A DNA stretch of 64,000 nt, taken from contig JAFWGQ010000047.1 in NCBI GenBank assembly GCA_017512365.1, positions 52,016 through 116,015 of the forward strand. Reading direction: 5' to 3'. Under the pieces are notes generated by a model that ran no database searches, was not told where the DNA came from, and was given only the letters and a program-made list of their open reading frames with translations. Shown piece after piece: positions 1 to 64,000 of the stretch; position 1 is the first letter of the stretch; each line of letters opens with the position of its first letter. The position numbers and the translations under genes are program-made. This DNA comes from Mogibacterium sp. Its GTDB lineage: Bacteria; Bacillota; Clostridia; Peptostreptococcales; Anaerovoracaceae.

Positions 1-526
1 CCAGTCTGGCCATCTCAGCCTGCTTCTCGTATGCTCTGTCGACCTCGTCAGCGACTGCATCAGCATCGAAACGTGCGATCACAGTGTCATATGCGCCCAG
101 CTTGGCGTCAAGAACTGCAGGTGTCTCTTCCGCCGCCAGAGCGATGAGAGCGACCATTCCGTCGTCGAGCTTGCCTGCCATCTGGTCGAGCATCGAAGCG
201 CCGAACACAGAGTCGCCTGCATCGACTGTAGCTCCGACGAGAGCTCCGTAGCTGCCTCCGAGGAGGACGCCGAGAGGACCTGCGAGGAGGCCGACAGTCA
301 TGCCGATCAGTCCGCCGACAGCAGCGTCGTTAGCCGTATGGACTCCGGTGTCGAAGCCGTCAAGATAGAAGCATGCAGCTCCTGTCTTCTTGATGAGTGC
401 AGCTGCGCTTACGAGATAAGTCTCTCCGGCTGCAGCCTGTCTCAGTTCTGAAAGTGCCTGAAAGCCTTCGCTCTCGACCTTGAATACAGCAACTACTACA
501 TTCTTTTCAAAATCTTTCTTTTCCAT
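1..526 (-). CDS. DUF1269-like protein (C-terminus beyond window)
   Basis: The reading frame starts at ATG 526 behind an AAAGGAT Shine-Dalgarno and runs off the left edge, so only about 175 residues are visible. The N-terminus (MEKKDFEKNVVVAVFKVE) forms the short beta strand and helix typical of DUF1269-type proteins. It is followed by a Gly/Ala/Leu-rich stretch around residues 70-105 that could be a glycine-zipper hairpin in the membrane, and then an acidic helical tail. Family members are often called stress or membrane proteins but have no assigned reaction. Family assignment rests on pattern only. No partner gene is visible, because cstA upstream is separated by about 120 bp. Confidence 0.6.
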   Translation of the reverse strand, partial: MEKKDFEKNVVVAVFKVESEGFQALSELRQAAAGETYLVSAAALIKKTGAACFYLDGFDTGVHTANDAAVGGLIGMTVGLLAGPLGVLLGGSYGALVGATVDAGDSVFGASMLDQMAGKLDDGMVALIALAAEETPAVLDAKLGAYDTVIARFDADAVADEVDRAYEKQAEMARL

Positions 527-593
527 AATTCTGATATCCTTTCTTTTATATCGTTATTTTTTTATCATCCGGCCTCGGGCCGGAACAGTGACA

Positions 594-621
594 CATATAT
601 AATAGCAGATTGTCAGCGCAA
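594..621 (-). promoter_or_regulatory. Possible promoter for the DUF1269-like gene
   Basis: Reading leftward, TTGCGC (616-621) lies 16 bp from TATATG (594-599). A shifted alternative pairs TTAAAT with TATTAT at 17 bp. Both are imperfect. The position 70-100 bp before ATG 526 is the main support. Confidence 0.3.
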
Positions 622-645
622 ATTTAAGCATATCGCCGATAAGTA

Positions 646-2382
646 TCATCTGTTTTTTTCGGAATACCGGTCCGATCCGAGGTATATCGCGCCGGCGCTC
701 ACCGCGGCGGCGAAGACCGCCCCTATTCCGAGAGACACGCCGTAAGGCAGCGAGAATCCGATCTTTGCATTCATCAGATACGAGCAGGTGATGAAAGCGT
801 AGAACGCCAGCGGGATGAGCGGCATCCACAGATACTTTTTCCTGTCATGACGCATGAGCCATATCAGTATGGCCGCGAGTGCGAACACCGCAAGCGTCTG
901 GTTGGACCAGCCGAAGTACCTCCATATGGTGTTGAAGCCGTTAGGATCGTTCTTTGCCCAGATCAGCACAGCATACGCGAGAGCGAATACCGGCAGCGCC
1001 AGCATCACCCGTCTTCCGGCGTCATCCTGCCGGATGTGCAGCGTATCCGCGAGTATCAGGCGGAGCGATCTCAGCGCCGTGTCTCCGCTCGTGACCGGAA
1101 GGAGTATCACGCCGACGATGGCGATAGGACCCCCCACGGGGCCCAGCATATTGCGGCATACCACTCCGACTACGCTCGTCGCCGATACCTCCTGTATGCT
1201 TCCGTTCACCTGAGCGAAGTACGCCCATCCGGCGTCTGTCATCTTTACGCTTATGCCCGAAGCATCGGCTCCCACGCCGATCATTGCCATCGTGCCTGCA
1301 GCCCAGACCATCGCGATAAAGCCTTCAGCTATCATGGTATTGTAAAAGGTGAGTCTCCCCTCCTTTTCACTCTCAAGTGTCCTTGTCACAAGAGTGATCT
1401 GTGTGGAGTGGAAGCCCGAAAGGATCCCGCACGCCACGGTCACGAAAAACGAAGGTATAAAGTTCTGGCTCCTGAAGTATTCGCCGAAATCGAAGCCGTT
1501 CAGGTCCCAGCTGTCCCACATGTTGACCAGCGAGTATCTTCCGGCCAGAAGCGATACGAAGACGCCGACGGACGCCAGTATCATCACTACCCCTACGATG
1601 AAATATACAGTTCCCGATCTCCCGCGCAGCCTGATCACTTCGGCAAGTCTGTGGTATCCGGCTATGATAATTATCGAGAGCGCCATGAACAGCAGCGGGA
1701 AATACGGATTCGAATCATCCGACAGATCGATCAGAGAGTAATGGCCGGTGAAAAGCATTATGAAAACTCCAACGGCCGAGAGCAGAAGCACCGCTCCGAA
1801 CATCGGATATATCTTTCCGATGATCCTGTCGATCGGAAACAGCGCCGCGATCATGTAGTAGGCGAAAATGACGGAATAAATGATCCACGTCGACGCTTCG
1901 CCTGCCGTTCCTCCGAAGCCGAACAGCTGCGTAGCGGCGATGTCTCCCGGCGTATAAATGAACACGACGCCTATCAGAAAAAGCACTATGCAGACGAAGA
2001 CCGTATATATCCTGTGGATGACCGCGTTCGTGGTCTGTTCTATGATCCCGGGCATCTGGATGCCGCCTTCTCTGACGGATATCATCCCGCAGAAGTAATC
2101 ATGCATCGCCCCTCCGATCACACATCCTATCGGTATGGTCAGGAACGCAATGGGGCCGAAGAGTATGCCCTGGACCGGGCCCAGTATCGGACCTGTTCCC
2201 GCTATGTTGAGCAGGTTGATCAGAGTGTTTTTCCATTTCGACATAGGAACGAAATCGACCCCGTCCTGCTTTGAATACGCCGGGGTCGTCCGGTCGTCGG
2301 GAGAAAAGACTCTTTCACAGAAATATCCGTATAAAGCGCCGCCCGCAAAAAGTATCACGAGACCGAGAATAAATGTATGCAA
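646..2382 (-). CDS. cstA: CstA-family carbon starvation/peptide (pyruvate) transporter
   Basis: A 578-residue integral membrane protein with about 16 hydrophobic segments. The family motif NIAGTGPILGPVQG lies near residue 60, followed by the conserved GGAMHDYFCGMISVREGG loop. CstA proteins import peptides or pyruvate and are induced on carbon limitation in enterobacteria; the exact substrate here cannot be read from sequence. The length is shorter than E. coli CstA (about 700) and matches the compact clostridial form. The frame starts at ATG 2382 behind AAAGGGAG. It is the last gene of a leftward operon and lies 30 bp after the HD/kinase gene. No regulator or two-component pair is adjacent. 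Confidence 0.88.
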   Translation of the reverse strand: MHTFILGLVILFAGGALYGYFCERVFSPDDRTTPAYSKQDGVDFVPMSKWKNTLINLLNIAGTGPILGPVQGILFGPIAFLTIPIGCVIGGAMHDYFCGMISVREGGIQMPGIIEQTTNAVIHRIYTVFVCIVLFLIGVVFIYTPGDIAATQLFGFGGTAGEASTWIIYSVIFAYYMIAALFPIDRIIGKIYPMFGAVLLLSAVGVFIMLFTGHYSLIDLSDDSNPYFPLLFMALSIIIIAGYHRLAEVIRLRGRSGTVYFIVGVVMILASVGVFVSLLAGRYSLVNMWDSWDLNGFDFGEYFRSQNFIPSFFVTVACGILSGFHSTQITLVTRTLESEKEGRLTFYNTMIAEGFIAMVWAAGTMAMIGVGADASGISVKMTDAGWAYFAQVNGSIQEVSATSVVGVVCRNMLGPVGGPIAIVGVILLPVTSGDTALRSLRLILADTLHIRQDDAGRRVMLALPVFALAYAVLIWAKNDPNGFNTIWRYFGWSNQTLAVFALAAILIWLMRHDRKKYLWMPLIPLAFYAFITCSYLMNAKIGFSLPYGVSLGIGAVFAAAVSAGAIYLGSDRYSEKNR

Positions 2383-2412
2383 TTATCGTTCTCCCTTTCT
2401 GTTACCGCCGCT

Positions 2413-3891
2413 CTAAAAGTCCAGTGTTTCCAGTTTGTCAGCAAGCTCCGCCACCCTTTTGAGATTGCGGTCTATTATTGCCCTTTCCTCTTCAGAGACA
2501 GTGGTTTTCTTGTGTATCTTGTTGATCATGCGCACATAGCACAGGAACGCCGCTTTTTCCCTGACTTCCCCGAGCCTTTTCTCGTCATTCGTGTCGAGGT
2601 ATCTCATGAGGAATGTGTCGAAAAAGCGTTTTGCAGTATCGTATGGGAATCCCATGAAGTCCTCTACGACGGCCGGATCATCCTCGCCCAGGATATTGTA
2701 GAAGTAATAAAGGTCGCTGATCTCAGCCATCGGGTGTCCCGTTGAAAGCCTGTCAAGGTCTATCAGCAGCGGCTCTCCGTTCATGAGGAATACGTTGTTG
2801 GTATGGAAATCCCCGTGTGTCAGCGTGTCTGAAACGGAGATGGTATCCAGCAGCTTCATGCATTTCTCCGCAAGGGCCTCGTCCTCTTTTTCGATGCCGC
2901 CTGTGATGTATCTGCGCAGTCTGCCGATCCCGTCAGGGAAGCCGTCCTCGTCGGTCACATGTATATTGTGGATGGTATGGGCCAGCTCCGCAAATACCGA
3001 TGCGTAGTAGTCCACGCGGGCCTGATCTCTGGCGATCAGGCTCGATATGGTCTCCGAATCGAGCAGCTCGTACATGGCTCCGTATCTGTCGCCCACGGCA
3101 ACGATACCGAACGAGATGGCCGTAGGTATCCCCAGAATGAAAGCCTTGCGGCTGAGCGCGATCTCCTGCTCCACATCGCGGTACTTGTTCTTGTTATTAA
3201 ACACCTTGATGATCAGCTCGTCATCATAGCGGTATACCTCCCCTTTGGCGCCGCTGGCAAGCAGCTTGCAGCCCTCCACGGAGACTTCCTTGTATTTCCT
3301 GTATCTGGCCTTTTCCGAATCAAATGTACCCGGCCAGATGAAATTGACGTGCTTTATGAGTTCCTTGAACGCCGCGGTCTTGTTGAGCTCGAGTTCCAGT
3401 ATCTCTGCGATGCCGGAGTAGTACCAGCGCTGCTCTTCAGGGTCTGTCTCATTGAACTCCTCCCATACCGCTTCACCCTTCTCTGAGTAAAGACCTGCAA
3501 GAGAGCGGATATTGGCGAGCTTGTCCGCAAGCCAGAGCATCTTGACTCCTATATCCCTGCTGTTTTTGAGTACCCGCAGCGATTCCTCCTTGCGTCTCTT
3601 CCAGGTCCTGTGCCTGTCTTCATCGGATTTGTTGTCTTCCGACTCAGAGTCGACGAGTTCGGCGACCCTTCTCCCGAATCTCTTTTCTATCTCAGCCAGG
3701 GTCCCGTCCGTATCCTCAACGATGTCATGCAGTATGCCCGCGGTTATCACCTCTTCATCGTGCGTCATGGTAGACAGGATCTGCGATACTTCGATCGGAT
3801 GCAGGATATACGGAGTGCCGTCAAGTTTGCGGATCTTTCCCTGGTGCAGTATCGTAGCATAAATTATCGCTTCTTCAAGTTTGTTCATCAT
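2413..3891 (-). CDS. HD-type hydrolase fused to a choline/aminoglycoside kinase-like domain
   Basis: A 492-residue two-domain protein. Residues 1-180 form an HD domain resembling small ppGpp hydrolases (MESH1/SpoT type): His16, His31, the His55-Asp56 pair with HDIVEDT, and a later ADKLANI motif (122-128). Residues 205-480 form a kinase fold: a glycine-rich loop (ASGAKGEVY, 212-220), a lysine in IIKVF, the catalytic HGDFHTNN (359-366) and the metal-binding DLD (378-380), as in aminoglycoside/choline phosphotransferases. Both active sites look intact. Substrates are unknown; ppGpp or another nucleotide is possible for the HD half and a small hydroxylated compound for the kinase. It sits between the YhhN-like gene (21 bp gap) and cstA, so cotranscription is likely. 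A second Met follows the first directly. Confidence 0.75.
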   Translation of the reverse strand: MMNKLEEAIIYATILHQGKIRKLDGTPYILHPIEVSQILSTMTHDEEVITAGILHDIVEDTDGTLAEIEKRFGRRVAELVDSESEDNKSDEDRHRTWKRRKEESLRVLKNSRDIGVKMLWLADKLANIRSLAGLYSEKGEAVWEEFNETDPEEQRWYYSGIAEILELELNKTAAFKELIKHVNFIWPGTFDSEKARYRKYKEVSVEGCKLLASGAKGEVYRYDDELIIKVFNNKNKYRDVEQEIALSRKAFILGIPTAISFGIVAVGDRYGAMYELLDSETISSLIARDQARVDYYASVFAELAHTIHNIHVTDEDGFPDGIGRLRRYITGGIEKEDEALAEKCMKLLDTISVSDTLTHGDFHTNNVFLMNGEPLLIDLDRLSTGHPMAEISDLYYFYNILGEDDPAVVEDFMGFPYDTAKRFFDTFLMRYLDTNDEKRLGEVREKAAFLCYVRMINKIHKKTTVSEEERAIIDRNLKRVAELADKLETLDF

Positions 3892-3912
3892 AATTGTATT
3901 CGCCTCTCTGTA

Positions 3913-4611
3913 TCAGTCTCTTTTATTACTGCAGCAGCTGACATATGCCAGAGTGATAAGCAGCTGCGCAGGAACATAGAATATCCATACAACGAATGCC
4001 GCCGCCTGATGTATGCCCCCGGATGTCACCGTCCTGATCGCGATGGAAAGATCGCATGCGCAGAACAGCGCTATGCCGATCCGGAAGAGCATGGGCGCAT
4101 CGAACCTCCTTATGACCCACGCGTCCAGTACATTCGCCATTACGAGGATAATATTGATCAGCCCCAGCGCAATACCGGTTTTGAACATCCCCGCAGCACG
4201 AAGGATGATCAGGACTGCGGCGATCACCGCGACGCGCAGGATCACTGTCGCCCTGCCTGCGCGCAGATATGCGGCATAGATGATCTCTACCACGCAGAAG
4301 CAGCTGATCCCGATTATATACGGCGTTGAATTGAAGCCTCTGGCGAACAAAGTGGCAAAAAGATCCGCGACAAACGTCGCGAAAAGGCCGTATGCGATAA
4401 GGTTCGAATTCCTGTCTTCGATCGTCCTGCCGCAGCGCAGATAAAAATAAGCGGTCACGGCGGTGTTTACCGCTATCGCCGTGAACATGCATACATTGAT
4501 GACGCGGCCGGCATGCATGATCTGCACAGTCTTTATAAGAACGAGCAAAGTGGCCGAGATAATGATATACGCCCTGATCAGATTGTTTTCCCTTTGTGTA
4601 TTGCCTGTCAT
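3913..4611 (-). CDS. YhhN-like multi-pass membrane protein
   Basis: A 232-residue protein with seven to eight hydrophobic helices. Two acidic residues lie inside membrane stretches (FVADLFATL and FCACDLSIAI). This repeated pattern is that of the YhhN/TMEM86 family, whose animal members hydrolyse lysoplasmalogen; bacterial roles are mostly unproven. Many clostridia contain plasmalogens, so such a role would be plausible, but that is inference. The ATG overlaps the stop of the upstream pseudogene (ATGA at 4608-4611), with AAGAGG as ribosome site, so translation was probably coupled to the now broken frame. Confidence 0.55.
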   Translation of the reverse strand: MTGNTQRENNLIRAYIIISATLLVLIKTVQIMHAGRVINVCMFTAIAVNTAVTAYFYLRCGRTIEDRNSNLIAYGLFATFVADLFATLFARGFNSTPYIIGISCFCVVEIIYAAYLRAGRATVILRVAVIAAVLIILRAAGMFKTGIALGLINIILVMANVLDAWVIRRFDAPMLFRIGIALFCACDLSIAIRTVTSGGIHQAAAFVVWIFYVPAQLLITLAYVSCCSNKRD

Positions 4612-5266
4612 ATGGTTCCTCTTAAGTATATCACGTGCGGGCTCACATAACTATATTCTATCTTCATCCTCAGCGCCGTGTATGAGACAAGCGGGCTCCT
4701 GCCGAGATCATCTATGTTGTCCGGGATGGCGCGGTAGCCCTTGATCAGGCCTGTATCATCGAACACCCTCTTTCCCAGATCATCCAGGTATTCCGCGCCA
4801 TCGAATTCTTCAGGGTGATCCCAGCGGCTGTGGTTGAGAAGCCCAAGCGTGTCAGTCTGCCCGAAGGCGCCTTTCCAGTAAGGTGATCCTGTCATGGCCC
4901 GCGCGTAGCTTACAAGACCGTCCGCTGTCTTCCCGCCGGGCAGGCCGTAGATGTCCTGCATCCTGCGCATCCCGGGATCCAGTCCGATCAGAGGATTATA
5001 GATACGTGCGAGCAGCTGCTGCGTGATGGTGCTGCTGCCGGCATCGGTACATGCGCGCGGATGCTGTACCTGAACGCGCGCAGCACTGCTTTGGGCAGGA
5101 CACCTTTATGCTGATAGAAGCGCGGGTCTTCGCGGGCTACGAATATCTCAAGCACCTCCGGCGGGATCGACCTGATCGGGGCGTAGTGTTTTCCCTGCAT
5201 CCGTACCGCGTCAAGGTATCTCCTCAGCAGGCGTTCCTTAAGCATGCGGCGCGCCGTCTTATGCAT
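4608..5266 (-). pseudogene. Broken GT51 peptidoglycan glycosyltransferase joined to an NlpC/P60-like remnant
   Basis: From ATG 5266 the frame encodes a GT51-type start, including IPPEVLEIFVAREDPRFYQHKG, where the family has the catalytic-site EDxxFxxHxG. The match then stops. In a second frame, from about 5,046 on, it resumes with AGSSTITQQLLARIYNP, the next GT51 motif. A single frameshift near 5,040-5,050 therefore separates two parts of one domain. The GT51 part ends early and passes into a segment resembling NlpC/P60 endopeptidases (ADGLVSYARAMTGSPYW, GKRVFDDTGLIKGY), where the catalytic Cys expected in the DCVGLIKGY motif reads D-T instead. The fragment has lost a full catalytic domain of either kind. 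It keeps an ATGA junction with the next gene. Confidence 0.7.
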
Positions 5267-5320
5267 TTTCTTCCCTGCCCCTCTCTCTGTATCCCCTCGA
5301 GCACACTCCGGTCACTTCGT

Positions 5321-5503
5321 TCATGTCCATGAGAGCCTAAAAGGCTCAGCTGCATCGCAGTAGTCTCCTTCCGGACATTCATCGTCTATGACCGTCACAT
5401 TAAGATCGCCGGCTATGCTCTGCACAGCCAGCGACTCGAGCGTTCGTTCAAGAGTTTTGTGCGCGCGATGAGCGGGCACGATCACATCGATACGATCATT
5501 CAT
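5321..5503 (-). pseudogene. N-terminal fragment of a family 2 glycosyltransferase
   Basis: Sixty codons starting at ATG 5503, which overlaps the stop of the lipoprotein gene (ATGAATGA). The sequence IDVIVPAHRAHKTLERTLESL followed by VTVIDDECPEGDYCDA is a clear GT2 beginning: a nucleotide-binding strand, then the V-I-D-D motif. A full enzyme needs about 200 more residues. The frame stops at 5321 and no continuation was found before the GT51 remnant begins at 5266. I read it as a truncated relic, not a functional small protein. Confidence 0.6.
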
Positions 5504-5999
5504 CCGGTCCGATAAACTCCACCTCGTATACATACCAGCACCACGACCACGTATCGTACGTATCTCTAAGTTCCGGATGGAATGTCACGGGATAAACGAG
5601 CTTCACGGGACCGCCTGCATCATCAGGGATCTTCTTGCCTCCTGAATAGCGGTTCACCAGAGCTATCTCATAGTTTCTTATGTCTTCAGCCGCCACCTCT
5701 ACAGAATAGTCATCGGAGGCCTTCACGATCGCTTTTGTACAGTCCTCCGCGCCCGCAATCTCCATCAGATCGGACAGTTTTACACCGACAAAATCATAGA
5801 TCTTGCCATTGCCGAGGCTCACGTCCTCGGTGCTGATCTCAACGGATCTGTCTTTCCACTGAGATGTCCTGACCTCTGTACGGTTCCCGTTCCATACCAG
5901 TGTTACGAGTGTCTCTTCTGTTGTATCCTGTTTGCATCCGGCAAGGATGCAAATGCACAACGCGATCATACAGCTGATACAGATGATTTTTTTCATCAC
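5496..5999 (-). CDS. Lipoprotein with a molybdopterin-oxidoreductase-like domain
   Basis: A 167-residue protein with a signal peptide ending in the lipobox LAGC (Cys22), so it should be anchored to the outer face of the cytoplasmic membrane. The mature part (GVKLSDLMEIAG, KASDDYSVEV, GGPVKLVYP, WCWYVYEVEFI) resembles the sulfite-oxidase/YuiH-type molybdopterin domain or the related stand-alone modules. It is too short to hold the whole cofactor site and lacks an obvious catalytic Cys. Function is unknown. It is the first gene after a good promoter (6027-6055), and its stop overlaps the ATG of the GT2 fragment. Confidence 0.6.
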   Translation of the reverse strand: MMKKIICISCMIALCICILAGCKQDTTEETLVTLVWNGNRTEVRTSQWKDRSVEISTEDVSLGNGKIYDFVGVKLSDLMEIAGAEDCTKAIVKASDDYSVEVAAEDIRNYEIALVNRYSGGKKIPDDAGGPVKLVYPVTFHPELRDTYDTWSWCWYVYEVEFIGPDE

Positions 6000-6026
6000 G
6001 GCTCTCCATTTCCCTTCTTCATTCAG

Positions 6027-6055
6027 ATTGTACCGCTCACTGCAGGTCCGGACAA
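6027..6055 (-). promoter_or_regulatory. Sigma-A promoter of the lipoprotein-cstA operon
   Basis: TTGTCC (6050-6055) and TACAAT (6027-6032) are separated by exactly 17 bp, 28 bp before the start codon of the lipoprotein gene. All leftward genes down to cstA follow without a visible terminator. Confidence 0.6.
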
Positions 6056-6077
6056 GCAGCAGCGCTAAAGATGATGT

Positions 6078-8576
6078 CTATCGGCCGGCCTTTCGTCTGC
6101 GAATCATTGCGGTACCGGCAAGTCCGGCAAGTGCTGCCAGAAGCGCCGCGAGCCAGATGCCGATCGTGCTGTCATCACCTGTATTCGTTTTATTTCCGCC
6201 GTTCGTTTTGTTTCCGCCATTAGTGCCGGAGCTCTTCTTCCACTGCGCCGTGAAAACATGATCCTCAGTCACCGTATACTCATCTCCCGGCTGGTATTCG
6301 CTTCCCTTCCAGTACAGGAACTCATAGCCGTCCCTGACCGGCGCCTCGTGGACAGCGATGGAAGTCCCGGCCTTATATGCCTCTGTTATATCGGCTTTGC
6401 TGCCTTTGTAGCTGCCTCCGTTCAGCTTATACACTATGCTGTATGTATTCCTGTCATAAGTCAGACCATATCCGCGCGGGTATGCGATCCTGTCGGTATA
6501 CGTCTTGCTTGCCCTGTCAAATACAGGCACGTTGACAGGCAGCTTGCCTGATACATCGAATACGCCGAATATGGCCTCAACTCCCGCTATGATGTTCGGC
6601 CCGCACGCTTTATCGGACTCTGTTATCCCCTTTTCTATAGCTTCATTCACATCGACAGAGGAGATCGCGCATCCGTAAACAGCGATCACGGCATCCGCAT
6701 CAGGATACAGCTGGACATCATACGGAGTGTTCATGGACATTATCACGGACTTCTTCCCCGTCGACCTGCAGTATTCAGTCGCAGCCAGAGGGACCAGCGA
6801 TAACCAGTGTCCCTTTTCAAACGCCATGTCATCAGCGCTGTATAATTCAGACCCGATTATCACAAGATCAGCCCAGTCAAGGTCATCCTTCAGTTCACCT
6901 TCGATCACTTCCTTATGATCCTCAAAATAATTCTGGAAGCTGAACACCCTGATCTCCGCGTCAGACGGGAGCCTGCCTGCTTTCTTTGCGCGGTTGAAGC
7001 CCATTACCATCTGGGCGCTTTCACTCTTATACGGAGACAGCATGAGTATCCTGGACCCTTTGCTTCCGTCGTAAGGGAGCGTATAGTCATCGTTTCTTAT
7101 AAGAGTTACTGCTTTGTCAGACATCGTCTTCTCCAGCTGACGGTGCTCCGCGCTTCCGACCGTACGATAAGCTGCCTCTTCTGAGTAGTCGTTTTCATCG
7201 TAATCAAGTATTCCGTTCTTCTTCTTAAGGTTCAACACCCTTTTGACAGCTTCATTCAGTCTTTCTTCGCTGAGTTGTCCTTCTCCGCTCCCTATATTAC
7301 TTTCGATGTACGTAATAACAGTTTCAAGGCGCTCCTCTACTGTTTTTTTATCATATTCTTCATCCCCGTGCCGGGTGACAGGCATGCATATAAGGTCGGC
7401 GCCTGCCTTTAAAGCCTCCAGCGCAGCCTGCCTTTCCGAGAAGTGAGTAGAAATGCCTTTCATGTTCATGGCGTCAGTCACGACAACCCCGTCGTATTTC
7501 ATTTTCCCCCGGATAATTGTTGTAAGGAACTCTTTCGATATGGTAGCCGGACGCATCACCATCTCCCCGGTCTTTTCGCCCCTGATCTTGCTCGAATCGA
7601 CCTGAGGAAAGATTATATGAGCTGACATTATCATGTCTGCGCCATTATCTATCGCAGCCTGGAATGGTTTAAGCTCTGTCTTTTCGAGTTCACTCAGCGG
7701 CTTGTCTACCATCGGAAGCCCTGTGTGAGAATCCACATCTGTGTCGCCGTGACCCGGGAAATGCTTTGCGCAGCCTATGGTATCGTTTTCGCGCAGTCCT
7801 TCTAAGTATGCTTTGCCGTAGGTCCAGACTATATCAGGGTCATCGCTGAACGAGCGTATACCGATAATGGGATTGTTCGCATTGACATTTACATCGAGCA
7901 CAGGCGCCGTTGTCGTATTTATCCCTACCGACCTGAGTTCGCTTCCGATTATCCGTCCACTTATTCTGGCGTTTTCCGTATCTCCTGTAGCGGTGACAGC
8001 CATATTCCCCGGAAGAGCCGTACCACTGCCCAGACGGAAGACCGCCCCTCCCTCCTGATCGGCCGCGATAAGAAGCGGCAGACCGTCGCTGCTCATCACC
8101 GCCCTCTGCATGGCTTTTGTCAGTTCCAGTGTTTTTCCTGTATCCTGAACGTTTCCCCAGAACAGGATCATGGCTCCAAACTGATAATCCGCTATTATCT
8201 CCGCCACATCGGGATCGAGCACTGTCATATCCTGACCATTCCACTTGCTGAAATCCATCATGAAGCACTGAGTGATCTTCTGTCTCAGTGTCATGCTGTC
8301 CACTATATCATCGATATCAGCCGAACGATCCAGTGCTTTTGTGAGAGTAACTGCTGCCGGATCTGTGCCGGCAGGCCCCGGTCCTGTTATCGCGTCTTCA
8401 GACAGCCCGTCGTTTCCGTCATCTGCTCCGCTGAGCTGCGCAGCAGAACCCGGCGCTGATGTCTCCGGAACAGCTGATCCGTCCTCGGCAAAAACTCCTG
8501 CAGGCACGACAGCCGCAAACGTCATCATGACCGCGAGAGCGATCGCCATCCATTTTCTGTTGATTCTTTCTCTCAT
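6078..8576 (-). CDS. Exported GH3 beta-N-acetylhexosaminidase-like enzyme with C-terminal repeat and membrane tail
   Basis: An 832-residue secreted protein. A signal peptide covers residues 1-30 (cut likely after GVFA). The GH3 catalytic domain carries the NagZ-type signature KHFPGHGDTD (271-280) with DSH at 282-284 and a VVVTDAM nucleophile motif (Asp368). A C-terminal GH3-type alpha/beta domain follows. Near residues 700-775 there is an InlB/Listeria-Bacteroides-type repeat (YKLNGGSY ... FTAQW). The end has a threonine/asparagine linker, TNTGDDST, a hydrophobic helix and RRRKAGR, resembling a sortase signal without the LP of LPxTG. It probably trims N-acetylglucosamine from wall fragments or glycans at the cell surface. 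It lies 23 bp after the YjdF-like gene. Confidence 0.82.
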   Translation of the reverse strand: MRERINRKWMAIALAVMMTFAAVVPAGVFAEDGSAVPETSAPGSAAQLSGADDGNDGLSEDAITGPGPAGTDPAAVTLTKALDRSADIDDIVDSMTLRQKITQCFMMDFSKWNGQDMTVLDPDVAEIIADYQFGAMILFWGNVQDTGKTLELTKAMQRAVMSSDGLPLLIAADQEGGAVFRLGSGTALPGNMAVTATGDTENARISGRIIGSELRSVGINTTTAPVLDVNVNANNPIIGIRSFSDDPDIVWTYGKAYLEGLRENDTIGCAKHFPGHGDTDVDSHTGLPMVDKPLSELEKTELKPFQAAIDNGADMIMSAHIIFPQVDSSKIRGEKTGEMVMRPATISKEFLTTIIRGKMKYDGVVVTDAMNMKGISTHFSERQAALEALKAGADLICMPVTRHGDEEYDKKTVEERLETVITYIESNIGSGEGQLSEERLNEAVKRVLNLKKKNGILDYDENDYSEEAAYRTVGSAEHRQLEKTMSDKAVTLIRNDDYTLPYDGSKGSRILMLSPYKSESAQMVMGFNRAKKAGRLPSDAEIRVFSFQNYFEDHKEVIEGELKDDLDWADLVIIGSELYSADDMAFEKGHWLSLVPLAATEYCRSTGKKSVIMSMNTPYDVQLYPDADAVIAVYGCAISSVDVNEAIEKGITESDKACGPNIIAGVEAIFGVFDVSGKLPVNVPVFDRASKTYTDRIAYPRGYGLTYDRNTYSIVYKLNGGSYKGSKADITEAYKAGTSIAVHEAPVRDGYEFLYWKGSEYQPGDEYTVTEDHVFTAQWKKSSGTNGGNKTNGGNKTNTGDDSTIGIWLAALLAALAGLAGTAMIRRRKAGR

Positions 8577-8599
8577 TTCTTTTGTCTGATATTCCTTGC

Positions 8600-9421
8600 T
8601 TATTCGTGTTCGTTCGGTCTTATCATGAGGCTGTCCGCTACCTTGCTCGTCCTCTCATTTTTCAGTGCCAGATAGCCGATGGTCGAGAATACGACCGCGC
8701 CGATCAGATTGACCAGAAGATCCTTCATCGTATCGAGAATGCCTACATCGAGGTACCCTCCCTCTATCGTGACAGTCTCTCCGGATGAGGTGGTGACCAC
8801 GGTACTGACTATGTCCTTCACATGTATCACCTCGCCGGAATTCTCAGGATCGAGCGATACGGAGTTGATGTTGTTTATCACGAAATCCTTCTGCATGTCC
8901 ATGTTGAAGAACTGATCCATGGCGCATTCAAAGAACTCCCAGATCACTCCTATGGTCATGGAAAAGCAGAAAGCGACGAGCGTCATGTAGAACGGTGACA
9001 GATTGAAATCCTTCGTGCCCCTGTTGAGCAGATAGACGAGAGAAAAGCCTACAGCCGCGAACAGGAATCCGTTGATCGTATGAAGCATCGTGTCCCATCC
9101 GTGTATCTTCACGTAATAGTGGTCTACTTCTCCCAGTATCTCGGCCGCGAATATGAAGATGAATATGATCGCCTGGAAAAGCGGAGGTATGGTAAGGTCC
9201 ATCCTGTCCTCGATCAAAGCCGGCACGAAGAAGAGCAGCAGCACGAGCACGCATGTCGCGAGGCTCTCATAATTCTTTGTGACTATGCACCGGATCGCCG
9301 TCAGTATGACCATTATGTACAGGATGATGAGGACGGTGAACGTCTTTCTGTTCCCCTCCCTGTAGCTGTTCATCAGTCGTTTCGGATAACTGTCTTTTTT
9401 CTCTTTATTATATTTTCCCAA
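8600..9421 (-). CDS. YjdF-like (DUF2238) membrane protein
   Basis: A 273-residue protein with about six membrane helices. The pattern HGWDTMLHTINGF followed by GVIWEFFECAMDQ is typical of the YjdF/DUF2238 family, which has no known biochemical role. A soluble insert of about 50 residues (roughly 175-225, with repeated V/T/S strands) precedes the last helix. The start codon is TTG at 9421, chosen because GGGGAGG stands about seven bases before it and the next internal candidates lie in the hydrophobic region. It is placed between the PP2C phosphatase gene and the GH3 gene with short gaps, so the three may be one transcript. Confidence 0.65.
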   Translation of the reverse strand: MGKYNKEKKDSYPKRLMNSYREGNRKTFTVLIILYIMVILTAIRCIVTKNYESLATCVLVLLLFFVPALIEDRMDLTIPPLFQAIIFIFIFAAEILGEVDHYYVKIHGWDTMLHTINGFLFAAVGFSLVYLLNRGTKDFNLSPFYMTLVAFCFSMTIGVIWEFFECAMDQFFNMDMQKDFVINNINSVSLDPENSGEVIHVKDIVSTVVTTSSGETVTIEGGYLDVGILDTMKDLLVNLIGAVVFSTIGYLALKNERTSKVADSLMIRPNEHE

Positions 9422-9472
9422 TTCTTTCCTCCCCTTTCTCAGGTCTGTCAGTCATTACGGTTTTTTATCGGC

Positions 9473-11092
9473 TCACTCCCCTTTGTACTCAAAGCAGAGC
9501 ATCGTGAGATCATCGAACTGTTCGGCCCTGCCGACAAATTCAGCGACCGCATCCTCCACAGCTTTCAGGATGCCTTCAGGGTCGGCATCGGCTGCGGAAT
9601 TCAGCGCCTCAAGAGTCCTGTCCATGCCGAACAGATCAAAATGACAGTCCGTAGCTTCAGGAACTCCGTCCGTATACACAAAGAGCTTTGCGCCCGGCTC
9701 CATCAGCAGTTCGTATTCCGTATATTTCATGCCTTCCATTCCGCCTATGACGAATCCGTGCTTGTCCTTCAGTATCTCGAAGTTCCCGTCCGGTTTTTTG
9801 ATGATCGGATACTCATGGCCCGCGTTGGCGGCAATGAGCACGCCGCTCTTCACATCTACGATACCCAGCCAGACAGAAATGAACATGCCCTCTTTGTTAT
9901 TGTCGCATATCAGCTGATTTACAGTTTCGAGCGCATCCTTCGGGCTGTGCCCCGACATGACCTGCGTCTGTATCATGCTCTTTACCATCATCATGAACAT
10001 GGCCGCAGGAACGCCCTTGCCCGAAACATCCGCTATTACCAGAGCCATGTGATCGTGATCCACGAAGAAGAAGTCATAAAAGTCTCCGCCTACCTCCTTG
10101 GCAGGTGTCATGAAGGCGTGGATATTGAATTCCGTACGGTCCGGGAACGCCGGGAAAATGTTCGGCAGCATGTCGGCCTGGATGCGTGTCGCAAGGGAGA
10201 GTTCTGTATTGACTCTTTCCTTTTCAGCCGTTATCCGGCTGTTCTCGTCGATGTAGCTGCGCAGCTTCTCGTCCATCTCCTCGATCGAACGCGCCACAGT
10301 CTCTATCTCGTCCCCTGTGTGGACATCTATCTTCACGCTCTCTTTCCGGTCGAGATTGTCCACTATACCGCTCACCGCATCCGTCAGCGTCTCCAGCGGC
10401 GTTATTATCCGCCTGCGGACCGTGAAATAATAGATCGCCATGGCCATTATCATGATGACGCCCACGGACGCGACCACGTTTGCAAGGATCCTGATTATTC
10501 CCTCGCGGATACGCGGTATCAGCAGGTCAGCCGCCACGATCGCTACCGTATTCCCCTTGCTGTCCTTGAGAGGCGAGATCGCAGTCGCAAGATCCATGTC
10601 TTTATAGCGGTACGCCTTGAACTGTTCCGTTCCCTCATTATATGCGGCCTCAGCTGCATAACGCGGGTAATCCGAAGAATACTCCCAGAGGTCAAGCAGC
10701 GGTCTGGCATCATGCTCAGGCTGAGCGTCCCATACATAGAGCAGGCCGTTTTCCTGCGGTATCACAACATACATGTATCTCAGATCCGCGTTTTCGGCGA
10801 TCACATTGAGAAGCTGTCTTATCTTCTCGTAGTATTCATCGGTCTCTCCTGTCTCTATGTATCCACTGACCCTGTCACCGTCAATGGTGTCTGCAGCCAT
10901 CCGGGTATATGAGTATGCAAAATCCGAATACATCTGCATGTTCTGGTCCCAGAAAATAGAAACGACCGCAGTACCGATGCCTGCGATGAGCACCACTGCA
11001 AGCAGGAGCATTCTCCTGATCGTCCTTCTGGCGAGTCGCTTTGTTTTTTTCGTGTCCTGATTATCCATGCTATTCCGTGCCCCTCTGTCCAT
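9473..11092 (-). CDS. Membrane-bound RsbU/SpoIIE-type PP2C serine phosphatase
   Basis: About 539 residues. There is a transmembrane helix near residues 25-47, an extracellular sensor region (about 50-195) resembling a Cache-type domain, a second helix near 200-220, a HAMP region with the coiled segment after it, and a C-terminal SpoIIE/PP2C domain. The metal-binding motifs are EVGGDFYDFF, ADVSGKGVPAA, NAGHEYP and FDDLTMLCFE. Such enzymes dephosphorylate anti-sigma-factor antagonists in response to external signals; no partner STAS or kinase gene is in the window. GTG 11098, ATG 11092 and ATG 11068 are all possible starts. I chose ATG 11092 because AAAAAGG lies at normal distance. Confidence 0.85.
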   Translation of the reverse strand: MDRGARNSMDNQDTKKTKRLARRTIRRMLLLAVVLIAGIGTAVVSIFWDQNMQMYSDFAYSYTRMAADTIDGDRVSGYIETGETDEYYEKIRQLLNVIAENADLRYMYVVIPQENGLLYVWDAQPEHDARPLLDLWEYSSDYPRYAAEAAYNEGTEQFKAYRYKDMDLATAISPLKDSKGNTVAIVAADLLIPRIREGIIRILANVVASVGVIMIMAMAIYYFTVRRRIITPLETLTDAVSGIVDNLDRKESVKIDVHTGDEIETVARSIEEMDEKLRSYIDENSRITAEKERVNTELSLATRIQADMLPNIFPAFPDRTEFNIHAFMTPAKEVGGDFYDFFFVDHDHMALVIADVSGKGVPAAMFMMMVKSMIQTQVMSGHSPKDALETVNQLICDNNKEGMFISVWLGIVDVKSGVLIAANAGHEYPIIKKPDGNFEILKDKHGFVIGGMEGMKYTEYELLMEPGAKLFVYTDGVPEATDCHFDLFGMDRTLEALNSAADADPEGILKAVEDAVAEFVGRAEQFDDLTMLCFEYKGE

Positions 11093-11143
11093 CAGCACCT
11101 TTTTCTGTGTGTTCCTCAGATCCGACCTTTGGATATCAGTATA

Positions 11144-11172
11144 ATTCTATAGGTGATGCTGTGTATTATCAA
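11144..11172 (-). promoter_or_regulatory. Promoter of the PP2C phosphatase gene
   Basis: TTGATA (11167-11172) and TAGAAT (11144-11149) are 17 bp apart, 50 bp before the start codon. The -35 box abuts the U-tract of the tRNA terminator. Confidence 0.6.
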
Positions 11173-11173
11173 G

Positions 11174-11207
11174 AAAAAACAAGGTCCCCGATCTACTGAG
11201 AACCTTG
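11174..11207 (-). terminator. Terminator of the tRNA operon
   Basis: On the leftward strand the arms CAAGGT and ACCTTG enclose a G/U-pairing extension and are followed by six T residues, immediately after the initiator tRNA. Confidence 0.75.
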
Positions 11208-11211
11208 CATC

Positions 11212-11287
<76 letters not shown>

Positions 11288-11310
11288 TCATTATTTATGC
11301 TTTTGTGAAG

Positions 11311-11399
11311 TGGTACCGGAGACCGGACTCGAACCGGTACGGGTATCACTACCCATAGGATTTTAAGTCCCAGGTGTCTACCAATTCCACCACTCCGGC
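11311..11399 (-). tRNA. tRNA-Leu (TAA anticodon)
   Basis: A class II tRNA of about 89 bases with a long variable arm, anticodon loop CTTAAAA and encoded CCA. The acceptor arms GCCGGAG and CTCCGGT pair with one terminal G-U. It lies between tRNA-Asn and the initiator tRNA. Confidence 0.9.
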
Positions 11400-11413
11400 A
11401 TATTTTGTAAAAA

Positions 11414-11488
11414 TGGCTCCGAGGGTGGGGCTCGAACCCACAACCTACCGGTTAACAGCCGGTTGCTCTGCCATTGAGCTACCTCGGA
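11414..11488 (-). tRNA. tRNA-Asn (GTT anticodon)
   Basis: A 75-base tRNA with encoded CCA, anticodon loop CTGTTAA and acceptor arms TCCGAGG and CCTCGGA that pair fully. It is the first tRNA after the promoter at 11519-11547. Confidence 0.92.
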
Positions 11489-11518
11489 ACATCAGCCGCA
11501 TTTATATGCGACTTGATT

Positions 11519-11547
11519 ATTATAGTGCAGGCACAGAACTATGTCAA
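11519..11547 (-). promoter_or_regulatory. Consensus promoter of the tRNA operon
   Basis: Perfect TTGACA (11542-11547) and TATAAT (11519-11524) boxes are spaced 17 bp, about 31 bp before tRNA-Asn. It lies just downstream of the GGDEF/EAL gene, so the stable RNAs are transcribed independently of it. Confidence 0.9.
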
Positions 11548-11571
11548 CACCTGAAATGAATATTATCAGCT

Positions 11572-14500
11572 TTACCTGGTTTTTAATTCAGGGTGGCTGA
11601 GATAATATTTCCTCTTATCCTGATACATGTTGTCATCAGCTATCCTGAACGCTTCCGACGGCTCTGCAGTCCCGTCAGACCAGTATGAACCCATCGAAAA
11701 GCTTACATCGACATTCTTTTCGATGTCGCGGCGAAGCCTCGCGATCTTGCGCTCAAATACCCCTTCCGAAATGTCTGCCGATATGACGACGAACTCGTCT
11801 CCTCCGGTGCGGAAGATGTCTTCCTGATAGAACACCTTTGAAAGGACCTCTGCAGCCTGCACCAGCATCCTGTCGCCTGCGTCATGTCCGAGAGTGTCGT
11901 TCGTTCTCTTCAGACCGTTCAGATCCAGACTGATGATGCCGAAAGGCTTTCCGGATAGTCCCGCTATCCTGTCGAGCATAGCGTAGCGGTTATTGGCGCC
12001 TGTAAGCGTATCGGTACGGAGCATGATATTCATGCGCTCATGTAGGAGCGTATTGGAGATCTCAGTACCGAGGAAGAATGAGATTAGCTCCATTATCTCC
12101 TTGAGTTCGACCACATTGTCTGTATTGAATTCGGACAGATAGAGATATCCGAAAATGGACCTGTTCTGATACAGAGGCATGAATATTATGCTCTCAACAC
12201 CGTGTTCTCTCAGTGAAGCAGCCCACTCCGGATTTCTTTCCGCAACAGAGTCTATATCATGGGAATTCTTGACAATAATGCAGTTACTGTCCTCCATCAT
12301 GGTCTTCCATGTCTTCACCAGCTCGTACGGCAGGACATCATCGATATCGACATCGGCAAACCTGCTGTCGGCCCGCAGGGCCTGGCAGTACTTCTCTACA
12401 GTCCTGTTTTCGTCATCAACGAGCAGGACCTCGCAGCAAAGAGCGTCCCCGAGCCTCCTTATATCTTCAAGCACGAACCGCACGCTTTCCCTGAAGTCCT
12501 TTGCCCCCATCAGCTTGATGCAGGCTCTGATGGCCGTGTCGGCCGTCTGTATCGAAACGTCGGCCATTCGTTCCGCTTCCGCCCCCTTAGTGAACTCGAA
12601 AAGGAACTGGCAGTAGCCTGTGCTTTCATCGTCCGACGCCATGGGTATGAGCTCAAGATCCGTCCAGGCTTCAAGAGCTCTGGTCTCTACATATGTATGC
12701 ATCTTCTGTCCGAGTATCGCCGCTCTGTAGCAGAAATCCTCGAATTTGATATCCTTCGGAACAAGCTCATGATAAAGCATTCCGTCCCTGTATCCGGGGC
12801 CCATTGTCTCCCTGTACGCCTTGTTTGCCCGGATTATGCGTATATCCCCGCAGCTGCCGTCTGCTCTCTTCTCAACAGACAGTATAGCGCACGGTTTGCT
12901 GATGCTGTCGGCGATGAACTGGAAGCCTTCCTCCCTGCCGGCTTTCACATCCGGCGCCAGCTGCCTGACCGCCTCCATCCTCTGCGTGTATTCCAGACCG
13001 CCTTTTACTCTCGCATCGACATCGTTGATGCCGACTATGAGCTTTTGACCGTCCTCCTCTTCGGACATGCCCGCTTTAAGGTTTATATACCTCGGCTCTC
13101 CTCCGATCATGAGCCTGTACTGGAGCGAGAATATGCCGTTTGCGAGTATGCTGTTCATGACGTTCTCTTTCGTGAGCTCGCTGAGCACCATATCGAGATC
13201 CATCGGGTATACGGTCCTGACGCTGTTTTTTCGCGCCTCTTCGAAGAAGTTCCGGCCTTCCTTGCTGACCCCGAACTGCTCGTACATGTTGCTGGCATAG
13301 TACTCGGTATATTCTTCTGTTTCAGGGTCTACGGTATAGAACACCAGATAATCTCCTGTGATCGCAGTGAGCCTCGAGTATGTCTTGCGCTCGCTTTCGA
13401 TCCTCTCGAGCTCGGCCTTGTGCCTCATTTCCGTATCGACATTGCTGACGCCCATTATCACATGAGAGTCGTCATTGCCTATGCGCGTGATCTTCATGCT
13501 CACGTACACCGGGCGTCCTTCAGAGTCCAGGATCGTGCTGTCGTCAGCGGTCATTATCCTGTAAGTAAATGTGAAGACATTGCTCTCGTCCAGTGCTTTA
13601 AGGATGGTTTCCCTGTTGAACACTTCCATGAAGAGCTTCTGATCAGGCTTGTATATGTACTTGAGCGCATCCTTCTTGGCTTCCGTGAAGAAGTTCGTTC
13701 CGTTTCTCCGGACAGCGATCTCCGCCGACTCCTCATCCATACTGTACTGCATGAAGTCTTCGGTATCGATATTGATGTAATACAGGTCGAAATAGTTTGC
13801 CGCAAGAGCTCTGGCCACAGCCGCGGAGGTGGTTCCCGGAGCCTGCTGGCTCTTCATGTTCGTTGCAAGTATGACAGCGGCGATTGCTGAGACGCCGGTG
13901 ACAGGATTGACAGCCACACGCTTGAGATACATGTGGACCAGCATCCCGTTCTTGAGCTCCTCATCATATACGGTATCACTGCCCGTACCGGCGCATTTGC
14001 CCATGGCCCGGATCAGTGCTTCCGTCGGTTTAGGTCTGTATCTCTCCTTGAACTCCCTGAACGACCTGCTCTCACGGATGATGTCGTAAAAAGAGCCGTT
14101 GAACTCCACTATGGCCATAGGGATAGTATCGAAGTATTCCTGAAGATCGGCCTCCTCGCGTCCTATGCCGGAAACATCGTACAGGTTTATCCTTCCTATG
14201 GCTTCATAATACGAGGCCTCTTCCGGATTCTCATAGCCTATCTGCTCGCCCTTCCTGTTCCTTTCAAGGATCTCCTCAGGCGGTATAGGCTTGCAGTAGT
14301 AGTATCCCTGCAGCTTGGTGCATCCGATCTCTCTCAGGAATTCGGCCTGTTCCTCACGCTCTACTCCCTCGCAGACGGTCTCGATGCCGAGGTTCATCGC
14401 CATCCTTACAAGCTCTGTGAGTATGACTCTGGATTTCTCTCCGCTGCTGAACTGATCCATGAATTTCTTGTCAAGCTTGATCAGGTCAAAAGGAATGTTC

Positions 14501-15972
14501 AGGAGGTAATCCAGCGAAGAATAGTCGCTGCCGAAGTCATCCATCCATACATTGAATCCGAGCTCGTGAAAGCGTTCCACCTGAGCCTTCATGTAGTCAT
14601 AGTCGCTGCCGATGACGCTTTCGGTGATCTCTATTGTCATCTTGTCATGGCTTACGCCCGCGTCATCCACTCTCCTGCGTATCTCCTCCACGATATCGCA
14701 GGATTCGAAATCATATCTGGACAGATTGACTGACTGAGGCACTATGTACAGTCCCTCTTTTTCATTCATTTTTATTTTTCTGAGGATCTCCTCCACGACA
14801 TACAGATCCAGCTTGTATGTCAGATGTGCCCTCTCGAGGACCGGGATGAACTCGTCAGGGCTCAGAAGCCCCCTGTCAGGATCGATCCAGCGTGAGAGAG
14901 CCTCCTCGTCGCATACCATGCCGTTCGCGGCTCTGATGATAGGCTGGTACCAGACCTTTATCCACTTTTCTCCAAGGGCTCTGTCGAGATTATCTATGAT
15001 GTACTGTCTGCGGTCGATCTCATCCAGCATCTCTCTGTCGAAATATCTGTATGAGGAGACCGAAGGGTCCTCTATGCTGTCAGCGGCGGCCTTGGCTCTG
15101 TCGCAGGCCACGCCGGCATCAAGGGTCGTTCCGATTATCTTGAGGAATATTCCGACCTTAACGGTTAGGGTCCTTCCCTCGTTTATGGTCTTGAGCTCTT
15201 CAAATAATACTTCCAGCTTTTCCTTAAGGCCGTTGTCATCCGCGCAGGCTATGAAGTGGTCCTGGCCGAACCTCCCGCAGGCATTGCTGCCGAAGTGCTT
15301 TACGAGCAGCTTGGCAAACTCCCTGAGAAGCCTGTCTCCCTCTGCAAAGCCATACCTGCTGTTGAACTCCGTCATCCTGTTAAGATCGAAAAAGACCATC
15401 GCGGGCCGGCTGTTCTCCGACAGTATCATGTCTCTTTCTGATTCCGACATCTGGAAAAAGAGAGCCATGTTTGGCAGTCCGGTAAGCGGATCGTAATTTC
15501 CTGTCTGCACTATGCTCTCCCTGTGAAGAGCGTCAGCCATGGTCCTGCTGAGGCTGCTGACCTTCAGGTTCCCGGTATCGTCGTATATGCCCTCGTCCGT
15601 ATACCAGATGACAGCGATCCTCTCACCGGTATCGGTGTATTCGTGACGGCCCTGTGCGTGTATCAGGCGGTATTCATTGTCCTTTGGCCCCCTGTTTCTG
15701 TACAGCACCTCGTATTCGCCGCCCTCAGTCGCGAACCTGTAAGCAGCCTCGGATATCCTGGCGACATCATCCGGATGGGCATCACGATACATGTCGTTGT
15801 CCATCAGACGATATGCTTCTTCGAGATCATCGAAGCCGAAGAGCTCGCAGAACCCCCATGAAAGTGCAAGCGTGACCACCCGCTTATCTATGAACTGATA
15901 AACGGCCATAGGCACGCTGAGACTTTCGATCAGCTTTGATTCGCTCTCGCCGAACTGATACTTTTCCATCAT
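11572..15972 (-). CDS. Large PAS/GGDEF/EAL/GAF/GGDEF cyclic-di-GMP protein
   Basis: A 1466-residue protein without clear membrane helices. Order of domains: a PAS-like sensor (about 20-135); a GGDEF domain whose signature reads GRFGQDHF (233-240) and so is degenerate; an EAL phosphodiesterase domain (about 335-585) with EEALSRW, TIEITES, DDFGSDYSS and CEGVERE motifs present; several PAS-like modules (about 620-1130); a GAF-like module (about 1150-1300); and a C-terminal GGDEF domain with intact GGDEF at 1390-1394. One end probably makes and the middle degrades cyclic di-GMP. The start ATG overlaps the TPR gene stop (ATGA), so it is the third gene of a coupled trio with the TPR and radical-SAM-like genes. 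Confidence 0.85.
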   Translation of the reverse strand: MMEKYQFGESESKLIESLSVPMAVYQFIDKRVVTLALSWGFCELFGFDDLEEAYRLMDNDMYRDAHPDDVARISEAAYRFATEGGEYEVLYRNRGPKDNEYRLIHAQGRHEYTDTGERIAVIWYTDEGIYDDTGNLKVSSLSRTMADALHRESIVQTGNYDPLTGLPNMALFFQMSESERDMILSENSRPAMVFFDLNRMTEFNSRYGFAEGDRLLREFAKLLVKHFGSNACGRFGQDHFIACADDNGLKEKLEVLFEELKTINEGRTLTVKVGIFLKIIGTTLDAGVACDRAKAAADSIEDPSVSSYRYFDREMLDEIDRRQYIIDNLDRALGEKWIKVWYQPIIRAANGMVCDEEALSRWIDPDRGLLSPDEFIPVLERAHLTYKLDLYVVEEILRKIKMNEKEGLYIVPQSVNLSRYDFESCDIVEEIRRRVDDAGVSHDKMTIEITESVIGSDYDYMKAQVERFHELGFNVWMDDFGSDYSSLDYLLNIPFDLIKLDKKFMDQFSSGEKSRVILTELVRMAMNLGIETVCEGVEREEQAEFLREIGCTKLQGYYYCKPIPPEEILERNRKGEQIGYENPEEASYYEAIGRINLYDVSGIGREEADLQEYFDTIPMAIVEFNGSFYDIIRESRSFREFKERYRPKPTEALIRAMGKCAGTGSDTVYDEELKNGMLVHMYLKRVAVNPVTGVSAIAAVILATNMKSQQAPGTTSAAVARALAANYFDLYYINIDTEDFMQYSMDEESAEIAVRRNGTNFFTEAKKDALKYIYKPDQKLFMEVFNRETILKALDESNVFTFTYRIMTADDSTILDSEGRPVYVSMKITRIGNDDSHVIMGVSNVDTEMRHKAELERIESERKTYSRLTAITGDYLVFYTVDPETEEYTEYYASNMYEQFGVSKEGRNFFEEARKNSVRTVYPMDLDMVLSELTKENVMNSILANGIFSLQYRLMIGGEPRYINLKAGMSEEEDGQKLIVGINDVDARVKGGLEYTQRMEAVRQLAPDVKAGREEGFQFIADSISKPCAILSVEKRADGSCGDIRIIRANKAYRETMGPGYRDGMLYHELVPKDIKFEDFCYRAAILGQKMHTYVETRALEAWTDLELIPMASDDESTGYCQFLFEFTKGAEAERMADVSIQTADTAIRACIKLMGAKDFRESVRFVLEDIRRLGDALCCEVLLVDDENRTVEKYCQALRADSRFADVDIDDVLPYELVKTWKTMMEDSNCIIVKNSHDIDSVAERNPEWAASLREHGVESIIFMPLYQNRSIFGYLYLSEFNTDNVVELKEIMELISFFLGTEISNTLLHERMNIMLRTDTLTGANNRYAMLDRIAGLSGKPFGIISLDLNGLKRTNDTLGHDAGDRMLVQAAEVLSKVFYQEDIFRTGGDEFVVISADISEGVFERKIARLRRDIEKNVDVSFSMGSYWSDGTAEPSEAFRIADDNMYQDKRKYYLSHPELKTR

Positions 15973-17018
15973 TTTCCCCTGGTAGTGTAGTCCCCTGACC
16001 CGTTTCTGACGATCTCTATCTTTTTTCTGTATTTTGAGGCGTTCTCTTCGTCTCCCGACATCGCGTATATGACCGCGAGTTCTTCCATGGCATCGGTATT
16101 GCGCGGAGACAGCTTGAGAACTGTCTTATAGCATTCCGCTGCCTCGTTTGCGTTCCCCAGAGCCGACTCGGCCGTCCCGAGGCAGTACCACAGCGGCCAC
16201 CAGCCCGCGTAACTGCTCTCACGGTAGGCGTCAAGCACAGCCTTGCCGCCCTGAAAGTCTCCGCTCATAACAAGGTTGCATCCGCGCTCGATCTCGACCG
16301 GATCTGTCAGTTCCTCAAGCCTGCCGGATATCTCCTCTCTCAGGGACGCGAGCATGTCATCGTCCATCTCATGAGTCTCATTCTCTGCTCCGGACGAATA
16401 CTTCATGAAGTCCTGCCATGTCAACTGGGCCTTGAGGTAAAGGCCCATGTTGAGGTAGGCGTAGCCGAGGAAATAATAGCCCATCGCGAATTCCGGATGG
16501 ATCATCGTCAGCAGCTCGAAGGTCTCCATGGATTCGGCCTTGAACATGCCTATCCTCTCTCCGCTGCCCTCTCCTTCGCCGAAGGCCGCCGCATCCATGT
16601 CGCTTATCTCCTTGCATGCCCTGGCGTAAAGATACAGCGCTTCGCGCGACCGGGGCTCTAGTCTGAGCGCAGCCCGCAGCAGCATGCAGGCATCCTCGAA
16701 GTCGCCCCTGTCCGCCGACTTCGCTCCTTCCGAGATCAGCAACGCAGCGGCTTCATCTCCGGCCGCGCGCCTGATGAAATCGGCATAGCTGCCGGCATAC
16801 ACGAAGAGCGGATCACCGCCGATGACCCTGGCCATGTCGAGGACTATGTCCCTGACATCGATCTCTCCGGCATCCGTGTTCACCGGGACGGCCACGCCGC
16901 CCAGTATCTCAGCTGCTCCCGTTCTGTCGAGCCAGTCCCGCGACAGCTCGGCAAACATCATGTCCTTTATGCGCGGGCTGAGGTATTCGCTTATCCTGTC
17001 TTTATTGCTCTCTTCCAA
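15969..17018 (-). CDS. Tetratricopeptide-repeat protein
   Basis: A 349-residue soluble protein. From about residue 95 it contains successive TPR-like helical pairs (EGAKSADRGDFEDACMLLRAALRLEP, FAMGYYFLGYAYLNMGLYLKAQ, and WYCLGTAESALGNANEAAECYKTVLKLSP). The first 90 residues are a helical segment I do not recognise. It should be a scaffold or adaptor. The likely start is TTG 17018, four bases after the stop of the radical-SAM-like gene; no ATG occurs until residue 20. Its stop overlaps the start of the GGDEF/EAL gene. The arrangement suggests that the three proteins are made in fixed ratio and may interact. Confidence 0.7.
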   Translation of the reverse strand: MEESNKDRISEYLSPRIKDMMFAELSRDWLDRTGAAEILGGVAVPVNTDAGEIDVRDIVLDMARVIGGDPLFVYAGSYADFIRRAAGDEAAALLISEGAKSADRGDFEDACMLLRAALRLEPRSREALYLYARACKEISDMDAAAFGEGEGSGERIGMFKAESMETFELLTMIHPEFAMGYYFLGYAYLNMGLYLKAQLTWQDFMKYSSGAENETHEMDDDMLASLREEISGRLEELTDPVEIERGCNLVMSGDFQGGKAVLDAYRESSYAGWWPLWYCLGTAESALGNANEAAECYKTVLKLSPRNTDAMEELAVIYAMSGDEENASKYRKKIEIVRNGSGDYTTRGK

Positions 17019-17022
17019 AGTT

Positions 17023-18537
17023 TCAGTCCCAGCCCTTTTTATCGAACTTTCTCATGGCATCTTCGGTGACGAGTGCGGAAAGGTCCGCGTATATCACGTC
17101 CTTGAGGATGTCCAGCTTGACCGGATCGGCAAGCTCGTCGTACAATCCGCAGCCGTATTTATACAGAATGCGGGCCATGTTCTCTTTTTTGTTCATCCTG
17201 CCGCCGAGCTCGCTTCTCATGATGTATGAGGTAAGTCCTCTGAAGAGCTCATACGGCTTGAGGCCGGTATCGTTCAGCATCCGCGTCACAGATTTCGAAA
17301 ATCCGCTGTCTCCGATATATCTCTCCACAGTTTTCGCAACGCCTCTCAGCCTCAGCATCTCCGCAGCGCTCAGATGGCCTGTCGAGATCACCTCGTAAGG
17401 GGCGTGAGACGCGTAGACATATCCGTATCTTTCGGCTTCCTCTCTCAGGGCGCTGCCCCTGCTCACGAATATAGGCTCGATATGGACAGGCATGCCCTCC
17501 GCCATGCCGAACGCCTTGTTGAACGAGCGAGCGAACATCGCCTCAGTCTCGAGCGGAAGTCCTGCCTTGACATGGATCTCCGTGCGGACGTTTCCCGCCT
17601 GAAGAAGCTTTGTGGTGTTGTACATAAGGCGGTAGATGTTCTCTTCTCTTCCGATGGCCGCCAGCACCTCGGCGTTCGTGCTTGCTATGTCTATGTTGAA
17701 TACTATCTGACCGCTTCTTGCCTCGGCCAGAAGCCTCAGGGTCTCTTCGTCCAGATCATCGCCGTTCACGTTGAACTCGAAGGTGGTGACGCCGTTGTCG
17801 TTGTTGATGATATATTCGAGTATCCTGTAGGCCCTCTCGCTGTTGTAGTTGAAGAAGCAGTCGAGGAAAACCACCCTTTCCACCTCGCAGGCGAGGAAGT
17901 ATCTGAGCTCCGTGCAGACTCTGCTGAGACTCAGCGATCTTACTCTCGCGTCAGGCAGATGCTGCGAATAGATCGTCCTGTCGGATGTTCCCCTTATGGT
18001 CTCGTAATATACGGTGCCCTTTCCGACCTCGAATCTGTCGTACGGGAACGGCAGCGCTTCCATGTCTATCGGCGCATCGTAAGGATTTACGACGACCTGA
18101 TCGTTATCCCTGTACGCAAGTCCCGGTATGTTCTCGTAATCGAACTCGTAGCTGAGAAGCGATTTGATGAAGCTGAACATCACCCTTTCGCCTTCTCCTC
18201 TAACGACATAATCCACAAAGAGATTCTCTTTCATGAATCTGCGCGTCTCGAATGAAACCTCAGAGCCTCCGAAGACTACGGCTATGCTCGGGACAGCCTT
18301 CTTTACCATCTCGGCGACGTGTCTGAGCCTGCCCTCGTTGAACCGGTCTGTATGGAAGTATACGATGTTGTACTGATCCGAGGCTATCTCTTCGAATATG
18401 TCTGTATAAAGATCGCTGCGTCCGAAGCTCTTCAGCCTGACCTCCATAGGAGAATCGGCGAGGACGCAGTACATGTATTTGAGCGCCATGTCGGTACGCA
18501 CTTCATCGGACTCTATGGTAGCTAATAACAGTTTCAT
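17023..18537 (-). CDS. B12-binding/radical-SAM-like protein lacking the Fe-S cysteines
   Basis: About 504 residues. Residues 1-135 look like the B12-binding domain found in the DUF4080 radical SAM group (YFHTDRFN, VVFGGSE, YVVRGEGE). Residues 170-400 look like a radical SAM barrel (YYETIRG, FLDCFFN, FEFNVNGDDLDEETL, FNIDIASTN). Where the family has RGCPFxCxYC, this protein reads RGTSDRTIYS: Thr184, Thr188 and Ser191 replace the three cysteines that hold the 4Fe-4S cluster. It therefore cannot bind the usual cluster and is likely a pseudoenzyme, perhaps a ligand or protein binder. ATG 18537 is preferred to the ATG 15 bp upstream because AAAGGA stands seven bases before it. It heads a trio with the TPR and GGDEF/EAL genes, 34 bp after argS. 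Confidence 0.75.
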   Translation of the reverse strand: MKLLLATIESDEVRTDMALKYMYCVLADSPMEVRLKSFGRSDLYTDIFEEIASDQYNIVYFHTDRFNEGRLRHVAEMVKKAVPSIAVVFGGSEVSFETRRFMKENLFVDYVVRGEGERVMFSFIKSLLSYEFDYENIPGLAYRDNDQVVVNPYDAPIDMEALPFPYDRFEVGKGTVYYETIRGTSDRTIYSQHLPDARVRSLSLSRVCTELRYFLACEVERVVFLDCFFNYNSERAYRILEYIINNDNGVTTFEFNVNGDDLDEETLRLLAEARSGQIVFNIDIASTNAEVLAAIGREENIYRLMYNTTKLLQAGNVRTEIHVKAGLPLETEAMFARSFNKAFGMAEGMPVHIEPIFVSRGSALREEAERYGYVYASHAPYEVISTGHLSAAEMLRLRGVAKTVERYIGDSGFSKSVTRMLNDTGLKPYELFRGLTSYIMRSELGGRMNKKENMARILYKYGCGLYDELADPVKLDILKDVIYADLSALVTEDAMRKFDKKGWD

Positions 18538-18571
18538 GTATGTTCCTTTCATCCTCTGTCAGAAGAAAACC

Positions 18572-20299
18572 TTACATCCTTTCCGGGGCCCTGATCCCCA
18601 GCAGTCCGAGGCAGTTTGCTATGACCGTCCTCGAGGCCTTCACCAGCGCGAGCTTGGCCCTTTTTTCGTCTTCGTTGTCTGTAAGGATATGCTCGTCATG
18701 ATAGAACTTGTTGAACGACTGCGCTATATCCACAAGGTGTCTTGTGAGTATCGACGGCTCGTACTTTTCGGCCGCCTCGACGACCACCTCCGGGACCCTG
18801 TATAAAAGCTTCACGAGAGCATAGGCGCTGTCGCTTTCAAGATAGCCCGGATCAATGTCTCCGAGAGAGTTTATGTCCGTTCCGCCGGCCTCGGCCTTTC
18901 TCAGGACGCTCGACGCTCTCGCGTGAGTGTACTGCACATAAGGACCTGTCTCTCCGTCGAAGTTCAGCACCTTGTCCCAGCTGAAGACATAATCCTTGAT
19001 TCTGTTGTTGGAAAGCTCCTGGAATATGACGGCGCCGATGCCGACTTCCTTCGACACCTCATCTATGTCCACGCCTTCAGTCTCCTTCTCGCGCATGATT
19101 TCGGCTGTCTTCTGTACAGCGGTGTTCAGAACGTCTTCGAGGAAGACGACCCTGCCCTCTCTTGTGGACATCATCTTTATATCGTCTCCGTCAGCCAGGC
19201 TCACGAGACCGAACGGCACATGGACGCAGTCCTTTTCCCACTCGTAGCCCATGAGCTCCAGCACTTTCTTCCACTGTCTGAAGTGGAGGTTCTGCTGGGA
19301 AGCGACCACATATATGCACTTGTAAAAGTCGTAGTGCTCCTTGCGGTACACGGCGGCTGCTATGTCCCTCGTGACATAGAGGCTCGATCCGTCGGACTTG
19401 GTGATCATGGCCGCCCCGAGATCATACATTTCAAGGTCTACGATCCGGGCGCCCTGCGATTCGACCAGCAGTCCCCTGTCCTGAAGTTCGTCTATGAACC
19501 TCGGCATCTTGTCCGAGTAAAAGCTCTCTCCGGCGTAGGAGTCGAAGCTGATGCCGAGCATGTCGTATACCCTGCTGAACTCCGCGAGCGAAAGTTCTCT
19601 GAACTTCTTCCAGAGTTCGACTTCTTCAGCTTCCCCGGCTTCGAGTCTCACGAATGTCTCCCTCGCCTCGTCCTCGAGCTCCGGATGCTCCTTAGCCTCC
19701 TCGTGGAACTTCGTATAGTAGGCAAGAAGGGATTTTATAGGATCCTGCGCGAGCTCCTCCTCGCTGCCCCATTTCCTGTACGCGACTATCATCTTGCCGA
19801 ACTGCGTCCCGTAATCGCCGAGGTGATTGATCCTCGTGACATCGTATCCCACAGCGTCATACAGCTTGTAAAGAGCGTTTCCTATGACCGTGCTTCTTAT
19901 GTGTCCTATGTGGAAAGGCTTGGCGATGTTAGGAGATGAATACTCGACGATGACCTTGCGCCCTTCGCCAATATCCGATCTGCCGTATTCCGGACCCTTT
20001 TCATTGACCTCTTCTACTACCTGGCCCGCGAAATAAGCCCTGTCGATGAAGAAATTGACATAGGCGTTAACGTTTTCGACCTTTGCGAAGCCTTCAGTTC
20101 CCCCGATCCTGTCCGCAATGTCCTGAGCGATCATCTGAGGCGCCTTCCGCAGCGTTTTGGCCAGCCTGAAGCACGGGAAGGCGTAGTCTCCCATCGTCTC
20201 GTCGGCAGGTATCTCTATGAGAGCCTTTATCTCATCACAGTTCAGTCCCAGGGACTCATCATATATCGCATTTGCTATCAATTCTTTGAAATCAGTCAT
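18572..20299 (-). CDS. argS: Arginyl-tRNA synthetase
   Basis: A 575-residue class I synthetase that charges tRNA-Arg. The N-terminal Arg-specific domain is followed by the HIGH-type signature (PNIAKPFHIGHIRS, near residue 125), the catalytic Rossmann fold, a KMSKS-region equivalent reading KMMSTREG and a C-terminal anticodon-binding DALR domain ending in LLGIRAPERM. Length and order match the bacterial enzyme. It is preceded by the mutS2 terminator, and the radical-SAM-like trio follows 34 bp downstream, so they may be partly cotranscribed. No T-box leader is visible in the roughly 65 bp upstream. Confidence 0.96.
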   Translation of the reverse strand: MTDFKELIANAIYDESLGLNCDEIKALIEIPADETMGDYAFPCFRLAKTLRKAPQMIAQDIADRIGGTEGFAKVENVNAYVNFFIDRAYFAGQVVEEVNEKGPEYGRSDIGEGRKVIVEYSSPNIAKPFHIGHIRSTVIGNALYKLYDAVGYDVTRINHLGDYGTQFGKMIVAYRKWGSEEELAQDPIKSLLAYYTKFHEEAKEHPELEDEARETFVRLEAGEAEEVELWKKFRELSLAEFSRVYDMLGISFDSYAGESFYSDKMPRFIDELQDRGLLVESQGARIVDLEMYDLGAAMITKSDGSSLYVTRDIAAAVYRKEHYDFYKCIYVVASQQNLHFRQWKKVLELMGYEWEKDCVHVPFGLVSLADGDDIKMMSTREGRVVFLEDVLNTAVQKTAEIMREKETEGVDIDEVSKEVGIGAVIFQELSNNRIKDYVFSWDKVLNFDGETGPYVQYTHARASSVLRKAEAGGTDINSLGDIDPGYLESDSAYALVKLLYRVPEVVVEAAEKYEPSILTRHLVDIAQSFNKFYHDEHILTDNEDEKRAKLALVKASRTVIANCLGLLGIRAPERM

Positions 20300-20365
20300 T
20301 GGTTTACCTGTAAATATTTATTGTATTAATTGAAAAAGCACACAAATTGACAAATTATTGTAACA

Positions 20366-20402
20366 CAAAAAGACGGCGTTTTCATCCATAGAACACCGTC
20401 TT
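20366..20402 (-). terminator. Terminator after mutS2
   Basis: Eleven-bp arms (AAGACGGTGTT with AACGCCGTCTT, one G-U pair) are followed by T residues on the leftward strand. It ends the ftsZ-zapA-mutS2 unit. The remaining roughly 60 bp up to argS hold AT-rich sequence, but I see no convincing promoter there. Confidence 0.8.
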
Positions 20403-20417
20403 AACAAAATATATATC

Positions 20418-22829
20418 TTATTTGCGTCCCCTGAGCTCTACTATCGTGCAGCCTTCGCCTCCGTCGTTGTACGGAGCCGACTTGTACGATTTGACGTGTC
20501 TGTTCCTTGCCAGCTCGGCTCTGAGGCCTTTTCTGAGTATGCCCTCGCCCCTTCCGTGGATTATATGTACGGTCACAAGGCCGGCCAGGAAAGCGTCGTC
20601 GATGTATTTGTTCATCAGGTCCGTCGCCTCATCGAGATCCTTGCCGATGAGGTTGATCTCAGGCCTTATGGTCTTCGACTTTCCGAACGACATATTGCCG
20701 TATTTCGACCTGTTCCTTTCCTTGTTGCCCTGCGGCTCGGACTCTGCTATCACCAGATCTTTGATATTGACATCGGTCTTTATGGATCCGAGCCTGATCC
20801 TGAGATTGCCCCTGGCGTCAGGCAGAGTCTCAACGTAGGCAATCTGATCAAGCCGGGTGTATTTTACCCTCATGCCTGTCTTTATGTCCGAAGGATCCGG
20901 CGTCTTGCCTGTCTGCACTGTCTCCGGCTTCGGAGCCTTCTCCGGCCTGAGCGCGGATTCAGCCTGTCTGAGCTTCTTTCTGCTCTCGGCAGCGCCGCCC
21001 GCTATATGGCCCTCGTTGAAGCCCGCGTCCTTCCTCCTGTGCTGTATCTCCCTGAGCTCCGCGGCGATATCGTCTATGGTGCCCTGAGCGTCTCTCAGCA
21101 TATTGCCGGCCTTTTTCCTGGCGTCCTCGACTATCTTTGCGGCCTCGGCCCTTGCCTCGGCGAGCTCCCTTTCGGCCTCGCTCACGGCTTCATGAGCCGC
21201 TTCCCTTTCTCTTCCGGCTTCCGCCAGCGCCGCTTCAGCCTCAGCCTGGTCGGCCTCTACTCTCGAAACGGCCTGCTCGAATTCAAGCTGTTCCTCTCCG
21301 AGAAGCTCTGACGCCCGTCTTATGATATCTCCGCTCAGACCGAGCTTTTCGGAGATCTCGAAAGCGTTCGACTTGCCCGGCAGACCGACCCTGAGCCTGT
21401 ATGTAGGCGAAAGGGTCTCGACGTTGAATTCCATGGAAGCGTTCTCGACGCCCGGAGTCGAAAGAGCGTATTTCTTGAGCTCGGTGTAGTGCGTGGTCGC
21501 GGCTATGAGGCATCCCGCCTCCTTGAGCCTCTCAAGCTCGGCTATGCCGAGAGCCGCTCCCTCCAGAGGATCCGTGCCCGCTCCGAGCTCATCCAGAAGC
21601 ACAAGGCTGCCCTCTCCCGCGTTTTTGAATATCTCTATGATGTTCTTCATGTGCGACGAGAACGTGCTGAGGCTCTGTTCTATGCTCTGCTCGTCTCCGA
21701 TGTCAGCAAATATTTCTTTCAGTACCGGCATCGAGCTTTTTTCGTCCGCCGGTATGTGAAGACCGCTCTGGGTCATCAGGCACAGCAGTCCTATGGTCTT
21801 GAGCGTTACAGTCTTGCCGCCTGTGTTCGGTCCCGTGATGAGAAGCGTCGTCCATTCCCTTCCGAGTTCGACGTTCACAGGCACCACCCTGTCATCCGGT
21901 ATCAGAGGATGTCTGCCGGACTTTATGTCTATGTATCCGTCTTCATTCAGACCCGGCTCCCTGCCGTCCATCATGACCGAAAGCCTGCCCTTTGCTCCTA
22001 TGAAATCGAGCTCAGTGAGCAGCTTCTGGTTGTTGTCGACAGCCTTTGCGTGCTCGCCGACCCTGCTGCTGAAGGCCTCGAGTATCTTCGTGATCTCGGC
22101 CTGCTCGTCGAGTTCGAGCTGTCTGAGCTCGTTGTTGAGATTGACCACGGCCTGCGGTTCCACGAAAAGCGTCGCTCCTGTCGACGACTGGTCGTGCACC
22201 ATCCCCGGGAAGAGGCTGATGTATTCCTTCTTGACCGGGATGACGTACCTGCCGTTGCGCATCGTTACTATAGCGTCCTGGAGGTGGGATCTCGCTGATG
22301 CCGAGCTTATCATCTTCTGGAGCCTTGACTTTATGAGGGCGTTTTTGTTGTTTATCTCGCGCCTTATTGCCCTGAGCTCAGGCGACGCGTTGTCCGACAT
22401 CTCATCTTCGCTGATGACCGCATCCGAAATGTCCTGTTCGAGCTTCGGAACAGGTTCAAGCAGACCTGCTATCTCAGGTATCAGCTCAAGTCCCTCGGGC
22501 ATCTCTTCCGACAGGAACTTTTTTACCGTACGCGCCGCGCTAAGAGCGCTCCTGACCTGCAGGAGTTCCCTCATGCTCAGTATCCTGCCCTTCAGCGCCA
22601 TGCCGGTCAGCGGGGTTATATCGCCCGTCTCGCCGACAGGTATGTTCCCCTTATACAGAATAACGGAAACCGCTTCTGAAGTTTCCGTTAAAGCGTCCTG
22701 TATCATGCGCATGTTCGTCATCGGGCTGAGCTCAGCTATCCTTTTCCTTGTGAGGGCCGAGCCCGCCTGCTGCGCAAGCAGGTCCGTTATTTTGTTGAAT
22801 TCGAGGAGTGTGAGTATTTTAGAGTTCAT
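20418..22829 (-). CDS. mutS2: MutS2 family ATPase with Smr nuclease domain
   Basis: An 803-residue protein with the usual MutS2 plan: N-terminal core, an ABC-type ATPase with Walker A GPNTGGKTVTLKT (near 335), Walker B LVLLDELGAGTDP, a long charged coiled coil (about 515-620), and a C-terminal Smr domain (INLIGKDLDEATD, VTVHIIHGRGEGILRKGLR). Bacillota MutS2 has been linked to recombination control and to rescue of collided ribosomes. It does not take part in mismatch repair. The ATG overlaps the end of zapA by 11 bp, so translation is coupled. Confidence 0.95.
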   Translation of the reverse strand: MNSKILTLLEFNKITDLLAQQAGSALTRKRIAELSPMTNMRMIQDALTETSEAVSVILYKGNIPVGETGDITPLTGMALKGRILSMRELLQVRSALSAARTVKKFLSEEMPEGLELIPEIAGLLEPVPKLEQDISDAVISEDEMSDNASPELRAIRREINNKNALIKSRLQKMISSASARSHLQDAIVTMRNGRYVIPVKKEYISLFPGMVHDQSSTGATLFVEPQAVVNLNNELRQLELDEQAEITKILEAFSSRVGEHAKAVDNNQKLLTELDFIGAKGRLSVMMDGREPGLNEDGYIDIKSGRHPLIPDDRVVPVNVELGREWTTLLITGPNTGGKTVTLKTIGLLCLMTQSGLHIPADEKSSMPVLKEIFADIGDEQSIEQSLSTFSSHMKNIIEIFKNAGEGSLVLLDELGAGTDPLEGAALGIAELERLKEAGCLIAATTHYTELKKYALSTPGVENASMEFNVETLSPTYRLRVGLPGKSNAFEISEKLGLSGDIIRRASELLGEEQLEFEQAVSRVEADQAEAEAALAEAGREREAAHEAVSEAERELAEARAEAAKIVEDARKKAGNMLRDAQGTIDDIAAELREIQHRRKDAGFNEGHIAGGAAESRKKLRQAESALRPEKAPKPETVQTGKTPDPSDIKTGMRVKYTRLDQIAYVETLPDARGNLRIRLGSIKTDVNIKDLVIAESEPQGNKERNRSKYGNMSFGKSKTIRPEINLIGKDLDEATDLMNKYIDDAFLAGLVTVHIIHGRGEGILRKGLRAELARNRHVKSYKSAPYNDGGEGCTIVELRGRK

Positions 22830-23301
22830 CGTCTGTTTTCAATCTTTTGATGGACCTGATTTCATTCTTGAGATTGACGTTCTCCATCTGCAAATCAAAG
22901 TACGCGTTCTCGTTTTCGACCAGCTTTTCCTGAAGCTTTCTGTAGTCTTCGGAGCTCTGCGTCTGTCTGTCGACCTCCGTGGACATCTTTTCCTTGAGGT
23001 CCGTCACCTGCTTCTTGGTCTGCTCCCACATCGCGATATAGTGCTTTACATCGTTGTCCAGCTGATAGTTCTCTGTCTGGAGCTTGAGCGTCATGTCCGT
23101 GTTGTCCATGAGCTTTTCTGCGATATTGAGTGCCGCGAGCACCGCCGCCTTGTAATTCGGATTGACATTCAGAGTTCTGCTGGTGCTCCTGATCTCCTCG
23201 TCGACCATCTTTGCGATCTCCTTGATGCGCTCCTCGCTCTTATCGCTCGAAAGCACATAACTGGATCCGCAGATAACTACATCGGCTCTGTTCTTTTCCA
23301 T
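22819..23301 (-). CDS. zapA: Cell division protein ZapA
   Basis: A 160-residue protein. Residues 1-80 match ZapA (NRADVVICGSSYVLSSDKSEE, IAKMVDEEI, VLAALNIAEKL), the small dimeric protein that cross-links FtsZ filaments. Residues 85-155 are an extended heptad-rich coiled coil, which makes it longer than the roughly 90-110 residues of many ZapA proteins. It lies in one transcription unit with ftsZ, the rRNA methyltransferase and mutS2, so FtsZ and its bundling factor are probably made together. Confidence 0.85.
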   Translation of the reverse strand: MEKNRADVVICGSSYVLSSDKSEERIKEIAKMVDEEIRSTSRTLNVNPNYKAAVLAALNIAEKLMDNTDMTLKLQTENYQLDNDVKHYIAMWEQTKKQVTDLKEKMSTEVDRQTQSSEDYRKLQEKLVENENAYFDLQMENVNLKNEIRSIKRLKTDDEL

Positions 23302-23328
23302 GTCCTACCTCGCATTGAATACTTTAGT

Positions 23329-24129
23329 TTATTGTCTGACAGCCTCATACATCAGTATGGCTGCCGCCGATGCGGCATTAAGGGATTCGACTCCGCCTTT
23401 CATCGGAAGAGTCACCCTCACATCGGCCATTTCCATGATCTCAGGCGATACGCCCCGGCTCTCGTTGCCGATGACCAGAGCTATGCCTTCCCTGAGGTTT
23501 TCCCGGTAATACGGTCTGCCGCCCTCTACCGCAGTGACCGCAAGTCTCCTGCCTGCCGTCATCTCCCTGAGTTCTTCAGTGTCCTTCACGGCTATGAACG
23601 GTATCGCGAACACCGTGCCCGCCGTGGCCCTGAGGACCTTCGGCGACCAGAGATCCGCCGTTCCGCTCATCGCGAGCACCGCTCCGTATCCTGCGGCCGC
23701 CGCAGTGCGCACGAGGGTGCCGAGGTTTCCCGGATCCTGTATGCGGTCGAGCACCAGAAGGTTCGATCCCGGCGGAAGAGCCCTGACCGTTTCAGCTCCG
23801 TATTCTCTCATCCTGACCACCGCCAGCATGCCTATGCCCTCGCCGGCATCGGTCAGCCTCTCGAACTCCCGGTCCGGGACAGCGCACAGTGTGATGTCAG
23901 GCGAACCGATGCAGGACTCTATCAGATCTGCAGTCCCGCTTCGCCTTTCGCTGAGCAGGCTCTCCGGCACCATTATGAAATCCACGTCGAGCCCTCTTTC
24001 GAGTATCTCCGTTACGAGATTCCTTCCCTCAGCGACAAAGCGTCTTTCCTCCGTGCGCCCCTTTCTGGTCTGAAGCTTTCTGACAAGCTTTGTCCTTCTG
24101 TTGCCAGGTGATTTTATCTGTACAAGCAT
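23329..24129 (-). CDS. TrmH/SpoU family RNA 2'-O-methyltransferase
   Basis: A 266-residue SPOUT methyltransferase. The N-terminal substrate-binding part (KLVRKLQTRKGRTEERRFVAEG) is followed by the knotted catalytic domain with motif 1 (LDRIQDPGNLGTLVRTAAAAG), motif 2 (LVIGNESRGVSPE) and motif 3 (LPMKGGVESLNAASAAAI). Arg and Asn residues of the active site are present. It probably methylates a ribose in 23S rRNA or tRNA, as in the RlmB/TsnR group. The exact target cannot be inferred. It lies between ftsZ and zapA with gaps of about 30 bp. Confidence 0.88.
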   Translation of the reverse strand: MLVQIKSPGNRRTKLVRKLQTRKGRTEERRFVAEGRNLVTEILERGLDVDFIMVPESLLSERRSGTADLIESCIGSPDITLCAVPDREFERLTDAGEGIGMLAVVRMREYGAETVRALPPGSNLLVLDRIQDPGNLGTLVRTAAAAGYGAVLAMSGTADLWSPKVLRATAGTVFAIPFIAVKDTEELREMTAGRRLAVTAVEGGRPYYRENLREGIALVIGNESRGVSPEIMEMADVRVTLPMKGGVESLNAASAAAILMYEAVRQ

Positions 24130-24159
24130 ATGCTCACGTTCCGCAAGCCATGAGGCTTT

Positions 24160-25305
24160 TTATTTGAGGAATTCAGGGATATCGAAGCTGTCAGGCTCGG
24201 ATGGGCCTGCGCTGTCGTTCTTGTCGAGCAGCTGATCGAGATCGACCTCTACAGCCTCGAGCCCGTCAACGGTGATCCTCTTTGCCGTAGCGAGAGTATC
24301 TCTTTCCGGCGGATTGAGGCTCACGCCCTTCATGCCTTCAGTACGTCCGCCGAAGTCCGTAGCGATTATGGTCACGGAGATCCTGTCCTTCATCTCTTCG
24401 CTGATAGTTGCACCGAAGATGATGTTCGCATCGGCATCCGCCTCGCCCTGCACTCTGTCTGCGATGGTGTTGATATCGAGCATTCCCATGTCGTAGCCGC
24501 CCGTAACATAGAGCAGTATCGACTTGGCGCCTTCGATGGATGTCTCAAGCAGCGGACTGTGGATAGCGTTCTGGATAGCCTGCTCGATCCTGTCTTCGCC
24601 CTCGCCGACGCCGACGCCCATGTGTGCCACTCCACGGCCCTCCATGACTGTCCTTACGTCCGCGAAGTCGACGTTTACGAGTCCGTATTCGCTGATCAGA
24701 TCGGATATGCCCTGTACGCCCTGTCTGAGAACATCATCAGCCATTGCGAATGCTTCGAGCATGGAAGTGTTCTTTTCGCTTGTGTCGATGAGTCTGTCAT
24801 TAGGGATCACGACAAGCGAGTCAACGAAGTTGCTGAGATACTGTATGCCCTTTGCGGCTCTGTTCCAGCGCTTCTTGCCCTCGAAAGTGAACGGTTTGGT
24901 AACTACCGCTACGGTAAGAGCGCCGCAGTCCATCGATGCCTTGGCGATGATCGGAGCAGCTCCCGTGCCGGTGCCTCCGCCCATGCCGGCGGTGATGAAT
25001 ACCATATCCGCGTCCTGGATATGCGAAATGATCTCGTCTATAGACTCTTCCGCAGCTCTCTGTCCGATCTCAGGATTGGCGCCTGCGCCTCTGCCTCCCG
25101 CGACTTTCTCTCCGAGCTGTATCTTGATCTCTGCCTTGCACTTCGCAAGAGCCTGTCTGTCTGTATTGACGCCGATGAATGTCACGCCCTGGAGTCCGGT
25201 GTCAACCATCCTGTTGATGGCATTGCATCCACCGCCGCCTACACCGATGACTTTGATGATCGCAGCGTTCTCCTGCACAGACACAAAGTCGGAAACAAAT
25301 TCCAT
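24160..25305 (-). CDS. ftsZ: Cell division GTPase FtsZ
   Basis: A 381-residue tubulin homologue that forms the Z ring. Visible are the N-terminal [16 protein letters not shown], the tubulin signature [12 protein letters not shown], the T7-loop region [11 protein letters not shown] and the C-terminal interaction peptide [10 protein letters not shown]. It has a perfect AGGAGG site at 25305. Upstream are 139 bp with a terminator for murG/ftsQ, so ftsZ has a separate promoter; a GATAAT with TG extension at 25350-25355 is the best but weak candidate. ftsA, usually just before ftsZ, is not here. Confidence 0.98.
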
Positions 25306-25387
25306 ATATTAGTCCTCCTCAAAATAAACACATAAAAATATATAGTTATATTATCACACAAATCCCCCTTGTGCACCCGTTTTCATC

Positions 25388-25412
25388 AAAAAAACCACAA
25401 TATTTGGGGGTT
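25388..25412 (-). terminator. Possible terminator after murG/ftsQ
   Basis: A short imperfect stem (AACCCC with GTGGTT) is followed by seven T residues on the leftward strand, in the 139-bp gap between the fused gene and ftsZ. Weaker than the others in the window. Confidence 0.45.
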
Positions 25413-25444
25413 ATTTGCTTTACCTGACACAATTACTTGTAAAC

Positions 25445-27475
25445 TCAGAAGATCGGCATGAACGAAGCTGATCCGTCTTCATTGAAGGTTATGGTTCCTC
25501 TTTTTATCCCGTCATCAAACAGCTTTTCCACGACCTGATGCAGCCTTCCGTTCTTGAGACTGGTCATCAGGCTGTCGTAATCCGTTCTGACGAGCAGCGT
25601 GTCATATATATACGCCCTCACCTTGCGGCGGGTGGACATGTCCACTCTTACAAAATACATGTCAGCCTTTGTCATGGCCTTGATGAGAGCAACGGTCTCC
25701 CTGAATTTCTTCTCATCCTCTGTCCCAAGGGGTTCTCCGAGCTTGATGCGGTTTACCACGTTGCCCTCGACCAGGGTCTGTCTCGGCTTGTTCCTGGTCT
25801 TCTTGAGCAGTATCCCGTCCTCGTCCATTATGAGATAGTCGTCGTCGTATCTGAATGCGAACTTCTCCTGCCTCTCCCTGACTTTTATCACGAGAGTCGA
25901 CGGCAGCCTGCGCGAGACCGTCGCGCTTTTGATGTACGGGTTCTGTTTGAGATAAGCCGTGATCTCATCCTTATTGGCGTGATAGATGATGTTCTTGCCC
26001 GGCACGGCGTGAGCCATGTTTATTATCTCTTCCGTCGTATAATGCGAATTGCCGCGCACCTCTATGGAATCCACCGTGAACACGGGCGACAGCGAGAACA
26101 GAGCCGCGGCTATCGTGACCAGCAGAGTTATGGACACCGTATAGAACTTCGTCCTGAAGCTCCTTCTCTTTCTGTCCTTTTCGCTTCTGCGGGCAGCTAT
26201 CCTTTCCCTGAGTTCTCCGAGCTCCTCATGCTCGGGAGGAAGACCGTACAGCGTGCGGGCGAGTTCCTCCTCGCTGAGCTGACCGCTCTGCTGAGCGGCG
26301 TCCTCGCCGCCGTCGTCCTCAGGTCCGTCAGATCCGACATGCTCTTCAGGTCCGTCGGGTCCTTCCGGTCCCGTAAGCGGCTCCCTGCCGCATACGGTCC
26401 TGTATATGATGTCGGTCGCATGCACGGGCGCTATGCTCCTGCTCGCCTCCGCCATCTCTCTTATCCTGTCCCTGTTGTTGTCGAGGTCCGCAAGCGCGTC
26501 CAGCACCCTGTTGGCGGTATCCGCACCCTCTCTTATGATCAGCGCTCCGCCCGCGTCGGCAACGGCCTTTGCGTTGTAGTACTGATGGTCCGCGGTCACG
26601 TTCGGAGACGGGATGAATACAGCCGCCCTTCCGACCATGGTGGTCTCAGCCGTAGAAAGCGCCCCGCTCCTGCTGATTATGATGTCGGAGGCCGAAAGCG
26701 TCTCAGGCATGTCGCTGATGTATGCGCTTATCCTTACGTTCTCAGGAGCGAAGCCCTCCTCCGCGAGCCTTTTGCTTATCTCATCGTAATACTCGTTTCC
26801 GGTGCCCCAGATCACGGTATAGCCTTCCTTGTCCGCGTATTTTCCGGCCACGGCCTCGCCTATGGCGTTGGTCGTTTCAGATCCCAGACTTCCGCCGAAG
26901 ACCATTATCACAAGGTCGTTCTGAAAGATCCCCAGCGCGTCCCTGTCGGCCTCTCTGCTCCTGCCGCGGAATTCCGCCCTGACCGGATTGCCGCTGTATA
27001 CTATGTTTTTCCTCGATCCGAAATACTGTCTCGCAGATTCGAATCCCAGGAATACAGTTCTGGCAAAGCCGGCTGCCATCTTGTTGGACACTCCCGGATA
27101 TCCGTTCTGTTCGTGTATGTAGACCGGCACCCTCAGCTTTCTGGCTGCCAGCACTACCGGAACGCTGACGAAGCTGCCGGTGCTTATGACGGCGTCGGGT
27201 CTGAACTCCTTCAGTATCCTGAGAGCCTCGTCCCTCCCCTTCAGTGTGCGTTTTACTGTATTGTAAAGCCTCGCCGGATTGCTCCTGTCGAGGCCCGTCG
27301 CCTCGACCTCGTAGAGCCTGTATCCGTGAGCAGGTATTATCTCCCTTTCGAGAGGCTCGCCGCAGGCAATGTAGATGATCTCGCAGCCCGGATCCTCCTG
27401 TCTGAATTTGTCGCCTATGGCGAGCGCGGGATATATATGGCCTCCCGTGCACCCTCCGGTCAGTACTATCCTCAT
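25445..27475 (-). CDS. MurG-FtsQ (DivIB) fusion protein
   Basis: A single 676-codon frame. Residues 1-362 are MurG, the UDP-GlcNAc transferase that completes lipid II: TGGCTGGHIYPALAI, STGSFVSVPV, HEQNGYPGVSNK, FGGSLGS, SRSGALSTAE. Residues 363-440 are a Gly/Pro/Glu-rich linker passing into a basic segment. Residues 444-463 are one membrane helix. The rest is the extracytoplasmic FtsQ/DivIB part with a POTRA domain (VDSIEVRGNSHYTTEEIIN, SATVSRRLPSTLVIKV) and beta domain. There is no Met codon between residues 341 and 487, so FtsQ cannot start from an internal ATG before its helix. The topology is consistent: MurG works on the cytoplasmic face, where the FtsQ N-terminus lies. Its ATG overlaps the ftsW stop (ATGA). 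Confidence 0.9.
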   Translation of the reverse strand: MRIVLTGGCTGGHIYPALAIGDKFRQEDPGCEIIYIACGEPLEREIIPAHGYRLYEVEATGLDRSNPARLYNTVKRTLKGRDEALRILKEFRPDAVISTGSFVSVPVVLAARKLRVPVYIHEQNGYPGVSNKMAAGFARTVFLGFESARQYFGSRKNIVYSGNPVRAEFRGRSREADRDALGIFQNDLVIMVFGGSLGSETTNAIGEAVAGKYADKEGYTVIWGTGNEYYDEISKRLAEEGFAPENVRISAYISDMPETLSASDIIISRSGALSTAETTMVGRAAVFIPSPNVTADHQYYNAKAVADAGGALIIREGADTANRVLDALADLDNNRDRIREMAEASRSIAPVHATDIIYRTVCGREPLTGPEGPDGPEEHVGSDGPEDDGGEDAAQQSGQLSEEELARTLYGLPPEHEELGELRERIAARRSEKDRKRRSFRTKFYTVSITLLVTIAAALFSLSPVFTVDSIEVRGNSHYTTEEIINMAHAVPGKNIIYHANKDEITAYLKQNPYIKSATVSRRLPSTLVIKVRERQEKFAFRYDDDYLIMDEDGILLKKTRNKPRQTLVEGNVVNRIKLGEPLGTEDEKKFRETVALIKAMTKADMYFVRVDMSTRRKVRAYIYDTLLVRTDYDSLMTSLKNGRLHQVVEKLFDDGIKRGTITFNEDGSASFMPIF

Positions 27476-28728
27476 GATCTCTTCACCGCCTTGCGCTTTC
27501 CCTTTGAAATGTTGAGGGCTATGCCTATGGCTATCATGAACGACCAGATGGACGTGCCTCCGTAGCTGATGAACGGCAGCGTGATGCCCGTGGCAGGCAT
27601 CGACGAAGTGACGACCGCGACGTTGATCACGACCTGGAGGCCGAGCATTACGGCAACTCCCGTCGCGAGATAGAATCCGAGTCTGTCGCGCGCCTTCAGG
27701 GCTATCATGATCAGCCTTGTGATAAGGATGATATATACAAGCATGAGGATCACGAAGCCTATGAATCCGAGTTCCTCCCCGAGCACGGCGAGTATGAAGT
27801 CGTTCTGAGGTTCAGGCAGATACAGGTTCTTTGCTACGCTGCGCCCGAATCCGAGGCCCTTCAGTCCGCCGTTCCCGAGGGCGATGAGCCCCTGCGACAC
27901 CTGATATCCGTCGCCCTGCCTGTCGGCGAACGGATCCGTAAAGCTGGTTATCCTCCTGTACCAGTGGTAGGGAGTCTTGGCGGTGATTATGTAGAAATAT
28001 CCGGCCACTCCCGCCGCCGCAGGAAGGGCGAGGAACAGAAGGTTGAGACCCGCCACCAGCATTATCGCTCCCATGATGAATACGATAACGATGGCCGTGG
28101 AAAGATTAGGCTGCCTTACGATAAGGATGAAGTGGGCGATCATTACCGCAAAGAGTACGGTCAGTCCCCTGAACGACCGGATATTGTCGGGATCCTTTGC
28201 CAGGAACACCGATGTAAAGATGATCATCGCCACCTTGGAGAATTCACTCGGCGTTACCCTTACTCCGAATACGGATATCCATCTCTGGGCGTTGTTGACG
28301 GAGCTTCCGATGAACATGACCATTACCAGAAGCCCCAGGCTTGCCAGCATGATGATGTCCGCCAGCTTCATGTATACGTGGTAGTCGATGTTTGCTGTGA
28401 TGAGCAGGATAAGAAACCCCGTCAGCACGAAAAACAGCTGTCTGAAGAGATAATACGTCGGATCGGGATCCGTAGTGTTGATCGTCTGGTAATAGCCCGC
28501 GCTGAACACCATCGCCACCCCGAAGAACGAGAGCATCACGACAAGAAGGACCACGGTAAAATCGTAGCCTCCTATGACGCGGCCCAGTCCGGTCCCGAAG
28601 GATCTGGCCTCGTCGGCTATCTCCCTGCCGCGTCTGCTCCTTCTCTCGCGCCGGGCGGCCTTTCTGATCTCAGCCTTCTCGGCCCTGCTGATCTTTTTCT
28701 TTTTTATCTCAGCATTTCTTTCAGACAT
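27472..28728 (-). CDS. ftsW: FtsW/SpoVE-family SEDS peptidoglycan polymerase
   Basis: A 418-residue protein with a basic cytoplasmic N-terminus of about 50 residues (KKKKISRAEKAEIRKAARRERR) and ten membrane helices. SEDS motifs include NAQRWISVFGVRVTPSEFSK, the loop YHWYRRITSFTDPFAD, VSQGLIALGNGGLKGLGFG, and NDFILAVLGEELGFIG. It polymerises lipid II together with the class B PBP encoded by ftsI in the same cluster. The start lies inside the murD end (25 bp overlap) and the stop overlaps murG/ftsQ by four bases. Confidence 0.93.
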   Translation of the reverse strand: MSERNAEIKKKKISRAEKAEIRKAARRERRSRRGREIADEARSFGTGLGRVIGGYDFTVVLLVVMLSFFGVAMVFSAGYYQTINTTDPDPTYYLFRQLFFVLTGFLILLITANIDYHVYMKLADIIMLASLGLLVMVMFIGSSVNNAQRWISVFGVRVTPSEFSKVAMIIFTSVFLAKDPDNIRSFRGLTVLFAVMIAHFILIVRQPNLSTAIVIVFIMGAIMLVAGLNLLFLALPAAAGVAGYFYIITAKTPYHWYRRITSFTDPFADRQGDGYQVSQGLIALGNGGLKGLGFGRSVAKNLYLPEPQNDFILAVLGEELGFIGFVILMLVYIILITRLIMIALKARDRLGFYLATGVAVMLGLQVVINVAVVTSSMPATGITLPFISYGGTSIWSFMIAIGIALNISKGKRKAVKRS

Positions 28729-30089
28729 TCCTTGAAGTGTTTGCCTCTCTGTTCAAAGTTAGCGTACATGTCCCAGCTCGCGCACGCCGGGGAAAGCAGC
28801 ACCCTGTCTCCCGGTTCCGCAAGCTCCGCGGCTTTGCGCACGCATTCCGGCATGTCCCTGCACCTGTGGATGCGCGTGAATCCGTGCTGCCTGGCGCATT
28901 CCTCGATTATGCCGGCGTCTCTTCCGAGAAGTATCAGTTCCCTGACGGATCCGTCAAGGTTCCCGGCTAAAGCTGTGAAATCCTGTCCCTTGCCGTCACC
29001 TCCGGCTATGAGTATTATCCTGTCCCTGAGCGCCCTGATCGCTATGACCGCAGCGTCGACGTTGGTGCCCTTCGAATCGTTGTAGTAGTCCACGCCGTCG
29101 ATCGTGCCGCAGTATTCTATCCTGTGCTCGACTCCCCCGAACGCCTTTACGGTCTTCGAGATCACTTCGGCATCTATGCCCGCAAAGAAGCATATCGCTG
29201 CGGCAGCAAGCACGTTCTCGACATTGTGATCGCCTATTATCTGCAGCTCTGATCTGTCGCATATGAGGCGGTCATTTCCGCCCAGGTCCCTGACCATGAT
29301 CTTCGTGCCGTCGAGGAACGCTCCGCATTCAGGCTTCTGCGTCATGCTGAACGGGATGACCCTCGCTGCTGTCCTTCCCGCCAGCGCACAGACCTTCTCA
29401 TCATCCATGTTGATTATGAGGAAGTCGTCCGGTCCCTGATTATCGGCTATCCTGGCCTTGATGCGGCCGTAGTTCTCCATCGTTCCGTGCCTGTTGAGGT
29501 GGTCCGGAGTCAGATTGAGTATGGCCGATACCCTCGGCCTGAAGTCGACGGTGGTCTCGAGCTGGAACGAAGATACCTCCGTGACCAGCCAGTCATCCGG
29601 ACTCGTTCCGACCGACGCGGTCACTACCGGGTTCCCGATATTGCCGACAACTGATGTGTTCCTCCCGTCAGCCTCGAATATCTCTCCCACAAGTGTGGTC
29701 GTCGTCGTCTTTCCGTTCGTTCCCGTGATGGCGGCAAAGCTGCCCTCCCCGAGCCTGTACGCGAGTTCGAGCTCCCCTATTATCTCTGTTCCGTTCTCCC
29801 GCGCCTTCTGTACGAATCCGATGTCCGTCGGAACTCCCGGGCTCATGACGATCATGTCATATATGCTCATGTCGGCAGGTTCTGTTCCGAGCCACGCCTT
29901 TATTCCGTTGTTCTGCATGTGGCGGAGCACCTGGGTGTTGAGTTTGTCGGCCGAAGCCGAATCCTGGACGCTTACCTCAGCGCCGCATTCGCTCAGAGCC
30001 GTCACAGCCGCTTTGCCCGATTTGCCCAGGCCGACGACCAGCACTTTCTTTCCCTTCAGTTCCCGTCTGTATTCTTCTCCTCTTTTCAT
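28704..30089 (-). CDS. murD: UDP-N-acetylmuramoyl-L-alanine:D-glutamate ligase
   Basis: A 461-residue Mur ligase that adds D-Glu to UDP-MurNAc-L-Ala. Visible are the N-terminal Rossmann motif (KVLVVGLGKSGKAAV), the P-loop TGTNGKTTTTTLV, NLTPDHLNRHGTM, EHRIEYCGTIDGVDYYNDSKGTN and the C-terminal LLSPACASWDMYANFEQRG. All are typical of MurD. It is placed between mraY and ftsW, the usual order. Confidence 0.96.
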   Translation of the reverse strand: MKRGEEYRRELKGKKVLVVGLGKSGKAAVTALSECGAEVSVQDSASADKLNTQVLRHMQNNGIKAWLGTEPADMSIYDMIVMSPGVPTDIGFVQKARENGTEIIGELELAYRLGEGSFAAITGTNGKTTTTTLVGEIFEADGRNTSVVGNIGNPVVTASVGTSPDDWLVTEVSSFQLETTVDFRPRVSAILNLTPDHLNRHGTMENYGRIKARIADNQGPDDFLIINMDDEKVCALAGRTAARVIPFSMTQKPECGAFLDGTKIMVRDLGGNDRLICDRSELQIIGDHNVENVLAAAAICFFAGIDAEVISKTVKAFGGVEHRIEYCGTIDGVDYYNDSKGTNVDAAVIAIRALRDRIILIAGGDGKGQDFTALAGNLDGSVRELILLGRDAGIIEECARQHGFTRIHRCRDMPECVRKAAELAEPGDRVLLSPACASWDMYANFEQRGKHFKECLKEMLR

Positions 30090-30107
30090 CCTTACTATAT
30101 TCCCCTT

Positions 30108-31094
30108 CTATACGACTGAAATAACGGCAATGACGCAGCACACGAAGGTGAACAGGCAGAATACCCTGACCACCTTGGTCTCGTGCCATCCTCCGAGTTC
30201 AAAATGATGGTGTATCGGCGCCATCCTGAAAACTCTTTTGCCGCCCGTTTTTTTAAAGTATGTGACCTGGATGATCACCGAAAGAGCCTCTATCACGTAT
30301 ATGAGTCCCGCTATCGGCAGCACCCACTCCATTCGTCCCACTATGGCCGTAGCCGACAGAACGCCTCCGAGAGCCATCGATCCCGTATCTCCCATGAATA
30401 TCTGCGCCGGATAGCGGTTATAGAGCAGGAATCCCAGCGCCGCTCCGAAAACAGCCTGTCCCGAGACTGCCATCGCCTCATAGCCCGTTCCCATTATCAT
30501 TCCGATCACGGCGAACGCGCAGGCGACGATGGAGGACGTGCTCGACGCGAGTCCGTCAAGTCCGTCGGTAAGGTTCACCGCATTGGCCATCGCGACCTCT
30601 ATGAACACGACGAAAGGTATGTACAGCCAGTCCAGATCGACCGTTACGCGGACGAAAGGAATGAGTACCGTTGTTCCCTCCTTTATCATCATGAACACTG
30701 CGAGAGCCGCTCCGAACAGGATCTGCAGCAGCAGTTTTTGCTTCGGCGTCAGTCCCTCGTTCTGCTTCTTTGCTATCTTGTTGTAGTCATCTATGAAGCC
30801 GATCGCGCCGAAGGCGTACATGCTGAGCAGTACTGCGATCTTGGGCGCCGTCTCGCTGCCCGGCAGGAACATGCTTATGACCACGGCGACTGTAATGCCC
30901 GCGGCGATGGCGATACCGCCCATCGTCGGCGTGCCCGCCTTGCTGAGGTGGGCTTCAGGGCCTTCTTCTCTTATGAACTGCCCGAACTGCTTTTTTCTGA
31001 GCAGCGGTATCATCCTGCCGGTGACCAGCATGGTTACCGCGAACGCCGCAGCTGCTATCATCGCGTATGTTGCCGCTCCGTGTACTTCATTCAT
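30108..31094 (-). CDS. mraY: Phospho-MurNAc-pentapeptide translocase MraY
   Basis: A 328-residue integral membrane enzyme that makes lipid I from UDP-MurNAc-pentapeptide and undecaprenyl phosphate. Conserved motifs are GTPTMGGIAI, FIDDYNKIAKKQNEGLT (the catalytic aspartates), AVNLTDGLDGLA, MGDTGSMALGG and PIHHHFELGGWHE. Ten helices fit the family. It has AGGAG before ATG 31094 and lies directly before murD. Confidence 0.97.
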   Translation of the reverse strand: MNEVHGAATYAMIAAAAFAVTMLVTGRMIPLLRKKQFGQFIREEGPEAHLSKAGTPTMGGIAIAAGITVAVVISMFLPGSETAPKIAVLLSMYAFGAIGFIDDYNKIAKKQNEGLTPKQKLLLQILFGAALAVFMMIKEGTTVLIPFVRVTVDLDWLYIPFVVFIEVAMANAVNLTDGLDGLASSTSSIVACAFAVIGMIMGTGYEAMAVSGQAVFGAALGFLLYNRYPAQIFMGDTGSMALGGVLSATAIVGRMEWVLPIAGLIYVIEALSVIIQVTYFKKTGGKRVFRMAPIHHHFELGGWHETKVVRVFCLFTFVCCVIAVISVV

Positions 31095-31123
31095 CTATCT
31101 CTTCTCCTGTCAAGTGCGTTTCG

Positions 31124-33334
31124 TCATTCGCTGTATATATATACTGTCGAGCCCTCGTCCGCTTTCGTGCCGGCTTTAGGATGCTGGTCTACCACCACGA
31201 ACGACTGCCCTTCAGAAGTCTCCGGCATCACAGTGCACTTGAGACCGCTGTATCTGATATTCCTCTCGGCGTCCGAACTGTCCATCCCCGTCACGTCAGG
31301 GACGGTCACCTGTTTTTCTTTGGTCTCCTCTTCTTCGCTCTTTGTATAGACAGGCTCAACGCCCAGGTACTTCAGGGTCTTCTCCATGACCTCCTTGACT
31401 ACAGGACCGGCCGTATAGGCTCCGTACTGTCCCTTAGTAGGCCTGTATACGATGACTATCATGGATATCTGCGGATCGTCCATCGGCGCCATCGCTACGA
31501 AGGACGCGTTCGTGGCGTCGCTGTATGTAGTTCCGGATACGCGGTTGGCCGTACCGGTCTTTCCTCCGACCCTGTAGCCCGGAACGTACGCGGTCGTGCC
31601 GCCGGCCTCATCGCTGGAAACATAGTACTCCATTATGTCGCGGAGCTTGTCCGCAGTGCCTTCAGACACTACCTGCCTGACCTTCACGTCCCCGATCTCC
31701 TGCACGGTATTGCCGTCCTCATCCAGGATCTTCTTTACGACCTTCGGCTTCATCAGGACGCCTCCGTTGCCGAAGCAGTTGACTGCGCAAAGCAGCTGCA
31801 GCGGCGTGATGGCTATGCCCTGTCCGTAGCCCGTGGTAGCCAGATCCACATCAGGCATCGTTTCCGGATCCTTTACGATGGAGTAGCCCTCGCCCGGAAG
31901 GTCTACTCCGGTCTGGTCGGTCAGGCCGAAGAGGTCTATGTAGTTGTAGAACGTCGGGCCTCCCATGTCGAGAGCGACCTTTGCCAGACCCGGATTGCAG
32001 GAATGACCGACCGCTGTCTTGAGGTCCTGCCAGCCGTGAGAGCCGAGACAGTGCAGATACCAGCCGTCTACGTAGATGCTCCCGTCGCAGTAGTATCTGG
32101 ATTTGGAGTTGGCGCTGCCCGATTCCAGAGCGGAGGCCGCGGTTATGAGCTTGAAGGTCGAGCCCGGCTCGTAGATATCGCTCACCGCCGTTATCGTCCA
32201 CATTCTGCTCAGATAATCGGTCTGTTCTTCCGGACTCATCTTTTTGAATTTCTTCTTTTCTTCCGGATCCGAAGGCTCCGAGGAATTATTCGGGTCGTAT
32301 TCCGGAGAGGTCGCCATGGCGAGTATGTCGCCGGTCTTCGGGTTCATCACTATGCAGGTGATCGCATCCGCGCCGGTCTTGTCCATGCCCGTCTCAAGCG
32401 CGTCCTCGACGAAGTGCTGTATGACGGAATCGATGGTCGTCACTATGCTCCTGCCGTTCTGAGCCTTGTAGTATCTGGCCTTTCCGTTTGAGAGCGTATC
32501 TCCGTTGTTGTCCGTAAGCCTTACGGTCCTGCCCTTTACCCCCGCGAGCGTCGAATTGTATTCGTACTCAAGACCGGAGCGTCCCACGTTATCGGCGTTT
32601 ACTCCGCCGAGCACCTGTGCCGCGAACGCACCGTTCGGGTAGTATCTGGCAGCCCTGGTCTTGACCGTGACGTTGTTTCCGAACTGCTTTTCGGCCTCCT
32701 CCACCTGTTCTCTTGTAAGACCGTCAGCCAGGAGCACGAGGTTTTCGTCTCCCTCAAGAAGCTTCCTTATCTCCTCTCTGTCCTTTCCGCATATCTCCGA
32801 AAGCCTGGTAAGAGTCTTGCCCTTGTCAGTGACGCTTATGCTCTCATCCTTGTAAAGATACTGCGTGTACGCGTAGAGCTCGTATTCCGTCACGGATTCA
32901 GCCAGAGTCGTCATCTGCGCGTCATATATCGAGCCTCTGACCGGATCGATCTCGGTATCCACCTTCTGCATCTCGGCAGCCATGGTCCTGAGCTCATCGG
33001 ATCTATATATCTGCCAGTATCCCATGCGCAGGATGAGAACGCTCATGCAGATCAGGATAAAAGCAAAACCGCCCGCGAGTCTCCACCGGTTGCCGGCAGT
33101 TACGCGGTCAGCGTTGGTCTTTTCGTAGAGCCGTACGCGCTTCTCTTCTGTCTTTTTATCCTTTTTGGATACTTTGCGTCCGGCTCCGGACTCCTTCTTC
33201 CCGGACTTTTTCGCTTTCCCGGCTTCGGCTTTCTGCGCCTTCGCTTCTTCTTTGCGTGCGGTGCGCGCAGCCTCGGCGTCCCTTCTGGCCTGACTCTTCT
33301 TTTTAAGTTTTTCCCGCTTTCTGTCTGCCTTCAC
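31124..33334 (-). CDS. ftsI: Class B penicillin-binding protein (FtsI/PBP2B type) with PASTA domain
   Basis: A 736-residue division transpeptidase. An unusually long Lys/Ala/Glu-rich cytoplasmic tail (residues 1-80) precedes one membrane helix (about 85-105). The transpeptidase domain contains GSTFK (active Ser392, Lys395), the SCN triad and KTGTANR. One C-terminal PASTA domain (VTVPDVTGMDSSDAERNIR onward) may sense muropeptide or lipid II. The start is GTG 33334 with GGAGGG. It has its own promoter after a strong terminator, so it is separated transcriptionally from mraZ-rsmH-ftsL. Confidence 0.95.
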   Translation of the reverse strand: MKADRKREKLKKKSQARRDAEAARTARKEEAKAQKAEAGKAKKSGKKESGAGRKVSKKDKKTEEKRVRLYEKTNADRVTAGNRWRLAGGFAFILICMSVLILRMGYWQIYRSDELRTMAAEMQKVDTEIDPVRGSIYDAQMTTLAESVTEYELYAYTQYLYKDESISVTDKGKTLTRLSEICGKDREEIRKLLEGDENLVLLADGLTREQVEEAEKQFGNNVTVKTRAARYYPNGAFAAQVLGGVNADNVGRSGLEYEYNSTLAGVKGRTVRLTDNNGDTLSNGKARYYKAQNGRSIVTTIDSVIQHFVEDALETGMDKTGADAITCIVMNPKTGDILAMATSPEYDPNNSSEPSDPEEKKKFKKMSPEEQTDYLSRMWTITAVSDIYEPGSTFKLITAASALESGSANSKSRYYCDGSIYVDGWYLHCLGSHGWQDLKTAVGHSCNPGLAKVALDMGGPTFYNYIDLFGLTDQTGVDLPGEGYSIVKDPETMPDVDLATTGYGQGIAITPLQLLCAVNCFGNGGVLMKPKVVKKILDEDGNTVQEIGDVKVRQVVSEGTADKLRDIMEYYVSSDEAGGTTAYVPGYRVGGKTGTANRVSGTTYSDATNASFVAMAPMDDPQISMIVIVYRPTKGQYGAYTAGPVVKEVMEKTLKYLGVEPVYTKSEEEETKEKQVTVPDVTGMDSSDAERNIRYSGLKCTVMPETSEGQSFVVVDQHPKAGTKADEGSTVYIYSE

Positions 33335-33367
33335 TTTCCCTCCGTTTGGGCATACAAATACGGATAC

Positions 33368-33397
33368 ATTGTACTACATCTTGTATAGGTTTTTAAA
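33368..33397 (-). promoter_or_regulatory. Probable promoter of ftsI-mraY-murD-ftsW-murG/ftsQ
   Basis: TTTAAA (33392-33397) and TACAAT (33368-33373) are spaced 18 bp, between the ftsL terminator and the GTG start of ftsI. The -35 box is weak; the position is persuasive. Confidence 0.5.
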
Positions 33398-33433
33398 GTC
33401 CGATACAGTATTTAGTCAGATACATATCCTCCG

Positions 33434-33470
33434 GAAAAAAATGCCACCGAGCCGTTTCCGGGTCAGTGGC
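33434..33470 (-). terminator. Terminator between ftsL and ftsI
   Basis: Arms GCCACTGA and TCGGTGGC with an inner CCG-GAAA-CGG hairpin are followed by seven T residues on the leftward strand. It is strong and lies 22 bp after the ftsL stop, so the dcw cluster is split into two transcripts or attenuated here. Confidence 0.82.
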
Positions 33471-33492
33471 CTGTCATCAGTAAAATGTCCGA

Positions 33493-33864
33493 TCACTTGT
33501 ATGCTTCGGTCCTTATAGCTTCCGCAAGTCCCTTGTCGTCGTCATCGTCGTCCCCGAGTCTGATGCAGTTGTCCGGAGTCGGATATACCATGCCGAAATC
33601 CTCCGTCGCTACTTTTTCGATCCTGGTGACCTTTGTCTCCTCGACGATCTGGCTGTTCAGCGAATCTATCTCCGCCTGGATGTATGCGTTCTCTTCGGCG
33701 AGAACATTGTTCTCGTGCTGGATGATCGCTCCGTACGACCTCATTCCGATCAGCACGAACACGCCCAGCATGAAGACGGCAAGGAGCTTTATGAGACTTT
33801 TCCTGTCCGCTTTTATCCTTTCGATCCTTATTTTGTCCGATAGTATCCTGTCTTCCCTTGACAT
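33493..33864 (-). CDS. ftsL: FtsL-like septum protein
   Basis: A 123-residue bitopic protein: basic N-terminus, one helix (about 24-42), then an external leucine-zipper-like coiled coil (HENNVLAEENAYIQAEIDSLNSQI) and the conserved VEDFGM-type segment reading ATEDFGMVYPTPDN. It forms the divisome core with FtsQ and FtsB/DivIC. The tail contains six consecutive Asp (residues 105-110), an uncommon acidic patch. Identification rests on shape and on its place between rsmH and ftsI. Confidence 0.85.
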   Translation of the reverse strand: MSREDRILSDKIRIERIKADRKSLIKLLAVFMLGVFVLIGMRSYGAIIQHENNVLAEENAYIQAEIDSLNSQIVEETKVTRIEKVATEDFGMVYPTPDNCIRLGDDDDDDKGLAEAIRTEAYK

Positions 33865-33900
33865 CTTTGCATCCCCTGAAATAACCTGCAGTGTGTTTTA

Positions 33901-34833
33901 CTATAGTTTCTCGAGGACCCTCAGCTTGGCGCTTCTTGCCCTCGGGTTTTCCCCGGTCTCTTTTTCGCCCGGCACGACCGGCTTTTTCGTCACCCTTTTC
34001 ACGTCCGCCTTCTTTCCGCAGACGCATACCGGGAATTCCTTCGGACATGTGCACGGATCCAGTCTTTTTTCGAACCCGGTCTTGACTATCCTGTCCTCGA
34101 GAGAATGGAAAGTGATGATCGCTATCCTGCCCCCGCTTTCCAGCATGTCAGGGAGCTTCTCCACCGCTTCCCTCAGATGACCGAGCTCGTCGTTCACCTC
34201 TATCCTTATCGCCTGGAACGTCCTCTTGGCCGGATGAGGTCCCGTGCGTCTGGCCTTTGCCGGTATCGCAGCCTTTATGACTTCAGTCAGCCTGTCCGTC
34301 GAATCTATCGGCGAACCTGCCCTTTCCCTGACGATGAATTCCGCTATCCTGCGCGCCCATCGTTCTTCGCCGTACTCCTTTATGATCCTCGCGAGTTCCG
34401 CCTCGCTGTATCCGTTTACGACGTCGTAGGCCGTGAGCCTGTCAGACGCGTCCATCCTCATGTCCAGAGGCGCGTCGTTCATGTACGAGAAGCCTCTTTC
34501 GGGATTGTCCAGCTGATATGAGCTGACTCCCAGGTCGAGCAGTATGCCCGACACCTTTCCTCCCGCTGCCGCCGCTATCGCTGCGGTATCGCTGTAGTTG
34601 GCGTGTACGAAAGTCCTGCGGCATGTGTAAGGACTCAGTCTTTTCTCCGCAGCAGCCAGGGCTTCCGCATCCCTGTCGACCGCTATCAGATGTCCTTTTT
34701 CCGACAGCCTTTCGCAGATGCCCGATGAATGTCCGCCTCCGCCCGCAGTGCCGTCAACATACGTGCCGTCAGGCTTTACGGCGAGAGCCTCCATCACTTC
34801 ATCAAACAGTACGGGTACATGTTCGAATTCCAT
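33901..34833 (-). CDS. rsmH: 16S rRNA (cytosine-1402-N4)-methyltransferase
   Basis: A 310-residue enzyme (MraW) that methylates C1402 in the ribosomal decoding centre using S-adenosylmethionine. Motifs: [22 protein letters not shown] (SAM site), [46 protein letters not shown] and [15 protein letters not shown] CxC-x-x-x-F-x-x-CxC cluster near the C-terminus ([16 protein letters not shown]) could bind zinc. It is eight bases after mraZ. Confidence 0.97.
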
Positions 34834-34841
34834 GTTTCCAC

Positions 34842-35273
34842 CTATATGCCGAATTCTCTGAGCTTGTCAGTGAACGACTTGTCCTTCATCATCTTCGCCG
34901 TATCGGCGTCTCCCCTCTCATCGGCGCTCCATATCTCGACCTTGTCCATCGCACCCATCGTGATCAGGTCCTTGCTGATATGGGCGTATGTCCTCAGATG
35001 AGGAGGTATGAGTATCCTGCCCTGTGAATCGAGCTCGCATATCTCTGAATTACCGAAGAAGTCTCTTATGAACTCACGGAAGTCCGCGTCCGACTGCGGC
35101 AGCTTTGAGATCCTTTCAGCCATCTCTTCATACGCATCCATAGTGTAGATATAGAGGCATTCGTCGAATCCCTTCGTGAGCATGCACCTTCCGCCCAGCT
35201 GATCCCTGAACTTTGACGGGACTATCATCCGGTTCTTGCTGTCTATTGAGTTGCGATAGGTGCCATGAAACAT
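34842..35273 (-). CDS. mraZ: Transcriptional regulator MraZ
   Basis: A 143-residue protein of two SpoVT/AbrB-type beta domains. It begins [22 protein letters not shown] and later has [15 protein letters not shown], the two diagnostic repeats. MraZ binds direct GTGGG-type repeats before its own operon and represses dcw genes. Matching repeats are present at 35346-35361. The Shine-Dalgarno is weak (AGACAAAG), which would keep expression low. It is the first gene of the dcw cluster. Confidence 0.96.
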
Positions 35274-35339
35274 CTTTGTCTTGAAATCAGTGGCTTTCAG
35301 CCGTTTCTTCGCTTAACAGATGATAAGATTGGTAAATCA

Positions 35340-35368
35340 ATAATACCCCACAATTCCCCACCATTCAA
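35340..35368 (-). promoter_or_regulatory. mraZ (dcw) promoter
   Basis: TTGAAT (35363-35368) and TATTAT (35340-35345) are exactly 17 bp apart, about 67 bp before mraZ. The whole spacer is occupied by two GTGGGG repeats. Confidence 0.75.
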
Positions 35369-35403
35369 ACAAAAAGGCCTTGTTTTTGCATGTATTCCCC
35401 CAC
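35346..35403 (-). promoter_or_regulatory. MraZ-box repeats
   Basis: GTGGGG occurs at 35346-35351 and 35356-35361 with a 10-bp period and four-base spacers, and again at 35398-35403. Direct GTGG(A/T/G)G repeats at helical spacing are the known MraZ operator. The two near ones lie in the promoter spacer, so binding should block RNA polymerase. Confidence 0.7.
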
Positions 35404-35410
35404 TTTTTTA

Positions 35411-35428
35411 TGTAAAGAGCGCTTTACA
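35411..35428. repeat. Inverted repeat TGTAAAG-N4-CTTTACA, copy 1
   Basis: Seven-bp perfect arms with spacer AGCG. An identical-arm copy lies 65 bp away at 35476-35493. It resembles an operator for a dimeric regulator, but I cannot assign one. Confidence 0.55.
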
Positions 35429-35445
35429 AAGCCGTTTTTTAACGC

Positions 35446-35477
35446 AAAATAAAAACAGACACAACATCTTGTGTCTG
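35446..35477 (-). terminator. Terminator after fabG
   Basis: Nine-bp perfect arms CAGACACAA and TTGTGTCTG with a four-base loop are followed by TTTTTATTTT on the leftward strand. It ends the kinase-nhaC-murE-fabG operon. Confidence 0.9.
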
Positions 35478-35493
35478 TAAAGTTTACTTTACA
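35476..35493. repeat. Inverted repeat TGTAAAG-N4-CTTTACA, copy 2
   Basis: The arms are identical to the copy at 35411-35428, with spacer TTTA. It sits between the fabG stop and its terminator and overlaps the terminator stem by two bases. Confidence 0.55.
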
Positions 35494-35513
35494 CTATATG
35501 TATAATGCTTTTT

Positions 35514-36230
35514 TCAGATCACGAATCCGCCGTTCACAGCAGTTACCTGACCCGTTATAAAGCCGGCGTCATCGGACGCGAGGAACCTTATGACGGAGGC
35601 CACCTCTTCGGGTCTGCCTGTCCTGCAAAGCGGCGTGTCGCCGGCGATGGCCTCCTTTGCCTCATCGCTCACGGCGCTGTTCATCTCCGTATCGATCATG
35701 CCCGGAGACACGCAGTTGACCCTGATGCCGGAAGGTCCGACTTCCTTTGCAAGAGCCTTTGTGAAGCCTATGACGCCGGCTTTTGCCGCCGAATAGGCCG
35801 CCTCGCAGGAGGCTCCCGTCTGCCCCCACATCGAGCCCAGCGTAATGATGCATCCGCTTTTGCGGCTTATCATGGCCGGCAGAACGTGCCTGACGCAGTA
35901 GAACACTCCGTTCAGATCGGTGTCTATCACCTCTTCCCACCTGCTCTCGGTAATATCCGTGACCAGGCCGAAGTCGGCTATCCCGGCGCTGCACACGAGC
36001 ACATCGATATGTCCGAGCACGCTGACAGCCTTGTCGACGGCTATCTTCACGGAATCGCTGTGCTTCACATCGCACCTTACCGGAAACGCCCCGGTTTCCC
36101 GCCTGAGTTCATCAGCCGCGGTCTCGGATCTGTGGAATGTGAACGCCACCCTGTCTCCGGCTGCGGCGAACTGTCTGACCGTCTCGGCGCCTATGCCTCT
36201 GGATCCTCCTGTGACGAGAACGTTCTTCAT
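35514..36230 (-). CDS. fabG: 3-oxoacyl-ACP reductase-like SDR
   Basis: A 238-residue classical short-chain dehydrogenase. It has the NADP(H) site TGGSRGIGAET, the NNAG-region equivalent reading VCSAGI, catalytic Ser, and YSAAKAG (Tyr and Lys), and ends with FITGQVTAVNGGFVI. It matches FabG in length and pattern and most likely reduces 3-oxoacyl-ACP in fatty acid synthesis. No other fab genes are nearby, so a different ketone substrate is possible. Its ATG shares a base with the stop of the small membrane protein gene (TGATG). Confidence 0.85.
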   Translation of the reverse strand: MKNVLVTGGSRGIGAETVRQFAAAGDRVAFTFHRSETAADELRRETGAFPVRCDVKHSDSVKIAVDKAVSVLGHIDVLVCSAGIADFGLVTDITESRWEEVIDTDLNGVFYCVRHVLPAMISRKSGCIITLGSMWGQTGASCEAAYSAAKAGVIGFTKALAKEVGPSGIRVNCVSPGMIDTEMNSAVSDEAKEAIAGDTPLCRTGRPEEVASVIRFLASDDAGFITGQVTAVNGGFVI

Positions 36231-36562
36231 CAGTCTCCCTGCTTTTCCTCTTTCTGCTTTTCTTCTTTTTTCTTTTCTTTTCCGGACCTGCCTTCGAGCC
36301 TGGCCTGTTCTTTTTCGATCCTGGCCTTTTCTTTTTCCAGTTCCTTTTCCTTCCTGGCTTTCCTTATGCTGTGCCTTATCAGCAGGTAAATGGCAAGGAT
36401 GATCGCCACGATCAGCATCGCGATAGCGAACCCGAAGCTGGCCTCGGCCTTGAAGGTCCTCCAGTTGAGTCTGATGTACAGTCCGATGACGATCAGGATC
36501 ACCGCCAGCACCGCTGCCAGAATGACAGTTGCCGATCCTTTTCTTTCTCTGAGTTTCTTCAT
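36230..36562 (-). CDS. Small membrane protein with Lys/Glu-rich coiled tail
   Basis: A 110-residue protein of unknown function. Two hydrophobic helices (about 11-29 and 40-63) are followed by a highly charged helical tail of about 45 residues (KARKEKELEKEKARIEKEQ and more K/E), probably a coiled coil in the cytoplasm. GGAGG precedes ATG 36562. It lies between murE and fabG in one operon. Confidence 0.6.
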   Translation of the reverse strand: MKKLRERKGSATVILAAVLAVILIVIGLYIRLNWRTFKAEASFGFAIAMLIVAIILAIYLLIRHSIRKARKEKELEKEKARIEKEQARLEGRSGKEKKKEEKQKEEKQGD

Positions 36563-36581
36563 AGTGCTGCTGTCCTCCGTT

Positions 36582-38114
36582 TTACTTCATGTATTCAATG
36601 ACAACGTCCGCGTCAGACGGAGTATCGATGTATAATATCCCTCTCTTCTCCCTGGTCTCGCGTCCTTTTCCCGGAAGGAAGAGTATGGTGTCGTCGTCCA
36701 TGAGGCTTATGGCCTTTTTTATGGCCTCCACTCTGTCGGTTATGATCTCACAGCTGCCTCCCGCCGCCCTGACATGCACGGCGATCTCTTCACAGATGCT
36801 GTTGACATCCTCCTCGCCGTAGTCCTCTTCGGTGATGATTGAGTGGCAGCATCTGCTGCCGGCGATGGTACCCAGCTCTTCCCGCCTCGCGAAGGCCTTT
36901 CCGCCCGGACATCCGAACACTATCATTATCTTTTTGCCCGGGAACTCGTCTCCAATAGTCTCGAAGAACCTCTCGTAGCTGAGCTTGTTGTGCGCGTAAT
37001 CCACGATGGCGATACGCTTTCCGTCAGCGCTCCTGAAGACCTCCATCCGTCCCGGAGACGTGCTCTTTGCAAGACCTCCACGGACATGGCCGAACGGCAC
37101 TCCGATCAGCGCCGCAAGTGAAGCCGCCGCAAGAGCATTCTCGACGTTTATCGTTCCGAAGGTGCCGAGCACGACCTCTTCATCGGTGTCCGGATATCCT
37201 TCGACGCCCTTTATGCGTATCCTGAAGCTGACCCTGCCTTCTTCGGACTTCACATCATATCCGTACACTTCGGCCGAAGGATCCCTCTGACTGAACGTGA
37301 TCACATAAGGACAGTCCTTCGACGCCTCCCTGAGCTCCTCCTGGCCGTCGCAGTCGAGATTGAAGCACGCCTTTCTGCAGTGTCCGAACAGGAGCAGCTT
37401 CGACCTGAAGTAATCCTCATAGTCCGGATGCTCTATCGGGCTTATGTGGTCGCGTCCTATATTGAGGAACGCTCCGGCGGCGAACGTGACGCCGTCCACC
37501 CTGTCGTACCTGAGGCCCTGGCTCGATACCTCCATGCTGAGGTAATGTATGCCGCTTTTCAGAGCGTTGTCCATGTGGGTGTACAGCTCCAGTATCTCGG
37601 GAGTGGTGAGGTGGGATTCCTCGTCTATCACTCCGTCGTAATTGTATATCCCGCTGCACACGGCGCTTTTGTTCTCTCCGGACGCCTCGAGCCAGTCATC
37701 GAGGATATATCTCATGTAATATGTAGTCGTCGACTTGCCCTTGGTCCCTGTGATGCCGACAAGAGTCAGCTCTTCCGACAGATCGCCGTAGAATGTCTCC
37801 GCTATGACAGGCATGGCTTTCCTGATGTCTTCGACGAGCAGCTCCGGGCAGCCCTCCTTCCCCAGGCCGTACTCTGTCCCGGTGATATAGCACGAGGCTC
37901 CCGCGTCCATGGCGTCTTTAAGATACTGTTCCCTGAAATGCGCACCCTTGCACACGAAAGCCGTGCCTTCGCTCACTTCTCTGGAATTGTACGTCACGCC
38001 CGTTACGGCAGTATCGCCTGAAGGTCCTTCCGCCGGGGGATCTGTCCTTCTGAGCATCCCGGCGGTCCCAAGAGCCGCAGCGATGTCCTTTACTGTTATG
38101 ATTCTTTCTTCCAT
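36582..38114 (-). CDS. murE: MurE-like Mur ligase with an altered specificity motif
   Basis: A 510-residue Mur ligase. N-terminal UDP-MurNAc-dipeptide-binding part, P-loop GITGTKGKSTTTYYM (120-134), MEVSSQGL (194-201), the lysine region YFRSKLLLF, DYAHNKLSY (352-360) and the C-terminal domain. The family would add the third stem-peptide residue to UDP-MurNAc-L-Ala-D-Glu. The DNPR motif that selects meso-diaminopimelate (or D(D/N)P(N/A) for lysine) is replaced here: the aligned stretch reads TEEDYGEED (428-436). The third amino acid therefore cannot be predicted; a paralogue with another substrate is possible. It lies outside the dcw cluster, between nhaC and a small membrane protein gene. Confidence 0.75.
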   Translation of the reverse strand: MEERIITVKDIAAALGTAGMLRRTDPPAEGPSGDTAVTGVTYNSREVSEGTAFVCKGAHFREQYLKDAMDAGASCYITGTEYGLGKEGCPELLVEDIRKAMPVIAETFYGDLSEELTLVGITGTKGKSTTTYYMRYILDDWLEASGENKSAVCSGIYNYDGVIDEESHLTTPEILELYTHMDNALKSGIHYLSMEVSSQGLRYDRVDGVTFAAGAFLNIGRDHISPIEHPDYEDYFRSKLLLFGHCRKACFNLDCDGQEELREASKDCPYVITFSQRDPSAEVYGYDVKSEEGRVSFRIRIKGVEGYPDTDEEVVLGTFGTINVENALAAASLAALIGVPFGHVRGGLAKSTSPGRMEVFRSADGKRIAIVDYAHNKLSYERFFETIGDEFPGKKIMIVFGCPGGKAFARREELGTIAGSRCCHSIITEEDYGEEDVNSICEEIAVHVRAAGGSCEIITDRVEAIKKAISLMDDDTILFLPGKGRETREKRGILYIDTPSDADVVIEYMK

Positions 38115-38144
38115 TTATGAATTATCGCCTTTCAGTATCGTCTG

Positions 38145-39611
38145 TTATACGAGCTCTCCCGCGTCAGCCCTGGCCTGTTCCTCCGGAGTCATCTTCGTTG
38201 CTGTCACTCCGAAGAACGCGAGCACGAAGCAGATCACCGGCATCAGATAGTTGAATATCGCCCACGGAGCGTATACCGAAGTGGTGACGCCCAGCGTAGC
38301 CGCTATGAACATGCCGCAGGTGTTCCACGGCACGAGGCACGAAGTGACAGTGCCCGCCGACTCCAGCGCGTTCGAAAGGCACTTCGGGTGAAGTCCCGCC
38401 TTCCTGTATGCAGGCGCGTACATCCTGCCCGGCACGAGTATGGATATGTACTGTTCAGGCATGACGATATTCGACAGTATGCAGGTGGCTTCCGTTGCTC
38501 CGATGAGCCCGGCGTCTCCCTTTATGCGCTTTGTGATCGAATCGATTATCACGGCCAGCTGCCCGCTTCCCTCCATGATGCCTCCGAACATCATCGCTAT
38601 GACGGTCATGAGGATGGAGCTCGCCATGTTCATGAGGCCTCCTGTCGAAAGCAGGTCGTTGAGAGCCTCGATATCAGTCTCGCAGACAAAGCCGTTCCTT
38701 GCCACATCGAGTATGTCTCCGAGCGTGACCCCGGTCTGGAAGATCGGTGCCATTATCGCCGCCGTTATCATTCCGAGAGTTATGCCCGGGATGGCCGGCA
38801 CCTTGAAGGCAATGGACAGTATGACCACAAGAGGAGGCAGCAGCAGCAGCGGATTGATGTTGAAATTGTCCCTGATGCCGTCCATCAGCACAGTTGCCTG
38901 GGACGTGTCGACATTGCCTCCGCTCGCGTGCATGAATCCGTATATGCCGAAGAAGACCAGAGATATCACATAAGCGGCCATCGTGGACTTGAGCATGTAC
39001 TTGACATGCGTGAACACATCAGTGCCCGCCATCGCCGGAGCCAGATTCGTCGTATCCGAAAGAGGCGACATCTTGTCTCCGAAATAGGCTCCGCATATCA
39101 CCGCGCCCGCGGTAGGGCCGACAGGCATGCCGAGTCCGGATCCGATCCCGATCAGCGCCAGTCCCATCGTTCCCATGGTGCCCCATGAAGTGCCCGTCGC
39201 AAGCGATGTTATCGAGCATATCAGCACGGCCGCTACCAGAAACACCTTAGGCGACAGCAGCTTCAGCCCGTAATATATCATCGTCGGGATGGTCCCTGAC
39301 AAAAGCCAGGTCCCTATCATCATTCCGACTATGGCAAGTATGAGTATGGACTGCATCGCCTTTGAGATGCCGTCCACCATCATCTTTTCTATATCCGCCC
39401 ACCTGTAGCCGAGCACCATCGCCATCACCGCCGCCGCGATGACACCGATGAACATCGGTATGTGAGGGTCCACCTCGAAGACCTTGATGCCCACCGACAT
39501 GACGACGACGAGTACAAGGAACGTTATCAGCGCGTGATGCAGCTTCGTAGGCTTTATTTCTCTTTCTTCCGTAAATATGTTCTTCATCCTGTCTCTCTCA
39601 TTCTGTTGCAT
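38145..39611 (-). CDS. nhaC: NhaC-family Na+/H+ antiporter
   Basis: A 488-residue membrane protein with about 12 helices. Conserved NhaC segments include ATGTSWGTMGTMGLALIGIG, GAVICGAYFGDKMSPLSDTTNLAPA and the late PWNTCGMFIAATLGV. The group exchanges sodium for protons or, in relatives, malate with lactate. The start ATG 39611 shares a base with the stop of the kinase gene (TAATG) and has GAGGAAG; a later Met (39587) is less likely. The neighbours do not point to a specific substrate. Confidence 0.88.
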   Translation of the reverse strand: MQQNERDRMKNIFTEEREIKPTKLHHALITFLVLVVVMSVGIKVFEVDPHIPMFIGVIAAAVMAMVLGYRWADIEKMMVDGISKAMQSILILAIVGMMIGTWLLSGTIPTMIYYGLKLLSPKVFLVAAVLICSITSLATGTSWGTMGTMGLALIGIGSGLGMPVGPTAGAVICGAYFGDKMSPLSDTTNLAPAMAGTDVFTHVKYMLKSTMAAYVISLVFFGIYGFMHASGGNVDTSQATVLMDGIRDNFNINPLLLLPPLVVILSIAFKVPAIPGITLGMITAAIMAPIFQTGVTLGDILDVARNGFVCETDIEALNDLLSTGGLMNMASSILMTVIAMMFGGIMEGSGQLAVIIDSITKRIKGDAGLIGATEATCILSNIVMPEQYISILVPGRMYAPAYRKAGLHPKCLSNALESAGTVTSCLVPWNTCGMFIAATLGVTTSVYAPWAIFNYLMPVICFVLAFFGVTATKMTPEEQARADAGELV

Positions 39612-41095
39612 TACTTCCTCGGCCCTATGAACTCTCTCAGTATGGAGTTGTCCGGAACAGCCTCGGAGTTTTCGATCTTTTCAAAATATTTCATGAAGGT
39701 CAGTATCCTCTGTGCCTCCTCGTACTGTCCGCTCGTTTCAGGTATGGCCTCCAGCAGCGGCTCGGCGTATGTCTTGAGCAGACAGGTCTCGTACACCGTG
39801 CTCGAATTGAACACGACATCGGCCGACGAGCTGTACGGGAATATGTTGACGCTCTCTCCCGCCCTGACTTTCGGCCACAGCTCCAGGGTGGTCTCCGCAT
39901 CGTAGCCTCTGAACTGATTGTCTCTTACGATGCGGCGCATCAGCCTGGCAGACGCGGTGGATATCCTGTTGTGCCTGTCGATGGCGAGCTGCGTCAGCGG
40001 ACTTATGTATATCTTGTATTTGTCCTCTCTCGGTATGTTCTCTGTCAGCACATCGTTGAGGCTGTGTATGCCTTCGATCACGAGCACCTGCTTTTTCTTG
40101 AGCTGTGTCACGCGCTTTCCGAACACCTTGCGCCCCGTCCTGAAATCGAACTCAGGCAGATCCGTTTCCTTCCCGGCAAGCAGGTCCTCCATCTGGGAAT
40201 TGAAGAGCTCCAGATCCAGACAGTCAAGGCCCTCGAAGTCAGGCTTGCCGTCGGGACCAATCGGAGAATCCTCGCGCTCTACGAAATAGTCGTCCGTCCC
40301 GAGGTACAAAGGCTCCTGCCCCGTCAGTCTCTCGATCTCGCCGCAGAGCCTTTTTGCCGTCGTCGTCTTGCCGCTTGATGAAGGTCCCGCTATCAGGACC
40401 ACCTTCTTTCTCTCTTCGACGACAGCCGAGGCGAATTCCTCGAGCTGCCTCGACTGCAGCCATTCGCTGGCTCTTATGATGTCGTCGGCATTGCCGGCTC
40501 TTATCTGCTCGTTCAGATCGGCCAGATAGTTCAGTCCGGTGTACTTGCGCATGCGCTTGCTGTCGGCATAGGCCTCGTAGAGCTTTTCGTCGTCCCTGTA
40601 CTTCGGTATCGTATGATCGTGCAGGGCGTTCGGCAGCCTCAGCAGCAGGCCGTTCCTGTATGGCCGCAGGTCGAAGAGGTTGATGTATCCCGATGACGGC
40701 AGCATGTCGCCGTACATGCAGTTCCTGTAGTTGTGAAGGTTTGCGATGCCGATGGTCTCGTCCTGAGGCCTTCCTTCGAGCAGCCTGGCCTTCTCGGGAT
40801 ATCCGAGCGAGTACCACTTCTTTATCGCATGTCCGACCGTGTCGTGCTCCATGACGACCTCGTAGTCCTTGGCTATGATGTCTTTCATGCGGTCCCTTAT
40901 CCTGTTGATGTCCAGGGTCGTGAGCTTTTTGCCTCCCAGATTTATGTAGCTGTAATAGCCCTGGTTGAGCGAATTGCCGATCGTCACGTCGGCCTTCTCG
41001 AAGATGCTCTTGACAGCCTTAAGATAAATGAGGATGGCCGTGCTGTGATAAGCGCGCTCCTCGCTGAATGTCGTTATCCTGAAATCGTGAGCCAT
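39611..41095 (-). CDS. Nucleoside (uridine) kinase with N-terminal tRNA-synthetase-like domain
   Basis: About 494 residues. Residues 1-190 resemble the second additional domain of threonyl/alanyl-tRNA synthetases (YYSYINLGGKKLTT, MEHDTVGHAI, MYGDMLPSSGYI), as in clostridial proteins named uridine kinase-like. Residues 230-450 form a P-loop kinase of the uridine/phosphoribulokinase family: AGPSSSGKTTTAKRL, TDDYFVEREDSP, LVIEGIHSLND and RRIVRDNQFRG. It should phosphorylate a nucleoside; the TGS domain found in longer relatives is missing. ATG 41095 is chosen because AGGAG stands six bases ahead. It is the first gene of the operon to fabG. Confidence 0.78.
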   Translation of the reverse strand: MAHDFRITTFSEERAYHSTAILIYLKAVKSIFEKADVTIGNSLNQGYYSYINLGGKKLTTLDINRIRDRMKDIIAKDYEVVMEHDTVGHAIKKWYSLGYPEKARLLEGRPQDETIGIANLHNYRNCMYGDMLPSSGYINLFDLRPYRNGLLLRLPNALHDHTIPKYRDDEKLYEAYADSKRMRKYTGLNYLADLNEQIRAGNADDIIRASEWLQSRQLEEFASAVVEERKKVVLIAGPSSSGKTTTAKRLCGEIERLTGQEPLYLGTDDYFVEREDSPIGPDGKPDFEGLDCLDLELFNSQMEDLLAGKETDLPEFDFRTGRKVFGKRVTQLKKKQVLVIEGIHSLNDVLTENIPREDKYKIYISPLTQLAIDRHNRISTASARLMRRIVRDNQFRGYDAETTLELWPKVRAGESVNIFPYSSSADVVFNSSTVYETCLLKTYAEPLLEAIPETSGQYEEAQRILTFMKYFEKIENSEAVPDNSILREFIGPRK

Positions 41096-41157
41096 GTCTT
41101 TCTCCTGTCCTTCAATCACACTACCTTGCGCAGAAGCAGATAAAACAACCCATATAT

Positions 41158-41174
41158 TGTGGTATTATACCACA
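41158..41174. promoter_or_regulatory. Palindromic -10 region/operator before the kinase operon
   Basis: TGTGGTATTATACCACA is a 17-bp perfect palindrome containing TATAAT for leftward transcription (41064-type spacing to ATG 41095). The -35 region is poor (TTTATC-like), so an activator or repressor may act here. It lies in the gap shared with the divergent oxidoreductase gene. Confidence 0.5.
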
Positions 41175-41227
41175 TTCACGACGAAGATAAAATGCCCTGC
41201 GCCGGGGCTTGTGCAGTCATTATCCAA

Positions 41228-41256
41228 TTGACTAAATATCATCTGTATTCTACAAT
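41228..41256 (+). promoter_or_regulatory. Promoter of the flavin/Fe-S oxidoreductase gene
   Basis: TTGACT (41228-41233) and TACAAT (41251-41256) at 17 bp, 43 bp before the start codon. Confidence 0.8.
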
Positions 41257-41298
41257 ATATTTATATGTGTTTTAGTCTTTTCAGGAGGGATAAACAAT

Positions 41299-43371
41299 AT
41301 GAAAAAAGAATATGAACCTCTATTCACGCCGTGGAAGATCGGTAACGTAGAGATCCCTAACAGGATCGTACAGACTTCCATGGGAGGAACATCCCTGTTC
41401 GGCTGGCTTGAGCCTTGCCACTTTGACAAAGAGGCCGCTCACCACATCCTCGGCCGTGCTCAGGACGGCGTAGGTCTGGTTCTTCCGGGCATGCAGTGCG
41501 TAAGAGACACAATGGGCCGCAGATGGCTTTATCAGAACAAGAAGATGTTCAAGGATCTCGCCGAATGGATCCCTGAGTTCCACAAGACAGGCTCCAAGCT
41601 GTTCATCCAGCTCGCCGGCGGATTCGGTCGTTCGATGGCCATCAATGATATGTTCGTAAAGATGCTCGAGAACAAGGCGTTCGGCGCCATCGCAAAGCCT
41701 TTCGTAGACATCGAGTACTGCTGCGCCTCCGCAGGCGAGACTCCTAACAGATGGTATCCTTCGATCAAGTCCAGGATGATGACGATCGAAGAGATCCAGG
41801 AGATGGTCGAAGCATTCGCAAAGACCGCCAAGCTCTGCAAGGACGCCGGAGTAGACGGTGTTGAGATCCACGCTGTGCACGAGGGCTACCTCCTCGACCA
41901 GTTCACTATCGCCAACATGAACTACAGGACAGACCAGTACGGCGGATCTTTCGAGAACAGATTCAGATTCCCTGTCGAGATCGTACAGGCAATCAAGAGA
42001 GAGTGCGGAGACGACTTCCCTGTCGCTCTGAGATACTCGGTAGTATCCAAGACCAAGGGATGGCTCCAGGGCGCTCAGCCGGGCGAGGAGTTCGAAGAGT
42101 TCGGACGCGACATGGCGGAATCCGAAAAGGCCATCAAGTACCTGTCCGATGCGGGATACGACATGTTCAACTGCGACAACGGCACATACGATGCATGGTA
42201 CTGGGCTCACCCGCCTGTCTACATGCCTGACAACTGCAACTTCGAGGATGTCGCTCACATCAAGAAGTTCACTGACAAGCCTGTGGTCTGCGCCGGCAAG
42301 ATGGACATCAAGTTCGCAGCCAAGGAGATCAAGAAGGGCTCCATCGATGCTCTCGGCATCGCCCGCCAGAACCTCGTCGACCCTGACTGGGTGACCAAGC
42401 TCAGGGAAGGCAGAGAAGACGAGATCAAGCCTTGCATCAGATGCCACAACGCCTGCTTCAACTTCGCGAAGTCGAAACACACCGCAAACACGCAGCCTCT
42501 GTTCGACTCGCTTCAGCTCGCGCGCTGCGCTCTGACACCGTCGACGATGCAGCATAACAAGTACAAGATCGTGCCTGCAGCAGCGCCTAAGAAGGTCGCC
42601 ATCGTAGGCGCCGGCTTCGGAGGACTCGAAGCCGCTCTCGTACTCAAGAAGAGAGGCCACGAGCCTGTTGTATATGAGAAGTCGGACAAGAAGTTCGGAC
42701 TTTACAACACCGCTTCCGCAATGTCCTTCAAGGACGCCGATAAGGAGCTCATGAAGTGGTACGACAGAGAGCTCGAAAAATGGGGCATCGAGATCCGCTA
42801 CAACCAGGAGATCACCGATGTCATGCCTCTGCTCGAAGAGTATGACGATGTCATCGTATCAGTAGGAACCTTCCCTAAGGCTCTCAACATCCCGGGCTTC
42901 GAAAAGACGATCACATTCACGGATCTGCTGATCGGACCGAACGCCAAGAAGTACAAGAAGATCGTATTCCTCGGCGGCGGACTTTCATCCTGCGAAGCTG
43001 CTTATGACGCGGTCCTCGCCGGCAAGAAGCCTGTAGTCGTTGAGTTCCTCGACGACCTCATCGTCGCTCCGGGCACATGCCTCGCCAACTCCTCGTTCCT
43101 GAGAGAGGCTCTTCCGTTCAAGGGAGTCCCTGTACATCTCAGAAGCTCTGTCACGGAGATCGGCGACGGCTACTGCATGATCAAGAACTTCGAGACGGGC
43201 GAAGAGTGGAAGGAAGAATGCGACTGCGTAGTCAACGGCATCGGATTCGTTCCTAACGACCAGTTCGCTGATGTCAGGGACAGCCGCGTCCACAGGGTAG
43301 GAACCTGCGTCAAGTGGGGAGCTCTCAGAGAAGTCATCTGGGGAGCCTGGGACGTCGCCATGAAGATCTAG
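41299..43371 (+). CDS. Old-yellow-enzyme family NAD(P)H oxidoreductase (FMN, FAD, Fe-S)
   Basis: A 690-residue enzyme of the 2,4-dienoyl-CoA reductase/BaiCD type. N-terminal FMN barrel: IGNVEIPNRIVQTSMGG, VEIHAVHEGYLLDQF, NRTDQYGGSFENRFRF-like segment. Middle: CIRCHNAC, three cluster cysteines, with the next Cys 24 residues later. C-terminal FAD/NAD part: VAIVGAGFGGLEAALVL and KIVFLGGGLSSCEAAYDAV. It probably reduces an activated double bond for anaerobic electron disposal; enoates, dienoyl-CoA or steroid-type compounds are all possible. Codon choice (GAC, AAG, TTC, CTC preferred) is stronger than in neighbours, and an AGGAGGG site and good promoter suggest high expression. It is transcribed alone. 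Confidence 0.85.
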   Translation: MKKEYEPLFTPWKIGNVEIPNRIVQTSMGGTSLFGWLEPCHFDKEAAHHILGRAQDGVGLVLPGMQCVRDTMGRRWLYQNKKMFKDLAEWIPEFHKTGSKLFIQLAGGFGRSMAINDMFVKMLENKAFGAIAKPFVDIEYCCASAGETPNRWYPSIKSRMMTIEEIQEMVEAFAKTAKLCKDAGVDGVEIHAVHEGYLLDQFTIANMNYRTDQYGGSFENRFRFPVEIVQAIKRECGDDFPVALRYSVVSKTKGWLQGAQPGEEFEEFGRDMAESEKAIKYLSDAGYDMFNCDNGTYDAWYWAHPPVYMPDNCNFEDVAHIKKFTDKPVVCAGKMDIKFAAKEIKKGSIDALGIARQNLVDPDWVTKLREGREDEIKPCIRCHNACFNFAKSKHTANTQPLFDSLQLARCALTPSTMQHNKYKIVPAAAPKKVAIVGAGFGGLEAALVLKKRGHEPVVYEKSDKKFGLYNTASAMSFKDADKELMKWYDRELEKWGIEIRYNQEITDVMPLLEEYDDVIVSVGTFPKALNIPGFEKTITFTDLLIGPNAKKYKKIVFLGGGLSSCEAAYDAVLAGKKPVVVEFLDDLIVAPGTCLANSSFLREALPFKGVPVHLRSSVTEIGDGYCMIKNFETGEEWKEECDCVVNGIGFVPNDQFADVRDSRVHRVGTCVKWGALREVIWGAWDVAMKI

Positions 43372-43411
43372 CAGTGCATAAGGGACATATTCCCCTGCCG
43401 CAATGTTCACC

Positions 43412-43445
43412 AAAAAAGGTCACCGGTTTTCGCCGGTGGCCTTTT
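43412..43445. terminator. Bidirectional terminator between the oxidoreductase and cytX
   Basis: Nine-bp arms GGTCACCGG and CCGGTGGCC (one G-U) with TTTT on the + side and TTTTTT on the - side. It serves both convergent units. Confidence 0.9.
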
Positions 43446-43463
43446 CGCTTGACATGTTCTCTA

Positions 43464-44636
43464 TCATTCCTTCCTTCCGTCCGCTATCCTGCCCGCGATG
43501 ACGCAGATAACAAGAGTCGCGGCGATGTCTATCAGCGTGCTTCCGAGCGGCAGATCGACCGTCATGAGCAGTCTGTACAGCAGAAAGCCCGCGAACCATA
43601 TCACGAGATTGCGGACGCAGAACAGGCTCTCCTCACGGCTCTGCTTAAGTATGAAGAAGTCCGCGAGCATCACGGCTATCATCGGCGCGAACACCGAGCC
43701 GATCAGATAGAGAAATCCCGTTATGTCATCCATCGGGAAGAGCATGGCAGCGATGGTCCCGACAGCCGCTGCTGCGACCGCCACATGCTTTCCTCTGATC
43801 TTTTCAGAGAAAAGCTCGCTCGATACTCCGGCCGAATAAGCGTCCAGGAATGTTGTGGTCACGGTGGAGAGCACTATTATCACAAGTCCCGCGACGCCGA
43901 GTCCCGCCCTGAGCATGATCTCCGCTATATCCCCCGTTCCGGTGAGTATGGCCGCCCCCATGCCTATGATATACATCCAGCAGCTCACGAGTCCATACAC
44001 CGCAGCCGACCACGCCGAAGCCTTTACCGGTTCTTTCGCCTCCCTTGTATAGTCGCTTATGAGCGGCAGCCATGAAAGAGGCATGGCCACGCTGAGCTCC
44101 ATCGCGGCTCCGAAGGACATCCCTCCCGCTGCAGGCGCCGAAAGATCCCCTTTTCTGAATATGACGGCGGACAGTATGACAGTCAGTATGAACAGAGCGC
44201 TCATGGCTATGACGTTGACCTTTCCGAGGCTCTGTATCCCTATGGATATCCAGAGCACGATGAGCCCGCCTATGACGAGCGCCCATATCCAGCGCCCGCA
44301 CGGAAGAGCTCCGTCCGCGGCAAGAGCTCCGTCGTATATCATGATCGCCGTCCACCCCACAAGCTGCAGCACGTTCAGAGCCGCAAAGAGGAAGGCTCCC
44401 CTGTTTCCGAAGCTGAGAGTTACGGTCTCCATGGCGCTCATGCGCCTTTTGCCACCTATGCATCCCGCCAGAAAGAGCAGGAAGCAGCCTATTACATGTC
44501 CTGCGACTATCGACAGAAGTCCCTTTCCGAATCCGAGCGGCGCCAGATATGTGCCGGACAGGATCTCTGCGATGCTGACTCCTGCCCCGAACCAGATGAG
44601 GGCGTTGTCAAAAATGCCTGTTCTTCTTTCAGTCAT
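43464..44636 (-). CDS. cytX: CytX-type hydroxymethylpyrimidine transporter
   Basis: A 390-residue NCS1-family permease with about 12 helices, starting RRTGIFDNALIWFGAGVSIAEILSGTYLAPLGFGKG, typical of CytX. CytX genes occur next to thiamine genes under TPP riboswitches and are thought to import the pyrimidine precursor HMP. Here it is the last gene of the thiM-thiE-HAD-thiD-cytX operon, which supports that role. GGAGGAG precedes ATG 44636. Confidence 0.88.
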   Translation of the reverse strand: MTERRTGIFDNALIWFGAGVSIAEILSGTYLAPLGFGKGLLSIVAGHVIGCFLLFLAGCIGGKRRMSAMETVTLSFGNRGAFLFAALNVLQLVGWTAIMIYDGALAADGALPCGRWIWALVIGGLIVLWISIGIQSLGKVNVIAMSALFILTVILSAVIFRKGDLSAPAAGGMSFGAAMELSVAMPLSWLPLISDYTREAKEPVKASAWSAAVYGLVSCWMYIIGMGAAILTGTGDIAEIMLRAGLGVAGLVIIVLSTVTTTFLDAYSAGVSSELFSEKIRGKHVAVAAAAVGTIAAMLFPMDDITGFLYLIGSVFAPMIAVMLADFFILKQSREESLFCVRNLVIWFAGFLLYRLLMTVDLPLGSTLIDIAATLVICVIAGRIADGRKE

Positions 44637-44640
44637 TTCC

Positions 44641-45450
44641 TCACTCCTCCCTCAGATATTCCTCAGGCAGAGCGAAATTATGCATCATCGGCCCATGTCC
44701 GGCTCCGAGATCGAGCATTGCAGCCAGCGCTCCCGACAGATATGCCTTTGCTCTTTCGACCGACTCCTGAAGGCCGCAGCCCTTTGCGAGGTTCGATGCT
44801 ATCGCGCTCGAAAGCGTGCAGCCCGTGCCGTGGGTATTCGGATTGTCTATGCGCCGTCCTCTGAACCATACAGCTTCCGCCATGCCCGGTCCGTAAAGCA
44901 CATCGTTCGCGTCGTTTATTCGATGGCCGCCTTTTACAAGGGCCGCGCATCCGTATAGTCCGCAGAGCTTTTTCGCTGCCTCCGCCATGCCGTCCTCATC
45001 GGATATGCTCATGCCGGAAAGTATCTCCGCCTCAGGTATGTTGGGAGTTATCACCGTCGCGAGCGGAAGTATCTCGCTCTTAAGGGTCCCTATGGCGTCC
45101 TCCTCTATGAGTCTGGCTCCGCTCGTTGCGACCATCACCGGATCCGCGACTATGTTGCGCGCTCCGTAGTGTCTGAGCCTGTCCGCTATGACGTTTATGA
45201 GCCCCGAGGATGATACCATCCCTATCTTGACGGCATCCGGAAAAATGTCTTCAAATACTGCATCCAGCTGCTGCTTCAGAAAATCAGGAGAAGCCTCCAT
45301 AATGCCTGTTACGCCGGCAGTGTTCTGTGCGGTGAGCGCCGTTACCGCGCTCATGGCATAGACTCCATTCATGGTCATCGTCTTGATGTCAGCCTGGATA
45401 CCGGCGCCTCCGCAGGAATCCGATCCTGCGATCGTCAATGCTTTTCTCAT
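44641..45450 (-). CDS. thiD: HMP/HMP-phosphate kinase ThiD
   Basis: A 269-residue ribokinase-family enzyme that converts hydroxymethylpyrimidine to its diphosphate in two steps. Motifs: TIAGSDSCGGAGIQADIKTM, VTALTAQNTAGVTGI, DPVMVATSGARL, TPNIPEAEIL, LVKGGHR and NTHGTGCTLSSAIASNLAKG (the catalytic GTGC region). It supplies HMP-PP for ThiE. AAAGGAG precedes ATG 45450. Confidence 0.96.
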   Translation of the reverse strand: MRKALTIAGSDSCGGAGIQADIKTMTMNGVYAMSAVTALTAQNTAGVTGIMEASPDFLKQQLDAVFEDIFPDAVKIGMVSSSGLINVIADRLRHYGARNIVADPVMVATSGARLIEEDAIGTLKSEILPLATVITPNIPEAEILSGMSISDEDGMAEAAKKLCGLYGCAALVKGGHRINDANDVLYGPGMAEAVWFRGRRIDNPNTHGTGCTLSSAIASNLAKGCGLQESVERAKAYLSGALAAMLDLGAGHGPMMHNFALPEEYLREE

Positions 45451-45490
45451 GTCGTTTTACTCCTTTCGTCAAAGCATTCACTTTTGTATA

Positions 45491-45521
45491 GCGGCGGAGA
45501 GTGGTGCCCCCGGTCCGCCGC
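45491..45521. other. Stable hairpin between the HAD gene and thiD
   Basis: Perfect eight-bp arms GCGGCGGA and TCCGCCGC. In the operon's direction no U-run follows, so it is not a standard terminator there; on the opposite strand four T follow. It could stabilise or partition the operon mRNA. Confidence 0.45.
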
Positions 45522-45534
45522 TTTTATCCTTTAT

Positions 45535-46182
45535 TTATCTGAGCATCTCACTCAGATCTCTTATGTATATCTCAGCGGTCTCCTCCATGCCCTTCTGATC
45601 GGTCTCGCCTTTGGCGTCGAATACCCCGACCGTGCGGTAGCCCGCCTCTGCCGCCGTCCTCAGAGCGTACAGAGAGTCCTCGAATACGAGAGTCTCGTCG
45701 CGCGAAGTTCCCATGAACACGGCCGCCCTGTCGTATATTTCCGGAGAATGCTTGCTGGCCCCTGTCTCCGCCACGGTGAATATCCTGTCGAGATATCCCA
45801 GAAGGCCGTTGCGCTCAAGCGCCCTTGCGACGTGCTCCGCCGGGCTCGATGTTGCCGCCGTCATCCTGATCCCCTCTTCTCTGAAGCGCTTCATGAGAGC
45901 GGCCGCCCCCGGCTTTGCCCCGACCTCATAAAAGTAAAAGTCCCTGAGCATGCCGCTGAGCCCGTCCATCACCTCTTCAGGCGTCAGACCGAGCGAATAG
46001 CGCTCCGTCAGATATTCCGCGCCCTGCTCCATGCTCATCGAGAAGAGTACCTCCGCAAGGCCTTTCTCGGGCTCTCTGTCAAGGCTCGTGAGATACCTTG
46101 CGCCTAGGTCGGTCCATATCTCCATCGAGTCGAGCAGGACCCCGTCCACATCGAAGATAACGCCCTTTATTCCCTCAGTCAT
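45535..46182 (-). CDS. HAD-family phosphatase in the thiamine operon
   Basis: A 215-residue HAD hydrolase of the beta-phosphoglucomutase-like group: VIFDVDGVLLDSM (nucleophile Asp and general acid Asp), TAATSSPAEHV, and EDSLYALRTAAEAGYRTVGV. A helical cap lies between the first two motifs. It is encoded between thiE and thiD, overlapping thiE by four bases, so it probably acts on a thiamine-related phosphate, for example thiamine monophosphate or a pyrimidine phosphate. That role is inferred from position only. Confidence 0.82.
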   Translation of the reverse strand: MTEGIKGVIFDVDGVLLDSMEIWTDLGARYLTSLDREPEKGLAEVLFSMSMEQGAEYLTERYSLGLTPEEVMDGLSGMLRDFYFYEVGAKPGAAALMKRFREEGIRMTAATSSPAEHVARALERNGLLGYLDRIFTVAETGASKHSPEIYDRAAVFMGTSRDETLVFEDSLYALRTAAEAGYRTVGVFDAKGETDQKGMEETAEIYIRDLSEMLR

Positions 46183-46838
46183 GCCTTCACCGTTTCTTCC
46201 GTCACTTTTCTGAGCCGCGCCGCCGCTTCTTTTATGTCCTTCTGTCCGTATATGGCGCTTATGACGGCGATGCCGCAGATGCCGCTCCCGGCAAGCTCGG
46301 GAGTGTTTTCAAGGGTGATCCCTCCGATCGCCACCACAGGGATACTTACAGCTTCGCATATGGCCTTCAGGATCTCATGCGAAACATCCTCGGCGTCATC
46401 CTTCGAGCCTGTCGGAAAGACCGCTCCGACTCCGAGATAATCCGCTCCGCGCTTTTCCGCGAGCACGGCCTGCTCGACCGTCTGCGCCGACACGCCCAGT
46501 ATTTTGTCCGGTCCCAGAAGAGCACGCACGTCGCCCGCCTCCATGTCGCTCTGTCCCACATGCACTCCGTCAGCGTCCATCCTGAGCGCTATGTCCACGT
46601 TGTCGTTCACAACGAAAGGCACGCCGTACTGCGCTGCCAGAGCCTGCAGCTCCACCGCTTCTTCGTAAAAGCGTCCTTCATCCAGTTCTTTTTCGCGGAG
46701 CTGCAGGAAGCTTACTCCGCCTTCAAGGCTTTCCCTGACCACCTCTGCGAGGGTCCTTTCTCCCAGCCAGTGCCTGTCGGTCACTGCGTAAAGAAGCAGC
46801 GAATCCGCAAGTTCTTTTCTGTTGTCTTTATCGATCAT
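46179..46838 (-). CDS. thiE: Thiamine-phosphate synthase ThiE
   Basis: A 219-residue TIM-barrel enzyme joining HMP-PP and thiazole phosphate. Motifs: LLLYAVTDRHWLG, VSFLQLREKELDEGRFYEEA, VPFVVNDNVDIALRMDADGVHVGQSDM, ADYLGVGAVFPTGSKDDA and IPVVAIGGI. All phosphate- and diphosphate-binding residues appear present. It starts four bases after thiM. Confidence 0.96.
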   Translation of the reverse strand: MIDKDNRKELADSLLLYAVTDRHWLGERTLAEVVRESLEGGVSFLQLREKELDEGRFYEEAVELQALAAQYGVPFVVNDNVDIALRMDADGVHVGQSDMEAGDVRALLGPDKILGVSAQTVEQAVLAEKRGADYLGVGAVFPTGSKDDAEDVSHEILKAICEAVSIPVVAIGGITLENTPELAGSGICGIAVISAIYGQKDIKEAAARLRKVTEETVKA

Positions 46839-46842
46839 CGTT

Positions 46843-47664
46843 TTACCTTATTTCGTACTTCGCGCCTTCTTCCAGAGTCTTTGCATCCATGTTGTATATC
46901 GCGTCGATTATGCGGTTTCTGTACGTGGAGTTGCCGTCCCCTTCCTGCATGCGGCTCCATCCGGTCTCACCCGCAAGTCCCATGGCGCAGACCGCTGCAG
47001 CTGCCGCCTCGAGCTTCGCGTCAGGGTTCGCTGCGAGGAAAGCTGTCATCATTCCCGAGAGCTGGCAGCCTGTGCCTGTTATCTTTCCCATCTCCGGACG
47101 GCCGTTCCTGATCACAAAGCATCTGTCAGCGTCGGCCACAAGGTCGATCGCGCCTGTCACCGCGATCACAGCCCCCGTCTTTTCGGCAAGTCTCTTTACG
47201 AAGGCGACCGAGCTGTCTAGGGTCTCCTCTGTGACAGCATCTGCGACATCAGCGTCGACGCCCTTTGTGGTCCCGCTCCCGGATGCGAGGGTCTTTATCT
47301 CGGATATATTGCCCCTTATCGCCGTGAAGCTAAGCTCATCCATCAGACTTACGGCTGTGTCTGTCCGAAGAGCCGACGCCCCTGCGCCGACAGGATCAAG
47401 CAGGAGAACGTGACCGAGCTCCTGCGCTCTTCTGCCCGCCCTGTGCATGGCCTCTATGCTGCTCCTGTTGAGTGTCCCGATGTTTATGTTCAGGCCGCCG
47501 CAGATCGAAGTGATATCCTCGACATCCTCAGGCTCGTCAGACATTATGGGACTTCCGCCGCACGCGAGCAGGATGTTCGCGACATCGTTCACAGTCACAT
47601 AATTGGTGATGTTATGCACCAGCGGCACGTTTTTTCTTACATTGTCGATACATTTCCCAAGCAT
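46843..47664 (-). CDS. thiM: Hydroxyethylthiazole kinase ThiM
   Basis: About 273 residues. It phosphorylates the thiazole salvage precursor. Motifs: PLVHNITNYVTVNDVANILLACGGSPIMSDEPEDVED, LDPVGAGASALRT, and the catalytic KITGTGCQLSGMMTAFLA. ATG 47664 is preferred, with a perfect AGGAGG six bases before; an ATG 33 bp upstream lacks one. As the first gene after the TPP riboswitch it shows that this operon serves salvage. No thiC or thiG is in the window. Confidence 0.95.
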   Translation of the reverse strand: MLGKCIDNVRKNVPLVHNITNYVTVNDVANILLACGGSPIMSDEPEDVEDITSICGGLNINIGTLNRSSIEAMHRAGRRAQELGHVLLLDPVGAGASALRTDTAVSLMDELSFTAIRGNISEIKTLASGSGTTKGVDADVADAVTEETLDSSVAFVKRLAEKTGAVIAVTGAIDLVADADRCFVIRNGRPEMGKITGTGCQLSGMMTAFLAANPDAKLEAAAAAVCAMGLAGETGWSRMQEGDGNSTYRNRIIDAIYNMDAKTLEEGAKYEIR

Positions 47665-47749
47665 CTCTTCCTCCTGTAAACTTAAAACAGCAGACACGCC
47701 GCGCAGGCATATCTGCTGTCATCCACATGAAGAAAGACTTCAGTCTGTA

Positions 47750-47831
47750 TATCCCTACGTTGGCATTATCCAAATCAGGTCAACGGGTCCGGACTCAGCG
47801 TCCGTTCTCAGCCCGCGTAAGCAAGCTCCCC
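47750..47831 (-). ncRNA. TPP riboswitch (THI element)
   Basis: The leftward strand carries the conserved core: GGGGAGC at the 5' side, GGGCTGAGA, ACCCGTTGACCTGA, then TTTGGATAATGCCAACG and TAGGGA. This is the thiamine diphosphate aptamer. It lies about 85 bp before thiM and should lower expression of the operon when TPP is abundant. Confidence 0.95.
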
Positions 47832-47854
47832 TTTTGTATATTTTGTATATAACT

Positions 47855-47883
47855 ATTTTACTACTGTCCGGAATACATTTCAA
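47855..47883 (-). promoter_or_regulatory. Promoter of the thiamine salvage operon
   Basis: TTGAAA (47878-47883) and TAAAAT (47855-47860) at 17 bp, just upstream of the riboswitch. Confidence 0.72.
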
Positions 47884-47908
47884 GGCTTCAGTCAGTTATC
47901 ATGTCCGC

Positions 47909-50371
47909 TTACTGTTCTTCGTTCCAGACATCCCTGTACTGCGTATATTTATCGAGGCTCGAAACGGCGTTCCACGGTATGAAGCCCCCCTCCAGTCCGG
48001 CGTCCTCGAGGCCCGCGATCTGCGCCTTGAGCTCGGCCGTCCCGTAGACAAAGGACGGAGCCCAGTTCGGAGTATCGTAGCCCGTGATCCACGTCCTGGC
48101 AACGGCAGGCTTTTCGAGTTTGTCCTGCTGTTTCTGCGCCCTGGCGCCCCAGCTGTTCATGATGCCGTACGGGTCCTCCCAGCCTCCGTCGACGCCCATG
48201 TGGTCGGTATACGGCATCGCGCTGATGGCATCCACGACATTGGATATGCCAGCCCAGTACTGGCCGTAGGCTGTCATGTATCCGTATGCGCTCTCCCCGA
48301 ACACATCGACCGAAAAATATGCTCCGGCGTCATGTATCTGATCGGCCGCGTACATGCAGAAGTTCTGCACGGCCTGTCCCTTCTCTTCACCGTAGGCGTT
48401 GCGGAAGTCCGCGTTTCCGGACTTCGACATCTCGAAGGCGTTCTCAGGGAACCTGACATAGTCGAACTGTATCTCGTCAAAGCCGAATTCCCTGACGGCT
48501 TCCTGAGCCAGTCTGACGTTGAATTCCCATACATTGCGGGAATACGCACTCGGCCAGGTCGTGCTGCCGCCGTATTCGATGCAGTCCTCAGGATGATCCT
48601 TTGCGTATATCGGGTCGTTGAACACAACGATGCGCCCTATGAGATATGCGCCTGTCTCCTTGTATGCCTCTATGCCTTTTCTGTATTCATCCCTGGAGAC
48701 ATAGGCGGTATCATAGGAAGTCGGCGACAGTTCCTTTGCAACGTCCGACTTGTAGGCCAGCACTCCGTCCTTTATGTCTATCACCACTGCGTTGCAGTCT
48801 GTCTCCTTTATGAGATCGACCCACGGTCTGTAGTTGACGGCAGCCTCGCAGTTTATGTACATGGCGCGCGCGTAATCGCAGAACTCGTTTCCCTTTATCT
48901 CAGGTCTTTCGAACGGATAGTAATCGAGATTGGAAGCACGTCCTCCGTACAGATCGTAGCCGTAATTGTCGTCCGCGACCTCATCAGCAATGCCGTTTTC
49001 GTTGTACACAGCATCAGCCTTCTTCTGGGTATCGACCATATATTTGCCGTAAACATAGCCTTTCACGGTGTCGCCGTCTTCATCTGTATATTTCACCTGA
49101 TACTTGTTGATGGATCCGTCAGGTCTGATCTTGTCGAAGCCGGTCACTTCAAGCCTGCTGCCCTTGGGAGCAAAAGACTCGATGGCAGGACCGCTCTCTT
49201 CGGAATAGATCGTAGCAGGGGTCCTGACGTACACTTCCTTTTCCCGCACGATATCGTCCGGGGACGAGACGAGGTCATCCTCCCTGACATATAATGCGTC
49301 CGGATCTTCTCCCGAATCGTCTGTTATGTCCGTACCCCCGTCGATCGACACGCCCGGCAGAGTTTTGTCGACCCTGCAGTATGTGACGCCGTCTATCTCT
49401 TTTCTGTCCGAATAATGCTTGACCTGCGTGCCCCTGACGAGTCTTTCGGTCTCGACCGCCCTGACGGACTCCTCGCTGTCTCCGGCCTCCTTCTCATCCT
49501 TTTCGATGGTGTAGACCGCCGCGTCCTTCGATGTGCTCGCGATATACGCCGTCGTATATGTATGCAGCATGGATCTGTACCTGAAGAACACGAACGAGGC
49601 CGCGAATACCACGGCCATGAGCGCCAGCACCAGGAGTATCCATTTGAGGCATCCTCTCTTCTCGGGTTCTGCCGCCCCGTGCTTTTCTCCCGCTTCCTTT
49701 GAGCGGGATTCCGCGCGTCCTACACGCGTGCTTCTTACTGCATCCGCTGCCGCAGGAGTTTTCGCTTCCGTCTTTTCAGCAGGAGCCGGTTTTCCCGCCT
49801 TTTTCTTTTCTCTCTTTGGAGGAGCCGGCTTTTCGGCCTTCGGCTTCTCCTTCTTTGCACGAGCCGGTCTTTCGGCCTTTTTCTTTTCTGTCTTTTTCTT
49901 TTCTGTCTTTTTCTTTTCGGCCTTTTTCTCTTCTGTCTTTTCGTGCTTTCTGCCGCTTTTCCCTGTACGCGAAACGCGGCCAGCGCGGACGCTTTCAGGC
50001 ATTTCATCCTGTGTGCCGCTCACAGGCAGCACTACTGCTTCCTTCTTTTTCGGAGCGGCATCTGCTGCCTTCTGCTCAGGCTTCTTTTCCTTCGTCTTTG
50101 CAGGAGCCGTCTTTTCGGCCTTTTGCTTCTCCTTCTTTGCCGGAGCATGCTTTTCGGCCTTTGGCTCTTCCTTCTTTGCCGGAGCAGGTTTCTCGGTCTT
50201 TGGCTTTTCCTTCTCAGCCGGAGCAGGCTTCTCGGCCTCAGTCTTCTCCTTCTTTTCTGGAGCGGACTTTTCAGCCTTTGCCTTTCCCTTCTTCTCCGCC
50301 TTCTCTTTTTCGTTCTTCTCGAAAGCCTTATTTAATTCTTCTCTTATCTTATCCTGTTCTTCTTTGGTCAT
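47909..50371 (-). CDS. Membrane-anchored DUF4015 glycosidase-like protein with Lys-rich N-terminus
   Basis: About 820 residues. Residues 1-240 are low-complexity K/E/A/P repeats (PAPAKKEKPKAEK-like) and are probably disordered in the cytoplasm. One helix spans about 241-266. Outside, residues about 300-480 include a bacterial SH3-like domain (VYVRTPATIYSEESG, KGYVYGKYMV). Residues about 500-815 are a DUF4015 TIM-barrel (NYRPWVDLIKETDCNAVVIDIKDG, FDEIQFDYVRFPE, YFSVDVFGES, DAISAMPYTDHM), a group placed among putative glycoside hydrolases. Its substrate may be wall or capsule glycan. ATG 50371 is chosen for the preceding AAGGA. Its mRNA is divergent from the alpha-galactosidase gene. Confidence 0.72.
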   Translation of the reverse strand: MTKEEQDKIREELNKAFEKNEKEKAEKKGKAKAEKSAPEKKEKTEAEKPAPAEKEKPKTEKPAPAKKEEPKAEKHAPAKKEKQKAEKTAPAKTKEKKPEQKAADAAPKKKEAVVLPVSGTQDEMPESVRAGRVSRTGKSGRKHEKTEEKKAEKKKTEKKKTEKKKAERPARAKKEKPKAEKPAPPKREKKKAGKPAPAEKTEAKTPAAADAVRSTRVGRAESRSKEAGEKHGAAEPEKRGCLKWILLVLALMAVVFAASFVFFRYRSMLHTYTTAYIASTSKDAAVYTIEKDEKEAGDSEESVRAVETERLVRGTQVKHYSDRKEIDGVTYCRVDKTLPGVSIDGGTDITDDSGEDPDALYVREDDLVSSPDDIVREKEVYVRTPATIYSEESGPAIESFAPKGSRLEVTGFDKIRPDGSINKYQVKYTDEDGDTVKGYVYGKYMVDTQKKADAVYNENGIADEVADDNYGYDLYGGRASNLDYYPFERPEIKGNEFCDYARAMYINCEAAVNYRPWVDLIKETDCNAVVIDIKDGVLAYKSDVAKELSPTSYDTAYVSRDEYRKGIEAYKETGAYLIGRIVVFNDPIYAKDHPEDCIEYGGSTTWPSAYSRNVWEFNVRLAQEAVREFGFDEIQFDYVRFPENAFEMSKSGNADFRNAYGEEKGQAVQNFCMYAADQIHDAGAYFSVDVFGESAYGYMTAYGQYWAGISNVVDAISAMPYTDHMGVDGGWEDPYGIMNSWGARAQKQQDKLEKPAVARTWITGYDTPNWAPSFVYGTAELKAQIAGLEDAGLEGGFIPWNAVSSLDKYTQYRDVWNEEQ
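49877..49936. repeat. Four 15-bp tandem repeats coding KKTEK units
   Basis: CTTTTTCTTTTCTGT is repeated four times in register with two variant copies, giving (E/A)KKKTEKKKTEKKK on the coding strand. It lies inside the Lys-rich cytoplasmic part of the DUF4015 protein and is a likely site of length change by slippage. Confidence 0.75.
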
Positions 50372-50399
50372 TCCCTTATCCTTCAAAAACCACCTATAC

Positions 50400-50428
50400 A
50401 CTTTAACAATTTTCGCCCCTCACTTCAA
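50400..50428 (-). promoter_or_regulatory. Possible promoter of the DUF4015 gene
   Basis: TTGAAG (50423-50428) and TAAAGT (50400-50405) at 17 bp, 29 bp before the start. Confidence 0.5.
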
Positions 50429-50436
50429 CCGTCAGA

Positions 50437-50465
50437 TTGTGCATGTACGGGAAATAATGTACAAT
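50437..50465 (+). promoter_or_regulatory. Promoter of the alpha-galactosidase operon
   Basis: TTGTGC (50437-50442) and TACAAT (50460-50465) at 17 bp, 31 bp before ATG 50497. A partial inverted repeat (ATTGTGC ... GTACAAT) frames the spacer and could be an operator. Confidence 0.6.
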
Positions 50466-50496
50466 TATCTTGCTGATAACGGAGGGTTGTGAAGAT

Positions 50497-51969
50497 ATGA
50501 AAGAATTTGACCTTACTCCGCTCATAAAAAGGCGGAGCGTTTCCGAGATCGTGCTCGATCTGCCGTGCGATGAGACCGAGCGCGTCTTTTTCAACGGATA
50601 TCAGACCTGGTCGCCTTCTCACGAGGAAAAGCCGAGCATCGCCGTCAGGACCATACATCCCCTGGTGAAAGCCATGGGCAGACCGTGGGGCACATCCAGA
50701 TACGGCGACGGCTTTTTTATCAGGACTGAGCATGACAGGCCGGGCATGTTCCACGGATTCAGTTATTTCTATAAAAGATACGAGGAGGAATACCTTCTGA
50801 TCGCGTCCACCGACGAGACCAACGGCTATACCATCTTCAGATACGACTTTTTCAAAAGCGAGCTCAGCATCAAAAAGGACGCCGGCATGCCTAAATACGA
50901 TCAGGCCCTGCACATCGTCGCCTTCAGGGGCGGCTATGACGAGGTCTTCGACGCCTGGTTCGAAGCGGCGGGCATAAAGAGACGTCCCGCAGAGCCTCTT
51001 GCCGGATACGGAAGCTGGTATAACCGCTTCACAAAGATCACGGACGAGACCATCACGGCAGATCTGGAAGGCTGCGCAAAAGTGCTTGAGCCGGGAGACC
51101 TCTTCCAGATCGATGACGGCTGGCAGGTCGCGGTCGGCGACTGGACAGCTCATCCGGTAAAATTCCCCCGCGGAATGAGAGCATCCGTCGATGACATACA
51201 CGAAAAAGGCTTTAAGGCCGGTCTGTGGCTCGCGCCTTTTGGAGCGCAGGCTGATTCACAGCTTGTCAGAGATCATCCGGACTGGCTGCTGAAGCATGAC
51301 GGAAAGCCATGGTATGCAGGATCGAACTGGGGAGGCTTCTATTCTCTCGACATGGACATCCCGGAGGTCAGAGACCACCTCAGAGGCGTGTTCGACGCAA
51401 TATTCAACGACTGGGGCTTCGATCTTGTCAAGCTCGACTTCCTGTACGCCGCTGCGCCGTGGATGACCAAAAGCGGGCCGTTCTTCGGTGAAAGCCGCGG
51501 AGCCAGGATGTGCCGCGCGATGGACTACCTGAGGGAATGGTGCGGAAACGGAATGATACTGGGATGCGGAGTCCCGCTGATGCCGGCGTTCGGCAAGGTG
51601 GAATACTGCAGGATAGGACCTGACGCGAGTCTTGAATGGGACGGAACTTTTATCCAGAGGAACGCATCGCTCGAGTATCCTTCCACGAAGAACGCGATAC
51701 TCGACACATTCTACAGAAGAGGTCTTGACGGCAGGGCCTTCCTGAACGACCCGGACGTCTTCTTCCTGCGGAAGGACAACATAAAGCTCACGGAGGAGCA
51801 GAAGGACATGCACGCCAGAGTGCTTGCGCAGTACGGCAGTTTCTTCCTCACCTCCGACAACATGGGGGATTACGACGAAGAGCAGACCGCGCATTACAAA
51901 GAGCTGAGAAAGGTATGGACGGACAAGAGCTTCACAAGCAAAAAGTTCCTGAAGGGGCTCAAGGACTAA
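50497..51969 (+). CDS. GH36-type alpha-galactosidase
   Basis: About 490 residues, without signal peptide, so cytoplasmic. The catalytic part includes SWYNRFTKITDE, FQIDDGWQVAVGDW, GLWLAPFGA, FDLVKLDFLYAAAPW with the nucleophile Asp of KLDF, and RIGPDASLEWDG near the acid/base. It hydrolyses alpha-galactosides such as melibiose or raffinose-type sugars. It is shorter than the roughly 720-residue GH36 forms, with a reduced N-terminal beta domain. ATG 50497 is chosen over the upstream ATG for the GGAGGG. The sugar symporter gene follows after 26 bp. Confidence 0.85.
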   Translation: MKEFDLTPLIKRRSVSEIVLDLPCDETERVFFNGYQTWSPSHEEKPSIAVRTIHPLVKAMGRPWGTSRYGDGFFIRTEHDRPGMFHGFSYFYKRYEEEYLLIASTDETNGYTIFRYDFFKSELSIKKDAGMPKYDQALHIVAFRGGYDEVFDAWFEAAGIKRRPAEPLAGYGSWYNRFTKITDETITADLEGCAKVLEPGDLFQIDDGWQVAVGDWTAHPVKFPRGMRASVDDIHEKGFKAGLWLAPFGAQADSQLVRDHPDWLLKHDGKPWYAGSNWGGFYSLDMDIPEVRDHLRGVFDAIFNDWGFDLVKLDFLYAAAPWMTKSGPFFGESRGARMCRAMDYLREWCGNGMILGCGVPLMPAFGKVEYCRIGPDASLEWDGTFIQRNASLEYPSTKNAILDTFYRRGLDGRAFLNDPDVFFLRKDNIKLTEEQKDMHARVLAQYGSFFLTSDNMGDYDEEQTAHYKELRKVWTDKSFTSKKFLKGLKD

Positions 51970-51995
51970 GCATTGAATGATCAAGGAAAGGTAAA

Positions 51996-53504
51996 ATGAG
52001 CAAGAAAGAAAACACAAACACTGCAGCCGCAGGCATCGATGAGAAGCAGGCGAAGAGAAATCTTGTCTTCTTCCCTCTCGGGACCCTCGGGAGGGACATG
52101 ATCTACAACCTCTTCACGAATTTCATACTGCTGTTCGTGCTGTTCACACACCAGCTCACGCCGGCACAGCTGATGGCTATCACCGGCATAATGATCGGAG
52201 CGAGAGTATTCGATGCTCTGAACGACCCTCTGATGGGCAACATAATCGAAAGGACCCGTACGCGCTGGGGCAAGTACAAGCCATGGCTGCTGATCGGCAT
52301 ACTCAGCACCTCTGTAGTCGTGTATCTGGCTTTCAACGTCAGGCTCGAGGGCTGGGCGTTCATATGGTTCTTCGGCATCATATACTTCGCTTACAGCATC
52401 TCGTATACGATGCACGACATATCCTACTGGGGCATGATCCCTTCCCTCAGCAAGGAGGGCAGCGTCAGGGACAAGCTCACCGCGATGACGAACCTCGTAG
52501 CGGGCATCGGCGGCGGCCTCGCAGGTCTTTTCATCCCCATGTTCACCACAGGAGACAAGACCATAGGAGGCAACGCGCAGACGGCTTACGGAACGGTCGC
52601 GCTCATATTCTGCATACTTGCGCCGCTCTTCCTCTGCTTCACCATATTCGGGGTAAAGGAGGACCGCTCGTACATGGACACCACCCCTCCTCCGGTAAGC
52701 ATAAAAAAGATCGTCTCGACCATCGCGAACAACGACCAGCTGTCGTGGATGTGCCTCATATTCCTCTTCCATCAGATCGGAGCCGATCTGATCATCGGAG
52801 GAATAGGATCTACGTACATCTACTTTACTTACGGATATAAAGGCGGTCTGTACTCGCTCTTCTCGACCATCGGTCTGTCGGCTTCGGGCATACTGCTCAT
52901 CGCATATCCGTGGCTGTCGTCAAGGTGGAAACGCAAGACCCTCATGAAGGGCTTCGGCGTCGTTCTCATCGCGGGATTCGCACTGATGCTCTGCGCGGGT
53001 CTCTTCATGCCTGCGACGATGACCTCATTCTGGATCACGACCCTCGGATACATGCTGGCTCAGCTCGGCATGAACTGCTACTACGTGATCATGATGCTGT
53101 CTGTCATCAACACGGTCGAATACAACGAATACAAGAACGGCACGAGAGACGAAGCCATCGTGGCGTCGATCAGGCCTTTCTTCACAAAGTTCGGAAGCGC
53201 CCTGTGCGTCCTGCTTACATCGGTATCCTATCTGCTTCTGGGTGTCACCGACTACACGAACGAGATAAGCTCCTACGAGCAGGCTGCCAATATGGGCACG
53301 ATCACAGAGGCCCAGAAGCTGGCTTCCATCGATTCTGTCATTGCATCGGTCACGAGCCTGCAGAGCCACGGCCTGCTGATGGTGATGTGCTTCATTCCTC
53401 TCATCATGATGATCGCAGCATATCTGCTGTACAAGAAGCATTACATACTCGACGAGGACGAATACGACCGCATCGTCGAAGAGCTCGCGAAGAGAAACGC
53501 CTAG
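51996..53504 (+). CDS. GPH-family sugar:cation symporter
   Basis: A 502-residue transporter with 12 helices, of the glycoside-pentoside-hexuronide:cation group (relatives are MelB and XynB). Motifs: GTLGRDMIYNLFTNFILLF, RVFDALNDPLMGNIIERTRTRWGKYKPWLLIG and YNEYKNGTRDEAIVASIRPFFTKFG. Downstream of an alpha-galactosidase it most likely imports melibiose or a related galactoside. GGAAAGG precedes the start. The operon ends at a bidirectional terminator. Confidence 0.88.
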   Translation: MSKKENTNTAAAGIDEKQAKRNLVFFPLGTLGRDMIYNLFTNFILLFVLFTHQLTPAQLMAITGIMIGARVFDALNDPLMGNIIERTRTRWGKYKPWLLIGILSTSVVVYLAFNVRLEGWAFIWFFGIIYFAYSISYTMHDISYWGMIPSLSKEGSVRDKLTAMTNLVAGIGGGLAGLFIPMFTTGDKTIGGNAQTAYGTVALIFCILAPLFLCFTIFGVKEDRSYMDTTPPPVSIKKIVSTIANNDQLSWMCLIFLFHQIGADLIIGGIGSTYIYFTYGYKGGLYSLFSTIGLSASGILLIAYPWLSSRWKRKTLMKGFGVVLIAGFALMLCAGLFMPATMTSFWITTLGYMLAQLGMNCYYVIMMLSVINTVEYNEYKNGTRDEAIVASIRPFFTKFGSALCVLLTSVSYLLLGVTDYTNEISSYEQAANMGTITEAQKLASIDSVIASVTSLQSHGLLMVMCFIPLIMMIAAYLLYKKHYILDEDEYDRIVEELAKRNA

Positions 53505-53518
53505 CATCCTCTTCAGCA

Positions 53519-53563
53519 CAAAAAACAACGCGTGCCTCTGAGAAAATCAGCGGCACGCGTTTT
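53519..53563. terminator. Bidirectional terminator between the symporter gene and queT
   Basis: Nine-bp arms ACGCGTGCC and GGCACGCGT plus an inner CTGA-GAAAA-TCAG hairpin, with T runs on both sides (TTTT on +, TTTTTT on -). Confidence 0.88.
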
Positions 53564-53578
53564 GCATGCATGGATCAT

Positions 53579-54082
53579 CTATGCATTTTGCGAGTCATTG
53601 AAGATCGCGTTTTTCCTTTTGAGAAGCATCGTTGCGAGCAGTTCGCCGAGGACGAAGCAGCCTCCCACCTCTCCGATGAATATCTGCAGCGCCAGCAGAG
53701 GTATCACAGTGTCCGTAAAGCCGTATCCGTAATACAGAACGAACGGAATTATCACCGTGTTGGATATTATCGCCGGGACGGGCACAAGCCATCTGTTGCG
53801 TCTGAGCATCAGACCTCCCCATGCTCCGATAAGCGTGGCGAGGCTTCCGAATATGACATCGACCGCTATGCCTCCGCCCAGGAGGTTCGCGATCAGGCAG
53901 CCTGTGAACAGTCCCGGCACTGTCGCCGGCGTGAAGAGCGGCATTATGCACAGCGCCTCTGCTACCCTCAGCTGCACCGGGCCGAAGGATATCGGCGCGA
54001 ACACCATCGTGAGCACAACATAGGCAGCTGCGATCACAGCTCCCTGCGCGATCCACCGAACCTTTGGATCTGTGTTTTTCAT
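53579..54082 (-). CDS. queT: QueT queuosine-precursor ECF transporter S component
   Basis: A 167-residue protein with six helices: IAQGAVIAAAYVVLTMVFAPISFGPVQLRVAEALCIMPLF, GLFTGCLIANLLGG and IDVIFGSLATLIGA. This matches the QueT family, substrate-binding subunits that take up preQ0/preQ1 with a shared ECF energising module, which is not in the window. A likely preQ1 riboswitch directly upstream supports it. It lies downstream of glxK in the same direction. Confidence 0.9.
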   Translation of the reverse strand: MKNTDPKVRWIAQGAVIAAAYVVLTMVFAPISFGPVQLRVAEALCIMPLFTPATVPGLFTGCLIANLLGGGIAVDVIFGSLATLIGAWGGLMLRRNRWLVPVPAIISNTVIIPFVLYYGYGFTDTVIPLLALQIFIGEVGGCFVLGELLATMLLKRKNAIFNDSQNA

Positions 54083-54093
54083 TTTATTCTTTT

Positions 54094-54143
54094 CTCCTTT
54101 GGTTTTAGTATTTAACGAGCAGGATATCGGACCCGAACTGCTC
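54094..54143 (-). ncRNA. Probable preQ1-I riboswitch
   Basis: On the leftward strand GAGCAG and CTGCTC form a six-bp stem around a 15-base loop opening with TTC. An A-rich tail follows (GTTAAATACTAAAACCAAAGGAG), resembling the class I plan in which the tail pairs with the loop; the Shine-Dalgarno is part of that tail. It ends 12 bases before queT. The identification rests on this layout and the gene downstream. The loop differs in length from textbook members. Confidence 0.6.
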
Positions 54144-54174
54144 GGCCGGTCATTCTTCCGCAGACCGGCAAGCG

Positions 54175-55320
54175 CTATTGTACCACAGTTTGCTTCAATG
54201 TCAAAAGGTATTTTACCGCGGCCGCGCGGTACAGCTCCTCCGCCCGCCGCATCGCTTCCTCCGTGCTCATGCCCTCGGGGGCGATCGGAATGACCTCCTT
54301 GATTCCGCAGTCATACAGACCTTCCCAGCCCTCGCCGAGACTTCCGACTATCGCCGTGACAGGAACGCCAGCGTTCCAGGCTCTGAAGGCCACGCCCTGC
54401 ATCACCTTGCCCATGAGGCTCTGGGCGTCGGCTCTTCCCTCGCCCGTTATGACAAGGTCAGCGTCCCTTATCCTATCGTCGAACCCGGCAAGATCGAGCA
54501 CCGCTTCGATGCCCGGCCTCAGCTCAGCTCCGAGCAGCGCGTAAAGCGCTGCACCCATTCCTCCCGCGGCTCCCGCTCCGGGAACTTCGTCACAGTCCAT
54601 GCCGGTGGTGATCTCCAGTACGTTCCTGTAAACTTCCATGCCGTCTTCGAGCATCTCAAGAGACTCCTCGTCCGCGCCTTTCTGAGGCCCGTATACGTAC
54701 GTGGCTCCGTCGGGACCTGTCAGCGGGTTTTCCACATCGCACATCACCGTAAAGCGGCATTCCGCAAGGCGCGAATCGGCTTCCTTCGCGTCTATGGAGG
54801 CGACGCTGCCAAGACTGCAGCCCGATCCCGCCAGCTTATGTCCCTTTTCATCCCTGAAAACGTATCCGAGGGCGGACATGCAGCCCATGCCTCCGTCATT
54901 TGTCGCCGAACCGCCTATGGCTATAGTGATGTCCCGCGCGCCTCTTTCAACGGCGTCGAGGATGAGCTCTCCCGTTCCGTACGAGGTCGTGATCAGAGGG
55001 TCCCTTTTGTCCTCAGGCACCAGGACAAGGCCTGAGGCGGCCGCCATCTCTATGACCGCCCTGCCTCCTCCCAGCATCCCGTACGAGGCCTCGATGATGT
55101 TCATCAGCGGGTCATGGACCATCGCGCTGACCGTCTCTCCTCCCGCCGCCTGCGTCACCGCAAAAGCGGTCCCCTCGCCGCCGTCGGCCATGGGGATCCT
55201 GAGCACGCGGGCTCCGCTGAGGACCTCCTCTGCCGCACTTTCAAAGAGTTCGGCAGTCCTCATGCTCGAAAGACTTCCCTTGAAGGAATCGCTTGCGCAG
55301 ACTATCTTCATCCCTGTCAT
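54175..55320 (-). CDS. glxK: Glycerate kinase (GlxK/GarK type)
   Basis: About 381 residues of the glycerate kinase type 1 family, which phosphorylates D-glycerate (usually to 2-phosphoglycerate). Motifs: IVCASDSFKGSLSS, IPMADGGEGTAFAV, ATNDGGMGCMSALGY, PGAGAAGGMGAALYALLGAEL and VITGEGRADAQSLMGKV. ATG 55320 overlaps the stop of the dehydrogenase gene (ATGA); a further ATG nine bases on is possible. Together they could convert hydroxypyruvate to phosphoglycerate. Confidence 0.9.
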   Translation of the reverse strand: MTGMKIVCASDSFKGSLSSMRTAELFESAAEEVLSGARVLRIPMADGGEGTAFAVTQAAGGETVSAMVHDPLMNIIEASYGMLGGGRAVIEMAAASGLVLVPEDKRDPLITTSYGTGELILDAVERGARDITIAIGGSATNDGGMGCMSALGYVFRDEKGHKLAGSGCSLGSVASIDAKEADSRLAECRFTVMCDVENPLTGPDGATYVYGPQKGADEESLEMLEDGMEVYRNVLEITTGMDCDEVPGAGAAGGMGAALYALLGAELRPGIEAVLDLAGFDDRIRDADLVITGEGRADAQSLMGKVMQGVAFRAWNAGVPVTAIVGSLGEGWEGLYDCGIKEVIPIAPEGMSTEEAMRRAEELYRAAAVKYLLTLKQTVVQ

Positions 55321-56291
55321 ATGTTTACAACGTTGACCGGCTTTCCTTCCGCCCATGCGCGGATGTTGTCTGCCGTTATATCCATTATCCTCTGGCGCGC
55401 TTCCTTTGCCGCCCAGGATATGTGAGGAGTGATGATGATGTTCTTTGCGGTAAGAAGCGGGCTGTCGGCGTTTATCGGCTCGGTCGAGACCACATCCACA
55501 GCTGCTGCATATACCTTGCCGCTTTCGAGAGCGTCCCTGAGATCCTGCTCGACCACGAGAGGCCCGCGGCTGTTGTTGATGAGTATGACGCCGTCCTTCA
55601 TCTTCGCTATGTTCTCACTGCAGATCATGCCTTCCGTTTCCGGAAAGAGCGGGCAGTGCAGGAATATGACATCCGAGCGCGCGAAGAGGTCGTCGAGTTC
55701 TGTGTATTCGGCGACCGCTGCCCCTGCCTCCGACCTGAACGAGTCATAGGCTATGACCTTCATCTCGAGCGCGTTCAGGATCTTTGCCGTCGCCTGACCG
55801 ATGCGTCCGAGTCCGATTATGCCGGCGGTCTTGCCTGCGAGCTCTATCATCGGATAGTCCCAGAAGCACCAGTCGATATTGTTCTGCCACCTTCCGGCCT
55901 TCACTTCCCTGTCGTGATGGCCGAAGTGCGAGCATATCTCCATCAGAAGACCGACAGCGTATTGGCTCACGATGTGCGTCCCGTATGTCGGCACGTTCAC
56001 GACATCTATGCCTTTGCTCCGCGCATGCGCGGTATCCACGATATTGTAGCCTGTTGCAAGTATGAAGATGGCTCTGAGCTTCGGGCATCTGTCCATGGTC
56101 GCCGCGCTTATCGGAGTCTTGTTGACGATCGCGATGTCCGCGCCGCCTATCCTCTCAGCGATCAGATCAGATTCCGCATACGAAGTGCGGTCGTATACCG
56201 TGACATCCCCGAACTCCTCTATCTGCGTCCAGCTGAGATCTCCGGGGTTTTCCGTGTAGCCGTCAAGAATGACTATCCTGTGCTTTCCCAT
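55317..56291 (-). CDS. D-2-hydroxyacid dehydrogenase (glycerate/hydroxypyruvate type)
   Basis: About 324 residues. NAD site GIIGLGRIGQATAKI, catalytic Arg in NNSRGPLVVEQDL, Glu in DVVSTEPIN and His in TPHISWAA. The N-terminal part contains ATGYNIVDTAHARSKGIDVVN, frequent in glycerate dehydrogenases. The likely reaction is reversible reduction of hydroxypyruvate to D-glycerate, in view of the coupled glycerate kinase gene. ATG 56291 follows AAGGAG. Confidence 0.87.
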   Translation of the reverse strand: MGKHRIVILDGYTENPGDLSWTQIEEFGDVTVYDRTSYAESDLIAERIGGADIAIVNKTPISAATMDRCPKLRAIFILATGYNIVDTAHARSKGIDVVNVPTYGTHIVSQYAVGLLMEICSHFGHHDREVKAGRWQNNIDWCFWDYPMIELAGKTAGIIGLGRIGQATAKILNALEMKVIAYDSFRSEAGAAVAEYTELDDLFARSDVIFLHCPLFPETEGMICSENIAKMKDGVILINNSRGPLVVEQDLRDALESGKVYAAAVDVVSTEPINADSPLLTAKNIIITPHISWAAKEARQRIMDITADNIRAWAEGKPVNVVNI

Positions 56292-56306
56292 TTCTGCTCC
56301 TTGTTC

Positions 56307-56335
56307 AAAAAAGCGGCAGAGCATCACCCTGCCGC
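56307..56335 (-). terminator. Terminator after the LEA-like gene
   Basis: Seven-bp arms GCGGCAG and CTGCCGC are followed by TTTTTT on the leftward strand. The dehydrogenase start is only 15 bp further on, leaving little room for a promoter. Confidence 0.85.
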
Positions 56336-56360
56336 CCGTAGCGTTATAGATCCCTGCTTA

Positions 56361-56948
56361 TTATTCAGGGATGCTGTCGTCGAGATCTTCTCCGAGATCC
56401 CTGAGTATCTCTCTTGCCTTTGTGCAGGCCGGGCAGTCGCAGTACTTCTTGCCCTCCGCCTTGAGAGCCTCGGCGTGAGCCTTGATCTGCTCAGCCGCCT
56501 CTTCTCCGATGTCCTCTCTTACCTTAGGATCACTGAAGTGCTCAATGGTCTCGTTCACTGTAGCGATGCCTTCCTTGAGCTTTGCGACCAGCTCGCTTTC
56601 GGTAACCTTGTCGATCGTCGGAGCCGCCTTGCCCTTCAGTTCATCGATCTTAGGAGCTGCTTTTTCCCTGAGTTCATCGATCACAGGAGCCGCCTTGTCG
56701 GCGAATTTCTCCGCTCCGTCAGTGAACTTCTCTCCGGCCTCGCTCATCTTCTCGTTGAACTTCATGGAAGCATCCGAGAACGATTCGGCAGCGTCGTTCA
56801 GCTTGTCCCACGCCTTGCCGGCTTTTTCCTTTACATCATACTTCTCGTCAGCTTCCGCGAGCCACTTCTCGGCCGCGTCCTTGAGCGGCGCATATACATG
56901 ACCGTCAAGAAGAGCCTTTACCTTATCCACTGTTTTCTTATCTGCCAT
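56361..56948 (-). CDS. Acidic, all-helical LEA/apolipoprotein-like protein with CxCxxC tail
   Basis: A 195-residue soluble protein of unknown function. Residues 1-130 are amphipathic helices of repeated 11-residue-like units rich in Lys, Glu, Asp and Ala (KWLAEADEKYD, KAGKAWDKLNDAA, KFTDGAEKFADKAAPVIDELREKAAPKIDELKGKAAP). The C-terminal part has C170, C172 and C175 (YCDCPACTKAREIL), which could bind a metal. LEA-like proteins protect membranes or proteins in stress. No known family is claimed. ATG 56948 has a perfect AGGAGG. Expression ends at the terminator 56307-56335. Confidence 0.6.
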   Translation of the reverse strand: MADKKTVDKVKALLDGHVYAPLKDAAEKWLAEADEKYDVKEKAGKAWDKLNDAAESFSDASMKFNEKMSEAGEKFTDGAEKFADKAAPVIDELREKAAPKIDELKGKAAPTIDKVTESELVAKLKEGIATVNETIEHFSDPKVREDIGEEAAEQIKAHAEALKAEGKKYCDCPACTKAREILRDLGEDLDDSIPE

Positions 56949-57061
56949 GTCATTTCCTCCTGATACTTTAACATGTAGAAATACATCCGATGATTTACCT
57001 GTATCACAGCTGCATACAGTATAACACATGTCGGAGACCTGTGCCCGTTATTTGTGCCGCA

Positions 57062-59269
57062 TCAGAATATCAGCGTCTTGTCTCCTGACGCCGATACTCT
57101 TATCCTGTGTACCTCGCCTTTTCTGTCGGTCAGCTCAGAGGCGGACACGGGATGCTCAGTCACCATGAGAGGGACGCCCCTTTCATCGCATATGCCTGTC
57201 TCGTGAGAAGGCATGTACAGCTCAGCTCCGAGCTCTTCGAATGCGAGTTCCGCCTGCCTGTTGTATACGTTCAGACCGTAATCGCCCAGCACCCTGACCC
57301 CGGCGTCCCTGAACCTTTCTATCCATCCGATATTTCCGATGAGAATCCCTCTGTCCCTGCAGGCATCCGCGATCTCATCGAATCTGCTTTGAATGAATCC
57401 GTCCAGCTTTCCTCTGGAGATGTTCAGTATGTAAGGCAGAGCGTTATCCGGCATTTCCCTGCCCTCATCGCGGGCCCTCATGAATTCTTCAAGAGGGACA
57501 GGCCTCACGCCGCCCTTTTTCATTTTTTCTCTGAATGCGTCCTGATCGAGCACGTCCGTCCCGAGAGATTCGGCCTCCTTTATCTCTTCCGTCCTCTCTT
57601 TTGAAAGTTTCGGGCTCCTGCCGGATATCACCGATCTCAGTCTCCTGCCGAGCAGCTCGCCCGCGGCGTCCCTTCTCATCCTGTTTACTATCGAAAGAGG
57701 CATCATTATGCCGTCATCGATCTGTACGTCTGTTCCGGTCAGTCCCGGATCATACGCCGTGTCGCCAAGCCTCCTGAGACTGCTCTCTATCCTCTCCGCA
57801 TCAGTCGCGGCCTTTACAGCGCGCTCGACTCTGTGGTCGGCAACTATCTCGACGCTGCTGTCCGCCCTGACATCCGTCATGACCAGCACAGGGAACTGTC
57901 CTTCCCTGGCCGTGAACTGCATCGTCACAGGCAGCTTGCGTTCCGGAGCGTCAAGAGCCCTGTCCATGAGCTTCCTGTCGGTTACCTTGAACGCCAGATC
58001 TCCCGTCATGACGCCTCTGTCGAAGTCTCCGATCAGGATGTATCCGTCCCCGAGGTCCTTCATGTATGTGCAGACGTTGCCCACAGGGGAATTGACCAGA
58101 TAATCCCTGTCTTCGCTCCTGAACTCCACTCCGTCGCTGAGTTCGAGTCCTATGCCCATGTCCTCGGCGGATCTGTCGAGTTCTATGCAGACCAGTTCTC
58201 TGCCGCGTCTGAGAGCTCCTCTCGCGGCCGACTTCTCGTCCTTTTCACTCACCTTGTCTTCGCTGTCGATAACTGCGATGACCCTTCCGAGGAAGAGCCC
58301 CTGGTTCTTCGGGCTCGCGCCCGAGAGAATATCTTCTCCCGGATTTCCGTCTATGTAGCCTTCCGTGAAGTCTCCGCGGTTGAATATCTGCCGGAGTTCA
58401 AGCATGTCAGCCTCATCGACCGAATACATCTCCTTCGCCCTGTCCCCGTGCTCTCTGACGAGTCTGTCAAAAAGGTCTATGTATTTCCGGTATGTCCTTG
58501 TGACTATGGCCACGTACTCCGGACTCTTCATGCGGCCTTCTATCTTGAAGGAGGCCGCCCCGCTCATCACGAGATCCGGTATGCGCTCTATGAGGCAGAG
58601 ATCCTTGGGGCTGAGGGCATAGCATGAATTGCCTTTTTCGTCCGTATACGCGTGTCTGCACGGCTGGGCGCAGGTGCCGCGGTTCCCGGTCCTGCCGCTC
58701 CCGCCGCCCGTGACCCTGCTCATCTGACACTGTCCCGAATAGCACATGCAGAGCGCTCCGTGAACGAACACCTCCACTTCCATCGGATCTTCAAGGGATC
58801 TGCAGTGGGCCGCGAGCTTTGTGATCTCATCAAGGCTGAGCTCCCTCGCCGGCACCACCCTGCTGAAGCCGAGCTTTGACACGGTGTCCGCTGCCTCCGT
58901 ATTGTACAAAGTGCCCTGTGTGGACAGGTGCAGCGGCAGATCAGGGAGATACTTCCGCAGAAGTCTCGCCAGTCCCATGTCCTGTATTATGACGCCGTCC
59001 GCGCCTGCGCCGTATATGTAATTACAGTATTCAAAAGCTCTGGCAAGCTCGCTGTCGCTTACCAGCGTGTTGATGGTCATGTACACCTTTACGCCGTGCG
59101 CGTGAGCGTAATTGACGGCATCCGGCAGCTCTTCATCGCTGAAGTTGTCGGCGAATATCCTGGCGTTGAAAGCCATGCCGCCCATGTATACCGCGTCCGC
59201 GCCGTTGCTGACCGCCGCGATCAGATGCGGCTTTCCTCCCACAGGAGCGAGTAATTCCGGTTTTTCCAT
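57062..59269 (-). CDS. U32 peptidase-family protein (with DUF3656 region)
   Basis: About 735 residues. N-terminal U32 motifs: PELLAPVGGKPHLIAAVSNGADAVYMGG, VYMTINTLVSDSEL, DGVIIQDMGLARLL and FVHGALCMCYSGQCQMSR with further cysteines (GTCAQPCRHAY), as in RlhA/TrhP-like enzymes that modify RNA with an Fe-S cluster. The C-terminal half carries the DUF3656-type region. Family members were first named collagenase-like peptidases. RNA hydroxylation is the better-supported role for close relatives. The start ATG 59269 follows GGAGG and is divergent from birA. Confidence 0.85.
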   Translation of the reverse strand: MEKPELLAPVGGKPHLIAAVSNGADAVYMGGMAFNARIFADNFSDEELPDAVNYAHAHGVKVYMTINTLVSDSELARAFEYCNYIYGAGADGVIIQDMGLARLLRKYLPDLPLHLSTQGTLYNTEAADTVSKLGFSRVVPARELSLDEITKLAAHCRSLEDPMEVEVFVHGALCMCYSGQCQMSRVTGGGSGRTGNRGTCAQPCRHAYTDEKGNSCYALSPKDLCLIERIPDLVMSGAASFKIEGRMKSPEYVAIVTRTYRKYIDLFDRLVREHGDRAKEMYSVDEADMLELRQIFNRGDFTEGYIDGNPGEDILSGASPKNQGLFLGRVIAVIDSEDKVSEKDEKSAARGALRRGRELVCIELDRSAEDMGIGLELSDGVEFRSEDRDYLVNSPVGNVCTYMKDLGDGYILIGDFDRGVMTGDLAFKVTDRKLMDRALDAPERKLPVTMQFTAREGQFPVLVMTDVRADSSVEIVADHRVERAVKAATDAERIESSLRRLGDTAYDPGLTGTDVQIDDGIMMPLSIVNRMRRDAAGELLGRRLRSVISGRSPKLSKERTEEIKEAESLGTDVLDQDAFREKMKKGGVRPVPLEEFMRARDEGREMPDNALPYILNISRGKLDGFIQSRFDEIADACRDRGILIGNIGWIERFRDAGVRVLGDYGLNVYNRQAELAFEELGAELYMPSHETGICDERGVPLMVTEHPVSASELTDRKGEVHRIRVSASGDKTLIF

Positions 59270-59292
59270 GATCTTATCCTCCGCTTCTGATA

Positions 59293-59298
59293 ATTGTA
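59293..59298 (-). promoter_or_regulatory. Extended -10 box of the U32 gene
   Basis: TACAAT preceded by TG-C (leftward strand) 24 bp before ATG 59269. The -35 region is weak, consistent with an extended -10 promoter. Confidence 0.45.
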
Positions 59299-59369
59299 GC
59301 ACAAATCCTTTCCCGGTAATCTTTTGTTAATAATTTGTGTACTAAATGTGAACCACATTGTCAACTGGG

Positions 59370-59398
59370 TTGATAACCTTAACTTTAAGAGTTAAACT
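59370..59398 (+). promoter_or_regulatory. birA promoter with an internal inverted repeat
   Basis: TTGATA (59370-59375) and TAAACT (59393-59398) at 17 bp. An inverted repeat TTAACT-N5-AGTTAA (59379-59395) covers the spacer and the first bases of the -10 and could be an operator. Confidence 0.55.
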
Positions 59399-59450
59399 TT
59401 GCTCAAGACAGAAACCGCGTCAAGCGGTCCGACAGAGAAAGAAGGAAAAC

Positions 59451-60434
59451 ATGAGTACTAAAGATACTGTCCTTGAGCTGTTCGAGAAGAACAGAGGTTT
59501 TTTCATATCAGGCGAAAAGATCGCCTCGGATCTCGGCATTTCAAGAACTGCTGTATGGAAGGCCGTCAAGAAGCTGCAGAGCGAGGGATACGAAATAGAA
59601 GCCATAACCAACAGAGGCTATTGCCTTGCGAAGAACTCGGATATCCTGTCCGTGCAGGGCATACGCAATTACCTCGATGAAAATGCCAGCCGGCTTCGTC
59701 CGGAGGTCTTCGTGACTGCGGACTCCACAAACAACGTGTGCATGAAGAAGGCAGCGCACGGCGAAGAAGAGGGCTACGTGGCCATCGCGGGAGCCCAGAC
59801 AAAGGGCCGTGGCAGACGAGGCAGAGGCTTTTTCTCCCCTGCCGATACCGGTATTTACATGAGCATCATCCTTAGACCGGACGCATATCCGGGGACCCAG
59901 GTCCTGAGGCTCACCACCATGGCTGCCGTGGCGGTATGCGAGGCGATAGAAAAGCTCTCCGGCAAAGCAGCGGACATCAAGTGGGTCAACGACGTATACG
60001 TCGGCGGCAGGAAAGTCTGCGGCATTCTCAGCGAGGCGTCTTACGGACTCGAAGACGGCAGGCTTGACTGCGTCATAGTCGGGATAGGCATCAATGCATA
60101 CAGACCCAGGGGAGGCTTCCCTCATGAACTTTCCGGCAAGGCGGGCAGCGTGTTCGACCAGCAGTCGTCCGGCAAGCGCAATCAGCTGACGGCAGAGGTC
60201 CTCAACCGCTTCATGGCGTACTATGACAGCGGCGCTACAGACGATCACTTCGAAGCCTACAGAAAGCGCTCTCTCGTGACCGGAAGAGACATCGACATCT
60301 CGAAGGGAGATTCCGTCAGGCGCGCCCATGTGCTCGGCCTTGATGATAACTGCGGCCTGTTAGTCAGATACGAAGACGGCAGCGAGGATGTTCTCAACTC
60401 CGGAGAAGTAAGCATAGTCGGAATAGAGAACTGA
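59451..60434 (+). CDS. birA: Biotin operon repressor/biotin-protein ligase BirA
   Basis: A 327-residue bifunctional protein. Residues 1-70 form a winged helix-turn-helix (FFISGEKIASDLGISRTAVWKAVKKLQSEGY). The ligase core has the ATP/biotin loop GRGRRGRGFFSP, TMAAVAVCEAIEK, IKWVNDVYVGGRKVCGILSE and GIGINAY, followed by the small C-terminal domain. It attaches biotin to carboxylases and may repress biotin genes, none of which are in the window. ATG 59451 has GAAGGA. Confidence 0.95.
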   Translation: MSTKDTVLELFEKNRGFFISGEKIASDLGISRTAVWKAVKKLQSEGYEIEAITNRGYCLAKNSDILSVQGIRNYLDENASRLRPEVFVTADSTNNVCMKKAAHGEEEGYVAIAGAQTKGRGRRGRGFFSPADTGIYMSIILRPDAYPGTQVLRLTTMAAVAVCEAIEKLSGKAADIKWVNDVYVGGRKVCGILSEASYGLEDGRLDCVIVGIGINAYRPRGGFPHELSGKAGSVFDQQSSGKRNQLTAEVLNRFMAYYDSGATDDHFEAYRKRSLVTGRDIDISKGDSVRRAHVLGLDDNCGLLVRYEDGSEDVLNSGEVSIVGIEN

Positions 60435-60448
60435 GAAAGAAACACCCA

Positions 60449-60485
60449 TAAAAGCAGCAGGATGAGATGTCCTGCTGCTCTTTGA
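60449..60485. terminator. Bidirectional terminator between birA and the DUF4230 gene
   Basis: Ten-bp arms AGCAGCAGGA and TCCTGCTGCT with a seven-base loop. CTTTGATTT follows on + and TTTTA on -. Confidence 0.85.
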
Positions 60486-60507
60486 TTTGCACCATTTCCG
60501 GCTTTCG

Positions 60508-61071
60508 TCAGATGCGTTCGACCACGACTTCCCTCGCGCCGATGCCGTCGGAGAGTATGCCCCTGAATATGACTTCGGCTCTTTTATCGGCCTCTTCGAG
60601 TATGCCCTTCTGGGTCGCGTGCTCTTCGGCGTCCTTTTTCGCTTCAACGAGCGCCTGCTTGGTCGCTTCCTTCCTGTCCGTCTTGAACAGGGACGTCCTG
60701 TTGTCGTAGAACTCGAGCGAATCCGGATCGATATTGATATCCAGTATCTCGGCCTTCGGCACCCTGACTATGACCTTGTCGTCCGTGACATCGATGTCGA
60801 CCTTTTCGAGGTCGAAGCCCGCGCTGATGACAGCGTCGTATTTCATCGAGAAGCTGTTCTTGTCGATCAGCGGCACGCTGCCCTCGCTGAAGCGGACCAG
60901 GCCTGTATAGTAATTCTTTGCCGTAGTAAGATCAGAGCACTCCTCGAGCCTCTCCATGAGGCCCTTGGCGTCGACCTTAGGTCTGCTTTTCTGCTGGAAG
61001 TAATACCAGCTGCCACCTGCCGCGATGACCATGAGCAGTATAACTATAATTATCGCCATTGCTTTTTTCAT
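60508..61071 (-). CDS. DUF4230 membrane-anchored protein
   Basis: A 187-residue protein: one N-terminal helix (about 5-24), then a DUF4230 domain outside the membrane (TTAKNYYTGLVRFSEGSVPLIDKNSFSMKYDAVISAGFDLEKVD, VIVRVPKAEILDINIDPDSLEFYD), ending in a helical region and the strand GAREVVVERI. Function is unknown. It follows clpB after 26 bp in the same direction, so it may share the heat-shock promoter. Confidence 0.75.
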   Translation of the reverse strand: MKKAMAIIIVILLMVIAAGGSWYYFQQKSRPKVDAKGLMERLEECSDLTTAKNYYTGLVRFSEGSVPLIDKNSFSMKYDAVISAGFDLEKVDIDVTDDKVIVRVPKAEILDINIDPDSLEFYDNRTSLFKTDRKEATKQALVEAKKDAEEHATQKGILEEADKRAEVIFRGILSDGIGAREVVVERI

Positions 61072-61097
61072 AACACGTGCCGCCTTTCGATCAGCTG

Positions 61098-63701
61098 TCA
61101 GCTTCTGTCTTCGGATCTGTATATAAGCTTTTCACCGTCAGTATCGCATATAAGGGTCTGTCCGTCCAGTATATTTCCTCTGATTATGCCCTCTGCGACC
61201 TCTGTCTCGACATGCTTCTGCAGATACCTCTTGATAGGTCTCGCGCCGTAGTGCGGATCGTACGCCTCGTCGGCTATGAAATCCATCGCGGCATCCGTGA
61301 TCTCAAGATCGATGTCCCTGTCTTTGAGTCTCTCGCGTATGTCTCTGACCTGGAGCTCTATTATGCCCTTGACCTGATCCTTGGTGAGAGCGCTGAACAG
61401 GATTATGTCGTCCACGCGGTTCAGGAATTCCGGTCTGAAGCTCTGGCGGAGCTGAGCGATCACTCTCTCCTTGACCTCTTCATCGATGGTCCCGTCCTCC
61501 TTCATGTTGTCGATCAGCTCCATGCTGCCGATGTTGGATGTCATGATGACTATGGTGTTCTTGAAGTCCACCGTCCTGCCCTGATTGTCTGTCAGACGTC
61601 CGTCATCGAGCAGCTGCAGCAGGATGTTGAACACATCCGGATGGGCCTTTTCGATCTCATCGAACAGAATGACGCTGTAAGGCTTTCTTCTGACGGCCTC
61701 CGTCAGCTGGCCTCCCTCGTCATAGCCCACATACCCCGGAGGCGCTCCTACCAGTCTGGATACCGAGTGCTTCTCCATGTATTCGGACATGTCTATCCTG
61801 ATCATGTTGCGCTCGGTGTCGAAGAGGGATTCCGACAGAGCCTTCGCGAGTTCGGTCTTGCCGACGCCGGTAGGTCCGAGGAATATGAACGAACCGATAG
61901 GTCTGTTCTCGTCCTTGAGGCCTGCTCTGGCGCGCAGTATCGCCTCTGAGACGGCCTTTACGCCCTCTTCCTGGCCTATGACTCTCTCGTGCAGTATGTC
62001 AGGCAGCCTGAGCAATTTATCGCGCTCCGTCTCGACCAGCTTGCTCACAGGTATCCCCGTCCAGCTGGAGACTATCTCCGCTATCTCCTCTTCGGTGACG
62101 TTTTCCTGAAGCAGGCTGTTTTCATTCTTCTTCTCATTCGCTGCCTTCTTCTCTTCGAGCTGTTTCTCCAGTTCAGGAAGGACTCCGAATTTGAGCTGAG
62201 AGCCCTTCTCGTAGTCAGCGCTTCTCTCTGCCTCTTCTATCTCGCGCTTCACGTCCTCTATCTGCTTTTTGAGTTCGTTGAATTCAAGTATCTCGTTCTT
62301 TTCGTTCTCCCACTGGGCGGTCATGACATCGCTTTCGGCCTTGAGCTCGGCAAGCTCTTTTTCGAGCACCTCGAGCCTCGCCTTCGAGCCCTTGTCTTCT
62401 TCTTTGGCAAGAGCCTCCCTCTCCATCTGGAGCTGGGTGATCTTCCTTGCGATCTCATCGAGCTCTGTCGGCTTGCTGTCCATCTCCGTACGTATGCGGG
62501 CCGCCGCCTCGTCCATCAGGTCGATGGCCTTGTCAGGCAGATACCTGTCGCTTATATACTTGTCCGAAAGGACCGCACAGGCTATGACAGCGCCGTCGGA
62601 GATATTGACATGATGATGGGTCTCGTACTTCTCCTTGATGCCTCTCAGTATGGATATGGTGTCTTCAACGCTCGGCTGATCGACCATTACCTTCTGGAAC
62701 CTTCTTTCGAGGGCCGCATCCTTCTCGAAGTATTTTCTGTATTCATCAAGAGTCGTGGCCCCGATGCAGTGAAGCTCGCCTCTTGCAAGCATAGGCTTCA
62801 GGAGGTTGCCCGCATCCATCGATCCTTCGGTCTTGCCTGCGCCGACGATGTTGTGTATCTCGTCGATGAACAGTATGATGCGTCCGTCGGATTTTTCGAT
62901 CTCATTCAGCACCGCCTTGAGTCTTTCCTCGAATTCGCCTCTGTACTTGGCGCCGGCTATGAGAGATCCCATGTCCAGGGCAAATATGGTCTTGTCCTTG
63001 AGGCCCTCAGGCACGTCCTCCTTCATGATGCGCATGGCGATGCCCTCGACGACAGCGGTCTTGCCTACGCCCGGTTCGCCTATGAGCACAGGGTTGTTCT
63101 TCGTCCTTCTTGAAAGGATCTGTATGGTGCGGCGGATCTCGGCGTCTCTTCCGATCACCGGATCGATCTTGCCGGACCTGGCCATTTCAACGAGGTCCCT
63201 GCCGTATTTGGCAAGAGCATCGTAATTGCCCTCAGGGTCCTGGCTGGTGTTTCTCTGGTTGCCTCTCACTTTAGTCAGCGCCTCGAGGAACTTTTCCTTT
63301 GTGATGCCGTATCTGACGAACACCCTTTCGCTCGGCGTGCCTCTTTCGTCAAGAAGCGCCAGATATATGGAATCGACGCCGACAAATTCGTCTCTGAACT
63401 GCTTCTGCGCTATTGATTCGGCGTTCATGAGGATCTTCGAGAATCTCGGCGTCAGGCCCGGCTGCGAATTGCTTCCGGATACCTTAGGCATCTTGTCCAC
63501 TTCCGCCTGGACGTCCCTTATGGCGGCGATGATGTTCACTCCCATCGACTGCAGCAGTTTAGGGATCAGTCCGTCCTCCTGCTTCAGCAGCGCAAGGTGG
63601 ATATGTTCACCGTCTATATTGGGATTGCCCTCGGCGAGAGCGATGTTCTGGCTGTCCATGACAGCCTGCTGTGCATTGTTTGTATATTTCTCGATATTCA
63701 T
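61098..63701 (-). CDS. clpB: ClpB disaggregase
   Basis: About 867 residues. N-domain repeats ([17 protein letters not shown]), first AAA+ domain ([53 protein letters not shown]), the long coiled-coil M domain (about 410-530) and second AAA+ domain ([28 protein letters not shown]). With DnaK it rescues aggregated proteins after heat stress. No VLE-type ClpP loop is evident. ATG 63701 follows AAAGGAGG; the ATG 45 bp upstream lacks one. Regulated by the CIRCE element at 63796-63822. Confidence 0.97.
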
Positions 63702-63759
63702 GTGGCTTTCACCTCCTTTATCCGGGCAGTTTTTGCCCGTAAGCATTTTTTACAGATCC

Positions 63760-63788
63760 ATAATACCCCATTTTGCAACGCTTGTAAA
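63760..63788 (-). promoter_or_regulatory. clpB promoter
   Basis: TTTACA (63783-63788) and TATTAT (63760-63765) at 17 bp, about 60 bp before the clpB start. A six-bp hairpin (CGGGCA/TGCCCG, 63723-63739) lies in the leader just before the Shine-Dalgarno. Confidence 0.75.
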
Positions 63789-63795
63789 GACTTTT

Positions 63796-63822
63796 TTAGC
63801 ACTCTCTTGAAAAGAGTGCTAA
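63796..63822. promoter_or_regulatory. CIRCE element (HrcA operator)
   Basis: TTAGCACTC-N9-GAGTGCTAA, a perfect match to the HrcA operator. It lies seven bp upstream of the clpB -35 box. Confidence 0.95.
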
Positions 63823-63944
63823 CAATTATTGTTTCTTGTACGCCCTTCCCGGCGATATCCCTTAACTTCTTAGAAAATTAATACTCAATCAAAAATTGTT
63901 ATCATACTCAAGCTCGGAATTCGTTGAAATTTCGGGCTTTTTGC

Positions 63945-63973
63945 TTGCTTTCGGTCAGCCGGGATGGTATAAT
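63945..63973 (+). promoter_or_regulatory. Rightward sigma-A promoter leading out of the window
   Basis: TTGCTT (63945-63950) and TATAAT (63968-63973) at 17 bp. No coding region begins before 64000, so its gene lies beyond the edge. Confidence 0.65.
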
Positions 63974-64000
63974 TATTGAGTAGGATATACTACTTACAAA

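Follow-up and report, generated by a model that had tools for sequence, protein, structure and literature searches.

A MurG–FtsQ fusion protein in Mogibacterium that may tie lipid II synthesis to the divisome

Fusions between genes for peptidoglycan synthesis have precedents. Within the dcw cluster, MurC-Ddl and MurE-MurF are other Mur fusions; both join one enzyme to another, unlike the MurG-FtsQ protein that is the subject of this work. In Verrucomicrobia, MurB and MurC are fused in a protein that is able to complement E. coli mutants in murB and in murC (PMC4803751). The protein described here resembles MurB-MurC in that two peptidoglycan genes are combined in one lineage-restricted protein, and differs from it in the partner of the enzyme, here a divisome membrane protein without enzymatic activity and not a second cytoplasmic enzyme. 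In E. coli, midcell localisation of MurG requires FtsQ and PBP3 while its other placement requires MreCD, and the authors proposed an elongation complex and a division complex (PMC2170320). The association of MurG with the E. coli divisome thus has a counterpart in our locus, where MurG is tied to FtsQ; unlike in E. coli, in which the proteins are separate and a second, MreBCD-linked complex exists, the tie is covalent and the genus is without detectable MreC. As for FtsQ of M. tuberculosis (PMC10036325), a long disordered cytoplasmic region precedes the membrane helix, and SepF is present with no FtsA detected; unlike the M. tuberculosis protein, whose 99-residue tail binds the membrane and FtsZ, the fused protein carries MurG at its N-terminal end. 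A table in a paper on cable bacteria (PMC7873302) also marks 'fused genes'. Because peptidoglycan-gene fusions such as MurB-MurC exist, the kind of fusion is already known. The literature that we searched, mostly papers outside subscription, yielded no published MurG-FtsQ fusion, and relative to this literature the repeated joining of a lipid II synthase to a membrane protein of the divisome appears to be new.

In the window, by which we mean the whole stretch of 64,000 nucleotides of Mogibacterium DNA that was analysed, murG and ftsQ form a single 676-codon frame with no stop inside at 25445-27475 on the minus strand. The original prediction had described such an uninterrupted frame running from MurG to FtsQ, with no strand given, and had pointed out that no Met lies between residues 341 and 487; both points were borne out by the translation, in which Met 341 and Met 487 have none in between. 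The encoded protein comprises 676 amino acids with a calculated mass of 75.15 kDa. The gene order at the locus is mraY-murD-ftsW-[murG-ftsQ]-ftsZ, with mraY, murD, and ftsW named by sequence recognition and ftsZ by Pfam. The stop codon of ftsW (27472..28728, minus strand) overlaps the start codon of the fused gene (ATGA), and the next gene downstream is ftsZ (24160..25305, minus strand), with no ftsA in between. The fused gene is single copy, with one POTRA_1 match and one whole-protein match in the window genome (G000).

The two halves of the protein are both complete, as had been predicted. The MurG domain, a GT28 lipid II synthase, covers residues 1-362 (26390..27475, minus strand) and scores 276.9 bits against the NCBIfam model TIGR01133 murG (cut-off 250.25), with residues 1-359 aligned to positions 6-351 of the 353-position profile. 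Matches to Glyco_transf_28 (3-142), Glyco_tran_28_C (189-347), and, in the second half, POTRA_1 (466-535) each exceed the Pfam gathering score. The MurG half has the GT-B fold of solved MurG, and its motifs TGGHIYP (H13), SRSGALSTAE (E277), and DHQYYN (Q298) align with those of solved MurGs. H13, E277, and Q298 are presumably active-site residues, and with these motif residues conserved the MurG half is predicted to transfer GlcNAc to lipid I.

In the FtsQ/DivIB half, the transmembrane helix lies at about residues 447-465 (26081..26137, minus strand; originally given as 444-463), where the hydropathy profile has its maximum, and the fold model has a helix at 419-461. The 20 residues preceding the helix contain 10 K/R and the 20 following it contain 1, a positive-inside flank that agrees with the topologically sensible fusion that had been proposed, with MurG on the cytoplasmic side. 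The helix is followed by the FtsQ-type POTRA domain (residues 466-535; 25871..26080, minus strand; POTRA_1 57.8 bits, cut-off 23) and by the FtsQ/DivIB beta domain (residues 536-676; 25445..25870 including the stop codon, minus strand), which is supported by alignment with split FtsQ relatives and was modelled with a pLDDT of 82-96 per ten-residue block. A profile of the FtsQ half built from 27 sequences of the clade and its relatives matches the solved FtsQ structure 2vh2 (E 1.6e-4); phmmer with the single FtsQ half matched no FtsQ structure, and the structure list obtained with the whole fused protein was filled by the MurG half and is uninformative on FtsQ. The cut-offs of the NCBIfam FtsQ equivalogs PRK05529 (55.2 bits for the whole protein and 52.4 bits for the FtsQ half alone; cut-off 353) and PRK10775 (15.7 bits for the FtsQ half alone; cut-off 366) were not reached, and we take both to be lineage-specific models. 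Within the dcw cluster, the FtsQ half is flanked by murG and ftsZ, and it is the genome's only POTRA_1 match.

The original prediction held that murG and ftsQ are separate genes in known dcw clusters and proposed that related genomes be searched for the fusion. NCBI taxonomy places Mogibacterium within Anaerovoracaceae, and most of the related genomes that carry names are MAGs from the gut or rumen. A whole-protein search of the genus gave matches in 47/47 genomes, the window's own included, and translation of the junction DNA in all 47 showed a frame open over the junction in eight, with the two genes as split neighbours in the other 39, so that the separate arrangement is indeed the usual one even in the fusion's own genus. 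Of note, fused or split was called from junction DNA, because frame lengths in the protein search span a single stop in, for example, G135, G216, G226, G225, G222, and G237, all of which are split by DNA. The fused genomes fall into group A (G000, G203, and G233) and group B (G231, G220, G211, G196, and G214); in G233, murG begins on a different contig, and the contig of G211 begins inside murG. The two genes are separate in named Mogibacterium species and in Baileyella intestinalis (loci L105, L107, L108, and L072). Separately, murG of one draft genome (G215, C77 12489-14426, in L150) lies in two frames encoding residues 1-162 and 166-361, a frameshift or assembly error in the draft.

Beyond the genus, POTRA_1 was matched in 134/148 genomes of an order sample, 126/148 of a class sample, and 141/149 of a phylum sample, the samples overlapping, and no MurG-FtsQ fusion except that of the window was present among the matches listed. 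Two other frames longer than 600 aa among these were considered and discarded as fusions: the G384 frame (704 aa) encodes a long-tailed FtsQ, with murG a gene of its own in that genome, and the G614 frame (1077 aa), itself a weak second match, encodes an unrelated protein with no MurG. In the family sample, with POTRA_1 matches in 194/197 genomes, the frames longer than 600 aa among the matches listed were those of G000 and G196. As far as we searched, that is, in the genus and in the order, class, and phylum samples, the fusion is confined to parts of one genus.

The halves are joined by a cytoplasmic linker of residues 363-442 (26150..26389, minus strand) that is acidic and rich in Gly and Pro; the linker segment initially delimited, 26158-26389, corresponds to residues 363-439. 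The predicted fold has a mean pLDDT of 85.4, with both halves well modelled and residues 368-420, for which pLDDT is <50, disordered between them. The juxtamembrane YGLPPEHEELGEL...RR stretch (residues 410-439; 26159..26248, minus strand) is common to split FtsQ tails of related species. Because linker differences among fused relatives concentrate at third codon positions (46/54/98 at positions 1/2/3 over 181 codons in group A; 217/199/372 over 574 codons in group B), we conclude that in the fused frame the linker has evolved as a coding sequence. Between the window and G203, NG86 dN/dS is 0.11/1.09 in the MurG half, 0.31/1.74 in the linker, and 0.19/2.03 in the FtsQ half; dS is saturated, and therefore only the direction of these rough values counts, dN being well below dS in both halves. 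By itself, the open frame is weak evidence for the window and the other shorter linkers: among 2000 first-order Markov shuffles of each linker, 258 remained open for the window, 817 for L070, 350 for L035, and 46 for L033, and for the long linkers of L100, L062, and L069 the numbers were 0, 3, and 1, respectively. The linker is poorly conserved among fused loci, in which it is 51-152 residues long compared with 104-255 residues for the FtsQ tails of near sisters of group A, the cytoplasmic tails of split species being counted from the first possible start codon.

These data bear on two other explanations of the long frame. That an assembly or sequencing error deleted a stop codon might be suspected, since the window comes from a draft genome (74 contigs, 92.9% complete, 6.94% contamination), but this is very unlikely: the frame is fused in eight genomes (with murG cut by a contig end in G233 and G211), the linkers vary in length, and they evolve as coding sequence, and we rejected error in view of the eight fused genomes with coding linkers. 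It is also very unlikely that the protein is cleaved within the linker, or that FtsQ is begun internally as well, such that separate MurG and FtsQ proteins act as elsewhere. The disordered, acidic nature of the linker would suit such a scheme, as would the in-frame start codons with their Shine-Dalgarno energies in L035 (an ATG located 12 residues after MurG ends, -0.9), L062 (GTGs at 46 and 81, -4.0 and -1.5, and an ATG at 157, -1.7), and L033 (a TTG at 74, -4.2). However, the positions of in-frame starts differ among fused loci, no conserved site was seen in the linker alignment, and the window has no in-frame ATG, GTG, or TTG from the MurG end until a GTG where the helix begins (-3.5). We infer that the product is a single uncleaved chain.

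The genus in which the fusion occurs was also surveyed for other morphogenetic proteins. Among its 47 genomes, many of them drafts for which absence means no match, MreC and the FtsA SHS2 domain were each matched in 0/47, and SepF in 42/47. MreC was matched in 131/197 genomes of the family sample, in which the five members of the genus had no match. MreB_Mbl (PF06723) was matched in 46/47 genus genomes at 17-74 bits, many of the matches lying in frames of ~640 aa; the match in the window genome is DnaK (830 bits to HSP70 vs 63.5 to MreB_Mbl), and although only this match was identified, those in the other genomes would be DnaK as well and the genus is probably without MreB. SepF may possibly anchor the Z-ring without FtsA in this genus, as in actinobacteria. 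SEDS proteins gave two matches in 44/47 genomes and one in G202, G211, and G223; in the window genome they are FtsW and an FHA-SEDS protein of 558 aa with an adjoining PBP. The classical elongasome therefore appears to be absent from the genus while a second SEDS-PBP pair remains. Because the 39 split genomes have the same background, without MreC and FtsA, as the fused ones, the fusion is not required by this background. In L166 (G000:C74:7500-12500), the FHA-SEDS gene is at 1806-3482 on the minus strand (FHA 47.9 bits; FTSW_RODA_SPOVE 165.9 bits) and is directly followed by a PBP transpeptidase gene at 408-1805, also on the minus strand; across most other genus genomes, the second SEDS match is mostly in frames of 570-630 aa, as judged from frame lengths only.

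Our preferred reading, with a probability of about 0.62, is that lipid II synthesis is hard-wired to the divisome in cells in which the elongasome seems to be gone, and that one bitopic protein is the cell's only detected MurG and FtsQ/DivIB. Specifically, the MurG half would convert lipid I to lipid II at the cytoplasmic face, a flexible tether of ~80 residues would run from MurG to the FtsQ membrane helix, and on the outside the POTRA/beta domain would join the FtsL/DivIC-FtsW-PBP complex, and lipid II synthesis would thus travel permanently with the divisome, beside FtsW. With a tether of this length, the membrane surface and MraY/FtsW should be within reach of MurG. A septal placement of lipid II production, which the original prediction also proposed, is suggested by analogy with E. 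coli MurG, which needs FtsQ at midcell (PMC2170320), and the fusion may be of benefit to the cell. Without MreC, only the division link of MurG would remain, and fusion to FtsQ would make this link permanent. Counting against this reading, the second SEDS protein and adjoining PBP in the window genome imply that the wall may also be synthesised away from the septum, where lipid II would then be needed; the poor conservation of the linker and the in-frame ATG in that of L035 also speak against it.

The history of the fusion was addressed with trees, from all of which G211 is absent. A flanking-gene tree (four genes, 50 rows) and a careful tree (six genes, 24 rows) both place groups A and B apart, with split species as sister to group A. 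Forcing the seven fused rows into one clade was rejected (AU p 1.2e-6 with six genes and 2.4e-6 with flanking genes only), and a single origin uniting all fused rows in one clade is accordingly rejected, which leaves at least two origins of the fusion. Within group B, the split locus L102 (genome G222) branches as sister to the four fused rows with support of 86/85. In flanking-gene AU tests, placing L102 with L062 and L069 (p 0.124) or with L151 and L100 (p 0.205) was rejected in neither case, and because L102 may consequently lie inside group B, the number of fusion events is two or three. The trees do not separate gain from loss of the fusion. The junctions themselves bear on this point: the murG end is of the METYR/METYK/QTCKR sort in about 37 of the 53 split junctions (manual grouping), and 40 of the 53 have their first in-frame ftsQ start within -16 to +11 bases of the murG stop, a proximity that suggests translational coupling. 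METYR-type ends and close ftsQ starts occur both inside and outside the fused groups. Because most split junctions share the type of murG end and the close start, the split state is likely ancestral, and one early fusion followed by fissions was rejected on these grounds and not on the trees. At fused loci, both the murG stop and the close ftsQ start are gone, and the fusion was probably formed from a closely spaced murG-ftsQ pair by their loss.

The same junctions lend weight to the strongest rival of the hard-wiring reading, namely that the fusion is neutral: adjacent, closely spaced genes would have lost a stop, and the joint protein would be about as good as two, leaving the placement of lipid II unchanged. 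Because ftsQ starts close to the murG stop in these 40 junctions and the tails of near relatives are long, few mutations suffice to fuse the genes, and 39/47 genomes with the same background are split. We nevertheless consider neutrality rather unlikely, because at least two independent origins were each retained across several species and because the forced 1:1 output of MurG and FtsQ should come at a cost, given that E. coli normally contains more MurG than FtsQ. In division biology, the question of how cells match lipid II synthesis in space to the building of the septal wall has no settled answer. Under the hard-wiring reading, a natural fusion that evolved at least twice would indicate that MurG can live 1:1 with FtsQ and beside FtsW, and would provide a ready-made construct with which to test lipid II channelling. 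The fusion also draws attention to a clade with no detectable MreC or FtsA, where a single machine may serve both division and wall growth.

A comparison of the FtsQ tails in 60 junctions (53 split and seven fused, with G211 left out of these counts, tail motifs included) bears on a further idea. A YGL/FGL motif is present within 60 residues before the helix in 35/60 junctions, including the three group A fusions and 0/4 of those of group B. A second tail motif, [DE]IxYT[FL]x[VA], was found in 15/53 split junctions (L047 and L083, which are the same locus, being counted twice) vs 0/7 fused ones, and the split junctions that bear it fall among near sisters of group A. This distribution is in keeping with the speculation that in the clade without MreC and FtsA the divisome has MurG as an obligate subunit whether fused or not: in split species, the long acidic tails of FtsQ would dock MurG (or FtsZ), and the fusions would swap docking for a covalent bond. 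We regard this as unlikely, given that the motif is missing from most split junctions and that the sisters of group B never had it in our sample. As a separate observation, the split loci L074, L076, L081, L082, L086, and others have FtsQ tails of 100-255 residues, many of them acidic, with repeats of the DDIxYTFVVPKGExY type, and other short repeats are found in the FtsQ tails of L090 and L063 (APSETIQM and VTDDTIAF).
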